This document shows positions 1 through 50,484 of a stretch of 50,484 nt of DNA, in pieces. The first letter of the stretch is position 1. Every line of letters starts with the position of its first letter. This stretch comes from Rhodospirillaceae bacterium Spongia-Bin9 (GTDB taxonomy: Bacteria > Pseudomonadota > Alphaproteobacteria > Bin65). The notes under the pieces were generated by a model. It was not told where the DNA came from. It did not search any database and saw only the letters and a list, made by a program, of their open reading frames with translations. A program made the position numbers and the translations under genes. The stretch is from contig FZLR01000012.1 in the NCBI GenBank assembly GCA_900197615.1, positions 1 through 50,484 of the forward strand, in the 5' to 3' direction.

Positions 1-1
1 G

Positions 2-868
2 GGGGCGCCCCGGCGCTGCCCCGCCGCGGGGATCGAATCGGCGCGGCTCGACGCCGTCCTGCTGGTCGCCCACGCGGCCGGGCTCGACGCCGACAGCATC
101 CGCGCCGACCCGGCCAAACCGCTGCCGCCCGATGCCGAGGGCCGGCTGATGACACTTCTGCGCAAGCGGGCAGAGGAGCGGGTTCCGGTCTCGCGATTGC
201 TCGGGCGGCGCGAGTTCCGGGGGCTGCCATTCCAACTCTCGCCGGCCACGCTCGACCCCCGGCCCGATTCGGAAACGCTGGTCGAGGCTGTGCTCCGCCA
301 CACCGGCGATCGCACGGCGCCGCTCTCGGTCTTCGATCTGGGCGTCGGAACCGGCTGCCTGCTGCTGTCGATCCTCAGCGAACTTCCCGATGCGACCGGG
401 GCCGGGTCCGATATCGACCCGGCCGCCGTCGAGACCGCCCGGGCCAATGCCGATACGCTGGGCCTGTCGGCGCGGGTCCGCCTCGCGAACGGCGACGGCT
501 TCGCCGGTTTCGACGGGCCGTTCGACTGGATCGTCTGCAATCCGCCCTACATACCGACGGGGGAGATAGACGGCCTGGAACCCGAGGTCCGGGTGCACGA
601 TCCGCGCGTTGCGCTTGACGGCGGACCCGACGGTCTCGACGCATTTCGCCGCTTCGCCCCGGCGATTGCCGCCCGTCTGGCGGCGGCGGGAAAAACCGCG
701 GTGGAATTCGGCGCCGGGCAGGCCGCCGCCGTTCGGGGGATATTCGACGTGGCCGGACTCGACTGTCTGGAACTTGCTTCCGACCTGGCCGGCCGGCCGC
801 GCGTGATTGTGGCGCAGCCGCGGCGAAATAGCGTTGGCACGGCCCGAACCGCTCTGCTATGTAGGTAG
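2..868 (+). CDS. prmC: PrmC/HemK release-factor glutamine N5-methyltransferase (5' end cut off)
   Basis: The enzyme methylates the Gln of the GGQ motif in peptide-chain release factors RF1 and RF2, using S-adenosylmethionine. The reading frame is open from base 2, before the first ATG at 149. The translated upstream part (AGIESARLDAVLLVAHAAGL) matches the helical N-terminal PrmC domain, so the true start lies outside the window. The SAM-binding loop DLGVGTGCLLLS begins about 63 residues after the internal Met. The catalytic NPPYIP motif follows near residue 130 of the visible part. The last residues before the stop at 868 look like an ordinary variable tail. DUF4167 follows on the same strand, a pairing often seen in alphaproteobacteria. 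Identification is firm; only the start is missing. Confidence 0.95.
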   Translation, partial: GAPRRCPAAGIESARLDAVLLVAHAAGLDADSIRADPAKPLPPDAEGRLMTLLRKRAEERVPVSRLLGRREFRGLPFQLSPATLDPRPDSETLVEAVLRHTGDRTAPLSVFDLGVGTGCLLLSILSELPDATGAGSDIDPAAVETARANADTLGLSARVRLANGDGFAGFDGPFDWIVCNPPYIPTGEIDGLEPEVRVHDPRVALDGGPDGLDAFRRFAPAIAARLAAAGKTAVEFGAGQAAAVRGIFDVAGLDCLELASDLAGRPRVIVAQPRRNSVGTARTALLCR

Positions 869-951
869 GGCATTCGCCGCAATGGATACCCGATAATGCG
901 GGTTTCGCAGATAACAGGCGAAGCAGCTTCCGCATCGTGACGGGCAGAGCC

Positions 952-969
952 GGACGCCAAGGGGCGTCC
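952..969 (+). terminator. Hairpin between prmC and the DUF4167 gene
   Basis: GGACGCC (952-958) pairs with GGCGTCC (963-969) around a four-base AAGG loop. No T-run follows, so this is at best a weak or Rho-assisted terminator. The rest of the 236-bp gap shows no gene. Confidence 0.3.
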
Positions 970-1104
970 GCTGCAGAACACACCGACGATCCGGTATTTC
1001 ACAGCTCCCGCGCGTTCACGGGCCCTGCCCGAAGGCGCGCTGACATCGCATGACGCTTCGGGCGTCGCCCTAGCCGGGAAAAGGTCAAACCTCTTCAGGG
1101 CAAC

Positions 1105-2097
1105 ATGAGACAGAACAGCAATCAGCGCCGCGGCCGCAGCCGGAACAACCAGAACCGGCGGCCGGGCCGCAACCAGTCGTTCGACAGCAACGGACCCAGT
1201 GTCCGCCTGCGCGGCACCGCCGCCCAACTGAACGAAAAATACCAGGCCCTGGCGCGCGATGCGACCTCGGCCGGCGACCGGGTGATGGCGGAAAACTATC
1301 ACCAGCATGCCGATCACTATTACCGGGTGATGATCTCCCTCAACCCGCCGCAGACGCGCGAGGAAGATCGCCAGCCCGAACTGTCCGAGGTGGGCGAAAT
1401 GCAGCCTCACGACGGGCGCGGGCGCGGCGACCGGGGACAAGATCAGGGCGGCCAGAATCAGAGGGCGCAAAACCAGGATTCCCAAAGCCAGGACCGCCAG
1501 GACCGTCAGGACCGTCAGGACCGGCGGGACAACCGGGACAACCGGGACAACCGGAATCGCCGGAGCCGGGTTCGACAGGAAGACGGCCAGGCGCCGTCGG
1601 CCGAAGCCGGGGAAGAGGCTGCCGCCGACGGCAAGCCGGGCGCCGAAGGGGAAGCGCGCGGCCGCCCGCGCCGCCAGCCGGTCCGCCGTCAGGATTCCGA
1701 TCCGCGGCGGCGCACCGGGGGCAGGGCGGACGAAGCCGTTCCGGGAGACGAGCCGCTGGATCGGGGATTGCACCGCATTCTGGGCGGCGGGCCGGAAAAG
1801 GCGGGTAAAGACGCCGCCGCGGACCCGGCCGGCGATGGCGCGGACAGCGGTGACGCTGTCAGCGCCGTAGCATCCGCCGCAGCGGCATCCGGTGACGGTG
1901 CCTCGGGCGGTGGGGCCTCGGGCGACGGGGCAGGCGAAGGCATGGCGGTCGGAAGCGCGAGCGGCCCGGACGATACCGCTGCCGCGGTTGCTCCGCCGGC
2001 CGAAGAGGCGCCGAAACCGAGGACGCGCCGCCGCAAGCCGGCGGCCGAAGCGGAAGAAGCTGCGCCGGCCAAGCCCGTCGCCGACGCCGCGGTTTAG
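1105..2097 (+). CDS. DUF4167 domain protein with long disordered tail
   Basis: The first 80 residues are the DUF4167 domain: a basic Arg/Asn/Gln-rich start (RRGRSRNNQNRRPGRNQ), then a helical part with LNEKYQALARDA and AENYHQHADHYYR. The function is not established; the basic start suggests nucleic-acid binding (inference). Residues from about 110 on are low-complexity. They include short repeats of DRQ and DNR around residues 130-155, a basic stretch, then an Ala/Gly/Asp-rich part and a KPRTRRRKP basic patch near the end. The ATG at 1105 has AGGG a few bases upstream. The position just after prmC is typical for alphaproteobacteria. The tail appears to be the variable part of the family. Confidence 0.85.
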   Translation: MRQNSNQRRGRSRNNQNRRPGRNQSFDSNGPSVRLRGTAAQLNEKYQALARDATSAGDRVMAENYHQHADHYYRVMISLNPPQTREEDRQPELSEVGEMQPHDGRGRGDRGQDQGGQNQRAQNQDSQSQDRQDRQDRQDRRDNRDNRDNRNRRSRVRQEDGQAPSAEAGEEAAADGKPGAEGEARGRPRRQPVRRQDSDPRRRTGGRADEAVPGDEPLDRGLHRILGGGPEKAGKDAAADPAGDGADSGDAVSAVASAAAASGDGASGGGASGDGAGEGMAVGSASGPDDTAAAVAPPAEEAPKPRTRRRKPAAEAEEAAPAKPVADAAV

Positions 2098-2222
2098 CTG
2101 CAGCAGCAGCCGGTAACGGAAATCGGCGGTTCCGAACCTCAGCCGGTTCGGCCCATCCGCGGAATGTCCGTTCCCAATATTGTCGGGTAACGTTTCAAAG
2201 TAACCGCCGACCGGTCAAAGGA

Positions 2223-2849
2223 TCAGGCGTCTTCTATAGCTTCGGAGAGTTGCATTTCCAAAAGGTCGGCAAGATAATTTTCCATCATACTAAAGTCTAA
2301 GTGTCCGGCGTCCCAAGCTCTATCGGCGGAAGTCAGTGCAGCTTCATACCCTGCCCTGTTTTCGCGGATTCTTTCCGGAACAATCTTTTTTCCCGGCAAG
2401 AGATAACCTGAGCGAGCGCACAGAAGAAAGTAGCAGGTAGCGCGGGCGGTTCTTCCATTCCCTTCAATGAACGGATGAATCCAATTTAATCGCCAAAGTC
2501 CATAGGCAGCCAATTCAGTCTCGGTCCAGATATACCAGTTTTCCTGAACCGTCGAAACGAATCGATCCATCCAGTCGGAAACGTCATTGAAATGCGGGGG
2601 AATATGATTCCCGACATAGATCGGCTCCCGCCGAAAACGGCCGCCGAACTGGGAAATATTAGCCACCGCCACATGATTTAGTGCCCAAAGAAGATACTTG
2701 TCGAACGATGCAGGGCCTTTCATCAGGCCGACTTCAATGCAATTTGTTAACAGATCGTATTGTCTATTCAGGTTTTGTTCCTGAACGCGATTAAAAAGAT
2801 TCCGATCTTCTTCTTCAAGGATAAATATTGCGCCAAATCCCAGAAACAA
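2223..2849 (-). CDS. Fic family protein (probable AMP-transferase)
   Basis: Fic proteins transfer AMP or related groups from nucleotides to hydroxyl side chains of target proteins. The complete catalytic motif HPFIEGNGRTAR is at residues 125-136, with the essential His, the acidic residue and the GNGR anion loop all intact. GGRFRREPIYVGN (69-81) is the usual upstream flap region. TNCIEV (35-40) vaguely resembles the self-inhibitory (S/T)xxxE(G/N) motif, but the last position is wrong. The start is uncertain: 2849 is TTG, with AGGGA only one base away. The same frame stays open upstream past base 2980 without an ATG or GTG in the part read. Base composition is visibly AT-richer than the flanks, which suggests horizontal acquisition. 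The small ORF just upstream (2873-3076) may be its partner. Confidence 0.85.
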   Translation of the reverse strand: MFLGFGAIFILEEEDRNLFNRVQEQNLNRQYDLLTNCIEVGLMKGPASFDKYLLWALNHVAVANISQFGGRFRREPIYVGNHIPPHFNDVSDWMDRFVSTVQENWYIWTETELAAYGLWRLNWIHPFIEGNGRTARATCYFLLCARSGYLLPGKKIVPERIRENRAGYEAALTSADRAWDAGHLDFSMMENYLADLLEMQLSEAIEDA

Positions 2850-2872
2850 ATCCCTTATGGTTTTCGAATAAT

Positions 2873-3076
2873 CTAACGAATGCGAATCCGATTGACGGAT
2901 TTTTCCGCGGATTCTTTCGTTATCCCGGATCCCTTCGGCGCGTTGCCGTAAACGAAGCTCGCACGTTGCTCGCGCAGCTGCTCTTCCGTCATCTCGATCG
3001 AACGGGCGCTGGCCAGCAGGTCTTTCAGCCGGGGCCGTTCCGGAGCACGATGTAGAGCTGCTTTCCGTTCAGCCAT
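2873..3076 (-). CDS. Small protein upstream of fic, possible antitoxin
   Basis: A 67-residue charged protein ends 23 bp before the TTG start chosen for fic, on the same strand. The C-terminal half holds MTEEQLREQRASFVYGN followed by GITKESAEKS, which looks like a conserved small-protein family that I cannot name. Fic toxins are often preceded by a small inhibitor carrying (S/T)xxxE(G/N). The closest match here is SFVYGN, where the glutamate is replaced, so an antitoxin role is inference from position only. The ATG at 3076 has AGGAA directly adjacent. An internal ATG at residue 29 would give a 39-residue product and is a real alternative. Confidence 0.5.
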   Translation of the reverse strand: MAERKAALHRAPERPRLKDLLASARSIEMTEEQLREQRASFVYGNAPKGSGITKESAEKSVNRIRIR

Positions 3077-3134
3077 TTCCTATGCGCCCTCGTGAGTCTC
3101 CGGCAATGTGCCGTATATGTTCCGCTATACACGC

Positions 3135-3163
3135 AAAGTATGGGCACCATCCACGATTGTCCA
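3135..3163 (-). promoter_or_regulatory. Candidate sigma-70-type promoter for the Fic module
   Basis: Reading the minus strand, TGGACA (3163-3158) is followed after exactly 17 bases by TACTTT (3140-3135), about 60 bp before the small ORF start. The -35 differs from TTGACA at one position; the -10 is weaker. It lies in the only gap between the ligase gene and the Fic module. Confidence 0.4.
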
Positions 3164-3226
3164 TAGTGCGCTTCTCGCGGATGCAAAATACCGACGCGGC
3201 ACTTCCGCCGTCCCCGATGTGCCGCC

Positions 3227-4993
3227 TCACCCGGCCGTTTTCTGCGCCTCGTATTTCTCGCGCTCCTCCTGCACCAGTTCCTTCTTCGACAGTTTGCCGA
3301 TCAGGGTTTTCGGCAGTTCGGTGCGGAATTCGACCGAGCCCGGTATCTCGTGCTTGCCGAGCTTCTCCTTAAGGAAGGCGATCATGCCCGCTTCGTCGAC
3401 CGGCTCGGCGCCCTCTTTCAGTTTGACGAAGGCCTTGGGGCTCTCGCCGCGATAGTCGTCCGGGATGCCGATCACCGTCACCTCCTCGACCGAGGGATGC
3501 TGGTAGACCGCCTCCTCGACATGGCGCGGATAGACGTTGAAGCCGCCGCACAGGATCAGGTCCTTCATGCGGTCGATGATGAAGGTATAGCCGTCCTCGT
3601 CCATATAGCCGACATCGCCGGTGCGCAGCCGCCCTTCGACGATGGTATCGGCCGTGGCCTCGGGCCGGTTCCAGTAGCCCTTCATCACCTGCGGCCCCAC
3701 GATGCAGATCTCGCCGTCCTCGCCGATACCGAGAATCCTGTGCGGATCCTCCCGGTCGGTAATGACGAGTTCCGTGTTGGGCAGCGGCATGCCGATGGAC
3801 CCGGCCTTGTTGATCCCTTGCAACGGGTTGCAGGCGGCGCTCGGCGAGGATTCGGTGAGGCCGTAGCCTTCCATCACCGTACAGCCGGCCAGCTCTTCGA
3901 ACTGGGCCTTGACTTCGACCGGCAATGGCGCGCCGCCCGAGATACACGCCTTGATCGACCGGAGATCGAAGTCCGCGATCTTCGGGTGGTTCGACATGGC
4001 GTTGTACATGGTCGGCACGCCCTGGAAGCCGGTCGGTTTCTTTTTGTCGATGTCGCGCATGACGTCGTCGAGCACAAAGCGCGGATGGACGACCATCTCG
4101 GCGCCGGAGCGGATCGAGAGGTTCATCACCGAGGTCATGGCGAAGACGTGGAAGAAGGGCAGCACGGCCATGAACACGTCGCTGCCTTCCTCCATCGCGG
4201 TGTTCCACAGATAGGCCTGCTGCACGTTGGCCATCAGGTTGGCGTGGGTCAGCATGGCGCCCTTGGAGACGCCGGTCGTGCCGCCGGTATATTGCAGCAC
4301 GGCGACATCGTCCTGCGGATCGACCTCGACCGGCGCATAGTCGCCGCCGTTCGCCGTCAGGTCGGCGAAGCGGACATGCCGGTCGTCGTTCGGAACCTTC
4401 GAGATTTCCTTCCGCTTGACCAGCGGATAGAGCAGGCTCTTCGGGAAGGGCAGCACCTCGGCGATTGTGCCGATTACCAGCTTCTTGAGCCGGGTCTTCG
4501 GCAGCAGGCTGACCATCTTGGGATAGAGCGCCTCGACATTCAGGGTGACCATGATGTCGGTGTGCGAATCCTCGATCTGGTATTCGAGTTCGGGCTCCGA
4601 ATAGAGCGGCGAATAGTTCACCACCGTGCCGCCCGCCTTGAGGATGCCGTAGTAGCACACGACGAATTGCGGGCAGTTCGGCAGGAACAGGCCGACATTG
4701 ACGCCCTTGCCGACGCCGATGTCCTGAAAGCCCTTCGCCGCGCGGTTCGCCAGGTCGCCGATCTGGCTGTAGGTGAACTTGCGGTCGAGAAAGTCGAGCA
4801 GCTTGTGATTGGGGTACCGGGCAACGGCGCCGTCGAGATTCTCCCACAGCGGCGCGATGTCGAGCGGTGCCTGCCAGTCGACCCCGTCCGGATACATTTT
4901 CAGCCACGGCTTTTCGGCCGCGCCTGTTGCCTCGCCCGCTTCCCCGCCGGATTCCCCGCCGGATTCCGGGCCGGTGTCCGTTTCGGTTGCCAT
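3227..4993 (-). CDS. fadD: Long-chain fatty acid-CoA ligase (FadD type)
   Basis: This adenylate-forming enzyme activates fatty acids to acyl-CoA through an acyl-AMP intermediate, the entry step to beta-oxidation. The P-loop-like AMP motif YTGGTTGVSKGAMLTH lies around residues 236-251. GYGLTESSP (A5 motif) and TGDVGYMDEDGY with DRMKDLI (A7/A8) follow. The catalytic Lys region near the C-terminus is PKTLIGKLSKKEL. At 588 residues it is close to the usual FadD length, with a 30-residue Glu/Gly-rich lead before the conserved part. GGAAG precedes the ATG at 4993. It is transcribed alone and lies between the Fic module and the PTS genes. The acyl chain preference cannot be read from sequence. Confidence 0.88.
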   Translation of the reverse strand: MATETDTGPESGGESGGEAGEATGAAEKPWLKMYPDGVDWQAPLDIAPLWENLDGAVARYPNHKLLDFLDRKFTYSQIGDLANRAAKGFQDIGVGKGVNVGLFLPNCPQFVVCYYGILKAGGTVVNYSPLYSEPELEYQIEDSHTDIMVTLNVEALYPKMVSLLPKTRLKKLVIGTIAEVLPFPKSLLYPLVKRKEISKVPNDDRHVRFADLTANGGDYAPVEVDPQDDVAVLQYTGGTTGVSKGAMLTHANLMANVQQAYLWNTAMEEGSDVFMAVLPFFHVFAMTSVMNLSIRSGAEMVVHPRFVLDDVMRDIDKKKPTGFQGVPTMYNAMSNHPKIADFDLRSIKACISGGAPLPVEVKAQFEELAGCTVMEGYGLTESSPSAACNPLQGINKAGSIGMPLPNTELVITDREDPHRILGIGEDGEICIVGPQVMKGYWNRPEATADTIVEGRLRTGDVGYMDEDGYTFIIDRMKDLILCGGFNVYPRHVEEAVYQHPSVEEVTVIGIPDDYRGESPKAFVKLKEGAEPVDEAGMIAFLKEKLGKHEIPGSVEFRTELPKTLIGKLSKKELVQEEREKYEAQKTAG

Positions 4994-5077
4994 CTTCCGC
5001 TTCCCCGAACGTTGAATGTCGTTGGATCGTGCCGATAACGCTAGAGCATGTCGGTCGAATAGGGAAGCGGACCGGCG

Positions 5078-5350
5078 CTACCCCGCTCCCTCGCCGAAGC
5101 CGCCGGCCACCAGTTTTTCGAGGGCGTCGAGCGCGGCGGCGGCGTCCCGGCCCTCGGCGACGATATCGATCGCCGTGCCCCGCGCCGCCGCCAGCATCAT
5201 CAGCCCCATGATGGAGTGGCCGGAAACCGTCGTCCCGCTGCGGGATACGCGGATATCGCAGGCGAATTGCGCCGCCGTCTTGGCGAAGGCGGCGGCAGCG
5301 CGGGCGTGGAGCCCCTTGCGGTTGACGATTTGCGCGGTCCCCGACGGCAT
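5078..5350 (-). CDS. HPr family phosphocarrier protein
   Basis: A 90-residue HPr. NRKGLHARAAAAFAK (10-24) carries the phosphorylated His of the active site. The second signature, VSGHSIMGLMMLAA, contains the regulatory Ser that HprK phosphorylates. It takes phosphate from enzyme I and passes it to EIIA proteins. It lies 19 bp downstream of the EIIA-Man gene and downstream of rapZ and hprK. This is the incomplete PTS layout typical of alphaproteobacteria, where the proteins signal rather than import sugar. No enzyme I or sugar permease is in the window. Whether it is named ptsH or ptsO cannot be decided here. Confidence 0.93.
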   Translation of the reverse strand: MPSGTAQIVNRKGLHARAAAAFAKTAAQFACDIRVSRSGTTVSGHSIMGLMMLAAARGTAIDIVAEGRDAAAALDALEKLVAGGFGEGAG

Positions 5351-5369
5351 CGGCGCGGGCGTACCGGGG

Positions 5370-5774
5370 TCAGTCCTTGTCGCTCAGCAAGGCGGAGGCG
5401 ATGTTGATGTACTTGCGCCCGGCTTCCTGCGCGGCGGTCACGGCGGCCTTGAGCCCCTCTTCGTTGCGCGCCGCCGCCAGCTTGATCAGCATCGGCAGGT
5501 TGATGCCGGCCAGCACTTCCACCTTCGCCGGCTCCATGATCGAAATGGCGAGGTTCGAAGGCGTTCCGCCGAACATATCGGTCAGCACCGCAACGCCGTC
5601 GCCGGAATCGACCGCCTCGACCTCCTTGAGGATATCGCTGCGGCGCTGCTCCATATCGTCGTCCGGCCCGATGCAGACGGCGGCCGTCTGCTCCTGCGGC
5701 CCGACGATATGTTCCAGGGCGGCGAGAAACTCTTCCGCCAGCCGGCCGTGGGTCACCAGAACCAACCCGATCAT
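5370..5774 (-). CDS. PTS EIIA component, mannose family
   Basis: A 134-residue stand-alone EIIA domain. MIGLVLVTHGRLAEEF holds the phospho-accepting His at residue 9. VLTDMFGGTPSNLA is the other family signature. In alphaproteobacteria this protein accepts phosphate from HPr and acts as a regulator; no EIIB, EIIC or EIID subunit is near. The ATG at 5774 lies 67 bp after the rapZ stop, and HPr follows 19 bp downstream, so all are likely co-transcribed. Confidence 0.92.
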   Translation of the reverse strand: MIGLVLVTHGRLAEEFLAALEHIVGPQEQTAAVCIGPDDDMEQRRSDILKEVEAVDSGDGVAVLTDMFGGTPSNLAISIMEPAKVEVLAGINLPMLIKLAAARNEEGLKAAVTAAQEAGRKYINIASALLSDKD

Positions 5775-5841
5775 GGGCGCTCCTTCGGTATTTTGGAGTG
5801 GCAGAGACTAGTCCATGTCCGGTCGCGGTGGAAGCGGGCCG

Positions 5842-6792
5842 TCATGCCGGTTCGGATGGAAAATCCTCTCGGCTGTCCCGTCCCATGTCCCGATGGCGCA
5901 GGGTGTGGGGCCAGTCCCGGCCGGACAGCCAGGCCGCCGTCCGCTGCGCCACAAAGACCGACCGGTGGCGGCCGCCGGTGCAGCCGATAGCGATGGTGAG
6001 ATAGCTTTTGCCCTCGGCCCGGTAGCGCGGCAACAAGAGGTCGAGCATACCGGTCAGCCGCTCGATAAAGGGCTGGAAATCCGGATCGCCGGCAATGTAG
6101 TCGCCGGTTTGCGCGTCCAGCCCGGTCGTCGGGCGCAGGCTCTCGACATAGTGGGGATTGCGCAGGAAACGGACGTCGAAGACCAGGTCGGCGTGGCGCG
6201 GCACGCCATGGCCGAAGCCGAAACTCTCGACGAACACCGAAAGCTGCCGCCGGCCGTTGTCCGCGAAATGATCCTGCACCCGCCGGCGCAGCGTGCGGAC
6301 GGTTTCGTCGGACGTGTCGATCACCGGGTCGGCCAGGCGGCGCAGCGGCGCGATCGTCTGCCGTTCCAGCCGCACCCCGTCCAGCACCGGCCGTTCGCGC
6401 GCCAGCGGATGGCGGCGGCGAGTCTCGGAATAGCGCTGAACCAGAATATCGTCGTCGCAGTCGAGGAAGATCAGCCGGGCATCGATATCGCTGCGCGCCA
6501 GAATGCGGCGCACCGCGGCTTCCATGGCTGCGGTGTCGAAATCCCGCGCCCGCACGTCGATGCCGAGCGCGACCGGCCGATCGCCCTCGCGGCCGTCCCC
6601 GCCGCCGAGACCGACGAACCCGTCGAGCATCGCCAGCGGCAGATTGTCGACGACCGTGAAGCCGATGTCTTCGAGCGCCGCCAGTGCGGTCGATTTTCCG
6701 GCGCCGGACAGGCCGGTAACCAGCGTCAGCAGCCGCGGCCCGGCCGAACCCTCGGCCGGTGCGGCTCCTTGGGATTCGGCGGACTTCGTCAT
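5842..6792 (-). CDS. rapZ: RapZ family RNase adapter / nucleotide-binding protein
   Basis: The P-loop GLSGAGKSTALAALEDIG begins near residue 28, and VVDNLPLAMLDGF is the second family signature. The C-terminal half carries the conserved IGCTGGRHRSVFVA block. In enterobacteria RapZ presents small RNAs to RNase E to control GlmS; the alphaproteobacterial role is less clear, and its link to the PTS genes is conserved. I chose ATG 6792 (MTKSAESQ) because the frame upstream of it runs through a 14-bp tandem repeat and is compositionally meaningless. That gives 316 residues, slightly above the usual 284-300. It lies between hprK and the EIIA gene. Confidence 0.92.
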   Translation of the reverse strand: MTKSAESQGAAPAEGSAGPRLLTLVTGLSGAGKSTALAALEDIGFTVVDNLPLAMLDGFVGLGGGDGREGDRPVALGIDVRARDFDTAAMEAAVRRILARSDIDARLIFLDCDDDILVQRYSETRRRHPLARERPVLDGVRLERQTIAPLRRLADPVIDTSDETVRTLRRRVQDHFADNGRRQLSVFVESFGFGHGVPRHADLVFDVRFLRNPHYVESLRPTTGLDAQTGDYIAGDPDFQPFIERLTGMLDLLLPRYRAEGKSYLTIAIGCTGGRHRSVFVAQRTAAWLSGRDWPHTLRHRDMGRDSREDFPSEPA

Positions 6793-6827
6793 GGACCGAA
6801 GCGAACCAATTTGCCGGCCCTTCCCTG

Positions 6828-6903
6828 TCGCAACCGCGGGGTCGCAACCGCGGGGTCGCAACCGCGGGGTCGCAACCGCGGGGTCGCAACCGCGGGGTCG
6901 CAA
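6828..6903. repeat. 14-bp tandem repeat between hprK and rapZ
   Basis: The unit TCGCAACCGCGGGG starts at 6828, 6842, 6856, 6870 and 6884: five exact copies, then a truncated sixth (TCGCAA from 6898). Each unit contains the palindrome CCGCGG. The array lies in the leader before the rapZ ATG and just after the hprK stop at 6908. Confidence 0.95.
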
Positions 6904-6907
6904 GCGC

Positions 6908-7411
6908 CTAGATGTTCTCGGGAATATGCGGCGGGCCGTGGGCGACAGCAAGCCGGATCAGCGCGGCCGAGGCCGGATTCTGCGGATCGGCCCTCAACAG
7001 CGGCACCGAGACGCCGAGTTCCGTCCGAAAGGCCGGCTCCGGCAGTCGTTCGCCCGCAAGCGCGCCGACGTCGACGAAGAAGGCGACCGGCGCCTGGTCG
7101 ACGAAGGCCAGCCGCATGATCCCGTTACCGTGCGCCTCGATCAGTCCGGCGCCCTGCAACGGCGCCCGCGCGATCAGCCGCGGCCCTTCGCGGAAAAGCG
7201 CCGTGAGGTCGTCCGACACCAGCATGGCGCCGCCGTCGACGAGCTGGAGCCCCAGCGCGGATTTACCGGCGCCGCTTGCGCCGGTCAGCACGACACCCTG
7301 GCCGTCGATGGCGACGCAGGTGGCATGCAGCGAGACCTCCTGCGCCGCACGGCCGGAGGCGCCTGCGGCGGCAGCCCCAGGACGGTTTCGGTCAGACCGG
7401 CGTAAGGCCAT
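6908..7411 (-). CDS. hprK: HPr kinase/phosphorylase, short alphaproteobacterial form
   Basis: HprK phosphorylates and dephosphorylates the regulatory Ser of HPr. The P-loop GASGAGKSALGLQL lies near residues 45-58, followed by GAMLVSDDLTALF (catalytic acidic residues). VALPLLRADPQ-like sequence (here VPLLRADPQNP) is near the C-terminus. At 167 residues it lacks the N-terminal domain of Firmicute HprK, as is normal for alphaproteobacteria. The target HPr is encoded three genes downstream. The usual upstream neighbours chvI-chvG are present, but a plus-strand AEC transporter gene has been placed between them and hprK. Confidence 0.9.
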   Translation of the reverse strand: MALRRSDRNRPGAAAAGASGRAAQEVSLHATCVAIDGQGVVLTGASGAGKSALGLQLVDGGAMLVSDDLTALFREGPRLIARAPLQGAGLIEAHGNGIMRLAFVDQAPVAFFVDVGALAGERLPEPAFRTELGVSVPLLRADPQNPASAALIRLAVAHGPPHIPENI

Positions 7412-7526
7412 GCTCGCGCCCCGGGCGGTTCCTCATGCCGGAAACGCTTGCACGGCGCACCGCGGGCCGCAAAGGGGGCAGGTTGCCGCCCTTTACCGGT
7501 CTGCCGTCGTCGCGTAACAGGCAGCC

Positions 7527-8426
7527 ATGCTGCTGCGTCTCATCGAAATCATCCTGCCGGTGCTGATCTGCGCCGGGCTCGGTTACGGCTGGGCGCGCTC
7601 GGGCCGGCCGTTCGACACCCGGATGGTCACCCGGCTGGTGACCAATATCGGCACGCCCTGCCTGATCGTGGCGACCCTGACCGGGCTGCGCCTGGAAGCG
7701 GACGCCTTCCTGTCGATGGCCGGCGCGGCGGTGCTTTCCATCTTCGTTTTCTTCGTTATCGCCTACGCGATCACGCGCATGGCCGGGGACGATTTCCGCA
7801 CCTACGGCCCGCCGCTGGGTTTCGCCAACGCCGGCAATCTGGGCCTGCCGCTGTGCCTGTTCGCCTTCGGCGATCCCGGACTGGCGCTCGCCATCGCCTA
7901 TTTTGCGGTCGGCGCCGTCGGCCAGTTCACCGTCGGCCAGTTCATCGTCGCCGGCCGGCTGTCGCTGGCGACCGCGGTCGCGTCGCCCGTCATCTGGGCG
8001 ACCGGGCTCGCCCTGGCGCTCAACTTTCTCGACTGGCCGATGCCGAAGGCCCTCGGCAACGCCTTTCAGCTGCTCGGCGGCTTTGCCATCCCGCTCATGC
8101 TGATTGCGATGGGCGTGTCCCTGGCCAACCTGCGCGTCCGCGGCCTGGGCAGGAGCCTGTTCTACGCCGTCATGCGGATCCTGATCGGGGTCGTGATCGG
8201 GCTGGGCCTGGGCGCGGCGCTCGGCCTGCCGGATCTGGCGCGCGGCGTGCTGCTGATCCAGTGCGCCATGCCCGCGGCGGTATTCAACTATCTGTGGGCA
8301 TCCTACTACGAGCGCAATCCGGAGGCGGTCGCCGGAGTCGTCTTCGTCTCGACCCTGCTGGCCTTTGCCGCCTTGCCGGCAATCGTGGCGGTAGCGCTGG
8401 ACCCGGCCATCCTGCCCTGGCAATAG
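7527..8426 (+). CDS. AEC family transporter (auxin efflux carrier fold)
   Basis: A 299-residue polytopic membrane protein with about ten hydrophobic segments from end to end. GFANAGNLGLPLCLFAFGD (around 90-108) is the family's conserved crossover region. AMPAAVFNYLWASYYERNP near the C-terminus is the matching second one. AEC proteins export or exchange organic anions; the substrate here is unknown. It is on the plus strand, inserted between hprK and chvG, which are normally neighbours on one strand. It ends 7 bp before the chvG stop. Composition matches the surroundings, so this is not an obvious recent import. Confidence 0.88.
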   Translation: MLLRLIEIILPVLICAGLGYGWARSGRPFDTRMVTRLVTNIGTPCLIVATLTGLRLEADAFLSMAGAAVLSIFVFFVIAYAITRMAGDDFRTYGPPLGFANAGNLGLPLCLFAFGDPGLALAIAYFAVGAVGQFTVGQFIVAGRLSLATAVASPVIWATGLALALNFLDWPMPKALGNAFQLLGGFAIPLMLIAMGVSLANLRVRGLGRSLFYAVMRILIGVVIGLGLGAALGLPDLARGVLLIQCAMPAAVFNYLWASYYERNPEAVAGVVFVSTLLAFAALPAIVAVALDPAILPWQ

Positions 8427-8433
8427 CGGCGCG

Positions 8434-10191
8434 TCAGGCGGTGCTGCCGGTTCCACCCTCGCCGGAAGGACGGCCGGCGGTGCGGAACAGCCGCGGCAGG
8501 GAAATTGCGAAACGTGCGCCGCACACCGATCCGTCCGGCGCGCGGATATTCTCGGCCTGCAAGGCGCCGCCGACCGCTTCGACGATCTGCCGGCTGATGC
8601 TGAGGCCGAGGCCGGAATGCTGGCCGAAGGCTTCGCCGGCGGGCCGCTCGGAATAGAAGCGCTTGAAAATGTCTTCCTCCTTGCCCGGGGCTATGCCGGG
8701 GCCGTCGTCCTCGACAGTGACGGTCACGGTGTTTTTTTCGGCGACCGCGGCGATCCGGATTGCCCCTTGCGGCGGCGTAAAGGAAACCGCGTTGGCGATG
8801 AGGTTCTGGAGCACCTGGACCAGCCGGTCCTCGTCCGCCTGGGCGATCAGGCTGCCGCGTTGCGGCAGATCGAGGCGGATCTCCGGTGCGCCCTCTTTCG
8901 CCGTGGTCCGGTAGACCTCCGCCAGCGTTTGCAGCAGGTGCCGCAGGTCGACCGGTTCGGGCGCGAGGCGGGCGAGTTCGGCGTCGAGGCGGGACGCGTT
9001 GGCGATATCGGTAATCAGCCGGTCGAGCCGGTCGACATCCTGCTCGATCACGGCCATCAGCCGCTTCTGCTTTTCCGCATCGTCGATCCGCGCCGCCGTT
9101 TCCACGGCGCTGCGCAATGACGACAGCGGGTTCTTCAATTCGTGCGACACGTCGGCGGCGAACCGTTCGATGGCGTCCATGCGGTCGAACAGTTCGGTGG
9201 TCAGGTCGTTCAGCGCGGCCGACAGATCGCCGATCTCGTCGCGGCGGTCGGGGAAGGTCGGGATCGCCACCGACCGGGTGCGCACCCGCCGCATCCGGTC
9301 GGCGGCGGCGGCGAGGCGGTTGATCGGCTGCGAAATGGCGCGGGCCAGGTAAAGCGAGAGCAGCAGAGACAGGATGAAGACGATGCCGAAGACCAGAACG
9401 ATATCCTGGCGCACCTCCCGGACCGACCGGTCGATCTCGGCGCTGGAGATGGACAGCATCAGCCCGCCATAGACATTCTTGTAGTGCTGGACCGGGATGG
9501 CGAAGGACAGGATCAGGCGCCGGCGATCCGAGACGCGCACCATGCTGCCCTCGTCGCCGCCCAGCGCCAGCCGGACTTCTTCGTAATCCGCCGCGCTCTC
9601 ATAGGGTTTTTCCCGGTACGCCGCGGCCCGGTCGCGCCCCTGGGAAAGCAGGAAGAAAAACCAGTCGTAAACCTCGTTCAACGACCGCAGGACCCGGCTC
9701 GATCCCTCGGGCGGCGGCAGCGCCTCCTGCCGGATCGCGCCGCCGGGCCGCAGCAGCGCCCGGCTGTCTGCGATCAGCGCGCCGTTGCGGGCGAACAGCC
9801 GGGCGCGCACCCGGGTCGGCCGGACCAGCCGGCGCAGCACCTTGCGGGCGGTCTCGATCTCGATTTCGGTCGTCGCCGGATCGCCGGGCGGGACGGCGGT
9901 TTCGCCCAGCGCGCCGGCGATCATCCGGGCTTCGGTGCCGAGCGCCAGAAGCCGCCCGTCGATCAGGCTGCGCTCGTAGACGCCCAGATACATCAACCCG
10001 CCGAATATGGTGGCCAGCGGAAAGATGCCGATGGCCAGGATGCGCAGGGTCAGCCGCGAAAATCGCCGGCCGTGCCGCGCGCCGAGCCTGTGGCGGACGG
10101 AATCGCGTTCCGCGCCGTCGACGGGCCGGCGCAGGGGCGGCGGATCCGTTCCGTATACCTCCGTCGAACTCAGGCGAGCATCGTCCGGCAT
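8434..10191 (-). CDS. chvG: ChvG/ExoS-type sensor histidine kinase
   Basis: A 585-residue inner-membrane sensor. TM1 is about residues 50-70 (LAIGIFPLATIFGGLMYLGV), followed by a periplasmic domain of some 200 residues and TM2 near 275-295 (IVLVFGIVFILSLLLSLYLA). A HAMP linker comes next. The phospho-acceptor region DVSHELKNPLSSLRSAVETA contains the H-box His. N-box IANAVSFTP, G1 DDGPGIAPG and G2 HSGLGLSISRQIVEAVGG complete the catalytic domain. ChvG with ChvI senses acid and envelope stress in rhizobia and relatives. The partner chvI lies 111 bp upstream on the same strand. Confidence 0.93.
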   Translation of the reverse strand: MPDDARLSSTEVYGTDPPPLRRPVDGAERDSVRHRLGARHGRRFSRLTLRILAIGIFPLATIFGGLMYLGVYERSLIDGRLLALGTEARMIAGALGETAVPPGDPATTEIEIETARKVLRRLVRPTRVRARLFARNGALIADSRALLRPGGAIRQEALPPPEGSSRVLRSLNEVYDWFFFLLSQGRDRAAAYREKPYESAADYEEVRLALGGDEGSMVRVSDRRRLILSFAIPVQHYKNVYGGLMLSISSAEIDRSVREVRQDIVLVFGIVFILSLLLSLYLARAISQPINRLAAAADRMRRVRTRSVAIPTFPDRRDEIGDLSAALNDLTTELFDRMDAIERFAADVSHELKNPLSSLRSAVETAARIDDAEKQKRLMAVIEQDVDRLDRLITDIANASRLDAELARLAPEPVDLRHLLQTLAEVYRTTAKEGAPEIRLDLPQRGSLIAQADEDRLVQVLQNLIANAVSFTPPQGAIRIAAVAEKNTVTVTVEDDGPGIAPGKEEDIFKRFYSERPAGEAFGQHSGLGLSISRQIVEAVGGALQAENIRAPDGSVCGARFAISLPRLFRTAGRPSGEGGTGSTA

Positions 10192-10302
10192 TGCATCCCG
10201 CCGCGGCGCGGGCCCTGGCCGGCGCCCGGACTCCCCGGTGTGCCGCCCGGCGCGCGCCTTTCCCCGGCGTCCGCAGGAAAGCCGGCCCCGCGGGCGCCGC
10301 CG

Positions 10303-10995
10303 TCAGCTTTCGGCGTAACGATAGCCGATCCCGTACAGGGTTTCGATCCTGTCGAAGCCGTCGTCAACGGTCTTGAACTTCTTGCGCAGACGCTTGATGT
10401 GGCTGTCGATGGTGCGATCGTCGACATAGATGTTCTCGCCATAGGCGGCGTCCATAAGCTGGTCGCGGCTCTTGACGTGGCCGGGGCGCTGGGCCAGCGA
10501 CTGGAGGATCAGGAATTCGGTAACGGTCAACTGGACCGGCGCGTCGCGCCAGGTGCAGCGATGACGGTCCGGGTCCATGACCAGCGCGCCGCGGGCAATG
10601 ACCGTGTCCGTCGCCGGCCCGGCCGCCTCGGCTTCTGCGCGGCGCAGAACTGCGCGGATACGCTCGATCAGCAACCGCTGGGAGAACGGCTTCGTGATAT
10701 AATCGTCCGCGCCCATGCGCAGGCCGAGCACCTCATCGATCTCGTCGTCTTTCGAAGTCAGGAATATGACCGGCAGCCGCGACTGGCTGCGGATGCGGTT
10801 CAGCAGCTCCATGCCGTCCATGCGCGGCATCTTGATATCCAGAATGGCAAGGTCGGGCGGTCGGGCGGCAATGCCGGCAAGCGCTTCGGCGCCGTCCCTG
10901 TAGGTCCGCACATCGAAGCCTTCGGCCTCCAGCGCGATCGATACGGAGGTCAGGATGTTGCGGTCGTCGTCGACCAGTGCGATCGTGTTTTTCAT
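10303..10995 (-). CDS. chvI: ChvI-type response regulator (OmpR family)
   Basis: A 230-residue protein: receiver domain with acidic DDD near the start, phospho-acceptor Asp in [13 protein letters not shown], and conserved Lys in YITKPF. A winged-helix DNA-binding domain with [17 protein letters not shown] and [16 protein letters not shown] follows. I took ATG 10995 ([11 protein letters not shown]), because the longer frame from 11121 adds 42 residues without any domain. ChvI activates genes including pckA in some relatives; pckA lies 1.9 kb away on the opposite strand. Upstream is a 412-bp divergent region. Confidence 0.94.
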
Positions 10996-11407
10996 GGGCC
11001 GCTCGGCCGATCCTCTTGACGCGCCCCGGCGGTTGGGTCCGGGAACGGGCGATCCTCGGCCGCCTGCGCCGCGATCCGCCTTGACAGCAGTATGGGGCAG
11101 GAATACGGCCAAGTCCGGCAATATTGCGGCGCGGCGCCAGCCGGGCGTTCATTCTAGCATCCCCGGACGCGCCGGTGAAATCGTCGCCGTACCGGGCGGC
11201 TCCGGACGATTGACGGCAGGCGCGGCGGCAACCTACGGTTCCGACAGGCCGATACGCCGGCTGCCCGGACGTCTTCGGGCAAAACCCGGCCGGCGCCAGC
11301 CGGAGTTGGTGAATGGGCAACCCTTCGAGCGATGCAGGCACAACGCCCGCAAGGACAGCGGACAACGCCGCTGCCGTTGCCCTGGCGGCTGCCCTGCGTC
11401 CGCTGCC
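10996..11407. other. 412-bp divergent intergenic region between chvI and the PCuAC-like gene
   Basis: It must hold the chvI promoter on the minus strand and any promoter for the plus-strand PCuAC-like/HugZ pair. Open frames crossing it on both strands give compositionally poor, Arg-rich products and look like shadows. No confident -35/-10 pair or ChvI box was recognised. Confidence 0.5.
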
Positions 11408-11980
11408 GTGAAGCGGTCCGCCCTCTTCGCGCTGGTCGCGTTCGCGGCCGGCGCTATTGGGACGGGCCCGTCGGGGCTTGCAACCGTGCTGTCGCCGGCG
11501 CAGGCGCAACAGGCCAGGTTATCGCAGGAAAATGCCGAACGACCGCCGGCCTACCGCCTGGGCGACCTGACGGTCGGCGGGGTCTCGGCGCACCAGTCGG
11601 CGAGCCGCGACGGTGCGGCCTATCTGCGGATCGGCAACGCCGGCGAGGATGACGACGCTCTCATCGACGCGTCGAGCTCGTTCGCCAAGCGGGTCGAACT
11701 GCGCGGCCCGGTGCCCGGAGGAGAGGTCTGGGAGACCGGCCGGGTCGATGCCATTCCCGCTCCTGCCGGGCAGGAGACGGTTTTGACGGCGGCGACGCTG
11801 CATCTCAGGCTGGTCGGATTGCGCGGTATCCTGAGCGTCGGCCGCAGCGTACCTATCACCCTGACCTTCGAGCGGGCCGGCGCGATTACCGTGCAGGCCC
11901 GCGTCCTGTCGCCGAACGAAGCCGCCGCGATCATCGAACGGTCCGTTCCGCAGAGCGGACCGCAGGACCCGCCGCAATGA
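11408..11980 (+). CDS. PCuAC-like secreted protein with degenerate copper site
   Basis: After a signal peptide (about 35 residues, ending ...SPAQAQ), the protein follows the PCuAC copper-chaperone fold: AYLRIGNAGEDDDALIDASS, then AKRVELRG, then LHLRLVGLRGIL and VPITLTFERAGAITVQARV. In true PCuAC the copper ligands are a His and Met after VEL and the HxM pair of HLMLMGL. Here VELH becomes VELR, the Met positions after it are absent, and HLMLM becomes HLRLV, leaving one His. Copper delivery by the normal site is therefore unlikely. The GTG at 11408 is preferred because a signal peptide follows at once; GTG 11309 is an alternative. The stop overlaps the next ATG (ATGA). Confidence 0.7.
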   Translation: MKRSALFALVAFAAGAIGTGPSGLATVLSPAQAQQARLSQENAERPPAYRLGDLTVGGVSAHQSASRDGAAYLRIGNAGEDDDALIDASSSFAKRVELRGPVPGGEVWETGRVDAIPAPAGQETVLTAATLHLRLVGLRGILSVGRSVPITLTFERAGAITVQARVLSPNEAAAIIERSVPQSGPQDPPQ

Positions 11981-12717
11981 ACGGCGCCGGCGACCTCGAC
12001 TTCGCCCGGGAACTGGCGCGCGCCAGCGCCGTCGCCAGCTTGGCGACGCTCGATCCGGCCGGCGGCCCGCCGCACGCCTCCTTCGTCACCGTGGCCCTGG
12101 ATCGGGGCCTGTCGCCGCTGCTCCTGCTGTCCGGCCTGGCGCTGCACCGCCAGAACCTTGCCGACGACCCCGCGGCGGCGCTGCTGATGACCGGCGAGGG
12201 GCGCGGCGTCGCCACGCCCGCCGATCCGTTGGCCGGCGATCGCGTGACGGTTCGGGGCGCGCTCGCGATATCCGACGATCGGGCGGACCGGGAACGCTTT
12301 CTGGCCCGTCATCCCGCCGCGGCCGAATATGCGGACTTCGGCGATTTCGATTTCTTTCGCATGGCGGTCTCCGCCGTGCATCTGGTCGGCGGCTTCGGCC
12401 GCATTTCGTCCTTCGACGGCGCGGTCTGGCCGCCGGACACGGCGGAGGCGCAGCCGCTGCGGGATGCCGAAGGCGATATCGTCGACCATATGAACGGCGA
12501 TCACGCAGATGCCGTGGCGTTGTACGCCGTCGCCCTGCTCGGCCGCGCCGACGGCGCGTGGCGCATGACCGGGATCGATCCGTGGGGTATCGACCTGCGC
12601 AACGGCGGCGAGATCGCGCGACTCGGTTTCGATGCTCCGGTGGCCGGCCCGGACGAGGCCCGCAGGGCTCTTGTCGCGCTGGTCCGCGAGGCGCGCGCCG
12701 TCCGTCCGGCGTCCTGA
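11977..12717 (+). CDS. HugZ-family haem-utilisation-like protein (PPOX fold plus DUF2470)
   Basis: The N-terminal 150 residues form a split-barrel flavin/haem-binding domain: VASLATLDPAGGPPHASFV, then LLLLSGLALHRQNLADDP and ALLMTGEG. The C-terminal DUF2470 domain starts near 160 with DIVDHMNGDHADAVALYA. Relatives bind haem, and some degrade it (HugZ, HutZ). The DHMNGDHADA block contains the His residues that bind haem in characterised members. The ATG overlaps the stop of the PCuAC-like gene by 4 bp, so translation is probably coupled. Specificity cannot be settled from sequence. Confidence 0.82.
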   Translation: MNGAGDLDFARELARASAVASLATLDPAGGPPHASFVTVALDRGLSPLLLLSGLALHRQNLADDPAAALLMTGEGRGVATPADPLAGDRVTVRGALAISDDRADRERFLARHPAAAEYADFGDFDFFRMAVSAVHLVGGFGRISSFDGAVWPPDTAEAQPLRDAEGDIVDHMNGDHADAVALYAVALLGRADGAWRMTGIDPWGIDLRNGGEIARLGFDAPVAGPDEARRALVALVREARAVRPAS

Positions 12718-12923
12718 CGGGGTCCGGCGCTTGCGGGGTTCCTTTTGCCGCAAGGGGCGGCCAGTGCAACGCAGCCGTTGCAAAGCGGTGTCCGGGCTGG
12801 CAATTTTTGTTCGAGGCTGGGGCGAATTGCGCAGGATAACTGCGCCGGCGACGGCCGGTACCGGCGTCTGGTGCAGGCGCCGCCATACGCTCGGCAATCA
12901 TAAAATCGGCCGTTGGTGGAGGA

Positions 12924-14540
12924 ATGATGGTGGCGCAAACCGGAGCTGTCGCAAGCCGTTACGGGCTCGACAAACAGGGCATCCGCACGAGCGGAACCGA
13001 ATTCTGGAACCTGAACGTCCCGGATCTGTACGAGCAGGCTTTGCAGCGCAACGAGGCCCGGCTGGCCCATGGCGGCCCGCTTGTGGCGGAAACCGGAGTG
13101 CACACCGGCCGGTCGCCGAACGACAAATTCACCGTCCGCGACGCCGGAACCGAAGACACGGTCGATTGGGGTGCGGTCAACAAGCCGATCGACCGGACCG
13201 TCTTCGACAGGTTGCGCGGCCGGATCGCCGAATACCTGTCGAGCCGCGACCTGTTCGTCCAGGATTGCTATGCCGGGGCCGATCCGGACTATCGGCTGCG
13301 GGTCCGCGTCATCACCGAACGCGCCTGGCACAGCCTGTTCGCCCGCCACATGTTCATCCGGCCGCCGGCGGAGGCGCTGGCCGAATTCGAGCCGGAGTTC
13401 ACGATTCTCCAGGCACCCTCGGTCCTGGCAGAACCGGAGAAGGACGGCACGAACAGCAGCACCTTCATCCTGGCCGATTTCGGCCAGCGGACGATCGCGA
13501 TCGGCGGCAGCGAATATGCCGGCGAGATCAAGAAATCGGTCTTCTCGATCCTGAACTACCTGCTGCCGGAGCGCAACGTGCTGCCCATGCACTGCTCCGC
13601 CAACATCGGCGAGCGCGGCGACGTCTCGATCTTCTTCGGCCTGTCCGGCACCGGCAAGACAACCCTGTCGGCCGATCCGTCGCGCACGCTCATCGGCGAC
13701 GACGAGCATGGCTGGTCGTCCAACGGCGTGTTCAATTTCGAAGGCGGCTGCTACGCCAAGGTAATCCGCCTGTCGGCGGAGGCCGAGCCGGAAATCTTCG
13801 AGACCACCCGGCGCTTCGGCACGGTGCTGGAGAATGTCGTGCTGGACCCGGCAACGCGCATTCCGGACCTCGACGATGCGACGCTGACGGAAAACACCCG
13901 CGCCAGCTATCCGGTGGACTTCATCCCGAACACCAGCAATTCCGGCCGCGGCGGCCATGCCGAGAATATCGTCATGCTGACGGCCGACGCCTTCGGCGTG
14001 CTGCCGCCGGTTTCGATGATGACCCCGGAACAGGCGATGTACCACTTCCTCTCCGGCTACACGGCCCGCGTCGCCGGCACCGAAAGGGGCGTGGGCAGCG
14101 AGCCCCAGGCCACCTTCTCGACCTGCTTCGGCGCGCCGTTCATGCCGCGGCATCCGTCGGTCTACGCCCGGATGCTGGGCGAGAAGATCGAGACCCACGG
14201 CGCGAAATGCTGGCTGGTCAACACCGGCTGGTCGGGCGGCGCCTACGGCGTCGGCGAGCGCATGAAGATCGCCCACACGCGGGCCATGATCCGGTCGATC
14301 CTGAACGGCACGCTGGCGACCGTGAACGTCGCGCCGGACCCGAATTTCGGTGTCCTGGTGCCGCAGGCCTGCCCGGACGTACCGGCCGATGTGCTCAATC
14401 CGAAGAGCTCCTGGTCCGACAAGCGGGCCTACGACAGCATGGCCCGCGACGTTGCCCGCCGCTTCGAAAACAACTTCACCCGCTTCGAGCCCTTTGTCGG
14501 CGACGCGGTGAAAAAGGCCGCGATCCGCGCGGCGGCGTAG
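12924..14540 (+). CDS. pckA: ATP-dependent phosphoenolpyruvate carboxykinase
   Basis: The enzyme converts oxaloacetate to phosphoenolpyruvate in gluconeogenesis. The kinase loop FFGLSGTGKTTLSADP is near residues 237-252. HTGRSPNDKF (about 53-62) binds substrate. LIGDDEHGW and FNFEGGCYAK carry metal and nucleotide contacts. At 538 residues it is standard length. Two ATGs follow the GGAGG in tandem (12924 and 12927); the second has the better spacing. pckA near chvI is conserved in rhizobia and relatives and fits control by ChvGI. A 206-bp gap upstream would hold the promoter. Confidence 0.97.
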   Translation: MMVAQTGAVASRYGLDKQGIRTSGTEFWNLNVPDLYEQALQRNEARLAHGGPLVAETGVHTGRSPNDKFTVRDAGTEDTVDWGAVNKPIDRTVFDRLRGRIAEYLSSRDLFVQDCYAGADPDYRLRVRVITERAWHSLFARHMFIRPPAEALAEFEPEFTILQAPSVLAEPEKDGTNSSTFILADFGQRTIAIGGSEYAGEIKKSVFSILNYLLPERNVLPMHCSANIGERGDVSIFFGLSGTGKTTLSADPSRTLIGDDEHGWSSNGVFNFEGGCYAKVIRLSAEAEPEIFETTRRFGTVLENVVLDPATRIPDLDDATLTENTRASYPVDFIPNTSNSGRGGHAENIVMLTADAFGVLPPVSMMTPEQAMYHFLSGYTARVAGTERGVGSEPQATFSTCFGAPFMPRHPSVYARMLGEKIETHGAKCWLVNTGWSGGAYGVGERMKIAHTRAMIRSILNGTLATVNVAPDPNFGVLVPQACPDVPADVLNPKSSWSDKRAYDSMARDVARRFENNFTRFEPFVGDAVKKAAIRAAA

Positions 14541-14603
14541 GCCGCGCTCAGGCTTTCCTCCACGCGACAGCCCGGCATCGCCGGCTGTAGGATGATAACC
14601 GCC

Positions 14604-14933
14604 TCATCCCGAATCGCTCGCGAGCCGTGCGCTGACCAGTCGGTTCAGGCTCACGCCCTGCTCCGCGGCGCGGATGGCGAGCGCACGGTGCGTTTCCGGC
14701 GGCAGTCGGACCAGGAACCTGCCGCTATAGGCCCTGCCGGCCAAAGGCAAGGGGGGGTCTTCTCCCGAATCTTTCATGTCCGCCAATATATCGCGCACCA
14801 GCCGCCTGACGCCGGACAGGGCCTCCTCCGGGGTCGGCGCCAGCCAGCTTAGCGACGGAAACTCGGCGCACAGGCCGACATGTTCACCGTCTTCGGAGGA
14901 CCAGGTGATCCGGTAGGTGTAGCGGTCATTCAT
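14604..14933 (-). CDS. hicB: HicB-family antitoxin
   Basis: A 109-residue antitoxin. The N-terminal half is the partially degraded RNase-H-like HicB domain (GEHVGLCAEFPSLSWLAPTPEEALSGV). The C-terminal part is a ribbon-helix-helix DNA-binding segment (GRFLVRLPPETHRALAIRAAEQGVSLN). HicB neutralises HicA and represses the operon. It starts inside the last codons of hicA (4-bp overlap, 14930-14933), so production is coupled. Confidence 0.92.
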   Translation of the reverse strand: MNDRYTYRITWSSEDGEHVGLCAEFPSLSWLAPTPEEALSGVRRLVRDILADMKDSGEDPPLPLAGRAYSGRFLVRLPPETHRALAIRAAEQGVSLNRLVSARLASDSG

Positions 14934-15175
14934 CCGATGCCCTCCAGTTTCTCGATCGCCTTGATGACCTGACGGACCTGATAGGGCTTCGCCTTGCCCT
15001 TATCGTTCTGGATGTTCACACGCGGGTCGCCCGGCCACGGCGTCCGGTAGACGCGATGGCTGGTTCCGCGCTGACGCGGTGTGCCGAAAAAACGGTCGCA
15101 AATCCGGGCAAGCTCGGCAAATCGGACGCCTTTCGGGTTGTTACGAAGACTCCTGAGGACCTCCGTCGCGTCCAT
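14930..15175 (-). CDS. hicA: HicA-family mRNA interferase toxin
   Basis: An 81-residue toxin with a double-stranded-RNA-binding fold. GTSHRVYRTPWPGDPRVNIQ contains the conserved Ser-His pair whose His is catalytic, and the C-terminal helix is YQVRQVIKAIEKL. HicA cleaves mRNA and tmRNA when not bound by HicB. It precedes hicB in the operon. The promoter's TATAAT box ends 8 bp before this ATG, so the transcript would be leaderless or nearly so. Confidence 0.9.
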   Translation of the reverse strand: MDATEVLRSLRNNPKGVRFAELARICDRFFGTPRQRGTSHRVYRTPWPGDPRVNIQNDKGKAKPYQVRQVIKAIEKLEGIG

Positions 15176-15183
15176 GATCCAAT

Positions 15184-15211
15184 ATTATATCACTAATGGT
15201 ATCATATTCAA
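15184..15211 (-). promoter_or_regulatory. hicAB promoter with a consensus -10 box
   Basis: On the minus strand TTGAAT (15211-15206) and TATAAT (15189-15184) are separated by 16 bases. The segment is strongly AT-rich against its surroundings. A direct repeat TATCA (15188-15192 and 15200-15204 on the plus strand, 12 bases apart) overlaps the core promoter and is a possible HicB operator. No room is left for a ribosome-binding site if transcription starts at the usual distance. Confidence 0.65.
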
Positions 15212-15240
15212 GCTCCAGGCGTACCGGCTCCCGGTCCTCT

Positions 15241-15777
15241 TCAAGGCGCGAGCCGCTTGCCCATTCGCACCGCGGGCACGTCGATTCCGCGGCTCGTGCC
15301 CACGAAGGTGCGCTCGATCTCGTGCCATCCTTCGGCCAGGTAGAGCGGCTCCCCGCCAAGCGTTGCAAGGAGTTCGGCGTCCGCAAACCCGGCTTTCCGC
15401 GCCGCGTCCTCGCAGGTCCTCAGAATTAGCCGGCCGAGGCCGCGGCGGGCATAGTCGGGATGGGTGTACATCGCGCGCACCCGGGCCGGTTCCCTCGACG
15501 GGTCGAGCAGCTCCTGCCCGCGCAGGGCGGCTCCGGGCGCGGTGACATACTCTCGCCTCCGGCCCCAGCCCCCCGAAGCGACCGGCGCGCCGCCCTGCTC
15601 GGCGATGAAGTAGGTCCCGTCCTCGATGAGGAGCCGGTCGACGGTCATGAGCTCCAAGCTCGCTTCGATCTCTTCCGGGCTCAGAAACGCAGGCAGCAGC
15701 GTCCGGGTGGCAATATCGATCAGGGCCTCGAGCGCGCTGGCGTCTCCGGGTGTCGCGACACGAACGCTTACGGTCAT
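15241..15777 (-). CDS. GNAT family N-acetyltransferase
   Basis: A single GNAT domain that transfers acetyl from acetyl-CoA to an unknown amine. The acetyl-CoA loop is VRAMYTHPDYARRGLGRLIL (motif A, R/Q-x-x-G-x-G/A form). YFIAEQGGAPVASGGWG precedes it. ATG 15777 (MTVSVRVATPGD) fits the family start; GTG 15786 would add three residues. It is transcribed in the same direction as hicAB but separated by 65 bp with the hicAB promoter between them. The substrate is unknown. Confidence 0.85.
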   Translation of the reverse strand: MTVSVRVATPGDASALEALIDIATRTLLPAFLSPEEIEASLELMTVDRLLIEDGTYFIAEQGGAPVASGGWGRRREYVTAPGAALRGQELLDPSREPARVRAMYTHPDYARRGLGRLILRTCEDAARKAGFADAELLATLGGEPLYLAEGWHEIERTFVGTSRGIDVPAVRMGKRLAP

Positions 15778-15876
15778 GGCGGGCACCGTCTGCCGTCTGT
15801 TATAGCCTGCCGCTTGCGCGGCAGGACGGGATGCGGGCGCCTATCCCAGGATATCCGGCGGCCCGCAATTCGCCGC

Positions 15877-16482
15877 TCAGTCGCGCGGCTGTTCCATCAT
15901 CCAGGTCAGGTTGGCCTTCACGGCCGGCCACTCGGGCGCGGCGATCGAATAGGCGGCCGTATCGCGCAGCGTGCCGTCGGGCAGAAGCATGTGGTGGCGC
16001 AAGATGCCGTCGAGCTTCGCCCCCAGCCGTTCGATGCCGCGCCGGCTCTGGATATTCATGGCGTGGGTGCGGAATTCGACGGCGATGCAGTCCAACTCCT
16101 CGAACGCCTTCGACAGCAGCAGGAATTTACACTCGGTGTTGAGCGCCGTGCGCTGGACCGCGCGGCGGTACCAGGTGAAGCCGATCTCCAGCCGCCGGTG
16201 CTTCGGCTCGATATTCATATAGGTCGTCATGCCGACGGCGCGGCCCCTGAACGGCCCGTCGCGCAGGTCGACGATGGCGAAGGGAAGCATGCTCTCTTGC
16301 GCCATCAGGCCGAGGCGCCGGTCGATCTCCGCGCCGACGCCATCGGGCTCCGGGACCGAGGTGTACCACAGCCGGTACAGTTCCCCGTCCGCCGCCGCCT
16401 CGGCCAAATCGCCGGCATGATCGTGGGACAGCAGCTCGACCGCGACCGTCCGGCCTTCGGCGCTGAACGGCGCGGGCCACAT
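15877..16482 (-). CDS. RimJ/RimL-type GNAT acetyltransferase, last gene of the catabolic run
   Basis: A 201-residue GNAT of the RimJ/RimL-like subgroup: GRAVGMTTYMNIEPKHRRLEIGFTWYRRAVQRTALNTECK, with QSRRGIERLGAKLDG in the second half (described, not a single quoted motif of function). ATG 16482 lies 2 bp beyond the APH-like stop codon's first base, so the two are essentially touching. The substrate could be a small molecule or a protein N-terminus. Position at the end of the operon suggests it acts on, or protects against, an intermediate, but that is inference. Confidence 0.82.
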   Translation of the reverse strand: MWPAPFSAEGRTVAVELLSHDHAGDLAEAAADGELYRLWYTSVPEPDGVGAEIDRRLGLMAQESMLPFAIVDLRDGPFRGRAVGMTTYMNIEPKHRRLEIGFTWYRRAVQRTALNTECKFLLLSKAFEELDCIAVEFRTHAMNIQSRRGIERLGAKLDGILRHHMLLPDGTLRDTAAYSIAAPEWPAVKANLTWMMEQPRD

Positions 16483-16483
16483 T

Positions 16484-17554
16484 CTAGAAATACTCCTCGA
16501 CGACGCGCCACGCCGTCTCGGCGCGCTCGCGCGCCATGCCGCTGAAGCCCAGCGCCTCGGTGGACGCCGCGTTGCCGTCCAGCCCGCGCTTGTAGACGCC
16601 CTGGATGATGGCGGCGCTGCGGAACAGGGAATGGACGACGTAATAGTGGAAGTTGTCGATGCCCGCCCGGCCGCTGTAGCGGCAGTAGGCGTCGACGAAT
16701 TCCCGCTCTGTCGGGATGCCGATGGCGGCATGGTCGAGCGTACTGAAGCTGCCGTGGGCGCCGATCTCGCCGTGGTAGGCGGCGCAGCAATAGCCGAGAT
16801 CGGCCAGCGGATGGCCGAGCGTGCACAATTCCCAGTCCAGCACTGCCGCGATATTGGCGCGGTCCGGGAAGGCGATGACGTTGCCGGGCCGGAAATCGCC
16901 ATGGACGACGGAGACCGAGGGATCGTCCGGCAGGCGCTCGATCAGCCAGGCGTGCAGCCGGTCCATCTCCGGGATATCTTCGGTCTTCGAGGCTTCGTAC
17001 TGCTTGCCCCAGCGGACGATCTGGCGCTCCAGATAGCCCTGCGGCCGGCCGAAATCGGCAAGGCCGGCCCCCTCGATATCGACGGTGTGGAGGGCGGCGA
17101 GAATGCGGGCGAAATCGTCGAAAAAGACACGCCGTTCCGCGACCGTCGCGCCCGGCATCCCGGCGTCGTGGAACACCCGGCCCTCGACCATCTCCATGAC
17201 ATAGAAGGCCGTGCCGATGACGCTCTCGTCCTCGCACAGCAGGTAGGTCCGCGGCACGGGGACGGCGCTGTCCTGCAGGGCGTTGATCGCCCGGTATTCG
17301 CGGTCGACCGCGTGGGCCGAGGGCAACAGCTTGCCCGGCGGCTTCTTGCGCAAGACATAGCGCCGGCCGCCGGCCGACAGGCAGAAGGTCGGGTTGCTCT
17401 GCCCGGCCTGGAACTGGCGGATGTCGATGCCGCCGTCGAAGCCGTCCAGCCGTTCGCGCAGGTAGGCCGCCAGCGCCGCTTCGTCGAACCGGTGCGCGTC
17501 GCGGACCGGGATGGTCTCGACGGCGCCGGGCCGGTCGCTGCCGGCCGCGTTCAC
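16484..17554 (-). CDS. APH-fold phosphotransferase, ACAD10/LvaA-like
   Basis: An aminoglycoside-phosphotransferase-fold kinase of 356 residues. The nucleotide Lys is in RRYVLRKKPPGKLLPS. The catalytic loop is VVHGDFRPGNVIAF, and the metal Asp lies in AAVLDWELCTLGHPLADLGY. This subfamily is fused to acyl-CoA dehydrogenases in animal ACAD10/11 and occurs as LvaA in the levulinate pathway, where it phosphorylates 4-hydroxyacyl-CoA. Here it sits beside an acyl-CoA dehydrogenase, an SDR and a CoA ligase, which supports that kind of role and not antibiotic resistance. The start is GTG 17554, overlapping the SDR stop (GTGA). Confidence 0.85.
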   Translation of the reverse strand: MNAAGSDRPGAVETIPVRDAHRFDEAALAAYLRERLDGFDGGIDIRQFQAGQSNPTFCLSAGGRRYVLRKKPPGKLLPSAHAVDREYRAINALQDSAVPVPRTYLLCEDESVIGTAFYVMEMVEGRVFHDAGMPGATVAERRVFFDDFARILAALHTVDIEGAGLADFGRPQGYLERQIVRWGKQYEASKTEDIPEMDRLHAWLIERLPDDPSVSVVHGDFRPGNVIAFPDRANIAAVLDWELCTLGHPLADLGYCCAAYHGEIGAHGSFSTLDHAAIGIPTEREFVDAYCRYSGRAGIDNFHYYVVHSLFRSAAIIQGVYKRGLDGNAASTEALGFSGMARERAETAWRVVEEYF

Positions 17555-18321
17555 GGCGCGTCCCCGAAAAAACGCGCCCGCACCTTCGCCATGCCGCGCA
17601 GCCAGCGGTCGCGGTCTTCGGTCTTGCGCTGCATGTAGGTGTAGACGGTCTCGTGCGGGAAGATCAGGAAGCGTTCCTCGTCCATCGCCCGGACGACGCT
17701 CTCCGCGACCTCTTCCGGTTGCAGCACGCCGTCCACGAAAGCCGGGCTGGTGCGGCCGGCGGTCATGCCGGTATGCACGCCCTGGGGGCACAGCACCGAG
17801 ACCCTGACCCCTTTCGGTCCGTATTTGGCGGCGAGGAACTCCGCCGCGCCGATGGCGGCATGCTTGCTCACGGTGTAGGCCATGCTGTCGACCTGGAGCA
17901 GAATGCCGGCGGCGGAGACCGTGTTGACCAGATAGCCTTCGCCGCGCGCCGCCATGCCCGGCGCGACCGCGCGGGCGGCGTAGATATGGGCCATCGTGTT
18001 GATGCGGAAACTGTCCTCGATGTCGGCGTCGGGCTGGTCCTCGTCGCCCACGCGCAGGATGCCGGCGTTCGAGCAGAAGATGTCGACCGGCCCGTAAGCG
18101 CGCTCGGCTTCCGCGACCAGGGCCTGCACCTGCGCCTCGTCGCCGGCATCGCAGGCCATGCCCGCGGCGCCCAGGCTGCCGGCGACCGCCATGACGCCGT
18201 CGCCCTCGATATCCGCCAGCACCAGCCCTTTGGCGCCTTCGGCGGCGAAGCGCTCGGCCAGCGCCCTGCCGATGCCGCTCGCAGCGCCGGTGACGATGGC
18301 GACCCTGCCGCGAATCTTCAT
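17551..18321 (-). CDS. SDR family oxidoreductase
   Basis: A classical short-chain dehydrogenase of 256 residues. The cofactor loop is TGAASGIG (11-18). Asp in VLADIEGDG suggests NAD preference. CSNAG replaces the usual NNAG. The catalytic Ser and Tyr-x3-Lys are in VNTVSAAGILLQ and AYTVSKHA. It probably oxidises a hydroxyacyl-CoA formed in this operon (inference). The ATG at 18321 overlaps the upstream acyl-CoA dehydrogenase stop by 4 bp, and its own stop overlaps the kinase start by 4 bp. Confidence 0.9.
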   Translation of the reverse strand: MKIRGRVAIVTGAASGIGRALAERFAAEGAKGLVLADIEGDGVMAVAGSLGAAGMACDAGDEAQVQALVAEAERAYGPVDIFCSNAGILRVGDEDQPDADIEDSFRINTMAHIYAARAVAPGMAARGEGYLVNTVSAAGILLQVDSMAYTVSKHAAIGAAEFLAAKYGPKGVRVSVLCPQGVHTGMTAGRTSPAFVDGVLQPEEVAESVVRAMDEERFLIFPHETVYTYMQRKTEDRDRWLRGMAKVRARFFGDAP

Positions 18322-20000
18322 GCGGACCGTTCCCGCCCGGGCAGGGCGCGATCGAGGATGGCGTCGAAATCCGTCGCGGCGGGCAGGGTGCCGAAACTGC
18401 CGGTCCAGCGCTCGCCGAGCCGCGAGTTGCAGAAGGCGTCCGCGACCGGGGCCGGCGCATGCTGCACAAGCAGCGCGGCCTGCCACAGCACGGCCATGCG
18501 CTCGGTCAGGCGGCGGGCGCGGATTTCCAGATTGTCCCGGTCGGCGAGTTCGGCCTTGAGACCGTCCAGCGCCGCGTCGAACAGCCCATGGCCGCCCCGG
18601 CCGGTCTCCAGTTCCGCCAGCAGGGCCGGCGCGACGGCCGGTTCCCGGTGCAGCGCGCGCAGCACATCGAGGCAGATGACGTTGCCGGAGCCTTCCCAGA
18701 TGCTGTTGAGCGGCGCTTCCCGGTAGAGCCGCGGCATCGGCGATTCCTCGATGTAGCCCGGCCCGCCCAGGCATTCGAGCGCCTCGGCCGTGTGCGCCGG
18801 CGCGCGCTTGCAATTCCAGTATTTGCCGATGGCGGTGCCGATCCGGAACAGGGCGGCGGATTCTTCGCCCTTTTTCGCCTCGTCGAACGTCCGGGCGACG
18901 CGCATGGCCAGCGCCAGCGCCGCTTCGGCTTCCAGCGCCAGATCGGCCAGCACGTTGCGCATCAGCGGCTGCTGGATCAGCTTCTTCTGGAAGGCCGTGC
19001 GGTGGCCGGTGTGGTGCAGCGCCTGCACCAGCGCCTGGCGCATCAGGGCGGCCGAGTTGGTCGCGCAATAGAGCCGGTTGCCGGTCACCATGTCCATGAT
19101 GGTGCGCACGCCGCGGCCCTCGGGCCCGATCATGACGCCCCAGCTGTCCTGCAACTCCATCTCCGACGAGGCGTTGGAGCGGTTGCCCAGCTTGTCCTTG
19201 AGGCGCTGGATGAACAGGGCGTTGCGGCTGCCGTCCGGCGTCCAGCGCGGCATCAGGAAACAGGACAGGCCGCCTTTCGCGTAAGCCAGCGTCAGGAAGG
19301 CGTCGCACATCGGCGCCGAGCAGAAGAATTTGTGGCCGGACAGCAGGTAGGCCGCCCCTTCGCCGGTCTCTGCGCCGGCCGGTTCCGCAACAGTGGAGTT
19401 GGCGCGGACATCGGAGCCGCCCTGTTTCTCGGTCATGAACATGCCGACCAGCGCGCCGGATTTCCCGGCAGCCGGAATGTCCCGGGAATCGTATTCGGTG
19501 GAAAGCAACCGCGGGATCCATTCGTCTCCCGCGCCCGGATTGTTCCGCAGCACCGGCATGACGGAATAGGTCATCGCCATCGGGCACAGGACGCCGCTTT
19601 CCGCCTGGCTGAACAGATAGACGATCGCCATGTTGGCGGCGTGCGCGCCCGGTCCGTCATGGGCCCAGGCGTGGTTCGGCGCGCCGTTGGCGACGGCGAT
19701 TTCCATCAGGTCGTGATAGGCCGGATGGTAGTCCACCTGGTCGATCCGGCGGCCGTGACGGTCGAAGGCGCGCAATTCCGGCGCGTGCCGGTTGGCCCGT
19801 TCCGCCTTCTCGAAAACCGCGTCGCTGCCCATCAGCCGCCCGAACGCCGCGAGATGCTCTGCGGCCCGGCCCGCGCCCTCCCGCGCCACGGCTTCCTGCA
19901 GCGCACTGTCGCCGTTCCACAGGTCCTGGTCGCCGATCGGCGGCGGCATGTTGACGACCTCGTGGGTCGGCAGTTCGGCGATGGGTTTGAGCGGGATCAT
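18318..20000 (-). CDS. Acyl-CoA dehydrogenase, AidB-like
   Basis: A 560-residue member of the acyl-CoA dehydrogenase superfamily, much longer than the classical ~390. It has the AidB-type layout: PPIGDQDLWNGDSALQEAV at the start, the flavin segment MFMTEKQGGSDVRANST, then YLLSGHKFFCSAPMCD. CLGGPGYIEESPMPRLYREAPLNSIWEGSGNV is the C-terminal signature region (given as two adjoining motifs: CLGGPGYIEES and APLNSIWEGSGNV). It is an FAD enzyme. AidB itself is linked to alkylation stress, but the ligase, SDR and APH-like kinase around it favour acyl-CoA breakdown. Start ATG 20000 is 33 bp after the ligase stop. Confidence 0.88.
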   Translation of the reverse strand: MIPLKPIAELPTHEVVNMPPPIGDQDLWNGDSALQEAVAREGAGRAAEHLAAFGRLMGSDAVFEKAERANRHAPELRAFDRHGRRIDQVDYHPAYHDLMEIAVANGAPNHAWAHDGPGAHAANMAIVYLFSQAESGVLCPMAMTYSVMPVLRNNPGAGDEWIPRLLSTEYDSRDIPAAGKSGALVGMFMTEKQGGSDVRANSTVAEPAGAETGEGAAYLLSGHKFFCSAPMCDAFLTLAYAKGGLSCFLMPRWTPDGSRNALFIQRLKDKLGNRSNASSEMELQDSWGVMIGPEGRGVRTIMDMVTGNRLYCATNSAALMRQALVQALHHTGHRTAFQKKLIQQPLMRNVLADLALEAEAALALAMRVARTFDEAKKGEESAALFRIGTAIGKYWNCKRAPAHTAEALECLGGPGYIEESPMPRLYREAPLNSIWEGSGNVICLDVLRALHREPAVAPALLAELETGRGGHGLFDAALDGLKAELADRDNLEIRARRLTERMAVLWQAALLVQHAPAPVADAFCNSRLGERWTGSFGTLPAATDFDAILDRALPGRERSA

Positions 20001-20033
20001 GCCTGCTTCCGTTTCCTCCGGCGGCCGGGCGGC

Positions 20034-21563
20034 CTAGCCTTCCGGGACATAGTCCTTGCGCAACTCCCACTTCAGCACCTTGCCGGTGGCGTTGCGCGGC
20101 AGCGCGTCGGTCCAGGCGACCGAGGCCGGCACCTTGAAGCGCGCGAGGTTGGCGAGGCAGTGGGAGATCAGTTCCTGCTCGGTCAGGCTCTCGCCCGGTT
20201 TGAGGACGACGATCGCTTTGCCGACCTCGCCCCAGCGTTCGTCCGGCACGCCGATCACAGCCGCCTCGGCGATCTGCGGCAGCTGGTAGATCACGCTCTC
20301 GATCTCGGCCGGATAGGCATTCTCGCCGCCGGAGATATACATGTCCTTCCAGCGGTCGACGATATAGACGAAGCCTTCCTCGTCCATCCGGGCGGCATCG
20401 CCGGTCTTCAGGAAGCCGTCGATGAAGGCCGCCTCGGTCGCTTCCGGATTGTTCCAGTAGCCGGGCGTGACGTTGGGGCCGCGGATCAGCAATTCGCCGG
20501 TCTTGCCGCGCGGCAGTTCGCTGCCGGTGTCGTCGACGATTTTGATCTCCGTGTGCATGACCGGCTTGCCGGCCGACCCGGCCTTGCGGCGCGTATCCCG
20601 GATGTCGAGGAACAGGCCGGCCGGGCTGGTCTCGGTCATGCCCCAGCCCTGGACCAGCGGCACGCCGCGGTCCAGCCAGGTTTCCAGGATCGGCACCGGG
20701 CAGGACGCGCCGCCGACGCCGCACATGACGAGGCGCGACAGGTCGGCGGTTTCGAAGTTCGGCGCCTGCATCATGAACTGGTAGTGCGCCGGCACACCGA
20801 AGAAATGGGTGATGCCGAGCGCCGGATCGCCGATGTAGTCGAGCGCGGCGGCCGGCTCGAATTCCCGCATGATGATGTTCTGACCGCCGGCGTGCAGCAC
20901 CGGGTTGGTGTAGCAGTTGAGCCCGCCGGTATGGAACAGGGGCAGCACGACGAGCTGGATCGTGTCGGGCGACAGCCGGCTGGTGAAGCCCAGGTTGATG
21001 CAGTTGTAGAGCTGCATCCGGTGGGTGATCGTCGCGCCCTTGGGCCGCCCGGTCGTGCCGGAGGTGTACATGATCATCGCGAGATCGTCGTGGGTCAGCG
21101 CCTCGAGCGCCGGTTCCGGCGGCACGGACGCCAGCGCCGCATCGTAGGGGTTGCCGGCGTTCTCCACGTCGATCGCCAGACCGTGCGGAATGTTGCAGGC
21201 GCTGCGCAGGGCGTCGCACATCCCGGAGAATTCCACATCGTGGATCAGCACCTTGGGCGCGCAATCGCCCAGGATGTATTCCAGCTCCGGCTGTGCGAGG
21301 CGCCAGTTCAGCGGCACCATCGCGGCGCCGGTTTTGCCGACGGCGAATTCCAGCTCGAAGAATTCCGGGCCGTTATAGGCCAGGATTGCGACCCGGTCGC
21401 CGCGCCCGACCCCGCGGTCCTGCAGCCAGCGCCCGAGCCGCGCCGAGCGCTCGTCCATCTCGGCATAGGTAAAGTGCCGGCCATTCTGGATATCGACCTG
21501 GGCCATGGCGTCCGGCCGGATCGCCGCGTGATTTGCGGCCCAGTCGTAGTAGGGAACGGGCAT
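20034..21563 (-). CDS. Acyl-CoA synthetase (AMP-forming)
   Basis: A 509-residue adenylate-forming ligase. MYTSGTTGRPKGATITH is the AMP-binding loop near residue 165. GWGMTETSPAG (A5), KTGDAARMDEEGFVYIVDRWKDMYISGG (A7-A8, quoted here as KTGDAARMDEEG and DRWKDMYISGG) and the C-terminal PRNATGKVLKWELR with the catalytic Lys are intact. It resembles FadD13/LvaE-type ligases for short or branched acids more than the FadD at 3227-4993. It is the probable activating step for whatever the upstream ABC importer brings in. It begins 51 bp after the ABC-SDR fusion ORF ends. Confidence 0.88.
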   Translation of the reverse strand: MPVPYYDWAANHAAIRPDAMAQVDIQNGRHFTYAEMDERSARLGRWLQDRGVGRGDRVAILAYNGPEFFELEFAVGKTGAAMVPLNWRLAQPELEYILGDCAPKVLIHDVEFSGMCDALRSACNIPHGLAIDVENAGNPYDAALASVPPEPALEALTHDDLAMIMYTSGTTGRPKGATITHRMQLYNCINLGFTSRLSPDTIQLVVLPLFHTGGLNCYTNPVLHAGGQNIIMREFEPAAALDYIGDPALGITHFFGVPAHYQFMMQAPNFETADLSRLVMCGVGGASCPVPILETWLDRGVPLVQGWGMTETSPAGLFLDIRDTRRKAGSAGKPVMHTEIKIVDDTGSELPRGKTGELLIRGPNVTPGYWNNPEATEAAFIDGFLKTGDAARMDEEGFVYIVDRWKDMYISGGENAYPAEIESVIYQLPQIAEAAVIGVPDERWGEVGKAIVVLKPGESLTEQELISHCLANLARFKVPASVAWTDALPRNATGKVLKWELRKDYVPEG

Positions 21564-21614
21564 TCGTTACGGTCCCTTAGGCAGTGGATTGAACGCCGAA
21601 GCCGCAAAGGCATC

Positions 21615-22340
21615 CTATCCCGGCAGGTATTCGGCGAACTGTTTTTCGACGCCTTTGGGGTCGGCGGCAAGGCCTTCGCTGACGCCATCGGCGACGACAC
21701 CCGGATAGATGTCCTCCTCGCCGGCCTCGACGGCGTCGAGCGCGGCGTTGGCGACATCGGCGGGCGCTTCCAGCGGCGGCGGGTTCATGTTGCCCATGCG
21801 GGTATCGATCGCCGCCGGCATCACCGCGACGACCAGCGTGCCCTGGGCCGCCAGCTCGGCGCGCACGCCCTGGGTCAGCGACAGGGTCGCGGCCTTGGAT
21901 GCGCAGTATGTGCCGATCATCGGCAGGTTCACCCGGGCCAGGATCGACAGCATGTTGACGATGGCGCCGCCGCCGTTGTCGCCGAGCACCGGGCCGAACT
22001 GCCGGCACATCTCCATGGTGCCGAAGAAGTTGACCTCCATCTCCTCGCGGGCGTTTTGTTGCGCCATATCGGCCGAGATCGGCTGGTTGTGGTTCACGCC
22101 GGCATTGTTGACCAGCAGGGTGACATCGCCGCATGCCGCCGCCGCTTGCGCGACCTGTTCGCGGTCTGTCACATCGAGCCCGATCGCCGTCACCCGGTCG
22201 TCCGGCGCCTCGTAGCCGCCGGTGTCGCGCATCCCGGCGTAAACCTTCGCCGCGCCCCGGTCCAGCAACGCCTGCACGAAGGCTTCGCCGACTCCGCGGT
22301 TGGCGCCGGTGACGAGCGCCACGCTGTCTTTCACATCCAT
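21615..22340 (-). CDS. SDR domain, in frame with the upstream ABC ATPase
   Basis: A 241-residue SDR: TGANRGVGEAF cofactor loop (11-21), LLVNNAGVNHNQP, catalytic Ser in VNMLSILARV, and Tyr-x3-Lys in GTYCASKAATLSL. Its own ATG at 22340 is preceded by GGGAGAG about 10 bases away, so it can be translated alone. The frame, however, is open without a stop from the ABC ATPase that begins at 23195, so a 526-residue ATPase-SDR fusion is also encoded. A single-base shift would place a TGA two bases before this ATG, the usual separated arrangement. The substrate is unknown; its place in the run suggests an alcohol or hydroxy acid. Confidence 0.85.
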   Translation of the reverse strand: MDVKDSVALVTGANRGVGEAFVQALLDRGAAKVYAGMRDTGGYEAPDDRVTAIGLDVTDREQVAQAAAACGDVTLLVNNAGVNHNQPISADMAQQNAREEMEVNFFGTMEMCRQFGPVLGDNGGGAIVNMLSILARVNLPMIGTYCASKAATLSLTQGVRAELAAQGTLVVAVMPAAIDTRMGNMNPPPLEAPADVANAALDAVEAGEEDIYPGVVADGVSEGLAADPKGVEKQFAEYLPG

Positions 22341-23195
22341 GGTCAGTGTCTCTCCCAGTTCGTTCTCCGCCGTCCGGGCGACCCAGTCCGGGTCGACATC
22401 GGGCAGCGGGATCGCGTTCAAGAGCCGGCGGGTATAGGGATGTTTCGGCGCCGCGAAGATCGCAGCGCAATCGCCCTGTTCGACCGCCCGGCCGTTCAGC
22501 ATCACCATAACCCGGTCGCACACCGTGCGCACGACGGAAAGGTCGTGGCCGATAAAGAGCAGGGCGAGGCCCATGTCCTGCCGCAACTCGCGCAGCAGGG
22601 CGAGGATCTGCGCCTGGCTCGACACGTCGAGGCCGGAGACGATCTCGTCGGCGACGACAAGGCTCGGCTGCAATGCGATAGCGCGGGCGATGCCGACGCG
22701 CTGGCGCTCGCCGCCCGACAGTTCGTGGGGATAGCGCTCGCCGTGGGCCGGCCGCAGCGCGACACGTTCGAGCAGGGCGTCGACCTGTTTGCGCGCCTCG
22801 GTTGCTGTCGACGCACGGCCGTGCAGGCGCAGCGGCTGGGCGACGATATCGGCGACCCGCCGCCGCGGGTTGAGCGAGGATTGCGGGTCCTGGAAGATCA
22901 TCTGGAACCGGGCGCGCAGGGGGCGCAGCCGGTCCTCCGGCAGGCCCGAAATGTCCTGCCCGTCGAACAGGATGCGCCCTGCCGTCGGCTTGTAGAGCCG
23001 GACCAGCGTCCGCCCCAGGCTGGTCTTGCCGGAGCCGCTTTCGCCGACGATGCCCAGCGTGTCTCCCGGCGCGAGCGCAAGGTCGATGCCATGCAGGATA
23101 TCGACCGTGGGCGCGGCGCCGAACGGCGGCTTGCGGCTGTAGTCCGGCAGGGACAGGCGCAGCCCGGCCGCCTCCAGGAGCGCGGGTTCAGCCAT
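22341..23195 (-). CDS. Dipeptide-type ABC transporter ATPase (DppF/OppF), fused in frame to an SDR
   Basis: About 285 residues of ABC ATPase: Walker A GESGSGKTSL, Q-loop FQDPQSSLNP, signature ELSGGERQRVGIARA, Walker B LVVADEIVSGLD (Ile where Pro is usual) and switch His in FIGHDLSVVRTVCDR. The OppF tail PKHPYTRRLLNAIPLPD is complete, after which a 20-residue linker leads straight into the SDR with no stop. The listed end is the domain boundary, not a stop codon. The start ATG 23195 overlaps the DppD-like gene by 8 bp (ATGGCTGA). ATP hydrolysis would drive the importer encoded upstream. Confidence 0.88.
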
Positions 23196-24120
23196 CGTGC
23201 GTTCCCGCGGCGGCGTAGGCCGCATCGTAGGCCAGCGCCTCTTCGTCGAGCCGCGCGGTCAGCGTCTCGGGGACCGGCTGCAGCAAGTCGCCGGGCCGGT
23301 CGTGGCGCGGCGTCGCCGCCATCAGCGCGCGCGTGTACTCGTGCTGCGACGCTTCGACGATCCGGCGCGTGTCGCCGGCCTCGAGCACCCGGCCGCCATG
23401 CAGCACGGTCACCCGGTCGCAGATCTTGGCGACCACGCCGAGATCGTGGGTGACGAACAGGATCGACGCGCCTTCCTGCGCCTGCATCTGCTTGATGAGC
23501 GCGAGCACCTGGCGCTGCACCGTCACGTCGAGCGCGGTTGTCGGCTCGTCGGCGACGATCAGCTTGGGGCGGCAGGCGAAGGCGATGGCGATCGACACGC
23601 GCTGGCGCATGCCGCCGGAAAGCTCGTGCGGATACTGGCGCAGCACGCGCTCCGGTTCCCGGATATGGACGTCGTGCAGCAGTTCCAGCGTGCGCGCGCG
23701 GGCGGCAGTCCGGTTCATTCCCAGATGCAGGCGCAGCACGTCTGCGATCTGGCCGCCGATCCGATAGGCCGGGTTGAGCGAAGTCATCGGGTCCTGCGGG
23801 ATCAGGCCGAGGCCCCGGCCCATCAGGCGGCGGCGCTCCCGCTCGGACAGGTGGGTGATGTCCGCGCCGTCGAACAGCACCGATCCGCCGGTTATCCGCG
23901 CGCGGGACGGCTGGATGCCGAGGATGACCTTGCCGATCATCGTCTTGCCGGCGCCGGATTCGCCGACCAGCCCGTGAACCTCGCCGGGCGCGATATCCAG
24001 CGACACGTCGCGCAGGATCGGCGTGTGCCGCCGCCGGCCGGCGATCGCCAGATGGAGGTTGCGGACCGAGAGGATCGACCCGCCCGGCGTCCCGGCCGGG
24101 GGAATTCGGGCGGCGCTCAT
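23188..24120 (-). CDS. Dipeptide-type ABC transporter ATPase (DppD/OppD)
   Basis: A 310-residue ABC ATPase: Walker A GESGAGKTMIGK, Q-loop IPQDPMTSLNP, signature ELSGGMRQRVSIAIAFA, Walker B LIVADEPTTALD and switch VTHDLGVVAKICDR. It pairs with the next ATPase to power the permease. The C-terminal 40 residues extend beyond the usual OppD tail (ARLDEEALAYDAAYAAAG). ATG 24120 overlaps the permease stop by 4 bp, and the gene's stop lies inside the next ATPase. Confidence 0.92.
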   Translation of the reverse strand: MSAARIPPAGTPGGSILSVRNLHLAIAGRRRHTPILRDVSLDIAPGEVHGLVGESGAGKTMIGKVILGIQPSRARITGGSVLFDGADITHLSERERRRLMGRGLGLIPQDPMTSLNPAYRIGGQIADVLRLHLGMNRTAARARTLELLHDVHIREPERVLRQYPHELSGGMRQRVSIAIAFACRPKLIVADEPTTALDVTVQRQVLALIKQMQAQEGASILFVTHDLGVVAKICDRVTVLHGGRVLEAGDTRRIVEASQHEYTRALMAATPRHDRPGDLLQPVPETLTARLDEEALAYDAAYAAAGTHDG

Positions 24121-25010
24121 TTTCGCATTACCGGGTCCAGCACGTCCTTGAGGCCGTCGCCGAGCGCGTTCAGCGCGAGGACGAGGGCGATGACGCATAA
24201 GATCGGCAAAATCATCAACCACGGCGCCTGGTTCACATATTTCCGGCCGTCGGCGATCATGGTGCCCCAAGTCGGGAAATCGGACGCCAGCGACAGGTTC
24301 ACATAACTCAGGATCGCCTCGACGATCACGGCGATGCCCATTTCGAGCGTGAACAGGACGATCAGCAAGGGCAGCACGTTGGGCAGGATTTCGCGCCACA
24401 GGATGTGCATCCGGCCGAGCCCGACGGTGACCGCCGAGGCGACGTAATCCTGCTGCTTCTGCGCCATGGTCTCGGCGCGTACGACGCGGCAGAAGCGCGT
24501 CCAGTCGATCGCGGCAATCGCGATGATGACGGAGTGCAGGCCGGTCCCCATCACCGCGACCAGGACGATCGACAGCAGGACCGCCGGGAAGGCCATCCAG
24601 ATCTCGACCAGCCGGGAAATGACGGTATCGACCCAGCCGCCGAGATAGCCGGCGAGCAGGCCGAGCGCGGTGCCGAGCAGGCCGGCCGCCGCAGCGGCGG
24701 TGACGGCGACGAAGAGCGCGATCTGCGCGCCGTAGATCAGCCGGGAGAGGATATCCCGGCCCAGATTGTCGGTGCCGAACAGGTAGCCGGGCTCGGCCCT
24801 GTCGGCCCAGACCGGCGGGGCGTATTGCAGCAGCAGGTCCTGCTCGACCGGGTCGTGCGGCGCGATGAGCGGCGCGAAGACCGCGGCGAGCGCGAAGAAC
24901 AGCAGCACGGCTCCGCCCAGTACGACCCGCCGGTTCGCCAGCATTCGGCGCAGCGCGCTGCCCTGGCCGTGCGGCAACGAACCGCCGGGGACCGCCGCCG
25001 CCTCAGCCAT
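24117..25010 (-). CDS. Dipeptide-type ABC transporter permease (DppC/OppC)
   Basis: A 297-residue inner-membrane permease with the OppC N-terminal segment (FAPLIAPHDPVEQDLL) and GTDNLGRDILSRLIYGAQI. The coupling loop facing the ATPases is the DYVASAVTVGLGRMHILWREILPN region. About six membrane segments are visible. ATG 25010 overlaps the DppB-like stop by 8 bp, the same ATGGCTGA layout as at the two ATPases. Confidence 0.92.
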   Translation of the reverse strand: MAEAAAVPGGSLPHGQGSALRRMLANRRVVLGGAVLLFFALAAVFAPLIAPHDPVEQDLLLQYAPPVWADRAEPGYLFGTDNLGRDILSRLIYGAQIALFVAVTAAAAAGLLGTALGLLAGYLGGWVDTVISRLVEIWMAFPAVLLSIVLVAVMGTGLHSVIIAIAAIDWTRFCRVVRAETMAQKQQDYVASAVTVGLGRMHILWREILPNVLPLLIVLFTLEMGIAVIVEAILSYVNLSLASDFPTWGTMIADGRKYVNQAPWLMILPILCVIALVLALNALGDGLKDVLDPVMRK

Positions 25011-26013
25011 GGCGCATCCGCGGGTTGAGCAGCGCATAGCTCATGTCGACCAGCAGGTTGATGGCGATGAACAGCACCGCGAAAGTCAGGACGAGGCCCT
25101 GGATCAGCGGCAGATCCCGGTTGATGACGGCGTCGATGGCCATGTTGCCGATGCCGGGATAGGAGAAAATCTTCTCGACCAGCACCGTGCCGCCGACCAG
25201 GAAGGTGAACTGGACGCCGGTGAGCGTCACCGTCGGCACCAGCGCGTTGCGCAGGGCTTCCCGGCAGACGATGCGCGCCCGGGAGAAGCCCTTCACCCGC
25301 GCCATCAGGATGTAGTCCTGGGTCATCGCCTCGGCGATCGAGGTCTTGAGCACCCGCGCGATAATGGCCGCCAGCGGCAGGGCCAGGGCGAAGGCCGGCA
25401 GCACCGTGTGCAGCAGGACCGATCCGAAGGCGTCGAAGCGCAGGCGCAGCAGGCTCTCGATCAGCAGGAAACCGGTTGCGCCCCGGAAGCCGACATCGTG
25501 GCCGATCCGGCCGGAGATCGGCAGCCCGTCGAGGGCGAAGACGACGACGAACAGGATGAACAGCAGCGCCCACAGGAAATCCGGGATCGCGAGGATGAAG
25601 CCGGCCGCGCCGTCGACCGCCGCCTCGCCGGGCCGGCCGCGCCAGTAGGCGCCGGCAACCGCCATCGCGCCGCCCAGCCCGACCGCGACCAGCATGGCGA
25701 CCAGGCACAGTTCGATCGTCACCGGCAGGCGGCCGAGCACCAGCTCCATCACGTCCTGGCGCATGGAAATGGAGGTGCCGAAATTGCCGCCGGCAAGGTC
25801 CTGCAGATAGTAGACGAACTGGAGGGCGATGCTCTCGTCCAGCCCATAGAGCCGGCGCAATTCGGCGATGTCCCGCTCGGTCGCGCCCGGCCCGATCAGC
25901 ATGGCGATGGGATCGCCCGGCACGACGCGCAGCAGCACGAACACGATCGCCGCAACGCCGAACAGGGTCGGGATCGCCAGAAGCAGCCGGCGGAGCAGGA
26001 AGGACCAGGACAT
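25003..26013 (-). CDS. Dipeptide-type ABC transporter permease (DppB/OppB)
   Basis: A 336-residue permease with the OppB family start (LLRRLLLAIPTLFGVAAIVFVLLR-type first membrane segment, residues 7-30) and PGDPIAMLIGPGATERDI. The coupling loop is DYILMARVKGFSRARIVCREALRNA. Five further membrane segments follow. It lies 292 bp downstream of the binding-protein gene. No clear ribosome-binding site precedes ATG 26013. Confidence 0.92.
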   Translation of the reverse strand: MSWSFLLRRLLLAIPTLFGVAAIVFVLLRVVPGDPIAMLIGPGATERDIAELRRLYGLDESIALQFVYYLQDLAGGNFGTSISMRQDVMELVLGRLPVTIELCLVAMLVAVGLGGAMAVAGAYWRGRPGEAAVDGAAGFILAIPDFLWALLFILFVVVFALDGLPISGRIGHDVGFRGATGFLLIESLLRLRFDAFGSVLLHTVLPAFALALPLAAIIARVLKTSIAEAMTQDYILMARVKGFSRARIVCREALRNALVPTVTLTGVQFTFLVGGTVLVEKIFSYPGIGNMAIDAVINRDLPLIQGLVLTFAVLFIAINLLVDMSYALLNPRMRHG

Positions 26014-26108
26014 GGGTCAGCGGGTCAGCGCGGTGTTCGCAATCGGTCGGTCCGGCGGCGTCCCTGGCTCCGAGAAGCGGCACTCCGCCAAGCCATTCGG
26101 CAATTATC

Positions 26109-26132
26109 CTTCCCCCGCTTCAGCGGGGGAAG
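26109..26132. repeat. Perfect hairpin in the gap after the binding-protein gene
   Basis: CTTCCCCCGCT (26109-26119) pairs perfectly with AGCGGGGGAAG (26122-26132) around a two-base loop. It lies between the binding-protein stop and the permease start, in a position to stabilise the upstream mRNA or reduce readthrough. No T-run is present. Confidence 0.8.
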
Positions 26133-26228
26133 TCCCGGAGCGAAGCGCAGGGGATGGGGGCACGGTTCCGGTCCGACGGGAATTTCCTTGCGGCAATGCG
26201 CGTCCGGCGACGCGCGACCCCCACCTGA

Positions 26229-26252
26229 CCTCCCCCTCTCGAGAGGGGGAGG
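26229..26252. repeat. Perfect 24-bp palindrome in the same gap
   Basis: Bases 26229-26252 are a perfect palindrome centred on CTCGAG (half site CCTCCCCCTCTC). With the hairpin at 26109-26132 it occupies most of the 292-bp space between the binding-protein and permease genes. The sequence between them (26133-26228) has no gene. Confidence 0.8.
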
Positions 26253-26305
26253 GATAGGAACAGCGCGTTGAGTTGTCTCACTGCGAAATCGGCGAATCCC
26301 CGCTC

Positions 26306-27850
26306 CTACCCCTTCGACATGGCCTGGGGCAGGACGAAGTTGGCGAAGTGGCCCTTGAACTTCAGGCCCGTCTTGAACACCACCGGCTGGACCTGCTGAT
26401 AGAGCGGGAAGACATAGGCCTTTTCGGCGATATAGCGGTTGACCTTCTGCCAGCCGGCAATCCGCTTGGCCTCGTCCTTCTCGCCCCACAGCGGGCCGAT
26501 CATGCCGTCGAGGTCCTTGGTGTCCCAGGTCGAGTGCGGCGACGGGCCGAACATGGCGTGGCCGGTCGAGGTCGTGGGGTCGCCGATCGAGTTGCCCCAG
26601 TTGTAGAAGGCTGCCGGGGCGAGCTTGTCCTGGGCGCGCAGTTCGAAATGCTTGGCGACCTCGTAGACCTCGATCTCGGCCCGGATGCCGACCTTGCGCC
26701 ACATGCCGACGATGGCCTGGATGACGTCGTAATCCTTGGCGATGTAGCCGCGGGTCGTCTGGATCTTGAACGTGACCGGCTTGTCCTTGGAAAAACCGGA
26801 CTTGGCGAGCAGCGCCGCCGCGCCCTTGGGATCGTAAGGCGTCTTCACGTCCGGATCGAAGCCGGTATAGGGCGGCGCCAGCAGGGTCTCGATCGGCACG
26901 CCGTAGCCGCGCAGCAGCCTGTCGACGATCGCCTTCTTGTCGACCGCCATCACCGCCGCCTTGCGCACGTTGATATCGGTCATCGGCGCGACATCGTTGA
27001 AGAAGATCATGGCGATGTCGGAGACCGGCGTCGCGACGCCTTCCAGGCCGTCCTTCGCCCGCAGCCGGTCGTATTCCTCGAACGGGATGTTGAGGGTGAG
27101 GTCCGAGCGGCCGCTTTCGATCTCGGCGATGCGGGCTGCCGGATCGGTCACGAACTTGAACACGACCGTCTTGAAGGCCGGCTGGTCGCCCCAGTAGGCG
27201 GGGTTGGCCTTGAGGCGCACGAAGGAGCCGCGCTGGAATTCGTCCACCGTGTAGGGGCCGGAGCCCATCGGCTGCTTCTCGAAGCCCGCCTTGCCGACTT
27301 TCTTGTAGTGGTGCGGCGGCAGGACATAGGCGGTCAGGAAGGCCATCCACTTGAACAGGTCCGGCGTATATTGCTTGACGTCGCCGGTGACGACGTTGCC
27401 CTCGGCCTTCAGGTTGGCGACCGAGGCCCAGACGAAGGATACCGGATTGCCGGTCTTCGGGTTGGCGACGCGCTGCAGGTTCCAGACGATGTCCTGCGCC
27501 GTGACCGGCGTGCCGTCCGACCATTTGGCGCCCTGGCGCACTTCCATGCGGATCTTCGTCTTGTCGTCGTTCCAGCCCCACTCGGTCAGCAGGCCGGGCC
27601 GGAAGCTCAGGTCGGCGTTCTGGTCGACATACTGGTCGAAGACGCATTTGTAGATCGACATGAGCTGCGGATTGACCGAGGACAGGCCGGTCGTCGGGTC
27701 CCAGGCCGGCAGCGGCACATGGTAGGCGATGGTGAGCGTGTCGCCGATCGCCGCCGCCGCGGCACGGTTGAACAGCAGCGAGCCGAGGCCGGTCGCAGCG
27801 CCGGCCGCACCGGCCGATTGCAGGAACTGCCTGCGGTCGAGATGGGTCAT
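26306..27850 (-). CDS. Dipeptide-type ABC transporter substrate-binding protein
   Basis: A 514-residue periplasmic binding protein of the SBP5 (DppA/OppA) family. The N-terminus has a twin-arginine-type signal: DRRQFLQSAGAAGAA, with cleavage after the Ala run near 34. GAKWSDGTPVTAQDIVWNLQR and GSGPYTVDEFQRGSFVRLKANPAYWG are family landmarks (each a separate block near residues 104 and 195). Export folded through Tat is likely. The ligand class is peptides, opines, glycosides or other small solutes; the following CoA ligase suggests a carboxylate. The ATG has a strong GGAGGAAA site. Confidence 0.92.
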   Translation of the reverse strand: MTHLDRRQFLQSAGAAGAATGLGSLLFNRAAAAAIGDTLTIAYHVPLPAWDPTTGLSSVNPQLMSIYKCVFDQYVDQNADLSFRPGLLTEWGWNDDKTKIRMEVRQGAKWSDGTPVTAQDIVWNLQRVANPKTGNPVSFVWASVANLKAEGNVVTGDVKQYTPDLFKWMAFLTAYVLPPHHYKKVGKAGFEKQPMGSGPYTVDEFQRGSFVRLKANPAYWGDQPAFKTVVFKFVTDPAARIAEIESGRSDLTLNIPFEEYDRLRAKDGLEGVATPVSDIAMIFFNDVAPMTDINVRKAAVMAVDKKAIVDRLLRGYGVPIETLLAPPYTGFDPDVKTPYDPKGAAALLAKSGFSKDKPVTFKIQTTRGYIAKDYDVIQAIVGMWRKVGIRAEIEVYEVAKHFELRAQDKLAPAAFYNWGNSIGDPTTSTGHAMFGPSPHSTWDTKDLDGMIGPLWGEKDEAKRIAGWQKVNRYIAEKAYVFPLYQQVQPVVFKTGLKFKGHFANFVLPQAMSKG

Positions 27851-27908
27851 GGTTTCCTCCCTGTGATTTTGTCGGTTCGGCAGGGGCCGGCCTATTCGGC
27901 GGCTCCGA

Positions 27909-29171
27909 TCACGATACCGGGGCCGGGGCGCTCTCGGCCCAGCGTTTCATGAGCGTGTTGGACGGTTGCGTCTCGTCGAGCATCTTGTCCGCGGTCGCCC
28001 GGCCGGCAGCCGGCAGGTCCGCTGCGTCGAGCATGCCGATCTGGACCAGGACCGAGGCTTGATCCCAGTAGATATGCTCGTGATACAGCTTCGGCCCGCG
28101 GAAGTTGATGATCGCGACCAGCGGGATGCGCACCCGTTTGCCGGTCGGCGCCACGCCGGGCAGCATCCAGTCGATCTCCCGGTCGTGGGTGAATTCGAAA
28201 ATCATCTCGTCGACCACCCGGTCGGCGCCGACGGTGCGCGACACCGGGATCAATGCCGTATCGTCCGGGTTCGCGTTGACGAAATGGTTCTTGTAGAAGC
28301 GGTGCAGCTCGGTAAAGCCGACGCCGCCGGTCATGGTCGGGATGTGGTTGACGTAGGGCTGCGCCACCATCGTCGCCATCGTGGCGTCGACGTCCCGGGT
28401 CGCGAACTCGTAATAGCAGTGCATGTCCCACAGATGCTCGAGGTCGTAGCCCGGCCCCATCGTGCCGCGCAGGAGCGCAATGGTGCGCGAATGCGCCATG
28501 CCGGCCGCCGCCTTGTCGTAGCTGTCGCGGAAGCGGTTGGCGAAACCGTGGGGCGCGCCTTCGTAGACGTTGACCAGCACATGGTCCTTATCGGCGAAGG
28601 CCTCGCGGATCTGCTCGACTGCCGCCATCGGGACATGCTCGTCCGCGCCGCCGAAATGCAGCACCGTCGGGCAATCGATCCTGTCCTTGAGGTCAAGCTG
28701 CTGCTCGATGCGCACGCCGTAATAGCTCGCCGCCGCCGCGACGCCGCAATGGGCCGCCGCCCGGTAGGCCAGCGCGCCGCCCAGGCAATATCCCAGCGCC
28801 GCAACCTGGGTGGCGCCGCCCTTGCCCTGGCCCTTCACCGCGTCCATGCCCTTGAGATGCTCGACGGTCGCGGTCATGTCTTCGACCGCCTTGGCGAAAT
28901 CGAACCGGCCGAAATAGTCGAAGGCCTTCGTCCGGTCGGCATCGGAATAGCCGAGATCGACTCGCGCCTCCATGCGATGGAACATGTCCGGCGCGAGGAC
29001 GACATAGCCCTCTTCCGCAAAATAATCGCAGGTCGCGCGGATCGATTCGTTCACGCCGAAGATTTCCTGCAGGATCATCAGCCCCGGCCCCTTACCGCCC
29101 TCCGGCAAGGCCAGATAGCCCTGGAATGTGCCGCCGTCCCCGGCGGAAATGTCGATGAATTCGCCGGCCAT
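27909..29171 (-). CDS. Dienelactone hydrolase fused to an NTF2/SnoaL-like domain
   Basis: Residues 1-235 are an alpha/beta hydrolase of the dienelactone hydrolase family. The nucleophile is Cys in GYCLGGALAYRA, the acid is in GGADEHVPMA, and the His in YEGAPHGFANRF. Residues 250-410 form a second domain resembling SnoaL/NTF2-type cyclase folds (FTELHRFYKNHFVNANPDD; DEMIFEFTHDREIDWMLPG). Together they suggest hydrolysis of a lactone or ester, perhaps with ring rearrangement. It lies 58 bp upstream of the binding-protein gene on the same strand, so it probably opens the catabolic run. ATG 29171 has GGGAGGAA at good spacing. Confidence 0.85.
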   Translation of the reverse strand: MAGEFIDISAGDGGTFQGYLALPEGGKGPGLMILQEIFGVNESIRATCDYFAEEGYVVLAPDMFHRMEARVDLGYSDADRTKAFDYFGRFDFAKAVEDMTATVEHLKGMDAVKGQGKGGATQVAALGYCLGGALAYRAAAHCGVAAAASYYGVRIEQQLDLKDRIDCPTVLHFGGADEHVPMAAVEQIREAFADKDHVLVNVYEGAPHGFANRFRDSYDKAAAGMAHSRTIALLRGTMGPGYDLEHLWDMHCYYEFATRDVDATMATMVAQPYVNHIPTMTGGVGFTELHRFYKNHFVNANPDDTALIPVSRTVGADRVVDEMIFEFTHDREIDWMLPGVAPTGKRVRIPLVAIINFRGPKLYHEHIYWDQASVLVQIGMLDAADLPAAGRATADKMLDETQPSNTLMKRWAESAPAPVS

Positions 29172-29367
29172 ATCGTTCCTCCCGATCCGCTGCGGCTGTG
29201 TCAGCAGCGCGGCGGCTTGCCGATGCAATGGTATGGCCGGATCATAGCCCGCCGGTCCGGCGGTGGCGAGGGTCGCCGCGCCCGGCGGTCGCCGCCATGC
29301 AGCGTCCGGGACGGCGCAAACAATGATCCGGGAATGCCGGAACGGAGGAGGCGCGCGGTTCCGCCGA

Positions 29368-30543
29368 CTACTCTTCTTTCTTGCCCGACGTTTCCGCGTC
29401 GCCAGCCGGCTTGGCCGCCGCATCGTCCGCCGCTTCGCCGTCTCCGGCCTTTTCCTTCGGCGCGGGTTTCAGGATGTCGGCCATGGTGTAGCGCATGAAG
29501 CGGGTCACGGTGGAGGAGACCTTGTAGGTCCAGCCGGCCGTCCGCGCGTTGATTGCTTCGGCCTCCTTGCGGACCGCGTCGGCCGCTTTCAGATCGGAGC
29601 CCTCTTTCGGCTTTTCCTTGAGGAGCGCCGATTCGTCGACGCCGGCCTCGAAGGTCATCCAGTATTTGTCGTCCTCATCGGGCTTGCCGGTCCGGGCCAG
29701 CTTCGCGATGACGACCAGGCCGTCGAAGGTCCGGAAAACGGCGCGGCCTGCGGCCTTGCCGGCAAAATCGACCTCGCCGGCCGGCTTGACATCCTCCAGC
29801 GTCAGGTTGTCGAGGCTCTCGCTGATATAGCGCAGGAAGCGCTCGCCCTTGATCTCGCGGCCTTCCGGCTTGTTGCGCAGCGTGAATTCGGCGTCCGCGG
29901 GTTTGTCCTTGCCGACGATAACCTCTTCGGTTCCGGCGCCGGTCTGGACGACCTTGCCGATCCGGCCGGTCTTGACGTCGAATATGCTGCGGTCCAGCCA
30001 GTCGCCGATCTCGGCGGCCAGTTTCGGGTCGCCGACGGCGAGCCAGCTCTGCTTGTCGTCCGGCAGGCGGACGTAGACCAGCGAACGGCCGAACAGGATT
30101 TCCTTGGAATTGCTCTTGCCGACGATCACGTCGGCCACCGTCTTGTCGCCCGTGAATGCGGTCAGCCGCTTGGACGACGCGCCCTTCCCGGCCGGGTCCT
30201 CCAGATCCAGCTTGTCGTAGCGCGCCGGGTCGCTCGTCTTGCGCTCGAACTGCTTCAGTTGCGAGAGGGATACCAGCGCCTCTTTCACCCTGGCGAAGGT
30301 CGCCGGATAGCCGCCCTTCTCCCGGGCGACCCATTTGCCGGCCTTGCGCTCCAGCGTAAAGCTCTTGCCTTCGGCGGTAACGCGGATGCGGTCCACGGCG
30401 TTGACCGCCCCGGCGTCGAGCGCCGGGAAGAACCGGGCGCCGGCCGACGGGGCCGCCGCATCGGTACCCGGCCGCAGCGCTATGGCGCCGGCAATCAGCG
30501 CGGCGGTAATGCCGGTGAGGACCAGGAAGCCGGTTTTGTTCAT
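29368..30543 (-). CDS. DUF4340 domain protein
   Basis: A 391-residue protein with one N-terminal membrane anchor (FLVLTGITAALIAGAIAL) and a large periplasmic DUF4340 region: GKWVAREKGGYPATFARVKEAL and LFGRSLVYVRLPDDKQSWLAVGD. The C-terminus is Lys/Ala/Asp-rich and disordered. DUF4340 genes usually accompany GldG-type ABC systems, as here, 44 bp after gldG. Function unknown. ATG 30543 (MNKTGFLV) fits a membrane anchor better than the upstream start at 30567. Confidence 0.85.
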   Translation of the reverse strand: MNKTGFLVLTGITAALIAGAIALRPGTDAAAPSAGARFFPALDAGAVNAVDRIRVTAEGKSFTLERKAGKWVAREKGGYPATFARVKEALVSLSQLKQFERKTSDPARYDKLDLEDPAGKGASSKRLTAFTGDKTVADVIVGKSNSKEILFGRSLVYVRLPDDKQSWLAVGDPKLAAEIGDWLDRSIFDVKTGRIGKVVQTGAGTEEVIVGKDKPADAEFTLRNKPEGREIKGERFLRYISESLDNLTLEDVKPAGEVDFAGKAAGRAVFRTFDGLVVIAKLARTGKPDEDDKYWMTFEAGVDESALLKEKPKEGSDLKAADAVRKEAEAINARTAGWTYKVSSTVTRFMRYTMADILKPAPKEKAGDGEAADDAAAKPAGDAETSGKKEE

Positions 30544-30587
30544 GATGGCATGGTCATTGTGGGGCAATCCCGTTTCGAACGGCGCAA

Positions 30588-32537
30588 TCAGGCGGTTTCA
30601 TAACGCCGCCGCCGGCGCCGCGCGCGCCAGATGGCGACCAGGATAGCGAGCACGGCGATGACCAGCGGGATCAGCGCGATGTTGAAAAATTTGGTGCGCG
30701 CTTCCAGCGCATCTACATCCGCGCGCAGGCTGGCGAGCACGGCGCGCTGCTCCTGCCGGACGGCGATGAACTTGGCCAGATAGCCGCCCAGGGTTTCCTG
30801 CTGAGCCTCGGTCAGGACGGTCTTGCCGTCCTCGCTCGCCGACCTGGCGTCTGCGATTTTTTTCTGCAGGCCCTCCAGCTCGCGCGCCAGCTCCAGTTGC
30901 TTGGCCCGCAGCTTATCCTGGGACGCCTTGCGCAGGTCCTCGACCACGGTAAACGGCCGGGCGGGTGCGCCGCGCCCGCGCAGCCCGGCCAGCGGGTTTG
31001 CGCCCGTCAGGTCGTCCAGCGCATTGACAACGAAATCGGCATTGTTGGCGAACGGCGTGTAAACCGCGCCCTCGCCGACAGTCGACGTTTGCGCCCAGAA
31101 ACCGGTTTCCAGGAAATCGGCATCGGCGACCAGGATGAGGTTCAGCGGCTTTTGCGTCCGGGCGATGTGCGCCGGTTTCGCGGCTTTCTTGCCGTCATCC
31201 TTTTCCGCCTTTTCCCCGGTTTCCTTTTTCTCGGCGTCCTCTTTCTTGGCATCGGGGTCGACAGGCCGTCCCTCGGGGAAGGCGGTGGCCGCGTCGCCGG
31301 TCACGCGCACCGCCAGCGACAGTTTCCTGTTGCCCGGCGCGTAGGTGCGGTAGAGGTCGAGCAGGTCCGGCTCCTGCCGGTAATCCACCGCCTTGCGCAC
31401 CATCGCGACGTCGGTCGTCGTCGCCAGCGGCGTAACGGTCGTCCCGCCGCCCTCGGCCTTGGCCAAATGGCCGGGTATGCCGAAGATCAGCAGCTTGATC
31501 CGGGCGGTGACCGGGTCGCCGGCGTTCAGGTCCGGTTCGCTGAGTTGCACATAGGCGATGTTCGGAACCTTGTAGACGCGGCCCTGCTGGCGAAACTCCA
31601 TCTCGATGGCGCGCCTGGCGTCGGTCGCCACGGCAGCGCTGTCGTAGGCGACGCCCCAGGCCTTCAGCAGCTTCGGCAGGTCGGAGCCGGGCGGGACCGG
31701 CCCGGCGCCCATGAAGGTCCGGCGGCGCGGGGCGGACAGCGGCACCGGATCCACCATGACCAGGGCCTTGCCGCCCTTCAGGACATACTGGTCGATGGCG
31801 TAGAGGGTCTTGTCCGACAGGCGCTGCGGATGGAAGATCATCAGCACGTCGATATTGTCCGGGATACTGTCCTTGCTCTCGTCGATCGTCTCGACGTCGA
31901 ACAGTTTCTTGATCTCGTTCATGACCGGCCAGGGCTGCTGCATGCCGCCCTGCATGCTGAAGGTGCCGTCGATCGGCAGGCCGGCGATCAGGCCGACCGT
32001 CTTCTTCTTCACGCCCAGGCTGTGGACCAGCCGGGTGATGTCGTATTCGATGAAACGCTGACGGTTCGGATGGAAGAAGGCGATCTTTTCCTCCTCATCC
32101 ACCGTGTTGGTGCCGGCGAGGCCGAAATAGACGACCTCGCCGCTGGCGTCGATCGGAACGCCTTCCATGCCATAGGCCGCGGCCTTGTCCTCATCCACCG
32201 AATAGGGCTCGGGCCGGTAGGTCTCCAACCGGATCTTGCCGTTCGACAGCGCAACATACCGGTTGAGCAGGTTGCGCACCCGGGCCGTAGCCGCGCCGTA
32301 ACTCGGCACCCGCTCGACCAGCGACGGCGACAGGAACAGGCGTAGCACGATCGGTTCCTGCAGCGACTTCAGCACCCTCCCGGTGCCCGCAGAAAGGGTG
32401 AATTCCCTGTCGGCGGTCAGATCGGCCGAAACGTTGCGAGCCGCGTTGCCGACAAAGGCGTTGAAGGCGAACAGGAAGACGAAGGCGACGATCAGGGTTG
32501 CGACCGTCAGGTTGCGCCGCTCGTTGAAGAACGCCAT
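30588..32537 (-). CDS. GldG-like auxiliary protein of an ABC system
   Basis: A 649-residue protein with a first membrane helix at 12-30, a large extracytoplasmic region and a last helix near 615-640 followed by a basic tail (RARRRRRRYE). REFTLSAGTGRVLKSLQEPIVLRLF and the middle LIAGLPIDGTF and VLMIFHPQ motifs mark the ABC_transp_aux/GldG family. Residues about 425-465 are a Lys/Glu/Asp-rich insert. It begins 3 bp after the permease stop. In Bacteroidetes, GldA-GldF-GldG support gliding; here a role in envelope transport is more likely. Confidence 0.87.
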   Translation of the reverse strand: MAFFNERRNLTVATLIVAFVFLFAFNAFVGNAARNVSADLTADREFTLSAGTGRVLKSLQEPIVLRLFLSPSLVERVPSYGAATARVRNLLNRYVALSNGKIRLETYRPEPYSVDEDKAAAYGMEGVPIDASGEVVYFGLAGTNTVDEEEKIAFFHPNRQRFIEYDITRLVHSLGVKKKTVGLIAGLPIDGTFSMQGGMQQPWPVMNEIKKLFDVETIDESKDSIPDNIDVLMIFHPQRLSDKTLYAIDQYVLKGGKALVMVDPVPLSAPRRRTFMGAGPVPPGSDLPKLLKAWGVAYDSAAVATDARRAIEMEFRQQGRVYKVPNIAYVQLSEPDLNAGDPVTARIKLLIFGIPGHLAKAEGGGTTVTPLATTTDVAMVRKAVDYRQEPDLLDLYRTYAPGNRKLSLAVRVTGDAATAFPEGRPVDPDAKKEDAEKKETGEKAEKDDGKKAAKPAHIARTQKPLNLILVADADFLETGFWAQTSTVGEGAVYTPFANNADFVVNALDDLTGANPLAGLRGRGAPARPFTVVEDLRKASQDKLRAKQLELARELEGLQKKIADARSASEDGKTVLTEAQQETLGGYLAKFIAVRQEQRAVLASLRADVDALEARTKFFNIALIPLVIAVLAILVAIWRARRRRRRYETA

Positions 32538-32540
32538 CGC

Positions 32541-33284
32541 CTATGCCCCCTTCTTGAGGTCGAGGACCAGGACGGTCGCGAACAGGAACACGCCGATCAC
32601 CGAGAGGAAATAGAGCAGGTTGCGCAGGTCGATGACGCCTTTGCGCATTTCGGCGAAATGGTTGAGGAAGCTGAAGGAGGAGACGAGCTCGACGGAGCCC
32701 GCGGGCAGCAGTTCGCGGATCGGGCCGAGCACGACTTCTGCGCCCGCCATCGAAAAGACAAAGCAGACGATGGCCGCCAATACGAAAGCGATAACTTGGT
32801 TCTTGGTCGTCGCCGACAGGCAGGAGCCGATGGCGAGATAGCCGCCGGCCATCAGGAAACTGCCGATATAGCCGGCGATAATCGGGCCGTGGTCCGGCGC
32901 GCCGAGCGTCGCCACGGTGATCCAGATCGGGAAGGTCAGCGCCAGCGCGATGCCCGCGAACAGCCAGGCCGCCAGGAATTTCCCCATAACGGCGTGCCAG
33001 GTCGCGATGGGCAGGGTGAACAGCAATTCCACTGTGCCGGTCTTGCGCTCCTCGGCCCACAGCCGCATGGCGATGGCCGGCATCAGGAACAGGTAGACCC
33101 ACGGATGGAACACGAAGAAAGCGTCCAGGTCTGCCTGGTTGCGCTGGAAGAAGCTGCCGAAGAAGAACGTCATCGCCCCGGCCAGAGCCAGAAAGACGAT
33201 CAGGAAGACATAGGCGACGGGGCTGGCGAAATAGCCGGCGAATTCTCGCCTGAAGACGACGGCGACGGTGCGCGCGGCGGTCAT
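32541..33284 (-). CDS. ABC-2 type permease, GldF-like
   Basis: A 247-residue permease with six hydrophobic segments. The first part RREFAGYFASPVAYVFLIVF and the ERKTGTVELLFTLPI coupling region are typical of ABC-2/GldF proteins. ATG 33284 overlaps the ATPase stop by 4 bp. It forms the membrane channel with the ATPase and GldG-like protein on either side. Confidence 0.9.
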   Translation of the reverse strand: MTAARTVAVVFRREFAGYFASPVAYVFLIVFLALAGAMTFFFGSFFQRNQADLDAFFVFHPWVYLFLMPAIAMRLWAEERKTGTVELLFTLPIATWHAVMGKFLAAWLFAGIALALTFPIWITVATLGAPDHGPIIAGYIGSFLMAGGYLAIGSCLSATTKNQVIAFVLAAIVCFVFSMAGAEVVLGPIRELLPAGSVELVSSFSFLNHFAEMRKGVIDLRNLLYFLSVIGVFLFATVLVLDLKKGA

Positions 33285-34267
33285 CGGGCGGCCTCCCTTC
33301 CGGTATCCCCGCCGGCCGCGGCCCCGCCGGCCGCGATCTTGCCGGTCGTGATCTCGCGGAACACGTCGTCCAGCCGGCCCTGTTCCAGGCGCATCTCGTC
33401 GACCTCCCAGCGATGTTCGGTGACATAGGCGCTGACCGTCGGGAGGACGGCGGCGCCGTCGCGCGGGATCACCCTGAAGGACGGCATATCCGTTTCGCCG
33501 TCTTCTTCGACCTTGAGCACGCCCTCCAGCCGGGCGAGGCCGGCGCGTTCGGCCGATGGCGGCAGGGCGCGGGTGCGCAGGGTGACGGTGTTGTGGCGCT
33601 GCGCCAGGGCTTCGAGTTCGGCGGGGGTGCCGTCCGCCAGCAACCGCCCCTGGGCGATGATCATCGCCCGGCTGCACACGGCGTGGACCTCCTCGAGGAT
33701 ATGGGTGGAAATCACGATGGCCTTGTCCGGCGCCATCTCGTCGATCACCTGGCGCACATGGTGCTTCTGGTTCGGGTCCAGGCCGTCGGTCGGCTCGTCC
33801 AGGATCAGGACGTCCGGATCGTGCAGCAGGGCCTGGGCAAGGCCGACCCGCCGGGTAAAGCCCTTGGACAGGGTCTCGATCGGCTGGTCGAGTACCGCGG
33901 ACAGCTGCGCCATGTCGACGACCCGGTCCACGGCCTTCGCCCGGTCGGCGCCGCTCAGGCCCCGGCTGGCGCCGATAAAGTTCAGAAAGCCGCGCGCCGT
34001 CATGTCGGCATAGAGCGGCGCGCCCTCCGGCAGATAGCCGATGCGCCTCTTGGCGGCGATGGCGGCATGGCGGATGTCGTGGCCGCAGACCGCGGCCGTG
34101 CCCGATGTCGGCGCCAGGAAGCCGGTGATCATCTTCATGGTCGTCGACTTGCCGGCGCCGTTCGGGCCGAGGAAGCCGAGCACCTCGCCTTTCGCCACCG
34201 AGAAGGAGACGTCGTCGACCGCGCGGATCGGGCCGAAATGCTTGGTAAGCGACTGAACTTCGATCAT
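33281..34267 (-). CDS. ABC transporter ATPase, GldA/CcmA-like
   Basis: Walker A GPNGAGKSTTMKMI, signature TLSKGFTRRVGLAQALL (LSKG variant of LSGG), Walker B VLILDEPTDGLDPNQ and switch STHILEEV. The extra C-terminal 90 residues form the usual GldA/NatA regulatory tail. I start at ATG 34267 (MIEVQSLTKHFG); the longer TTG start at 34276 adds three residues. It is the first gene of the four-gene Gld-like operon that ends with DUF4340. Confidence 0.9.
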   Translation of the reverse strand: MIEVQSLTKHFGPIRAVDDVSFSVAKGEVLGFLGPNGAGKSTTMKMITGFLAPTSGTAAVCGHDIRHAAIAAKRRIGYLPEGAPLYADMTARGFLNFIGASRGLSGADRAKAVDRVVDMAQLSAVLDQPIETLSKGFTRRVGLAQALLHDPDVLILDEPTDGLDPNQKHHVRQVIDEMAPDKAIVISTHILEEVHAVCSRAMIIAQGRLLADGTPAELEALAQRHNTVTLRTRALPPSAERAGLARLEGVLKVEEDGETDMPSFRVIPRDGAAVLPTVSAYVTEHRWEVDEMRLEQGRLDDVFREITTGKIAAGGAAAGGDTGREAAR

Positions 34268-34502
34268 TCGGTTCAACGCCTCGCAGGTATCGCGGGCAGG
34301 TCGGCGATAGATGCAAAAAACCCGGCTGAAAGGCCTGGGCCCCGAATCGTCGGGTCAGGCCGGCCGGGCGGCGGCGGCCGGAACGAAAGCTGCCCCGGAC
34401 CGGACGCAGGAATCGCGCCCGTCCACCGTGCCGCCGCTATACATGCGCCGGACTATGACAATTTCAAGACGGTTTCGTGTCCCGCCGATTGCCGTCCGAC
34501 GC

Positions 34503-35576
34503 TTATTGCTTCACGGCGTACCACGCACCGGCAAAAACGCCTTCTGCGCCAGACGATTCGGTCCAACTGGCCCCGGCCGTCCCGGCCACAAGACGGGGGT
34601 CGCCGTTCTGGACTTGTACGGTAGAGAACCGCCCGCCCCACGATCCCGACGTGCTCGTGACTGTGGCGTCGTCGCGCTCCAGAGAAACGCTTCGATTTCG
34701 AAATGTCCCGTCGCCCTGGATGGACGCTGCAGACATGCGTAACCGGACCGGAATGTTTACATTTTCAAACACGGAAGTTCGACCGCTCGTATCGGCAGCC
34801 ACCCCCGACACGTCCACGCCGCCGCTACAACCGATGCAGCCCGATATTGTATTGTTGCCGAAGTTCGCCGTAAGGCTGGCTGAACCGTCAAAATCTCCGA
34901 TCTCGGTGCTCTGTGCCGACCGATAGCCGTAGAATCCGCCCGCCCGACCGTTAAAGGCGGCTGTTCCGGTGACGGGCAGCGTTGGCGTGCCGCTCAATTC
35001 CGGTCCATCCACGAAAGCCCCGACCTCTGCGCCTGTCACTTTCGGCGGAAAGACGCGCCCCTCGATGTGCAACCAATAGCCGCCCGCCAGATAGTCGGTG
35101 GAGTCGGAATTATTCCAGTTGATGTAGATCGCTGCGATGGAAACGCTCGTGGCGGTCAGCTTCGACATTCCGTCGCCGCGGAACGAAAACCCCGGCACGA
35201 CCGGGGTGTAGGATACACTTTCAATCCGATCCGTGGCTCCGTTGAAGGAAAGTTGGCTTCCGTCTGTACGCCGGACCGTCAGACGCACGTTTTGCCCGTC
35301 GAACGATGCCGAGGCAGAATCTCCTGTGATTCCGGCGAGAGGCCCGCCATTCGACGATTGGGTAACGCTGCCGAAGCGTGGCAGATTGGCGGCTGCACTG
35401 TTCCCGGCGCCCTGAGCCGTCTGCGGATTCGTCGACGCTACGGTAGTTCGGGTGAATTGAGGTTGCGACGCTTGGTCTGTCTGTGAACTTCCGCCTCCGC
35501 TTCCACCCCCGCAGGCGGGGAGCAGTGCCAAGGTGGCAGCGGCGGAAAAAACGAAAAGAAATCCGGCCGGCTTCAT
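34503..35576 (-). CDS. TbpB/Slam-type surface lipoprotein
   Basis: A 357-residue lipoprotein: signal peptide with lipobox LLPACGGG (lipidated Cys near residue 22), a Gly/Ser/Gln-rich linker, then beta-rich repeats. The C-terminal block SWGGRFSTVQVQNGDPRLV followed by GVFAGAWYAVKQ resembles the transferrin-binding-protein-like beta-barrel lobe seen in Slam-exported lipoproteins. A GCIGCSGG pair of cysteines sits near residue 250. No receptor partner or Slam gene is nearby, so its ligand is unknown. Composition is less GC-rich than the neighbours. AAGGA precedes ATG 35576. Confidence 0.72.
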   Translation of the reverse strand: MKPAGFLFVFSAAATLALLPACGGGSGGGSSQTDQASQPQFTRTTVASTNPQTAQGAGNSAAANLPRFGSVTQSSNGGPLAGITGDSASASFDGQNVRLTVRRTDGSQLSFNGATDRIESVSYTPVVPGFSFRGDGMSKLTATSVSIAAIYINWNNSDSTDYLAGGYWLHIEGRVFPPKVTGAEVGAFVDGPELSGTPTLPVTGTAAFNGRAGGFYGYRSAQSTEIGDFDGSASLTANFGNNTISGCIGCSGGVDVSGVAADTSGRTSVFENVNIPVRLRMSAASIQGDGTFRNRSVSLERDDATVTSTSGSWGGRFSTVQVQNGDPRLVAGTAGASWTESSGAEGVFAGAWYAVKQ

Positions 35577-35914
35577 ACGCGATTCCTTCGTTATCGTTTT
35601 TCCGGTTCCGGCGGGGTGCCGCTCCGGTCGCCAAACAACCCAGGAATCGAGTGAATCCCGCCCTTTCCTGCAAAATCGATCTTACATGGAGCAGGCGGTT
35701 CGACGCGGACTGCCCGTGACCGCTCGGCGATCCGGAGAAACTACGGAAAATGCATCTAATCGGTCAATAATTGTGCCACTCCGTATTTGCGCGACATTTG
35801 TCAGCGCAGAAGCGTCTCCTTCCCAAGAGGGCTGCCGTCAGTGGCCACAGGGATTGCCGGAACCGCAGCGGTCGTTCCTCCGGACGATGCGCGCCGGTCT
35901 TTCGTCGCGACGCA
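35577..35914. other. 338-bp gene-free region upstream of the surface lipoprotein
   Basis: It holds the minus-strand leader of the lipoprotein gene. TTGACC (35767-35762, minus strand) is a possible -35 element, but no good -10 follows at 16-18 bases. No ORF with coding character was found. Confidence 0.45.
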
Positions 35915-37273
35915 TTACGATAGCGCGCGCTTCCCGAACGATGCGGCGATGCGTGGCAGCCACAGGAACAGGACCGCCGCCCGGGCGATCAGGAAAACGT
36001 AGAGCGACAGCCACAGGCCGTCGTTGCCCCAGAGGTCCAGCAGCGCGTAGCCGGCGGCGAGATAGACGGCGAGCGCGAGCGCCATGCCGTTGCGCATTTC
36101 GCGGGTTCGTGTCGCGCCGATATAGATGCCGTCGAGCTGGAAGCTCCACACGCCGGCGAGCGGGATCGCGATCGCCCAGGGCAGGTAGACCCGGGCGAGG
36201 TCGCGGACCTTTTCGATATCGGTCAGCGTGTCGATAACCAGGCCGCCGGCAGCCAGATAGGCGAGCGCGAAGCCGGCCGCGACGATGCCGGCCCAAATCG
36301 TGGTCAGCCGGATGGCCTCGCCGTAGCGGGCGCGGTCCCGGCGGCCGATGGCGCCGCCGACCAGGGCTTCGGCAGCGAAGGCGAAGCCGTCGAGCCCGTG
36401 GCCGATGAGCAGGAAGAAGTGGAACAGCACGGCATTGGCCGCCAGCACCGTCTCGCCCAGCTTCGCGCCCTGGGCGGTGAACCAGGCGAAGGCGAAGATC
36501 AGGCACAGGGTACGCAGGAAGATGTCGGTATTGGCGCGCAGCAGGCCCGCCGTCTTGCTGCGGTCGGAAAGCAGCCCGCGCCGGCGCCAGCGCCCGCCGA
36601 GCGGCCGGTGCAGCCAGGCGATGACGGCGATGCCGATAACCGCTGTCGAAACTTCCGCGATCAGGGTCGCCAGCGCCACGCCTTCGATGCCCCAGCCGAA
36701 GACCGGCACGAACAGCAGGTCGAGGGCGATATTCAGGCCGTTCATATAGAGGGTGAGCGCCAGCACGGCGCCGGTTCGCTCCATGCCGATCAGCCAGCCG
36801 ATGCCGACGTAGACCAGCAGGGTCGCCGGGGCGCCCCAGATCCGAATGTCGAAATAGGCGCCGGCCAACGCCTCGACCCGCGGCGTCGCCTCGACCGCCC
36901 AGAAGGCGAACCACTGCGCCGGCGCCTGCAGCGCGACGATGGCAAGGCCGAGCACCGCCGCCAGCAGGGCGGCGCGCAGGGCGACATCGCGGATTTCCTG
37001 ATGGTCTCCCGCCCCGCGCGCCTGGGCGATGAAGCCCGTGGTGGCCATGCGCAGGAAGCCGAACGCCCAGTAAAGAAAACTGAAGACCAGCGCGCCGACG
37101 GCGACCCCGCCGATATAGGCCGGCGACGGCAGATGCCCCATCACCGCGGTATCGACCGCGCCGAGCAGCGGCTGGCCGATATTCGCCAGAATGATCGGCA
37201 CGGCGAGCCGCAACACCCGGCGGTGGGTGACGGCGTCAGGCGAACTTCCGGGCGTATCGTCGGAAAGTGCCAA
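35915..37273 (-). CDS. MATE family efflux transporter
   Basis: A 452-residue, twelve-helix exporter. VLRLAVPIILANIGQPLLGAVDTAVMGHL near the start (residues 20-48) and GAVIGRRDRAR-type loop (GGAIGRRDRARYGEAIR) mark the DinF-like MATE branch. Such proteins expel drugs or metabolites with H+ or Na+ exchange. The start is uncertain: 37273 is TTG with no clear ribosome-binding site, and a GTG about 20 residues in is possible. It is not in an obvious operon. Confidence 0.88.
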   Translation of the reverse strand: MALSDDTPGSSPDAVTHRRVLRLAVPIILANIGQPLLGAVDTAVMGHLPSPAYIGGVAVGALVFSFLYWAFGFLRMATTGFIAQARGAGDHQEIRDVALRAALLAAVLGLAIVALQAPAQWFAFWAVEATPRVEALAGAYFDIRIWGAPATLLVYVGIGWLIGMERTGAVLALTLYMNGLNIALDLLFVPVFGWGIEGVALATLIAEVSTAVIGIAVIAWLHRPLGGRWRRRGLLSDRSKTAGLLRANTDIFLRTLCLIFAFAWFTAQGAKLGETVLAANAVLFHFFLLIGHGLDGFAFAAEALVGGAIGRRDRARYGEAIRLTTIWAGIVAAGFALAYLAAGGLVIDTLTDIEKVRDLARVYLPWAIAIPLAGVWSFQLDGIYIGATRTREMRNGMALALAVYLAAGYALLDLWGNDGLWLSLYVFLIARAAVLFLWLPRIAASFGKRALS

Positions 37274-37311
37274 GTCGGAGACGGATCGAATGGGTGGCAG
37301 GGAGGTTTGCC

Positions 37312-37875
37312 CTACACCCGCTTCGAAATCCAGATCGCGGTGCGGGAGATGTCCTTGATGGCGCGGGTCAGCAGCGGATAGGCCGGCGCCGCCTCGGCGT
37401 TGCGGGCGAGCGCGGTGTCCTTGTGCGCCAGTTCGTCGGCCCGGAACTCCTCGACCGTTTGCTTGAGTTCCGCTTCGCTGTCGTCCAGGCGCGCCGCCTG
37501 ATCGGCATAGTGCTCGTCGATCGCCTCCTCGACCGCGACGGTGCAGGCCATGGCGGCTTCCCGGCCCATCAGGGCGGTCGCGGCGCCGAGCGCGAAGCCG
37601 GCGAGATGCCAGACCGGGGTCATCGCCGTGGGCCGGACCTGCCGCTCGACGATCATCCGGTTGAAGGTGTCGAGATGCTTCTGTTCCTGCGCCGCCATCT
37701 CGCGCAGCACCGGCCCGTCTTCGCTCTCGCCGAGCACGGCAAGCTGGCCGGCATAGATGCGCCCCGCACCGTATTCGCCGGCCTGGTTGACCCGGATCAT
37801 GCTGTGGATCAGCGCCTCGCCGGCCGGTTCGCCGGGCATGGGCCGCTGCGGCTTTTCGGGCCCGTTCCCGGTCAT
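37312..37875 (-). CDS. coq7: Demethoxyubiquinone hydroxylase Coq7
   Basis: A 187-residue di-iron hydroxylase of ubiquinone synthesis. The iron ligands are visible: Glu in NQAGEYGAGRIY, EQKHLDTFNRM, VEEAIDEHYADQ and ADELAHKDTAL. The fold is a single helical bundle. ATG 37875 overlaps the dsbB stop by 4 bp, a pairing common in alphaproteobacteria, so they are co-translated. Confidence 0.94.
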   Translation of the reverse strand: MTGNGPEKPQRPMPGEPAGEALIHSMIRVNQAGEYGAGRIYAGQLAVLGESEDGPVLREMAAQEQKHLDTFNRMIVERQVRPTAMTPVWHLAGFALGAATALMGREAAMACTVAVEEAIDEHYADQAARLDDSEAELKQTVEEFRADELAHKDTALARNAEAAPAYPLLTRAIKDISRTAIWISKRV

Positions 37876-38372
37876 TGCGCCGTTTTCCCCAGCGCGCGCA
37901 GGCCCGCTGTCAGCGCGAAGACCGCCATCGCCGCCGAGATCAGCGCGTTCCAGCCGGCCATCGAGATCCCGGCCAGCGACCACGGAATGGCGTCGCAGCG
38001 CGCCGGCGGCGCTGCGCCGATCATGTCTTTCAGGCTGCCCGCGGTGACATTGCCTGCGTCGAACCCTCCGCCGCCGGCGCAGGCGCCCGGGCCGGCCCAC
38101 CAGGCATATTCCACCCCGGCGTGATAGACGCCGACCCCCGCCGTCACCGCCAGCGCCGCCGCGACCGGGAACAGGAGCAGCCCGGACCGGCGCCCCCGCA
38201 GCGCGAACAGGCCGAGCAGCGCGAGCGCGACGACAACCATGTGCGGCCAGCGCTGGACATGGCACATCGGGCAGGGCGTCAGGCCCTCGATATACTGGAA
38301 TTCGAGCGCGGCGAGCAGCATTCCGCCGCTGCCCAGCAGTAACAGGTAGAGGGGTGTCCGGCCGGTCGTCAT
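37872..38372 (-). CDS. dsbB: Disulfide bond formation protein DsbB
   Basis: A 166-residue, four-helix inner-membrane quinone reductase that reoxidises DsbA. The first redox pair is CPMC (residues 34-37, in LTPCPMCHVQRWPH). The second periplasmic loop has Cys in GPGACAGGG and Cys in PPARCDAIPW. Electrons pass to ubiquinone, and coq7 follows directly, a functional as well as genetic link. Confidence 0.92.
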   Translation of the reverse strand: MTTGRTPLYLLLLGSGGMLLAALEFQYIEGLTPCPMCHVQRWPHMVVVALALLGLFALRGRRSGLLLFPVAAALAVTAGVGVYHAGVEYAWWAGPGACAGGGGFDAGNVTAGSLKDMIGAAPPARCDAIPWSLAGISMAGWNALISAAMAVFALTAGLRALGKTAQ

Positions 38373-38451
38373 CGCCCCGGATACATAGGATCGGCGACCC
38401 GTCCGGCCTGCACGCCGGATCGCCGCATCCGGCCCCGCGGGTCGCGCCGCT

Positions 38452-39465
38452 CTACGCCGGATCGGGCGCGACCCGGATCATGCGCTTGCCGCGATTGTCG
38501 CCGGCCAACAGGCCGATCAGGCCGCGCGGCGCATTCTCCAGCCCGTCGAGAATATCCTCCTCGACGACCATCTTCCCGTCCCGGAACCAGCGGCCCATGT
38601 CGCGCACGGCCTCGGCGTCCCGGTCCGCGAAATCCATGACGATGAAACCCTCCATGCGCAGCCGCTTGAAGACATGGATGCCGGGCACGCCGCGCGGGCT
38701 GGTCATCTCGGTCGTATCGTACTGGCTGATTGCGCCGCAGCACACGATCCGGCCCTTCATCGCCATGTTGAACAGGGCCGCTTCGAGGACCGCGCCGCCG
38801 ACATTGTCGAAATAGATGTCGACGCCGTCGGGCGCGAGTTCGGCGATGCGCCTGCGATAAGGCTCGTTCTTGTAGTCGATGCAGGCGTCGAAGCCGAGCG
38901 TGTCCGTCACCCAGGCGCACTTCTCCGGCCCGCCGGCAAGGCCGATGGTGCGGCAGCCGAGGTTACGGGCGATCTGGCCGACGAACATGCCGACGGAGCC
39001 GGCGGCGGCGGAGACCAGCACGGTCTCGCCCTCTTTCGGCCGCCCGACCTGGACGAGGCCGTGATAGGCGGTCTTGCCGGCGATGCCGTAGAGCGAAATC
39101 AGGTGGCTGAGCGGTTTCACGTCCGCCGGCAGCTTCTCCAGCCGATGCGCCTTGTGCACGGAATAGTCCTGCCAGCCGACGGCCGCGCCGACGATGTCGC
39201 CGGCGGCGAACCGGTCCGATTCGCTCTGCGTCACGACGCCGATGCCGTAGCCGTCCATCGCATCGCCGGCGCCGACGCCCTTGCGGTAGGTGTCGCCCTG
39301 CATCCAGGCCCGGTTGGCGGCGTCGAGCGACAGCAGCAGGTTGCGCACCTGGACCTGGCCGTCCTGCGGCGCCGGGATGTCCCCGGTCCGCATCTCGAAA
39401 TGGCTTTCCTGCAGCTTGCCGGCCGGCGTTTCGACCAGGAAGATCTGGCGGTTCTTCTCGGGCAT
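38452..39465 (-). CDS. NADP-dependent zinc-free MDR oxidoreductase (CurA-like)
   Basis: A 337-residue medium-chain reductase. The N-terminal catalytic domain has LLLSLDAANRAWMQGDTYR, with no zinc-binding cysteines. The nucleotide fold has VSAAAGSVGMFVGQIA (AAxGxxG), and VDIYFDNVGGAVLE is the family signature. Relatives reduce alpha,beta-unsaturated ketones or 15-oxo-prostaglandins. It faces the MFS gene across the 15-bp repeat array. Confidence 0.9.
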   Translation of the reverse strand: MPEKNRQIFLVETPAGKLQESHFEMRTGDIPAPQDGQVQVRNLLLSLDAANRAWMQGDTYRKGVGAGDAMDGYGIGVVTQSESDRFAAGDIVGAAVGWQDYSVHKAHRLEKLPADVKPLSHLISLYGIAGKTAYHGLVQVGRPKEGETVLVSAAAGSVGMFVGQIARNLGCRTIGLAGGPEKCAWVTDTLGFDACIDYKNEPYRRRIAELAPDGVDIYFDNVGGAVLEAALFNMAMKGRIVCCGAISQYDTTEMTSPRGVPGIHVFKRLRMEGFIVMDFADRDAEAVRDMGRWFRDGKMVVEEDILDGLENAPRGLIGLLAGDNRGKRMIRVAPDPA

Positions 39466-39572
39466 GGGAAATATCTCCGGAATGGACTGGGTTCGTGCGC
39501 ACTTAGCGAGAGGCGCAGCGCGCGGTCAACCGCGCCAACCCGCCATGCGCCTTTCGGGCGGGCGCAATCTGC

Positions 39573-39662
39573 GCGGGCGCAAATCGGCCGGGCGCGAATC
39601 GACCGGGCGCGAATCGAGCGGGCGCGAATCGAGCGGGCGCGAATCGAGCGGGCGCGAATTGA
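39573..39662. repeat. 15-bp tandem repeat between the MDR and MFS genes
   Basis: Six contiguous 15-bp units (consensus SCGGGCGCGAATCGA, S = C or G) start at 39573, 39588, 39603, 39618, 39633 and 39648. The middle four or five copies are nearly identical; the outer ones have single changes. The array fills most of the divergent region where both promoters must lie. Confidence 0.95.
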
Positions 39663-39718
39663 CCGGGCGGGCGTTTTCCTCTTGATCGCCGGGCCGTCCC
39701 GCTCTTTGACACGCCCTC

Positions 39719-40990
39719 ATGCCGGAAACATCGTCCGACAAGCCGCTCTTCGGCCGGCTCTGGGTGCTCTGCCTGATCGTGTTCATCGACATGGTCGGCT
39801 TCGGCGTCATCATTCCGTCCCAGCCGTTCTGGACCAAATCCTTCGGGGCGACCGCTTTCGAGGTCGCGCTCGTCATGTCGGTCTATGCCGGCTGCCAGTT
39901 CGTCTTCGCCTTTCCGCTCGGCTGGCTGTCCGACCGGGTCGGGCGCAAACCGATCCTGCTGCTCAGCCTGTGCGGCTCGGTGGTCAGCTTCACCCTGGTC
40001 GGACTCGCCGATTCGCTGCTCATGATCGTGCTGGCGCGCGCCCTGGGCGGCGTGATGAGCGCCAACATCGCCGTCGCCTATGCCTATGCGGCGGACGTGA
40101 CGACGGGCGAGGAGCGTGCCAAGGCGATGGGCCTGCTGGGCGCGTCGATCGGCGCCGGCTTCGTGCTCGGCCCGTTCATCGGCGGCGTCGTGGCCGGCCC
40201 GGACCCGGCCAATCCGGGGCAGATCGCCTTCTTCATCGGCGCGGGCATCAGCGCACTCGCGCTGGTCGCCGCCATCCCGATGCTGAAAGAGCCGGAGAGC
40301 CATCGTTCGAGCGCCGAGACCGGCGGTTTCCGGGCACGGCTGCGCGGCTTCGGCCTCGCCCTGTCGATCCCGATCGTCCTGATCCCGATCGCCGTCGCCG
40401 GCATGGCCGGCCTCGCCATGGCCGGGCTGGAGGCGACCTACGCCCTGTGGGTCAACGCGGAACACGGCTGGGGCGCGCGGGAGACCGGCCTGTTCTTCGG
40501 CTATATCGGTGTGCTGCTGGTGATCGTCCAGGGCGGCCTGGTCGGGCCGGTCACGCGCGCCATCGGCGAGCGCGGCATGCTCTATCTCGGCCTCGCCTTC
40601 GTCACGGCGGGCATGGCGGTAGTCGCCGTGTCGGATACGATCGCGCTGGTCTTCGTCAACGGCGCGCTGATCGCCTTCGGCTACGGCTTCGTCGATCCGG
40701 CGGTGAGCAGCCTGATCTCGCGCAACACGCCGGCGGGCCGGCAGGGCGCCGTCATGGGCGTATTGCAATCGGTCGGCAGCCTGGCCCGGATCGTCGGCCC
40801 GGCAGCCGCCGGCCTGCTGTTCTACAAGCTGGGCCACAACGCGCCCTACGTCGCCGGGGCGATCGTGCTCGCCCTTGCACTGGCCTTCGCCGTGTGGCGG
40901 TTGGCCGGCATCGAGATGCCGCCCTCGCCGCGGGCGCGGGCGGGGCCGCAGGCCGAAGCGCCGGCCGGCGCGCGCACCCGGCCCCGCTAA
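39719..40990 (+). CDS. MFS transporter, TetA-like
   Basis: A 423-residue, twelve-helix exporter. Motif A is GWLSDRVGRKPILLLS between helices 2 and 3. The first helix VLCLIVFIDMVGFGVIIPS and ALGGVMSANIAVAYAYAAD are typical of the TCR/Tet branch. The C-terminal 30 residues are Arg/Pro/Ala-rich and cytoplasmic. No TetR-type regulator is next to it. The substrate is unknown. Confidence 0.9.
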   Translation: MPETSSDKPLFGRLWVLCLIVFIDMVGFGVIIPSQPFWTKSFGATAFEVALVMSVYAGCQFVFAFPLGWLSDRVGRKPILLLSLCGSVVSFTLVGLADSLLMIVLARALGGVMSANIAVAYAYAADVTTGEERAKAMGLLGASIGAGFVLGPFIGGVVAGPDPANPGQIAFFIGAGISALALVAAIPMLKEPESHRSSAETGGFRARLRGFGLALSIPIVLIPIAVAGMAGLAMAGLEATYALWVNAEHGWGARETGLFFGYIGVLLVIVQGGLVGPVTRAIGERGMLYLGLAFVTAGMAVVAVSDTIALVFVNGALIAFGYGFVDPAVSSLISRNTPAGRQGAVMGVLQSVGSLARIVGPAAAGLLFYKLGHNAPYVAGAIVLALALAFAVWRLAGIEMPPSPRARAGPQAEAPAGARTRPR

Positions 40991-41153
40991 TCGGGCCCCG
41001 CGTATCGGGCCCGCTAACCGGGCAGCGCCGACAGGCCCCGGATTTTACTGGCGGGCGAATCGCGCTATGAACCCGCCCGGATCGCTGCGCCGGCCGGCCC
41101 GGAAAGGGCAGCCGGCCCGTTAACGCATACAGGCTTTTTTGGGAGGGAACCCG

Positions 41154-41921
41154 ATGGATCTGAACGGACATTCGGCAATCGTGACCGGCGGCGGCTCCGG
41201 TCTGGGCGAGGCGACGGCGCGCATGTTTGCGGCCAAGGGCATGAAGGTCGCGATCTGGGACCTGAACCTGGAGGGCGCGAAGCGCGTCGCCGGCGAGATC
41301 GGCGGCGTGGCGATCCAGTGCGACGTGGTGAGTGCGGACGGCGCCGAAGCGGCGATCGAGCAGACGCGCGCCGCAATCGGCACCGCCCGGGTGCTGGTCA
41401 GCTGCGCCGGCATCGGCCCGGCCCGAACCATCGTCAGCCGCCAGGGCGAGCCGATGCCGCTCGAGGCCTTTGCCAAGGTCGTCGAGGTCAATGTCATCGG
41501 CACCTTCAACTGCCTGCGCCTGGCCGCGGCCGATATGTCGAAGGCCGAGCCGCTCGACGGCGGCGAGCGCGGCGTCATCGTCAACACCGCCTCGGTCGCC
41601 GCCTTCGAGGGCCAGATCGGCCAGGCGGCCTACGGCGCGTCGAAGGGCGGCGTGGTCGGCCTGATGGTGCCGGCGATGCGCGAACTCGGCCGCCACGGCA
41701 TCCGCGTCATGACCATCGCGCCGGGCTATATCCAGACGCCGCTGATGGACCTGGTGCCGCCGGATTTCCAGGAGAACCTGAAATCGTCGCAAATCTTCCC
41801 GCGCACCCGCTTCGGCCGGGCCGAGGAATACGCGCAGCTCTGCGTTACCATCTGCGAGAACCAGATGCTCAACGGCGACACTATCCGCCTCGACGCCGGA
41901 ACAAGAATGCCGCCGCGGTAG
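41154..41921 (+). CDS. SDR oxidoreductase, 3-hydroxyacyl-CoA dehydrogenase type 2-like
   Basis: A 255-residue SDR. Cofactor loop TGGGSGLGEATA (11-22), Asp in IWDLNLEG (NAD preference), CAGIGPA, catalytic Ser in VNTASVAAFEGQIG and AYGASKGG. TIAPGYIQTPLMD and LNGDTIRLDAGTRMPPR are close to the 17-beta-HSD10/HSD17B10 type. It probably oxidises hydroxyacyl-CoA in lipid or branched-chain breakdown. ATG 41154 has GGGAGGG upstream. Confidence 0.9.
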   Translation: MDLNGHSAIVTGGGSGLGEATARMFAAKGMKVAIWDLNLEGAKRVAGEIGGVAIQCDVVSADGAEAAIEQTRAAIGTARVLVSCAGIGPARTIVSRQGEPMPLEAFAKVVEVNVIGTFNCLRLAAADMSKAEPLDGGERGVIVNTASVAAFEGQIGQAAYGASKGGVVGLMVPAMRELGRHGIRVMTIAPGYIQTPLMDLVPPDFQENLKSSQIFPRTRFGRAEEYAQLCVTICENQMLNGDTIRLDAGTRMPPR

Positions 41922-41944
41922 GGGAGGGGATGAGCCCGCCTCCC

Positions 41945-42064
41945 GTCATTTCGACCGGAGCGGTTCGCAGAACCGCGTAGCGGAGAAATCTTTCAACTGC
42001 GATGCCCGGTCCAGAGCACCGTACTGGAAAGATTTCTCCACTCCCTTCGGTCGGTCGAAATGAC
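41945..42064. mobile_element. 120-bp nested inverted-repeat element (MITE-like), copy 1
   Basis: Terminal 13-mers GTCATTTCGACCG (41945-41957) and CGGTCGAAATGAC (42052-42064) are exact inverted repeats. Inside, GGAGAAATCTTTC (41982-41994) and GAAAGATTTCTCC (42027-42039) are a second exact pair. No ORF. A second, diverged copy is at 45747-45991. Confidence 0.75.
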
Positions 42065-42181
42065 AGGTGAGGCTCGCCGTAGACTGCATTTCGAAGCCCC
42101 GTATCGAAGGGCGGCCCGTTTCGCCGCGTTGCCATCGGCCGGTTCCTTGTCTATGTCGCACACGGTCCTGTACGGCCCCGC

Positions 42182-42258
42182 GCGCCAGTAGCTCAGCTGG
42201 ATAGAGCGTCGCCCTCCGGAGGCGAAGGTCAGGGGTTCGAATCCTCTCTGGCGCGCCA
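42182..42258 (+). tRNA. tRNA-Arg (anticodon CCG)
   Basis: Acceptor stem GCGCCAG pairs with CTGGCGC, discriminator G, encoded CCA (42256-42258). The D arm holds AGCTCAGCTGGATAGAGC. The anticodon stem TCGCC/GGCGA encloses CTCCGGA with anticodon CCG. The T arm is AGGGG-TTCGAAT-CCTCT. It reads CGG codons. 77 nt. Confidence 0.97.
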
Positions 42259-42510
42259 TTTCTCCGGCCTCTCGCTGCAGTCCGCAATGCCGGCAAGCTG
42301 CCCTCGATATAGGTACGAACCCGTTCCGAGGTCTGTACCCGTTGTGTCTGTAGCGTCACCATCATTATTCGCCGACGATCCTTGACGCCGGTTACAGGCT
42401 CATGTCTCGTCGGACATGGCTATGCGTTGCGCATCGCGTAATCGTCGTGTAGCCTTCTTTCGAGTAGTGCGCCGCTTAGCGCGCTTCTCCAAGCGAAACG
42501 GAGGATGAAT

Positions 42511-42762
42511 ATGAGAAGTGGCGATCAAATGTTGCAACATCTCGTTGAAAAATCCGCTCTGGACGAGGAATTCAGGCACCAGTTGCTTGCAGATCCCAAG
42601 GCTGCAATCAGTGCGGAACTGGATATTACAATTCCAGAGTCGATGACGATCCAAGTGCATCAAAGCGATATGCAGACCGTGCATCTCGCGTTGCCGCCGG
42701 ATCCGCACATCACCGAAGAGCAACTCGAAGCTATCTCAGCCGGTCTCTGCTGCTGCTGGTAG
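42511..42762 (+). CDS. NHLP-type RiPP precursor with CCCW core
   Basis: An 83-residue peptide of the nitrile-hydratase-like leader type. Leader blocks are ALDEEFRHQLLADPKAAISA, then ITIPESMTIQVHQSDMQT, VHLALPP, and ITEEQLEAISAG. The peptide ends LCCCW, with codons CTC TGC TGC TGC TGG then TAG. If cut after Ala-Gly, as such leaders often are after Gly, the core is only four or five residues. GGAGG (42500-42504) fits ATG 42511 best; 42505 is also ATG. No lanthionine, cyclodehydratase or radical-SAM enzyme is nearby; the next gene on the strand is a Rieske oxygenase. The product and maturation are unknown. A cofactor or metal-binding role is possible because of the three cysteines, but this is inference. 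Confidence 0.75.
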   Translation: MRSGDQMLQHLVEKSALDEEFRHQLLADPKAAISAELDITIPESMTIQVHQSDMQTVHLALPPDPHITEEQLEAISAGLCCCW

Positions 42763-43222
42763 ACCCGGCAGCCGGCAAGTAGCCGGCTCAGATGCGGAAC
42801 CAACCGCATTTGCGCACAGCTTGAACCGAACCCCCGTCATCTTTCGGAAAGCGATTCTTGGAGTTGCGCCCGATGTGCTTCGGTTGGCCGGGGTATGGGT
42901 GCATCTGGCGAAGCCACGGGGGCGTCCACGCCGGAATGCGCCGATGGGTCGCCACGCAAGCGGGCGCCGCGGATTCCGGTTGCGTTCGGGATCGGTCACC
43001 GGACAGCCCCCGAATATTTTTCCCGGCATCAGGACTGCCTCCTCTCCAGTTGCGCGTTGACAGGGGTACTCGGCACTATCCGCATAAGGGCCTTGGTGCG
43101 GTGCATCTGTAGTGTTCTGATATGGATGCCAACCAATAACCCAGTTGGCATGCATAGCGTTCGCTGGCCAGTTGATGTGAAGCGTGAAGTGCTTCATTCG
43201 TCTCGACAAGGGATTTCGAACT
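42763..43222. other. 460-bp region between the RiPP precursor and the Rieske gene
   Basis: Apart from the hairpins at 42771-42809, I see no gene with coding character on either strand. Short frames (for example 42821-43060 plus, and 42736-43452 minus) are basic and have no family motif. The GC-rich first 280 bases contrast with the AT-richer last 130, so it may be a junction or a remnant. Confidence 0.5.
42771..42809 (+). terminator. Two hairpins just after the RiPP precursor
   Basis: GCCGGC (42771-42776) and GCCGGC (42782-42787) form a stem (with a flanking A-T pair). ATGCGG (42792-42797) and CCGCAT (42804-42809) form a second. They begin 9 bp after the precursor stop and could end or attenuate transcription before the Rieske gene. 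The T-run is only three bases. Confidence 0.45.
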
Positions 43223-44404
43223 ATGGACAAGTCTGAACGAATTCGAGTTTTAGACGTTATAAACGAGCACATTGACAACGATACTACCGCAGATTCTGGC
43301 GGCATTATGTGTGTACCGATGTCGGATTTCACTTGCCCGGAGATCTTGGCGAAGGAGCAGGATGCTGTCTTTCGAAACACCGCTTTGTGCATGGGCCTTT
43401 CCAGCGCACTACCGAAACCCAAGACATATTGGTCGGACAATGTAACAGGCATTCCGCTTCTTATGGTCCGAGATGGTGAAGGGCGATTTCGAGCGTACGC
43501 TAACGTCTGTCGACATCGAGGTAGTCAGATCGCACCCGAGGGACGTGGGTCGAAAGCGAGCTTTACATGCCCCTACCATGCATGGACATACGGTATCGAT
43601 GGGAGTTTGCTGGCGATTAACAAGGAAAGCCATTTTGGGAAAGTCTGCAGAAAGGAATTGTCACTCTTCGAACTGCCTTCATCGGAATTTCATGGGATGC
43701 TGTGGGTGCGACCGACCCAGGGCGATCCTGTAGACGATGTCGAGTGTTTAGGTGGACTTGAAGATGACCTGGCGCACTGGAAATTGGCCGACTTTCCGTT
43801 TGCTCACACGCAAGTCATCGATGCGCGGGCAAACTGGAAAATGGCGATGGATACTTTCGCTGAGAACTATCATGTCAACATTCTTCATGCGGAAACCGTC
43901 GGCAAAGAGATGAAGGCAAACCTGCAAACATGCGACATTTTCAATAATAACCTTCGCTTTGTTTATCCCAATCAAAAATTGGACCTTATGCGATTTCTAA
44001 CGTCGGATACGAAACGATGGCCTTACCCACAGATTGTTACCACTCTGTACTATCTCTACCCAAACGTTATCATGATGGTGGACTCATTTGGCGTCGACCT
44101 GTTGCGATTTTTTCCGCTCGAAAATTCGCCTTCGAAATCCCGAACCGTCCATACCTGGTACATTAGCCCGAAAGTACAGCCACGCCTCAAGGAATTTGGG
44201 TATACGTATGAAGAAAGAGCTTCGCGATTCGGGGAGGTTATTGTAAACGAAGACTACGAATTGATCGCGAATATTCAGTTTAGCGCCGAACGTGGGACTC
44301 CATCAGAGATGCTGCTTGGACGGAACGAAGGTGCATTGCAACATATTCACAATGCGCTCCGATCGGCAGTCGGTCATGATTTGTTGCCGGTTGAGGAGAA
44401 TTAG
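43223..44404 (+). CDS. Rieske non-haem iron oxygenase, alpha-subunit type
   Basis: A 393-residue oxygenase. The Rieske cluster ligands are Cys96-x-His98 (CRHRGSQ) and Cys116-x2-His119 (CPYHAWTYG). The mononuclear iron site is in NWKMAMDTFAENYHVNILH (His217, His222), with Asp344 in VNEDYELIANIQ as the third ligand. It would hydroxylate, dealkylate or desaturate a substrate using electrons from a separate reductase, none of which is here. Start ATG 43223 (AGGGA upstream) is chosen over GTG 43184. The gene is clearly less GC-rich than its surroundings, so transfer is likely. Modification of the upstream peptide is a hypothesis only. Confidence 0.9.
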   Translation: MDKSERIRVLDVINEHIDNDTTADSGGIMCVPMSDFTCPEILAKEQDAVFRNTALCMGLSSALPKPKTYWSDNVTGIPLLMVRDGEGRFRAYANVCRHRGSQIAPEGRGSKASFTCPYHAWTYGIDGSLLAINKESHFGKVCRKELSLFELPSSEFHGMLWVRPTQGDPVDDVECLGGLEDDLAHWKLADFPFAHTQVIDARANWKMAMDTFAENYHVNILHAETVGKEMKANLQTCDIFNNNLRFVYPNQKLDLMRFLTSDTKRWPYPQIVTTLYYLYPNVIMMVDSFGVDLLRFFPLENSPSKSRTVHTWYISPKVQPRLKEFGYTYEERASRFGEVIVNEDYELIANIQFSAERGTPSEMLLGRNEGALQHIHNALRSAVGHDLLPVEEN

Positions 44405-44632
44405 CCCGGACTTTCTTGTCTCACGGCGTTGTGCGTTTTGAAGGGCGGACCGGGAACTCCTTGAAGTTGGCCACATTTCGATGGCTTCACGTTGCCGGTG
44501 CGCCGATTGCGCCGGCGGCCCCTTTCGTGGCATGGTTTTGCCTTGCAGCGATGCGCTTCGGTCCGGTGCCGGCCCGGCTTCGGACCGCGGCGGCGTGCGA
44601 CAGCCTTCGACGGACGGGAAAGGAGAAGGCAT

Positions 44633-45169
44633 ATGACTCAAGCGACAGCGCCAACGAACGGCGGACACCCCCATAACGGACACAAGGGCACGGCCATCGT
44701 CGTGGGCCCCGAAGAGGGCGACAGCTTCTGGCAGCCCCTGCCTTCGACCGGGCACATTACCGCCAAGATCACGCCCTACACCGCGCCCTGGGACGATTTC
44801 GCCTCCGGCATCCAGGTGCTGGAGCCCGGCGCCGCGATCCGCGAGCACGGCCATCAGCGCGCCCACGAGTTGATTTTCGTCTACCAGGGGACGGGCCACG
44901 CGATCATCGACGGCGAGCGTTACGAACTGAAGCCCGAGACCCTGATCGTCGTCGGCCGGCGCGTGCTGCACTATCTGGAGAACGAGGGCGACGACCAGAT
45001 GCGCATGCTCTGGGTCATCTTCCCGCCCGGCCTGGAGGACTGGTTCCGCGCCATCGGCCGGCCGCGCACCCCCGGCGACGGCCCGCCCCCGGTCTTCGAG
45101 CGGCCCGACAATGTGCGCGACATCCAGGACCAGCAGAAATTCCTGCGCCCGGAGGATGCCGTCTCCTGA
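44633..45169 (+). CDS. Cupin domain protein
   Basis: A 178-residue cupin. GIQVLEPGAAIREHGHQRAHELIFVYQGTG (residues 59-88) carries the His, His and Glu of the metal-binding motif 1. VGRRVLHYLENEG is motif 2 with its His. The N-terminus is His/Gly-rich. It may be a metal-dependent dioxygenase or a binding protein; the reaction is unknown. AAAGGAG precedes ATG 44633. Its stop overlaps the next start (TGATG). Composition is that of the host genome, unlike the Rieske gene upstream. Confidence 0.82.
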   Translation: MTQATAPTNGGHPHNGHKGTAIVVGPEEGDSFWQPLPSTGHITAKITPYTAPWDDFASGIQVLEPGAAIREHGHQRAHELIFVYQGTGHAIIDGERYELKPETLIVVGRRVLHYLENEGDDQMRMLWVIFPPGLEDWFRAIGRPRTPGDGPPPVFERPDNVRDIQDQQKFLRPEDAVS

Positions 45170-45585
45170 TGGCGAAACGGAAAAGCTGGACCGAAAAGAT
45201 GGCCGGCGCGCCGCCGGCGCAGGTGAAACCCTGTCCGGCAGAGTTTGCCGGTATGTCGCCCGGTCAGGCGATGCTGATCCCGACGCCGCATCTGATCGCC
45301 GATTTCGTCCGAAACATCCCGCCCGGCGAGCAACGGGACGTGCCGGCGATGCGCGCTGCGCTCGCAGAGCAGCACGGCGCGGAGGTGTGCTGCCCGGTGA
45401 CGACCGGCATTCACCTGCGCATCCTGACCGAGGCGATGTTCGAACGATGGGAGGCGGGCGAGGCTCTCGACCGGCTGCCACCCGTCTGGCGGGTGATCGA
45501 CCCGAAAGCGCCGGTCCTGAAAAAGGTTTCGTTCGACCCCGACTTCCTGATGGACTGCCGCGCGGCGGAGGGCCTGCCGGTCTGA
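45169..45585 (+). CDS. MGMT-family (alkyltransferase-like) protein
   Basis: A 138-residue protein resembling small MGMT/alkyltransferase-like proteins: KRKSWTEKMAGAPP at the start, IPTPHLIADFVRNIPPGE, then VCCPVTTGIHLRI in place of the PCHR active-site region, and PVWRVIDPKAPVLKK. Cys remains in the CCPVTTG segment, but the standard IPCHRVV alkyl-acceptor motif is absent. DNA binding without alkyl transfer is possible. ATG 45169 overlaps the cupin stop by one base, so both are one unit. Assignment is from remembered family pattern, moderate confidence. Confidence 0.55.
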   Translation: MAKRKSWTEKMAGAPPAQVKPCPAEFAGMSPGQAMLIPTPHLIADFVRNIPPGEQRDVPAMRAALAEQHGAEVCCPVTTGIHLRILTEAMFERWEAGEALDRLPPVWRVIDPKAPVLKKVSFDPDFLMDCRAAEGLPV

Positions 45586-45746
45586 AGCGCTGCGCCGCCG
45601 CCCGGACGCTCGCATCGCGTTTCGATGGGTTGACGCCGGTCGATGAGAACATTATATGAACATAAGGCCAAGGCGGATCGACCCCACCGCCAGGCCCGGC
45701 CATGACGAAACCGGACATTTCATGACATTTGCGAATACGTTGTCCC

Positions 45747-45991
45747 GTCATCCCGACCGAGCGAAGGGAGCGGAGGGATCCCGGCTCGATCCATCGAACG
45801 GGCACAGGAGTCCTGCAACGAGATTCCTTGTGTCTCATCGAACAGTCACCGGGTTTATGGTGCCGGTGGCGGAAGCGGGCGGGAGACCGGCGATTTCTTG
45901 GTCCTGAAGACCGCAGCGGAGCTCGGCTCCCCGCCCGCTGTTCCTGCGAACCCGAACAGTCGCTCCGCTCACTCCGTTCGGTCGAAATGAC
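45747..45991. mobile_element. 245-bp inverted-repeat element (MITE-like), copy 2
   Basis: GTCATCCCGACCG (45747-45759) faces CGGTCGAAATGAC (45979-45991): 11 of 13 bases pair. The right end is nearly the same as in the copy at 41945-42064, and the left end differs in two bases. The interior is longer and unrelated in most parts. The surrounding 45586-46014 gap has no gene. Confidence 0.65.
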
Positions 45992-46014
45992 GGTACAGGA
46001 AAGGGCGTGAGGCC

Positions 46015-46632
46015 TCAGCTGCCGGGGCGGGCGATATGGAAGCGCAGGAAGGCCTTGGCCTCCGGCGAATCCCATTCGGCGGGGCCGATCAGATAGCCGA
46101 CGATCCGGCCCTTGCGGTCGAGCAGGAAGGTCGCCGGCAGGCCGCTGACGCCGAGGCGCCGGGCGGTCTTCCAGCGCGAATCGAGCAGGATGGGCAGGTG
46201 TTTGTAGCCCTGTTCCTCCCAGAACGGCCCGACCGCCGCCATGCCCTTGCGGTCCAGCGAAACGGTCAGCACGGCGAATCCCGGCCCGCCCAGCGCCGCC
46301 TGCAGCCGGTCCAGCGTCGGCATTTCGTGGATGCACGGAGCGCACCAGGTCGCCCAGAAATTGACCAGCAGAACCTTGCCCCGGTAACGCTCCAGGGTGA
46401 CGGACTTGCCCTCGGCATCCGCGAACGGGCCGATCTGCACGGCCCGCGGCTCCTTCAGGAAAACGAACGGCCGGGCCGAGCCGTTGAAGGCGGGCGGTTC
46501 GGCCGTTGCCCCGGCGGCGCGATTCGGCCCCGGCGCCGCGCCGGCGCCGGGCAGCGGCGCAGCGACGAGGAGCGCCAGCAGGCCGGCGGCCAGGATCCCG
46601 ACAATCCGGTCCGTTGTCCCTTTCCGCTTCAC
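46015..46632 (-). CDS. TlpA/ResA-type thioredoxin-like protein
   Basis: A 205-residue exported or membrane-tethered thiol-disulfide protein. An N-terminal hydrophobic signal/anchor (IVGILAAGLLALLVAAPLPG) is followed by the redox motif NFWATWCAPCIHEMP and the cis-Pro segment GLPATFLLD. Such proteins reduce apocytochrome c or copper-site cysteines in the periplasm. The start is GTG 46632 with GGGAG upstream, 15 bp from the divergent argH start. TlpA facing argH is a common alphaproteobacterial layout. Confidence 0.9.
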   Translation of the reverse strand: MKRKGTTDRIVGILAAGLLALLVAAPLPGAGAAPGPNRAAGATAEPPAFNGSARPFVFLKEPRAVQIGPFADAEGKSVTLERYRGKVLLVNFWATWCAPCIHEMPTLDRLQAALGGPGFAVLTVSLDRKGMAAVGPFWEEQGYKHLPILLDSRWKTARRLGVSGLPATFLLDRKGRIVGYLIGPAEWDSPEAKAFLRFHIARPGS

Positions 46633-46647
46633 GCCTAACTCCCGCTC

Positions 46648-48054
46648 ATGTCCGAATCCAAGACCAACGCGCTGTGGGGCGGCCGCTTCGCCGCCGGACC
46701 CGATGCCCTGATGGAGGCGATCAACGCCTCGATCAGCTTCGACCGGCGCCTCTATGCCTGCGATATCGCCGGATCGAAAGCCCATGCGGCGATGCTCGCC
46801 GACTGCGGCATCATATCGGAAGAAGATGCGGCGGCAATCCGGCGCGGGCTCGACACGATCCTTCAAGAAATCGAGAGCGGGGACTTCAGGTTCAGCGCGG
46901 CGCTGGAAGACATCCACATGAATATCGAGGCGCGGCTCGCCGAATCGATCGGCCCGGCGGCCGGCCGGCTGCACACCGCGCGCTCGCGCAACGACCAGGT
47001 GGCGACGGATCTCCGCCTCTGGGTCCGGGACTGCATCGACGGGTTCGACGCCGCCCTGAAAGAGTTGCAATCGGCCCTGCTCGACAAGGCGGAGGCCCAT
47101 GCCGATACGGTCATGCCCGGTTTCACCCATCTGCAATCGGCGCAGCCGGTCACCTTCGGCCATCACATGCTGGCCTATGTCGCCATGTTCGGGCGGGACC
47201 GGGCGCGCTTCGCCGATGCGCGCGGGCGGGTCAACGAATCGCCGCTCGGCGCCGCGGCGCTGGCCGGCACCTCCTTTCCGATCGACCGGGCGCAGACCGC
47301 CGCTGCGCTCGGTTTCGACCGGCCGATGGCGAATTCGCTCGACGCGGTTTCGGCGCGCGATTTCGCGCTCGAATTTCTCGCCGCCTGCGCGATCTGCGCC
47401 ACCCATCTGTCGCGCCTCGCCGAGGAGATCGTCGTCTGGTCGAGCGCGCAGTTCCGCTTCGTCGACTTGTCGGAGAGTTTCTCGACCGGCAGCTCGATCA
47501 TGCCGCAAAAGCGCAACCCGGATGCCGCCGAGCTGGTGCGCGCCAAGGCCGGCCGGATCGTCGGCGCGCTGACGGCCCTGGCGGTCGTCATGAAGGGCCT
47601 GCCGCTTGCCTATTCCAAGGATATGCAGGAGGACAAGGAGCCGGTGTTCGACGCCGCCGACAGCCTGTCGCTCTGCGTCCGGGCGATGACCGGCATGATC
47701 GGCGAAATGACGGTGAATGCGGACAATCTACTGGCTGCGGCGAGCGCCGGCTTCGCGACCGCGACCGATTTCGCGGACTGGCTGGTGCGCGAACTCGGCC
47801 TGCCCTTCCGCGACGCCCACCGCATCGCCGGCGCGCTGGTCAGGCTGGCCGAAGAGCGCGGCGTCGATCTCGCCGGCCTGACCCTGGAACAGATGCAAAC
47901 CGTCGAGCCGCGGTTGACGGGGGCTGTATTCGACGTCCTGTCGGTGCAATATTCCGTCGCCAGCCGGACCTCGTTCGGCGGCACGGCGCCGGACAATGTC
48001 CGGGCTGCTGCTGCTGCTGAGCGTGCGGCGCTGGCAGGGCGCACCGGCCCGTGA
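46648..48054 (+). CDS. argH: Argininosuccinate lyase
   Basis: The last enzyme of arginine synthesis; it splits argininosuccinate into arginine and fumarate. [15 protein letters not shown], the [13 protein letters not shown] block, and the flexible catalytic loop [22 protein letters not shown] (residues about 281-302, quoted in part as [14 protein letters not shown]) are all present. At 468 residues it is normal length, with a short alanine-rich end. It heads the argH-lipoprotein-lysA series. Confidence 0.97.
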
Positions 48055-48068
48055 CGGGAGACAGCCGC

Positions 48069-48245
48069 ATGGTCCGATGGTTGACGATCATGCTGGCGGC
48101 CGGCGCGCTCGGCCTGACCCTGGCGGCGTGCGGCAAGAAAGACGATCCGCAGGCTGCCGGCGGCGTCGACCGGTATCCCGCGGGATACCCTGCGGGCGCG
48201 CCTTCAGGTCCGGCTGCGATATTCCGGAAACCGGGCCCCGAATAG
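48069..48245 (+). CDS. Small LptM-like lipoprotein
   Basis: A 58-residue lipoprotein with signal peptide and lipobox LTLAACGKKDD, then a short Gly/Pro/Tyr-rich tail (RYPAGYPAGAPSG). Such peptides between argH and lysA are called LptM or YifL and in E. coli help the LPS translocon mature. ATG 48069 has GGGAG upstream; a GTG at 48051 is possible but worse spaced. Function is inferred from position and size. Confidence 0.82.
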   Translation: MVRWLTIMLAAGALGLTLAACGKKDDPQAAGGVDRYPAGYPAGAPSGPAAIFRKPGPE

Positions 48246-48325
48246 GCCAGCCTCTCGACGCCATCTCCGTTGCCCTGCCCCGGCCTGCCGGTGCGCGGCG
48301 GGGCCCCGATCCCGGACTTCGCTTT

Positions 48326-49633
48326 ATGACCGACCGACTGCCATCGCCCGATTTCGCCTACGCCGACGGCGCCCTCAACGCCGAAGCCCTGCCGTTGTCC
48401 GCGATCGCGGCGCAGGTCGGCACGCCGTTCTACTGCTATTCGCTGGCGGGACTTACGCGCAACTACCGGGCGCTCGAAGCGGCGCTGGCCGGGTTGCCCG
48501 CCACCATTTGCTATGCGCTGAAAGCCAATTCCAACCAGGCCGTCATCGCGGCTTTCGCCGGGTTGGGCGCCGGCGCGGATGTGGTGTCGGGCGGCGAACT
48601 GCGCCGGGCGCTCGCGGCCGGCGTTCCGCCCGACCGGATCGTGTTTTCCGGCGTCGGCAAGACGCGGGACGAGATCGTCCTGGCGCTGCGCGCCGGCATT
48701 CTCCAGCTCAATGCCGAATCGGAGGCGGAGCTCGACCTGATTTCCGCCGCCGCAGCCGAGGCCGGCGTCACCGCGCGGGTTTCCCTGCGCATCAATCCCG
48801 ATGTCGACGCCCGGACCCACGACAAGATCTCGACCGGCCGCAAGCAGGACAAGTTCGGCATCGCCATCGACCGGACGCTGCCGGCCTATGCCAGGGCGGC
48901 GGACCTGCCGAACCTGGAGCCGGCCGGCCTCGCGGTGCATATCGGCTCGCAGCTTCTGAGCGTGGCTCCCTACCGGGCGGCGTTCGCGCGCCTCGCCGAC
49001 CGGGTGCGCGCCCTGCGGGCGGTGGGGCACGATGTCCGCTGCCTCGATCTCGGCGGCGGCGTCGGCATCGCCTACCGGGACGAAACGCCCCTGCGGTTCG
49101 AGGACTATGCCGCGGCGGTGCGCGAGACGGTCGGCGACCTGGAATGCGAGCTGATGTTCGAGCCCGGCCGCTCTATGGTCGGCAACGCCGGCATCCTCGT
49201 TGCGCAGGTGCTCTATGTGAAGCAGGGCGGCATCCGGCCGATTGCGGTGGTCGATGCCGCAATGAACGATCTTGCCCGCCCGGCCATGTATGGCGCCTAC
49301 CACGCGATCGTGCCGGTGCCGCAGCCTCAAAATAGCCAAGATTATGTTGAAATGGATGTCGTCGGGCCGATCTGCGAGAGCGGCGATACGTTTGCCGTTG
49401 CGCGCAGCCTGCCGCCCCTGGCGCCGGGCGAACTGGTGGCGTTCGGATCGGCAGGGGCGTATGGTTCGGTTATGTCGTCGGCCTATAACAGCCGCCCGCC
49501 GGCGCCCGAGGTGCTGGCAAGCGGCGACCAGTTCGCCGTGGTGCGCGCACGGCTGACGATCGAGACGCTGATCGGGCAGGAGTCGGTGCCCGATTGGCTG
49601 GAGCCGCCGCCGGCGATCCGTGGCGGCGCCTGA
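48326..49633 (+). CDS. lysA: Diaminopimelate decarboxylase
   Basis: The last step of lysine synthesis: it removes CO2 from meso-diaminopimelate, with PLP. The PLP Lys is in CYALKANSNQAVI. HIGSQLLSVAPYRAAF, LDLGGGVGIAY, FEPGRSMVGNAG and GPICESGDTFA are the substrate and cofactor loops. 435 residues is typical. ATG 48326 gives MTDRLPSPDFAY; the frame is open upstream, but that part overlaps argH and the lipoprotein. Confidence 0.97.
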   Translation: MTDRLPSPDFAYADGALNAEALPLSAIAAQVGTPFYCYSLAGLTRNYRALEAALAGLPATICYALKANSNQAVIAAFAGLGAGADVVSGGELRRALAAGVPPDRIVFSGVGKTRDEIVLALRAGILQLNAESEAELDLISAAAAEAGVTARVSLRINPDVDARTHDKISTGRKQDKFGIAIDRTLPAYARAADLPNLEPAGLAVHIGSQLLSVAPYRAAFARLADRVRALRAVGHDVRCLDLGGGVGIAYRDETPLRFEDYAAAVRETVGDLECELMFEPGRSMVGNAGILVAQVLYVKQGGIRPIAVVDAAMNDLARPAMYGAYHAIVPVPQPQNSQDYVEMDVVGPICESGDTFAVARSLPPLAPGELVAFGSAGAYGSVMSSAYNSRPPAPEVLASGDQFAVVRARLTIETLIGQESVPDWLEPPPAIRGGA

Positions 49634-49643
49634 AGGAGAGCGT

Positions 49644-50484
49644 ATGAGCGCTTCGGACGAGGGCTGGAAACGACCGGCCGGCAGTGCGGAGCATGTTCCG
49701 GGCTACGGCTTCCAGACCGCGCTGTCCTGGCTGGCGCTGACCTGGGAGCGGCTGTGGCCGCGCTTCTGGATGGCCGGCGCTATCGCCATCCTGTTCGCCG
49801 CCGTCGTCCTGATCGATGTCCTGCCGCTGCTGCCGGGCTGGCTCCATGTCGGCGTGCTGGCCATCTTCGCCCTGGCCTTTTCCGGTGCGCTGTTCCTGGG
49901 TTTCCGCCACCTGCGCCTGCCCGGCGCCTGGGCCGCCCGGCGCCGTCTGGAGCGGACCAGCTGTCTGGCGCACCGGCCGCTCACCGCAAGCAGGGACAAC
50001 CTTGCCATCGGGTCCGGCGACGCCTTCTCCGAAGCGCTCTGGCAGCGTCATCGGGCGCGGGCGCGGGCGGCGCTCAGGCATCTGCGGATCGCGCCGCCGC
50101 GGCCGCGGGTCGCCCGGCGCGATCCCTTTGCCCTGCGCGGCGTGGCCGTCATTCTGCTGGTGCTCGGCGTGACCGTCGGCTGGAGCGATCCGGCCGACCG
50201 TTTCGAGCGGGCCTTCCTGCCGGATTTCGAGGGCGGCGTCGCCGAGCCCGTGACGGTCGAAGCCTGGTTCACGCCGCCCGATTATACCGGCCAGCAGCCG
50301 CGCATGATCACGCTGGCCCATGACGGCAAACCCGTCGTCGTGCCTTTGCATTCGAAAGTCCTGCTGCAATTCCACGGCGGCAAGGGCCGGCCGGCCATGA
50401 CGCTGGGCCGCCAGCGCCTCGGCCTGCAGGCGATCGACCGGTCGGGCTGGCAGGGCGAGATGCTGTTGCAGGAAAGCGGGGACC
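49644..50484 (+). CDS. DUF4175 / TIGR02302 family membrane protein (3' end cut off)
   Basis: The frame opens at ATG 49644, with AAGGAG before it, and runs beyond the window end. Two adjacent membrane helices (about residues 45-85: FWMAGAIAILFAAVVLIDVL and WLHVGVLAIFALAFSGALFL) and a third near 170-185 (GVAVILLVLGVTVGW) are followed by a periplasmic part starting PVTVEAWFTPPDYTG. This matches the large DUF4175 proteins found directly after lysA in alphaproteobacteria, which are usually 800 or more residues. The function is unknown. At most about a third is visible. Confidence 0.82.
   Translation, partial: MSASDEGWKRPAGSAEHVPGYGFQTALSWLALTWERLWPRFWMAGAIAILFAAVVLIDVLPLLPGWLHVGVLAIFALAFSGALFLGFRHLRLPGAWAARRRLERTSCLAHRPLTASRDNLAIGSGDAFSEALWQRHRARARAALRHLRIAPPRPRVARRDPFALRGVAVILLVLGVTVGWSDPADRFERAFLPDFEGGVAEPVTVEAWFTPPDYTGQQPRMITLAHDGKPVVVPLHSKVLLQFHGGKGRPAMTLGRQRLGLQAIDRSGWQGEMLLQESGD

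Follow-up and report, generated by a model that had tools for sequence, protein, structure and literature searches.

A two-gene islet pairing an SrpE proteusin precursor with a Rieske oxygenase in a sponge symbiont: a candidate tailoring module for the srp pathway

What does a Rieske oxygenase do beside the gene of a short peptide precursor, and could the peptide be its substrate? The question is raised by a 50,484-nucleotide stretch of a bacterial genome (the window), in which the two genes lie close together on the same strand. An earlier note on this DNA had taken the peptide for a new core type, possibly with a metal-binding or redox-active product. We compared both genes and their surroundings with homologues from other genomes and with the published proteusin literature. 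Coordinates are collected in Table 1.

Table 1. Features of the srpE–Rieske region (positions in the window)
Feature	Position	Strand	Basis
tRNA-Arg (CCG)	42182..42258	+	ARAGORN, Rfam; start of empty sites in congeners
Inserted islet of ~2.2 kb, srpE and Rieske gene only	42293..44493	.	empty sites, GC
Ribosome-binding site GGAGG, serving ATG 42511	42500..42504	+	sequence
srpE homologue, 83-aa proteusin (NHLP) precursor (start likely)	42511..42762	+	TIGR03793, homologues, dN/dS, published core
Core peptide LCCCW, AG leader end just before	42745..42759	+	SAGLCCCW in 84 of 84 sequences, published core
Two hairpins beyond srpE stop codon	42770..42809	+	alignment and fold
Rieske non-haem iron oxygenase, 393 aa	43223..44404	+	Pfam PF00355, PF00848

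The open reading frame of the peptide spans 42505–42762, or 85 codons counted from its first ATG. The ATG at 42511 is the likely start because GGAGG lies 6 nt upstream and the alignment of most homologues begins at the same residue, in agreement with the 83 residues originally proposed. The leader scores 57.1 bits against the NCBIfam model TIGR03793 (cut-off 50.9), which bears out its reading as a nitrile-hydratase-like (NHLP) proteusin leader. A scan of GTDB genome contigs yielded 148 relatives. The best 80 of these 148, kept as loci, are 78%–88% identical to the window peptide and come from metagenome bins labeled Gammaproteobacteria, Alphaproteobacteria, Acidobacteria, Gemmatimonadetes, Rhodothermales, Binatia, Opitutales, and others. 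The ending SAGLCCCW is identical in all 84 tabulated sequences and is present at all 80 kept loci, which represent many phyla.

This core has been described. In SrpE, which has the core LCCCW, the YcaO cyclodehydratase SrpC converts the three cysteines to thiazolines and SrpI brominates the C-terminal tryptophan at indole-6 in a leader-dependent manner (PMC10286304, PMC10858898). SrpI uses an L-x4-L motif at residues 67–72 (PMC10858898); in the same numbering the window peptide reads I67-TEEQ-L72, with isoleucine in place of leucine at residue 67, as in most homologues, and L72 matching L72 of the published motif. The very short core pointed out in the earlier note is thus the published SrpE core rather than a new type (PMC10286304, PMC10858898), and cleavage after Ala-Gly is plausible. 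Given the invariant ending together with the published core and enzymes, the window peptide, by its sequence, is SrpE, a known precursor of sponge-microbiome srp proteusins, and the central novelty first claimed for it falls. The srp proteusins, with SrpE, the YcaO enzyme SrpC, and the Trp-6 brominase SrpI, are reportedly also treated by Nguyen et al. (2021, JACS 143:10221). Going by the srp literature and bin labels, the hosts are sponge symbionts. The window's genus also holds a divergent SrpE-like precursor (L163, G465:C24:34678-34923) that is 60% identical, has the core LCCCGI without the tryptophan that SrpI brominates, and adjoins an MMPL-like gene.

The earlier note saw no maturase, protease, or exporter, which holds for the window's contig (C171) and not for the genome. 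Contig C165 carries a complete srp cluster with a second srpE, 77% identical to the window copy, which lies outside that cluster. The C165 cluster encodes a Trp-halogenase-family protein, a YcaO protein, a desaturase/GlnE-like protein, an ABC exporter with a C39 peptidase, one further ABC transporter, an NHLP-fused protein, and a conserved protein of 372 aa that matches no Pfam family, a gene set common to most srp loci fetched. The SrpC-type YcaO gene (L084 2120-4513) and the SrpI-type brominase gene (L084 725-1990) were assigned from their Pfam families and the shared order of genes, as distinct from direct comparison with the published sequences. These genes can provide in trans for the export of the peptide, the cut after Ala-Gly, and the modification of the core, as the earlier note had allowed, and we infer that the C165 machinery processes the islet copy. 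The Rieske gene is the only enzyme gene in the islet; the YcaO and halogenase genes are in the cluster. The NHLP-fused protein (L084 13152-14669 and homologues, 430–505 aa) joins an NHLP/nitrile-hydratase-like segment to a domain without assignment and is conserved in ~59 srp loci. At L041, L047, and similar loci, 5–7 kb separate srpE from the genes for the brominase and the YcaO protein, or the order is rearranged; srp gene order is therefore fluid.

The two genes entered the window's contig as an insertion. A 5.2-kb DNA search within the genus identified empty sites in three congeners (G465, G464, and G279), which run from the same tRNA-Arg(CCG) to the sequence preceding a cupin gene and join window position ~42294 straight to ~44494. 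The islet begins ~35 bp beyond the 3' end of the tRNA gene, its ends are placed to ±~15 bp, and a short direct repeat, GCCGG, occurs at either end. Islet GC is 0.52 and GC3 is 0.52–0.58, versus a GC3 of 0.85–0.90 in three neighboring genes, in keeping with the foreign composition noticed earlier. No integrase or transposase was recognized within the islet, and an Rfam scan returned nothing except the tRNA. Relatives of the peptide were absent from viral contigs, plasmids, and PHROGs, so a phage or plasmid carrier is not supported. Short dispersed repeats occur on either side of the region (41940-42075 and 45695-45830), with many copies at ~75%–95% identity in this and congeneric genomes. Beyond the srpE stop codon, the first hairpin (GCCGGC-loop-GCCGGC, 42771-42787) is followed by a second (ATGCGG-loop-CCGCAT, 42792-42809). 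The first occurs within 55 nt of srpE in 33 of 83 loci, versus 0.23 expected, and is also found after srpE in other phyla; the hairpin pair is conserved across several phyla. In complete srp loci a terminator-like hairpin often comes next; it is weak or missing in the window.

The Rieske protein exceeds the cut-offs of both the Rieske and Ring_hydroxyl_A Pfam models, and its gene has an alternative start at GTG 43184. The cluster ligands (C96, H98, C116, and H119) and the iron-binding histidines (H217 and H222) are invariant across five clade members, and D344 is likely the third iron ligand judging from its sequence context, which would complete the His-His-carboxylate site of a Rieske non-haem iron oxygenase. 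No reductase gene was noted beside the Rieske gene in the window. An AlphaFold2 model, built from five sequences only, had a pLDDT of 31.6 and was set aside.

Genomes that gave srpE loci, together with the window's own genome, were searched for Rieske genes to place this one. The window's gene falls in a clade of 14 sequences (55%–100% identical to it, support 100/100), seven of which lie within 4 kb of srpE and 11 within 50 kb, the four further members being 16–47 kb away on the same contig; the last three sit on contigs other than that of srpE. By comparison, none of the 16 sequences in the sister clade, which is 43%–48% identical and occurs in similar genomes, lies within 50 kb of srpE, and its one same-contig case is ~294 kb away (Fisher P = 7e-6 for 11/14 versus 0/16, a value that ignores relatedness among the sequences). 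Three bacteria carry an srpE–Rieske pair outside any srp cluster: the window's genome, a gammaproteobacterium (G448, Rieske protein 82% identical), and a Vicinamibacterium-labeled genome (G389, 78% identical). The DNA shared among these sites consists of srpE with ~65 nt after it and the Rieske gene, and the flanks are unrelated. Inside srp clusters, the Rieske gene lies between srpE and the brominase gene at three loci (L034, L038, and L058) and adjoins the brominase gene, srpI, at a fourth (L025). At L165 and L167, both on srp-cluster contigs, the far end of the cluster has a clade Rieske gene near a gene of the TANGO2 family, and at L165 an amine-oxidase-family gene is close by as well; these neighbors are possible further accessory enzymes.

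Samples not chosen for srpE were consistent with this distribution. Among 385 genomes of the window's class, no Rieske protein exceeded 38% identity except the window's own, and among 369 genomes from the class of G448 and 193 from that of G389, clade hits occurred only in G448, G389, and G408, all of which bear srpE. Co-occurrence of this kind is weaker evidence than physical linkage, because the sponge lifestyle is a shared confounder. The link to the Rieske gene suspected from the window alone is real and recurrent: three bacteria that are not related to one another carry the pair, each at a different and unrelated site. The earlier note had asked whether CCCW and a neighboring Rieske gene are conserved together. 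CCCW is conserved throughout the tabulated sequences; a Rieske gene stands beside srpE or the brominase gene in only a minority of loci, but in unrelated bacteria and from one particular oxygenase clade, and most srp loci have none nearby. The word Rieske was absent from the srp papers searched (a set without the 2021 JACS paper and its supplement), no paper was found that combines Rieske, RiPP, and proteusin, and broader searches gave no title on point. As far as the searched literature goes, the pairing is undescribed.

Both genes are under purifying selection. Among the three srpE–Rieske pairs, dN/dS is 0.08–0.10 for srpE (about 0.09 for the window copy against two distant copies), which marks a constrained gene, and 0.16–0.18 for the Rieske gene. 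Synonymous divergence gave no support to transfer of the two genes as one unit: dS is ~0.57 for the Rieske genes versus ~1.2 for the srpE copies, so either recombination has replaced srpE copies or the pairing came about more than once. The divergence among the three orphan srpE copies is no lower than that between srpE pairs taken at random, and in a nucleotide tree srpE is too short to resolve them.

The identity of SrpE, the machinery in the genome, the Rieske linkage, and purifying selection together lead us to favor, on genomic grounds and with a probability of roughly 0.55, a reading in which the Rieske enzyme serves the srp pathway as an accessory tailoring oxygenase and has the SrpE peptide as its substrate. 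The islet would add a second precursor and this oxygenase to a symbiont that already has the pathway. SrpC would cyclize the three core cysteines and SrpI would 6-brominate the tryptophan, as in published SrpE, and the C39 protease-exporter would cut the leader after Ala-Gly, all with enzymes encoded on C165. The Rieske enzyme, with electrons from a reductase encoded elsewhere, may then oxidize the peptide or the released LCCCW product, for which the thiazoline, leucine, bromoindole, and C-terminus are candidate positions. More tentatively, and at a little under even odds, the clade as a whole may be dedicated to RiPP maturation, oxidizing SrpE-derived peptides and recurring together with srpE, as a very small accessory module of two genes, among unrelated sponge symbionts, where it would diversify an otherwise invariant product. 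In sponge bacteria of many phyla the srp core is the same down to its final residue. An oxygenase dedicated to the pathway would bring in a new tailoring step and would put Rieske chemistry to a use in RiPPs that the searched literature does not report. The srp literature searched gave neither a final structure nor a biological role for the product. The two-gene islet is a small and directly testable unit.

Counting against a tailoring role are the scarcity of Rieske genes at srp loci and the enzyme's nearest relatives, which are carnitine monooxygenases among solved structures and glycine betaine monooxygenase among NCBIfam models (GbcA, NF058607, 96.3 bits versus a cut-off of 670). With such relatives, the enzyme could instead act on a small quaternary amine. 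The lack of support for joint transfer of the pair, and a genome (G448) that has the pair but in which neither SrpC nor SrpI was detected, also weigh against the tailoring role. The main rival to a tailoring oxygenase is accordingly a hitch-hiking catabolic demethylase, acting for example on a sponge quaternary amine and sharing islands with srp as a mobile niche gene without touching SrpE. It gains from the bridging glutamate before the first iron-ligand histidine, as in the carnitine enzyme 6y9c, from a clade member (L170) near an MTTB trimethylamine methyltransferase gene, and from the three clade members away from srpE contigs. We consider it unlikely, if still a serious contender, because no sister-clade gene in similar genomes comes within 50 kb of srpE, as most genes of the window's clade do, and because a clade gene stands between srpE and the brominase gene in three srp clusters.

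A self-contained route of SrpE plus the Rieske enzyme, independent of SrpC and SrpI and leading from this core to another product, is improbable. G448 has the pair with no SrpC or SrpI homologue detected at the thresholds used, but it is a metagenome bin that may be incomplete, both other pair-bearing genomes also carry a full srp cluster, and the unchanged core fits selection by the same enzymes. Still less credible is a passive, disused remnant of a transferred srp cluster: the weak or missing terminator-like hairpin and the lack of transport or maturase genes with the pair would fit it, but the open frames, intact ligands, and low dN/dS of both genes in three distant hosts do not. The cofactor-like peptide of the earlier note, metal-binding or redox-active and with its cysteines free, was proposed from three adjacent cysteines beside a C-terminal tryptophan; it is rejected with near certainty, since SrpE cysteines become thiazolines and its tryptophan is brominated (PMC10286304, PMC10858898), the window's genome encodes both enzyme types, and none of the dedicated maturases of PQQ, mycofactocin, or methanobactin lies beside the precursor.

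The islet genes resemble known systems only in part. With CntA (carnitine) and GbcA (glycine betaine) the Rieske protein shares a two-domain alpha subunit, a CxH-x17-CxxH cluster site, the bridging glutamate, and the His-His iron site, but it scores far below the GbcA cut-off and belongs to its own srpE-linked clade. MprE-MprC/MprD and polytheonamide-type proteusins also have an NHLP leader, and the best match of the window leader among solved structures is the MprE7 chimera 8tb1; their cores differ, and so do their enzymes, which form azoles on cores of another kind or work by radical SAM chemistry. The srp proteusins have the same 83-aa NHLP precursor, LCCCW core, and L-x4-L numbering, relatives across many phyla of sponge-associated bacteria, and a complete cluster in the window's own genome. 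The window copy differs from them in lying outside that cluster, where it shares a 2.2-kb islet with a Rieske oxygenase gene.
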